Shown: positions 1-7,598 of the stretch, piece after piece
Numbering within the stretch: the stretch's first letter is position 1
Layout: every line of letters begins with the position of its first letter
Assembly: GCA_029865665.1 (NCBI GenBank)
Contig: JARXAV010000330.1
Coordinates: 1-7,598, forward strand
Direction: 5' to 3'
Length of the DNA: 7,598 nt
Origin: Flectobacillus sp.
Lineage (GTDB): Bacteria > Bacteroidota > Bacteroidia > Cytophagales > Spirosomataceae
Made by a program: the position numbers and the translations under genes
Notes under the pieces: model-generated
Database searches by the model: none
What the model saw: only the letters and a program-made list of their open reading frames with translations
What the model was told of the DNA's origin: nothing

Positions 1-927
1 GCATTTAAGCACGCTACTGGTGAATTATCGCAGTTGTTAAGAGACATTGCCTTGGCAACAAAAGTCGTAAATCGGGAAGTTAACAAAGCAGGATTGGTAG
101 ATATTACGGGCGGAGCAGGTTCTGAAAATGTGCAGGGTGAAAGTCAACAAAAGTTGGATGTCATTGCTGATGTTCGTTTTATCCGTGCCTTAATCAATGG
201 TGGTGAAGTGGCGGCCATTGTATCCGAAGAGAACGAAGACATTATTTATACAGGAAATAACAACGGAAAATACGTAGTAGCTATTGACCCTTTGGACGGC
301 TCATCGAACATTGATGTAAATGTTTCTATTGGAACGATTTTCTCTATTTACCGAAGAATTACACCGATAGGCACAGAACCGACCATGTCCGATTTTTTAC
401 AAGGTGGACGTAAGCAAGTAGCAGCAGGATACATTCTTTTTGGCTCATCGACTATTTTAGTGTATGCCACAGGACACGGAGTTAATGGATTTACCTACGA
501 GCATTCTTTAGGAGAGTTTTTTCTATCGCATCCTAATATGCAAATCCCTGTAAACGGAAGTATTTTCTCTTGTAACGAAGGAAACCTAAAAGACTTTCCT
601 GAAGGGGTAAAAGACTATTTAACAGACTGCAAAACAAAGCGTTATGCAGCCCGCTATATTGGTTCGTTGGTAGGAGATTTTCACCGAAATTTACTAAAAG
701 GTGGCATTTATTTATATCCTCCAACTAAGAAATCACCGAATGGAAAATTGCGTCTTTTGTACGAATGTTTCCCTTTAGCCTACCTAATCGAACAAGCTGG
801 AGGACAAGCCTTTAGCAGTCAATATCACGATATTTTAGACATTATTCCAGAAAGTGTTCATCAGCGAATTCCGTTCTATGTTGGTTCACTGAACATGATG
901 GACGAACTGTACGAAAAAATTCAATAG
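1..927 (+). CDS. fbp: Class I fructose-1,6-bisphosphatase, 5'-truncated by the window edge
   Basis: This enzyme hydrolyses fructose 1,6-bisphosphate to fructose 6-phosphate in the cytoplasm, the committed step of gluconeogenesis, and needs Mg2+. The frame is open from base 1, and the residues before the first possible start ([10 protein letters not shown]) already match the family, so the true start lies upstream. 308 residues are visible; family members have about 330-345, so roughly 25-35 are missing. Visible signatures are the SEENED segment (about residues 75-80, with the metal-binding acidic residues), the metal and substrate motif [10 protein letters not shown] (96-105), and KLRLLYEC with its metal-ligand Glu at 255, followed by the usual EQAGGQA. 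All key residues are present, so the enzyme looks intact. It is followed 8 bases later by an intrinsic terminator, so it is probably the last gene of its transcript. Identification is by strong family similarity recognised by eye. Confidence 0.97.
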
Positions 928-935
928 TCAAAACG

Positions 936-968
936 AAATCCTGTTGGTGTGACCGACAGGATTTTTTT
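936..968 (+). terminator. Rho-independent terminator of the fbp transcript
   Basis: A 13-bp stem (936-948 paired with 952-964, containing one T-G wobble) closes a 3-base loop and runs directly into seven T residues (962-968). It starts 8 bases after the fbp stop codon. Stem, GC core (CCTGT/ACAGG) and T tract are all as expected for an intrinsic terminator, so the following gene needs its own promoter. Confidence 0.9.
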
Positions 969-988
969 GTTTGGGAGTATTTGGATAA

Positions 989-1024
989 ATTGCATAGCAA
1001 TACTAACCTAAATAGCATTGCATA
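989..1024. repeat. Short repeats upstream of the DUF262 gene
   Basis: The octamer ATTGCATA occurs twice, at 989-996 and 1017-1024. The first copy also belongs to an inverted pair ATTGC (989-993) / GCAAT (997-1001). The repeats sit in the 85-bp gap between the fbp terminator and the DUF262 start, where a promoter or operator must lie. In AT-rich DNA such short repeats can arise by chance, so an operator role is only a possibility. Confidence 0.25.
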
Positions 1025-1053
1025 AACAGTCATTTAAATACAGCATAACAACT

Positions 1054-2745
1054 ATGTCACAATTCATAAATTTAAACACCATAATCGGGAATGGCAAATC
1101 CTACCAAGTTCCCATTTTTCAAAGAGATTACTCTTGGGAAAAAGATGATTGGGAAGATTTATGGAATGACATTGAAGAAATTCCAAATGATAAAACACAT
1201 TATCTAGGGTATCTAGTTTTACAAAATAATAGAGAGGAAGAAGACTCATTTTGGGTAATTGACGGACAACAAAGGCTTACAACCCTTTCAATTATAGCCT
1301 TAGCAGTTACAGCACTTTTTAAAAAATGGTCAAATGAAAATATTGATGCTGAAGATAATAAAATTAGATTTGATAAAATTACCGAACGCTATTTAGGTAA
1401 TTTTTCTACTTCTAAGCTTTCTATAAGTCCAAAGCTTACTTTAAATAGAAACAACGATGATTATTATAAAAGCTGGTTGCTCAAATTGCGACAGCCTGCT
1501 TCACTGTCAAGGCTAAAACCCTCTCAAAGGTTAATGCAAAAAGCCTTCAACTATTTTTTTGAACAGATTGAAGAAAAATTCAAGACGAATAAATCAGGAG
1601 CAGATCTTGCTGACTTCCTCGAAAAAATAGTTGGAAATGGAATCATCTTTACCCAAATTATTGTAACAAATGACCTAGATGCTTTCAAAGTATTTGAAAC
1701 ATTAAACGCAAGAGGAGTTAAACTTTCTACTGCTGACTTATTAAAAAACTATCTGTTTAAATTAACGCATAATTTGGGAGAATTAGACTTGGAAGAAGCA
1801 GAAAGACGTTGGCTTAATATTTCAGATACAATTAGGGGGAACGATCTAACTACGTTTATACGTCACTTTTGGAATAGCAAATATAAGTTAGAGCGACAGC
1901 CAACCCTTTTTAAAGCCATAAAACGAGAAATTAAAACAGCAGAATTAGCATTTGATTTTTTGAATAATTTGGAAACTACAAGCCTTTTTTATACCGCTTT
2001 TAATAATCCAAACGATGAAATTTGGAATAAAGAGGAGAGAAATTGGCTAAAAGTATTGGTACTACTTAATGTATCAACTTGCTATTCATTAATGCTCGCT
2101 GCTCTTGAAAACTTACCTCGTGGAGACTTCAAAACATTACTCAGAGAACTTGCTGCCATTACTTTTAGGTACAATTTAGGGGATTTAAACCCAAATGAAG
2201 CCGAAAGAATATTTAGTAAAGTGGCTAACGAAATTGCCAAAAAACAACTAGTTACTGTTAAAGAGGTAGTATTATCGTTGAAAAGCATTTATGTATCCGA
2301 TGATAACTTTGAGCAAGCCTTTTCAACGGTAATTATTAATACAAGAAGAAAAAAAGAGTTGGTCAAGTATATTCTGGTTAGTATTGAAAATCAAATAGCG
2401 AATAAGGACTATCAACCAGAAGATGCAGTATCCACGATAGAACATATCTTGCCTGAAAATCCTGGAAGCTTGTGGGATGATAAATTTCCAGTAGATATCC
2501 AAGACGACTATATATTCAGATTAGGTAACTATTCACTACTGGAAAAAGGCATCAATAATAAATTAGGGAGTAATCTACCCTTTACGAGTAAATTAGACGA
2601 GTACAAAAAATCATCTTATTTATTGTCTAGTAAATGGTGTAATTACGATGATTTCTCACCAAAGGAAATTGCGTTGAGACAAGAAAAGATGGCACAAGTA
2701 GCCAAAGGAATTTGGAGAAGTGCGTACATAAATTCACTCGTATAA
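1054..2745 (+). CDS. DUF262-DUF1524 protein, single-chain GmrSD-like type IV restriction endonuclease
   Basis: 563 residues from the ATG at 1054. An in-frame TTG at 1018 would add 12 residues unlike the family, whereas the ATG places the DUF262 N terminus (SYQVPIFQRDYSW, about 16-28) at the usual distance. The N-terminal DUF262 domain carries DGQQR (70-74), the nucleotide-binding/hydrolysis motif of GmrS, SspE and BrxU relatives, and the FETLNARG...ADLLK block (214-231). A helical middle follows. The C-terminal DUF1524 His-Me nuclease domain shows the HxxP motif HILP (464-467), then RLGNYSLLE (489-497), a downstream Asn pair (501-502) and a K...Y..S tail. Relatives use NTP binding to gate cleavage of modified phage DNA (glucosylated hydroxymethylcytosine for GmrSD; phosphorothioate context for SspE); the target here is unknown. 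No methylase, Ssp or BREX gene is beside it. Sampled lines give about 29% GC against about 40% in neighbours, suggesting horizontal acquisition. Both active sites look intact. No convincing promoter was found in 969-1053. Confidence 0.9.
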   Translation: MSQFINLNTIIGNGKSYQVPIFQRDYSWEKDDWEDLWNDIEEIPNDKTHYLGYLVLQNNREEEDSFWVIDGQQRLTTLSIIALAVTALFKKWSNENIDAEDNKIRFDKITERYLGNFSTSKLSISPKLTLNRNNDDYYKSWLLKLRQPASLSRLKPSQRLMQKAFNYFFEQIEEKFKTNKSGADLADFLEKIVGNGIIFTQIIVTNDLDAFKVFETLNARGVKLSTADLLKNYLFKLTHNLGELDLEEAERRWLNISDTIRGNDLTTFIRHFWNSKYKLERQPTLFKAIKREIKTAELAFDFLNNLETTSLFYTAFNNPNDEIWNKEERNWLKVLVLLNVSTCYSLMLAALENLPRGDFKTLLRELAAITFRYNLGDLNPNEAERIFSKVANEIAKKQLVTVKEVVLSLKSIYVSDDNFEQAFSTVIINTRRKKELVKYILVSIENQIANKDYQPEDAVSTIEHILPENPGSLWDDKFPVDIQDDYIFRLGNYSLLEKGINNKLGSNLPFTSKLDEYKKSSYLLSSKWCNYDDFSPKEIALRQEKMAQVAKGIWRSAYINSLV

Positions 2746-2748
2746 ATC

Positions 2749-2781
2749 TTCACATTCTTTATCCTATTTTCGGAATGTGAA
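2749..2781 (+). terminator. Weak hairpin after the DUF262 gene, possible terminator
   Basis: A perfect 9-bp inverted repeat (TTCACATTC, 2749-2757, with 2773-2781) encloses a 15-base loop, starting 3 bases after the DUF262 stop codon. The stem is AT-rich and is followed only by a broken T-rich stretch, so it is a weak terminator by itself or a 3'-end stabilising hairpin. The stronger hairpin at 2841-2878 can finish the job. Confidence 0.4.
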
Positions 2782-2840
2782 TGTTAATCTTTTGGAGTCT
2801 GTCAACCTAAAGGAAGTTTTGCTCCTCCATTTCGTATATT

Positions 2841-2878
2841 CCACAAAAAGCCCTCACCGAAGCGAAGGCTTTTTGTGG
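2841..2878. terminator. Bidirectional terminator between convergent genes
   Basis: A perfect 12-bp inverted repeat (CCACAAAAAGCC at 2841-2852 with 2867-2878) has a 14-base loop. The A5 and T5 runs are built into the stem, so an AAAAAGCC...GGCTTTTT terminator appears on either strand. It ends 14 bases from the stop codon of the minus-strand 600-residue gene and lies 95 bases after the DUF262 gene, serving both. Confidence 0.85.
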
Positions 2879-2892
2879 ATTAGCTTATTCGA

Positions 2893-4695
2893 TTAATTCA
2901 AAAAAAACTGACATTGTAAACTGGCTAAATCTTCGCTTGCTTTGTCTAAGGCAGCATCAAATTGAGTTTTAACCTGTTTCGATATTCCCTCTAATTGGCG
3001 GTAATATGCAATGCCATTTTCCATGTTTTTATAAAACTCGTTAAGATATTTTTTACGTTTTGCATCTACTAAACTTCCTGCATCTTTGGCAACTTGCTCT
3101 GCTAAGTAATTGATATATAGCTTCAACTCAGCAATAAATACGTGCGGACGGGTATCGTTGGTTAAGTCATGATTTCTACCATAAATATAATCAACCATCG
3201 TTTGCAGACTGACGATATTCGAGAAATTGGCAATATTTGGCCCCGGGCAAATGGTTACCGCTTCTAGCTTTTTCAAGAAAGGCACTTTATACACCTTCGA
3301 AGCCGCATTACTCAAACCAATACATAAACATTCTTTATCTTGTACCTCTGCCACTTGTTCTTTAAACTGCTTTTCGGGCAAATCCAAGGATTTTAACTGG
3401 TCGATTTTCTGTTTCTGATACTTCTGCGAAGCCGTACAAATGGGTTCTGTTGTAAATTCGGTATTGAACGCCAAATGCTTTTCGGTACAAGGACTCCCTG
3501 GTTTTCCATTCAGAATACGCACTTGCTTTTCTAAATCTGAACTTGTGCCTTTTAAGTAATGAAAACGAACTCCCAATGGCGAATTATTACTCAATACAAT
3601 ATCACTTTCTTTGGCTTTTGCCAACAAATCCAAGGTATCGCTGTCAACGGTAGTAGCCTCTGGAACAAGTAAGAATGGTGTTCCCCAACCTGTGCCTTGT
3701 ACTCCATAATGTTGCTGAATAAATTGGTCCTCTTCTGCTGTACCAATTCCGCCCTGTGCCGTAATTCGCACGGGGTGAGGTTGGTCAAACCCTGCTTTTC
3801 CTTTTGCTTTCAAGGCTTGGTTATAAATTTCAAAAATAGAAGCGATTAACTCCTCTTTTTTGGCTTTAAACTCTTCTAAAATTGGCCCCATTAAGTAGCC
3901 ATCGGTTGCAAAAGCATGACCCCCACAGTTTAAACCCGACTCAATTCTGAATTCACTTACCCAAATGCCTTTCTTAGCAAGGTATTTTCCTTGTACCAAA
4001 GCAGAACGGTAATCGCTTACTTTGATGACAATTTTTTTCTTGAATACACCCTGATTATCCGCATCAAACTGGTCGCATTTTTCAAGGTAGTTATACAAAC
4101 GTGGATTCAACCCTGCTGAAAAAATAATCGAAGAGTTCGTCAAATCGCTTTTTACATACCCCCTCAAAGCTGCTACCGCATCCGAGCCGTCTTCTATCGG
4201 CTGACCTTCTTTATCCAAACGATTGCCGTCTAATTTGGTCATGATGTTTACATCAATGCTACCTGCTACCAGTTGTGATTTCAAATATTCTTCCATGATG
4301 GTTTTTGAAGCCCCATTTTCTGAAGACATTACTTCTTGATAAATCTTTTTAAGATTACTCGTATCGGGTAACATTTCAAAGTATTTAACCAACTCTGAAC
4401 CAACTTCAAAAGCCGAATTTTTCATTTTCTCGACCTGCCCCTGCACAATTTTATTCACCAAATTCAAATAATCAGTGATTCGTTTGGCACGAGAATCTTC
4501 TTCATTTGCTAAAATGGGTTGATACGCCTCTTGAATTGTGGGATAATAATAACGTCGCATCATTTCAATTAGGTTATCTTCCACAATGGAAAGTACCGAC
4601 GAAATGCCAAACCTCGCTACTTTGATAGGAGAATCAATGGTGTATGCCAATCCCATGACAGGGATATAAAAAGTATGTTCTGAGTGATTATCCAT
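2893..4695 (-). CDS. Putative nitronate-monooxygenase-like TIM-barrel flavoprotein (function unknown)
   Basis: 600 residues; the ATG is followed within about ten residues by the conserved-looking segment IPVMGLAYTIDSPIKVARFG (11-30). No signal peptide or membrane span is seen, so it is probably cytoplasmic. Several segments resemble the FMN-binding TIM barrel of nitronate monooxygenase/PfaD-type enzymes: a strand SIDVNIMTK (146-154), a GLNCGGHAF segment (254-262) like the family's EAGGH loop, TAQGGIG (312-318) like the AAGGI phosphate-binding loop, and GVQGTGWGTPFLLVPEA (331-347) like GVQMGTRFL. It differs from simple NMOs (about 320-380 residues) by a charged helical insert near 40-140 and a C-terminal part of about 240 residues. 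That part holds cysteines at 403, 420, 456, 458 and 483, including CLC and ICPGPN, and ends in helical sequence. The cysteines could hold a metal or Fe-S cluster, which is inference. I recall similar uncharacterised long proteins in Bacteroidota but no established function. The 70-residue HMA-like gene lies 140 bp upstream on the same strand; a strong terminator follows. Confidence 0.7.
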   Translation of the reverse strand: MDNHSEHTFYIPVMGLAYTIDSPIKVARFGISSVLSIVEDNLIEMMRRYYYPTIQEAYQPILANEEDSRAKRITDYLNLVNKIVQGQVEKMKNSAFEVGSELVKYFEMLPDTSNLKKIYQEVMSSENGASKTIMEEYLKSQLVAGSIDVNIMTKLDGNRLDKEGQPIEDGSDAVAALRGYVKSDLTNSSIIFSAGLNPRLYNYLEKCDQFDADNQGVFKKKIVIKVSDYRSALVQGKYLAKKGIWVSEFRIESGLNCGGHAFATDGYLMGPILEEFKAKKEELIASIFEIYNQALKAKGKAGFDQPHPVRITAQGGIGTAEEDQFIQQHYGVQGTGWGTPFLLVPEATTVDSDTLDLLAKAKESDIVLSNNSPLGVRFHYLKGTSSDLEKQVRILNGKPGSPCTEKHLAFNTEFTTEPICTASQKYQKQKIDQLKSLDLPEKQFKEQVAEVQDKECLCIGLSNAASKVYKVPFLKKLEAVTICPGPNIANFSNIVSLQTMVDYIYGRNHDLTNDTRPHVFIAELKLYINYLAEQVAKDAGSLVDAKRKKYLNEFYKNMENGIAYYRQLEGISKQVKTQFDAALDKASEDLASLQCQFFLN

Positions 4696-4786
4696 ATAAA
4701 TATCAATTAATGAATGTTGTCGCTTCTATTATTCAACAAATTAAGCCATTAATGTTATGCCGTTTACTGACATTAATTCTATCTAC

Positions 4787-4804
4787 TATTGACAATTATC
4801 AATA
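4787..4804. promoter_or_regulatory. 18-bp near-perfect palindrome upstream of the 600-residue gene
   Basis: TATTGACAATTATCAATA pairs with itself at 8 of 9 positions. It lies in the 140-bp gap between the HMA-like gene and the minus-strand NMO-like gene, 92 bases before the latter's start codon. The even symmetry and lack of a loop suit a dimeric regulator's operator better than a terminator. No TAnnTTTG promoter element was recognised near it, so its role is uncertain. Confidence 0.35.
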
Positions 4805-4835
4805 CATACTTTTAGCTACACCCCAATCGCATAAA

Positions 4836-5048
4836 TTAGAACAATTCTTCACAATCGTACGCTAGCCGACGTATGATTGAAATAATGTGTTTAGGTGGAA
4901 TTAAATAATCGGACACCACCGTTAGAGCATTATTAAAATCCGTAAAATTGATTTTAAAACTATTTACGCCAATGCTACGTAGCGAATCCCAAAGTGCTTG
5001 AATACCCAAAGGAGAAGTAATGTTAGTTTTGAATGTGAGCGTTGCCAT
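4836..5048 (-). CDS. Small HMA-like (ferredoxin-fold) protein lacking the CxxC metal site
   Basis: 70 residues, starting MATLTFKTNI. The FKTNI opening (6-10), the region around IGVNSFKINF (26-35), the strand ALTVVS (41-46) and the closing helix ending RLAYDCEEL (61-69) follow the order of Bacteroidota heavy-metal-associated domains. Those typically read FKTNI-C-x-x-C, then a helix, a strand, a LTV strand, a helix and a GY/GF-x-x-E ending. Where the CxxC pair should be, this protein has TSPLG (11-15). The only cysteine is Cys66, near the end. It therefore probably keeps the beta-alpha-beta-beta-alpha-beta fold but cannot bind Cu or Zn in the classical way, and may act in protein interaction or regulation. 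No signal peptide is seen, so it should be cytoplasmic. It is upstream of the NMO-like gene on the same strand with a 140-bp gap and no terminator between, so cotranscription is possible. The HMA relationship is pattern recognition by eye; expression as a real gene is likely but not proven. Confidence 0.65.
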   Translation of the reverse strand: MATLTFKTNITSPLGIQALWDSLRSIGVNSFKINFTDFNNALTVVSDYLIPPKHIISIIRRLAYDCEELF

Positions 5049-5403
5049 ATAAAACGGTTTATTTGATTTAAAATTGAAAGCCTAAAAATGATTACTGAAA
5101 CCTTTGCTTACTTATCAGTTTCAACTACAATATTGAGTACACACGATACTGTAACTTCATTTGGTAATACTTATCTCATAGTGTGCTATCAGGGTTCGGT
5201 TATTATTTAATACTAAAGAATAGTTTCCATAAAATGTGGCTATTACTAATTGCGTTGTACTGAATTAACCAATTAATTACTCAAGAATAACTTATTACTA
5301 GACGTATCTGGAACTTTTTTCCTATCAGATTCTGAACTACTCACCCCCTTTCTCCTACCTCCTTTTTGCCGTTTTCAATGGTTCTTTCATTTTCTTAACG
5401 AAT
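5049..5403. other. Non-coding stretch, putative long leader of the minus-strand genes
   Basis: No convincing gene is seen here on either strand; stops are frequent and only very short frames exist. If the leftward promoter at 5404-5435 is used, this stretch would be a leader of about 350 nt before the HMA-like start. Near its beginning, 5341-5367 is almost pure pyrimidine on the plus strand (2 purines in 27), giving a purine-rich RNA on the minus strand that includes AGGAGG (5363-5358). Minus-strand mini-frames of 11 codons (ATG at 5390) and 23 codons (GTG at 5344) lie in it, but neither has support. No intrinsic terminator or known riboswitch was recognised. Confidence 0.35.
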
Positions 5404-5435
5404 CAAAATTAGATTTTATTTAGACTAATTCCAAA
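5404..5435 (-). promoter_or_regulatory. Leftward Bacteroidota-type promoter toward the HMA-like gene
   Basis: On the minus strand a -33 TTTG (5435-5432, inside the left arm of the inverted repeat) is followed after exactly 20 bases by TAATTTTG (5411-5404), a perfect match to the Bacteroidota -7 consensus TAnnTTTG. Transcription would start near 5398. The nearest good minus-strand gene is the HMA-like one, about 350 bases on. The element match is direct; use of the promoter is inferred. Confidence 0.55.
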
Positions 5436-5470
5436 TAATTATTCATTTTTATTTGGAATTAGTCTAAATA
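5417..5470. repeat. Perfect 22-bp inverted repeat, candidate double Fur-like operator
   Basis: Bases 5417-5438 and 5449-5470 are exact reverse complements separated by 10 bases. Within each arm, a 19-bp core (5418-5436 and 5451-5469) beginning ATTTAGA and ending TCCAAAT is itself an imperfect palindrome matching its own reverse complement at 14 of 19 positions. That is the 7-1-7 style of symmetry seen for Fur-family sites. The core centres are 33 bp apart, about three helical turns, so two dimers could sit on the same DNA face. Each arm covers a -33 TTTG, so binding would block both divergent promoters. Fur is the natural candidate because the adjacent gene is a siderophore-type receptor, but the regulator is not identified by the sequence. 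Confidence 0.65.
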
Positions 5471-5483
5471 GATACAAACTTTG
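5452..5483 (+). promoter_or_regulatory. Rightward Bacteroidota-type promoter of the TonB receptor
   Basis: TTTG at 5452-5455, inside the right arm of the inverted repeat, is followed after 20 bases by AAACTTTG (5476-5483), which matches TAnnTTTG except at the first base. The predicted transcript starts near 5490, giving a leader of about 28 nt to the ATG at 5518. No Shine-Dalgarno site precedes the ATG, which is normal for Bacteroidota; the leader is A-rich just before the start (ATAAACAAC). Confidence 0.6.
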
Positions 5484-5517
5484 CATCATCAAACTAACAC
5501 AGTTATACATAAACAAC

Positions 5518-7598
5518 ATGAAACAATTATTCACCAGCTTATTACTTTTATTATCCCTTGTCAGCTTCGCTCAGTCGGGCAGCATTTCAGGAAATGTATT
5601 CACCTCCGACGGCAAAGCAGCCCAATTTGTCAATGTCATTTTAAAAGGGACAAACAAGGGTACTGTTGCCGATAAAGAGGGGAAATATGAATTCAAGGCA
5701 CTCAAGGCGGGTACTTACACAGTTCAAGCAAGTTTTGTAGGATTAAAAACAGAAACGAAAAAGGTAACTCTACTCGAAAATGCTACCATCACCCTTGATT
5801 TTGACCTCAGCATTAATGCCAAAGAATTAGAAGAAGTAGTCGTTACCAGTAATCCGAGTAAATATGTGACCGATTACCCTTCGATTTCACTCCGCTTAAA
5901 AACGCCCTTACTGGAACTACCTCAAAATATTCAGGTCGTAACGGCTCAAACCTTAAAAGACCAGCAGATTTTTGATATGTCGGAAGGAGTTACTCGGAAT
6001 GTGAGTGGAGCTTCTCGTTCGGAACATTGGGAAACATACAGTCGTATTGTGATGCGTGGGTCGAGAATTGCCGCTTTCAGAAATGGGATGAACGTAACCG
6101 AAGTATGGGGGCCACTCACCGAAGACATGAGTATGGTCGAACGCATTGAAATTGTGAAAGGGCCAGCAGGTTTTATGCTTGCAAGTGGCGAACCAAGCGG
6201 CTTTTATAATGTGGTAACGAAAAAACCAACAGGGCTCACCAAATCAGAAATTGGTATGACCGTAGGGAGTTTTGGAACCTACCGAAGTACCGCAGATTTT
6301 GACGGTAAATTAAGCAAAGACGGTAAAATTCTGTATCGCCTCAACGTAATGGGACAAATGAAAGGTACACACCGTGATTTTGAATATAACAATCGGGTGT
6401 CGGTTGCTCCCGTTGTGAAGTACCAAATTAACCCAAGCACTTCATTAACAGCAGAATACACCTACCAAGGAGTTGAGATGTCGCCGATTGGTTCAGCTTA
6501 TGCTTTCTCGGCAAAGGGTATTAGTGATTTACCCTATAATTTCACCACCTTAGAAGCGAATCTTAAACCTACTACCATCAAAGACCAATCGTTATTTGTA
6601 ACCCTTTCGCACAGCATTAATGCCAATTGGAAGTTTACAGGTCAACTAGCCTATTTGCATTACGACCAAGTGGGACAAAGTCTTTGGGCATCGGGCTTTA
6701 GTGGTGATACCTTAAAAAGAACCACGTCAATCTGGGATATTTTAGGGACAACCAAAGTAGGGCAATTCTTCTTAAATGGCGATGTACAAACAGGAAGTAT
6801 CAAACACCGTATTTTAGCAGGATTAGATATGGGCAATAAAGACTATTATCATGATTGGTCACAAAGCGGAAAAATTGGAAATCTAAACGTTTATAATCCT
6901 GTTTATGGACAAATAGCAGCCAAAGATTACCCCAAATTTGACCGTAGTTTAGACATTCGTGAGCGTGGTATTCATTATAACAATAGCTATACAGCATTGT
7001 ATGCTCAAGATGAAATCAGATTATTGAACGATAAACTACGATTTACGTTGGCAGGACGCTATACTACCACCAACGACCAAGACCCTTATTCGGGTACTGT
7101 TAAAGCAGAGAAATTTACACCTAGAATTGGGCTTAGCTATTCAGTAAATAAAAATACCAGTGTGTATGCAGTCTATGACGAAGCCTTTATTCCGCAAGCA
7201 GGAGGCACGTTTGAAGGAAAGAAATTTGACCCTGTTATTGGCGATAATAAGGAAATTGGCATCAAAAGAGAATGGTTAAACGGGCGTTGGAATGCTTCCG
7301 TGGCAGCTTATCGCATTACAAAAAATAACGTATTGACAGATGATCCTAACCACCAATTTTTCTCTATCCAATTGGGACAAACACAAACACAGGGTATTGA
7401 ATTTGATGTACGTGGGCAACTGTTGGAAGGCTTAGAATTGACCATGAACTATGCCATTACCGATGCGAAAGTAACCAAAGACACGGACGGTTCTCAGGTA
7501 AGCAGACAAGTGCCAGGCACTGATAAGTATATTTTTAATACGTGGTTAAACTATCGTTTCCAATCGGGACAAGTAAAAGGATTAGGTTTATCCTTTGG
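5518..7598 (+). CDS. TonB-dependent siderophore-type outer-membrane receptor, 3'-truncated
   Basis: 693 residues are visible before the right edge; full-length relatives have about 780-810, so the last barrel strands are missing. It should import a ferric siderophore across the outer membrane using TonB-ExbBD energy. Residues 1-18 form a Sec signal peptide (MKQ, a Leu-rich core, then SFA before Gln19). Residues about 22-98 are a carboxypeptidase-regulatory-like beta-sandwich (GSISGNV, KGTNKGTVADKEGKYEF), the usual Bacteroidota N-terminal extension. EEVVVTS (105-111) is the TonB-box-like segment. The plug follows, with LPQNIQVVTAQTLKDQQ (134-150), an RG segment (VMRGS, 178-182) and ERIEIVKGPAGFMLASGEP (208-226) then SGFYNVVTKKP. 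These are hallmarks of the FhuA/FpvA siderophore-receptor subfamily rather than the SusC glycan type. From about 240 on is the 22-strand barrel. No SusD-like gene is visible, but downstream is not seen. The ligand cannot be told. The promoter overlaps a Fur-like operator, which fits iron control. Confidence 0.93.
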   Translation, partial: MKQLFTSLLLLLSLVSFAQSGSISGNVFTSDGKAAQFVNVILKGTNKGTVADKEGKYEFKALKAGTYTVQASFVGLKTETKKVTLLENATITLDFDLSINAKELEEVVVTSNPSKYVTDYPSISLRLKTPLLELPQNIQVVTAQTLKDQQIFDMSEGVTRNVSGASRSEHWETYSRIVMRGSRIAAFRNGMNVTEVWGPLTEDMSMVERIEIVKGPAGFMLASGEPSGFYNVVTKKPTGLTKSEIGMTVGSFGTYRSTADFDGKLSKDGKILYRLNVMGQMKGTHRDFEYNNRVSVAPVVKYQINPSTSLTAEYTYQGVEMSPIGSAYAFSAKGISDLPYNFTTLEANLKPTTIKDQSLFVTLSHSINANWKFTGQLAYLHYDQVGQSLWASGFSGDTLKRTTSIWDILGTTKVGQFFLNGDVQTGSIKHRILAGLDMGNKDYYHDWSQSGKIGNLNVYNPVYGQIAAKDYPKFDRSLDIRERGIHYNNSYTALYAQDEIRLLNDKLRFTLAGRYTTTNDQDPYSGTVKAEKFTPRIGLSYSVNKNTSVYAVYDEAFIPQAGGTFEGKKFDPVIGDNKEIGIKREWLNGRWNASVAAYRITKNNVLTDDPNHQFFSIQLGQTQTQGIEFDVRGQLLEGLELTMNYAITDAKVTKDTDGSQVSRQVPGTDKYIFNTWLNYRFQSGQVKGLGLSF

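What the first reader, a model, noticed from the sequence alone, without database searches (positions are those of the whole stretch)
5404..5483. Mirror-symmetric divergent promoter built on a perfect 22-bp inverted repeat
Seen directly: both arms of the repeat carry TTTG, and 20 bp outward on each side lies a -7 element (TAATTTTG to the left, AAACTTTG to the right). Known: the Bacteroidota sigma factor uses TTTG at -33 and TAnnTTTG at -7, and 20 bp is the spacing those positions imply. The symmetry extends operator and -33 element to both directions, so one regulator would switch both transcripts at once. Such a precisely mirrored arrangement is unlikely by chance.
Basis: partly seen in the sequence, partly recalled or inferred. 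Interest (0 to 1): 0.7.

Follow-up and report, generated by a model that had tools for sequence, protein, structure and literature searches.

The report
Mirrored iron-controlled two-way promoter
Two back-to-back copies of the iron-sensor (Fur) binding site, each fused to a promoter firing outward, most likely let one repressor switch on an iron-siderophore receptor and a small neighbouring gene together when iron runs short; the layout recurs in related bacteria.

Summary
A perfect 22-bp inverted repeat (5417-5438 / 5449-5470) carries an outward TTTG in each arm, with TAATTTTG 20 bp further out on the left (exact consensus) and AAACTTTG on the right (one mismatch). It is not one operator: each arm holds a 19-bp near-palindrome, two mismatches from the Fur box ATTTAGAATTATTCTAAAT published for Riemerella (same phylum). 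The site is two Fur boxes, each overlapping its own -33 element, facing apart. Right gene: TonB siderophore receptor (5518->). Left gene: a 70-aa HMA-fold protein (5048->4836). Among 48 paired-box sites tabulated, every spacing is 31-33 bp, and a -7 element sits 19-21 bp outward mostly where the arm has TTTG. Fifteen further sites are mirrored like this one. Four receptor homologs, Flectobacillus major among them, keep both boxes, both promoters and the same divergent small gene. Against it: the closest complete homolog (Arcicella, 86%) keeps both boxes but only the right promoter; only 12 of 70 homolog upstreams have closely paired boxes; perfect arm identity is not conserved. No transcript is mapped. 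Verdict: a Fur-repressed divergent promoter; the kind is known from E. coli, this mirrored Bacteroidota build was not found in print.

The parts
5417..5438 (.). left arm of the perfect 22-bp inverted repeat
5449..5470 (.). right arm of the perfect 22-bp inverted repeat
5418..5436 (-). left Fur box (ATTTGGAATTAGTCTAAAT on the minus strand)
   Evidence: 2 of 19 mismatches to the Riemerella Fur box (PMC5609570; count); motif score 25.7 of at most 26.9, model built without the window
5451..5469 (+). right Fur box (ATTTGGAATTAGTCTAAAT), start-to-start spacing 33 bp from the left box
5432..5435 (-). -33 element TTTG of the left promoter, inside the left Fur box
5404..5411 (-). -7 element TAATTTTG of the left promoter; inferred start near 5399
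   Evidence: position of TAnnTTTG at -12 to -5 from PMC9723704
5452..5455 (+). -33 element TTTG of the right promoter, inside the right Fur box
5476..5483 (+). -7 element AAACTTTG of the right promoter (5 of 6); inferred start near 5488
   Evidence: PMC9723704
5518..7598 (+). TonB-dependent siderophore receptor, runs off the window
   Evidence: TIGR01783 above cut-off, PF00593, PF07715, PF13715
4836..5048 (-). 70-aa protein with predicted HMA (ferredoxin-like) fold, no CxxC; probable first gene of the left transcript, about 350-nt leader
   Evidence: relatives divergent from the receptor in four genomes; model pLDDT 85, best PDB matches HMA domains

Best explanation
A divergent, Fur-repressed promoter pair of an iron-starvation locus. 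Two Fur boxes 33 bp apart (about three helical turns) each contain the -33 element of a promoter pointing outward. With iron present, Fur dimers on both boxes cover the -33 elements and spacers (about -37 to -19 on each side) and shut both promoters. With iron scarce, Fur leaves, and RNA polymerase starts near 5488 on the + strand (siderophore receptor) and near 5399 on the - strand (70-aa HMA-fold protein). Shown here: the sequence elements, their recurrence, the spacing rule, and conservation of the divergent gene in four relatives. Inferred: Fur as the regulator, repression, both start sites, response to iron.
For: (1) Box: the consensus equals the R. anatipestifer Fur box; promoter fragments with such boxes are bound by Fur in EMSA (PMC5609570, PMC10986502, passages). 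(2) A Fur-family gene (PF01475) is itself the divergent gene at the homolog L070, looks the same in L074, and another lies next to a box pair in Emticicia (L054). (3) Every spacing among 48 sites is 31-33 bp although 29-36 was allowed. (4) Without the window, 54 of 57 outward box sides with TTTG have a -7 of at least 5/6 at N19-22, against 11 of 37 sides without TTTG (Fisher 1.7e-11, not corrected for kinship); after thinning to 8 dissimilar sites 8 of 9 against 1 of 7 (P 0.009). The -7 sits at N20 in 32, N21 in 19, N19 in 3. (5) Homologs G042, G083, G058 and G008 (F. major) have TTTG and 6/6 -7 on both sides plus the divergent HMA-like gene. (6) At L050, a mirrored site with a tandem left neighbour, the left -7 is missing. 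(7) Six HMA-like genes that were not used to build the profile lie within 3.4 kb of a box pair; one of the six (G012) has an internal stop.
Against: No transcript, footprint or iron response was seen. The closest homolog with a readable upstream (Arcicella, 86%) has both boxes but no left TTTG and no left -7. Among 70 homolog upstreams only 12 have boxes 29-36 bp apart, and 4 the full mirrored form with this divergent gene. The window's left leader is long: 369 nt from box to ATG against 85, 86 and 192 in three relatives. The right -7 misses its first T. Eleven of 37 sides without TTTG also have a -7, so TTTG is not strictly needed. Sites share ancestry, and the -7 test weakens to P 0.009 when thinned.
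Confidence: 0.82

Rival explanations
1. One-way promoter: both Fur boxes serve only the receptor, the left box as an auxiliary operator, and the left TTTG/TAATTTTG match is silent.
For: The closest readable homolog, Arcicella, keeps both boxes but only the right promoter, and so do G051 and G045. A mirrored pair also occurs beside a tandem neighbour (L050). The left leader is about 350 nt.
Against: The left promoter is the only exact consensus match in the window. Four homologs keep both promoters and a divergent relative of the same gene. Where the left neighbour is tandem (L050) the left -7 is missing, whereas here it is perfect.
Confidence: 0.12
2. The boxes belong to another iron or manganese regulator (DtxR/MntR type), with the same divergent layout.
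For: The box is AT-rich and palindromic; DtxR-family sites are also 19-bp palindromes (recalled). No binding was tested here.
Against: The consensus is identical to a Fur box with EMSA support in the same phylum; Fur-family genes sit divergent from or next to such pairs.
Confidence: 0.05
3. A hairpin: terminator, RNA structure or cruciform rather than operators.
For: A perfect 22-bp stem; six weak miRNA-precursor hits in Rfam reflect the stem only, all far under their gathering scores.
Against: It lies upstream of both inferred starts and so would not be transcribed by them; no terminator was found in 4700-5600; homologs break the stem (5 of 19 box mismatches in F. major) but keep boxes and promoters.
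Confidence: 0.02
4. An invertible promoter (phase variation) or the end of a mobile element.
For: Bacteroidota have invertible promoters (search listing only).
Against: Only 10 bp lie between the arms and the -7 elements lie outside them. The flanking genes that I identified (a few by Pfam, the receptors in other loci by eye) are TonB receptors, DUF6607, DUF6686, HMA-like or Fur-family genes in varying contexts.
Confidence: 0.01

Closest known systems
E. coli fepB/entC bidirectional promoter (PMC5020551, abstract and passages)
   Same: divergent iron-uptake genes, two non-overlapping Fur boxes, both directions derepressed by iron shortage
   Different: E. coli boxes differ from each other (5 and 3 mismatches to consensus), one lies downstream of its promoter, -35/-10 elements; here identical boxes, mirrored, each overlapping a -33 element
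Riemerella anatipestifer Fur-regulated TonB receptor promoters (PMC5609570, PMC10986502, passages)
   Same: same 19-bp Fur box, same phylum, TonB receptors as targets
   Different: the passages read describe boxes near single genes, not mirrored pairs or divergent promoters
Flavobacterium psychrophilum sigma-A promoters (PMC9723704, passages)
   Same: TAnnTTTG element at -12 to -5
   Different: describes the general promoter class, not this arrangement

Membership tests
Bacteroidota Fur box | 19-bp palindrome ATTTAGAATTATTCTAAAT | tested here: met
   both boxes 2 of 19 mismatches; score 25.7 of 26.9
Bacteroidota Fur box | upstream of iron-uptake genes | tested here: met
   siderophore receptor TIGR01783
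Bacteroidota Fur box | bound by iron-loaded Fur | not testable with these tools
   needs EMSA or footprint
Bacteroidota sigma-A promoter, left | TTTG, 19-21 bp, TAnnTTTG | tested here: met
   N20, 6 of 6
Bacteroidota sigma-A promoter, right | TTTG, 19-21 bp, TAnnTTTG | tested here: inconclusive
   N20, 5 of 6; the same AAACTTTG recurs at six other sites of the table
Bacteroidota sigma-A promoter | transcription start 5 bases after the -7 element | not testable with these tools
   needs dRNA-seq or RACE
Fur-controlled divergent promoter | genes facing outward on both sides | tested here: met
   receptor and 70-aa ORF; the same kinds of gene are divergent in four relatives
Fur-controlled divergent promoter | both transcripts iron-repressed | not testable with these tools
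   needs expression data
HMA domain family (left gene) | beta-alpha-beta-beta-alpha-beta fold | tested here: met
   AlphaFold model pLDDT 85, best PDB match E 4.3e-4, TM 0.75
HMA domain family (left gene) | CxxC metal-binding motif and Pfam PF00403 score | tested here: not met
   no CxxC in the sequence, no Pfam hit
Invertible promoter | promoter lies between the inverted repeats | tested here: not met
   10 bp between the arms, -7 elements outside

The most novel reading that the evidence does not exclude
A portable, spacing-locked cassette of the order that includes Arcicella and Flectobacillus: two Fur boxes exactly 31-33 bp apart, each fused to a -33 element, set between different iron genes, with Fur dimers cooperating across three helical turns and with the two arms occasionally made identical by quasi-palindrome (template-switch) correction; its small divergent product is a new CxxC-less HMA-fold protein of the iron-starvation response.
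Probability: 0.25. Interest if true: 0.55.

Novelty: new variant of a known kind. Interest (0 to 1): 0.42.

Why it matters
It gives a concrete sequence rule (two Fur boxes 31-33 bp apart; TTTG in the arm marks a direction that has a -7 element) by which iron-controlled promoters, their direction and unannotated small iron genes may be read straight from genomes of this group, and it links a conserved small HMA-fold protein, DUF6607 and DUF6686 to iron starvation.

Tried and rejected
Hairpin, terminator and invertible-promoter readings were considered and rejected. Plasmid search with the 61-bp core: no match. DNA search of window 4700-5700 in the Flectobacillus MAG: no match; that MAG's receptor contig starts inside the gene. 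Searches for the mirrored form beyond the family: 6 of 390 genomes of the order sample and 2 of 395 of the class sample, each count including Arcicella itself, so 5 and 1 others. The form is therefore not confined to one family, but is rare in the class sample under that exact pattern; the class hit G772 (L209) was not examined. Three of 73 receptor homologs (G060, G109, G147) were not fetched for the upstream count. The box-pair table uses loci held at that time; of sites with identical 50-52-mers one was kept. Boxes reading ATTTTG (5 sites) were counted as without TTTG. Neighbour calls rest on simple ORF picking (at least 60 aa), not curated annotation. Homogenised arms: 6 of 16 mirrored sites have identical 19-bp boxes (permutation mean 1.29, P 0.0003), but the mean mismatch equals the null and relatedness is not corrected, so it is only a lead. 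Searches for this architecture in print found nothing: 'divergent promoter' + 'Fur box' + 'Bacteroidetes' 0 papers; 'Fur box' + 'divergently transcribed' + 'Flavobacteri' 0 papers; 'DUF6607' 0 papers; open-licence library only. The passages seen in PMC9618737 and PMC9331221 give no box sequence.

Full report
What is there. The intergenic region 5049-5517 is AT-rich (29% G+C against 37% for the window). It holds a perfect 22-bp inverted repeat, arms 5417-5438 and 5449-5470, loop 10. Each arm holds TTTG pointing outward; 20 bp outward stand TAATTTTG (minus strand, 5411-5404) and AAACTTTG (plus strand, 5476-5483). The repeat is longer than in any shuffled copy (at most 16 in 30 whole-window copies, at most 13 in 500 intergenic copies), and the left promoter is the only exact TTTG-N(16-24)-TAnnTTTG in the window.

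What the arms are. Each arm is a near-palindrome centred on one base. The Fur box of Riemerella anatipestifer, same phylum, is given as 5'-ATTTAGAATTATTCTAAAT-3', predicted with RegPredict; promoter fragments holding such boxes were bound by Fur in EMSA (PMC5609570 and PMC10986502, passages read). Both window boxes (5418-5436, 5451-5469) differ from it at 2 of 19 positions. So this is a pair of Fur boxes, start-to-start 33 bp. In each box one of the two differences (A to G at position 5) creates TTTG, the -33 element. With TAnnTTTG at -12 to -5 (PMC9723704, passages) the inferred starts are 5488 (+) and 5399 (-), and each box covers about -37 to -19 of its own promoter.

Genes. Right: TonB-dependent siderophore receptor (TIGR01783). 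Left: a 70-aa ORF (5048-4836) with no Pfam match, then a 600-aa ORF (4695-2893), also unassigned. The 70-aa protein has one relative (97% identical) when searched alone and 38 with a small profile. Its model (pLDDT 85) is beta-alpha-beta-beta-alpha-beta and matches HMA metal-binding domains in the PDB, but it lacks the CxxC motif.

Relatives of this receptor. The genome scan gave 33 loci; the most similar, L030 (Flectobacillus MAG, 96% in its best segment), begins inside the gene, so its upstream cannot be read. A family search gave a match at E up to 1e-200 in 73 of 150 genomes. I read up to 700 nt upstream of 70 of the 73: 12 of 70 have two boxes 29-36 bp apart. In 4 more (G105, G090, G032, G067) the right box lacks TTTG but both -7s are present; the divergent gene is Fur-family in L070 (PF01475), looks the same in L074, and in L072 and L073 I saw only its length. 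In Arcicella aurantiaca (86%) the left box has TTTA and no -7, and my profile found no HMA-like ORF in the loci around that receptor. G051 and G045 also have only the right promoter. G066 is a weak pair. The other 58 have single boxes, boxes at other spacings, or none. The full mirrored form is thus real but a minority state.

The general rule. In the 222 genomes of Arcicella's family that were searched, a strict pattern found 12 pairs in 9 genomes and a relaxed one found pairs in 35 genomes; the reversed control gave none. With further loci from the order sample I tabulated 48 distinct pairs. Every spacing is 31 (12), 32 (19) or 33 (17) bp although 29-36 was allowed. Without the window, 54 of 57 sides with TTTG have a -7 match of at least 5/6 at N19-22, against 11 of 37 sides without TTTG; the -7 lies at N20 in 32, N21 in 19, N19 in 3 and rarely elsewhere. 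Random 70% AT sequence gives 5%. Thinned to 8 dissimilar sites the same contrast is 8 of 9 against 1 of 7 (P 0.009). In the 27 one-sided pairs the -7 is on the TTTG side in 27 of 27 and on the other side in 6 of 27. Of 16 mirrored pairs including the window, 13 have both -7s and 15 have outward ORFs on both sides. Exceptions: L050 has a tandem left neighbour and no left -7; L051 has AAACTTTA on the left; L116 lacks the right one.

The left gene in the iron regulon. The 11 best HMA-like hits in the family (E below 1e-22) all lie within 3.4 kb of a box pair (10 at 31-33 bp spacing, Emticicia at 61 bp). Five of them were profile members or close kin of members found beside boxes, so only the other six (G071, G041, G001, G012, G057, G033) are independent; G012's has an internal stop. 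Weaker hits (the rest of 95 of 222 genomes with a match) were not examined. DUF6607 (L096) and DUF6686 (L041, L080) proteins lie in the same clusters by Pfam; similar ones were seen by eye elsewhere.

Against. The leader of the left transcript is long (ATG 369 nt from the box; 85, 86 and 192 in L080, L083, L075). The perfect arms are not conserved: in F. major they differ at 5 of 19 positions. No expression data exist here.

Known or new. E. [quoted passage not shown] What differs is the mirrored, spacing-fixed build in which each Fur box contains the -33 element of the Bacteroidota promoter. Two literature searches found no description; the library is limited to open licences.

Noticed in passing
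window 2893-4695 (-): 600-aa ORF with no Pfam or NCBIfam match and no significant PDB sequence match; may be in the left transcript
   Followed up: partly
window 4836-5048 (-) and relatives: small HMA-fold proteins without CxxC clustered with Fur-box pairs, DUF6607 and DUF6686 genes
   Followed up: partly
mirrored sites: 6 of 16 mirrored pairs have identical 19-bp arms against 1.29 expected; possible quasi-palindrome correction, not corrected for kinship
   Followed up: partly
window 5486-5493: TCATCAAA around the inferred start recurs after the -7 of some other receptor promoters; seen by eye
   Followed up: no
L054 6429-6508 and 10999-11079 (Emticicia): Fur-box pairs with 61-62 bp spacing; a Fur-family gene lies just before the second pair
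   Followed up: no
window 1054-2742 (+): GmrSD-type protein (PF03235, PF07510)
   Followed up: no
window 2837-2882: 19-nt stem-loop, 89% complementary, between the ends of the GmrSD-type gene and the 600-aa ORF, perhaps a two-way terminator
   Followed up: no
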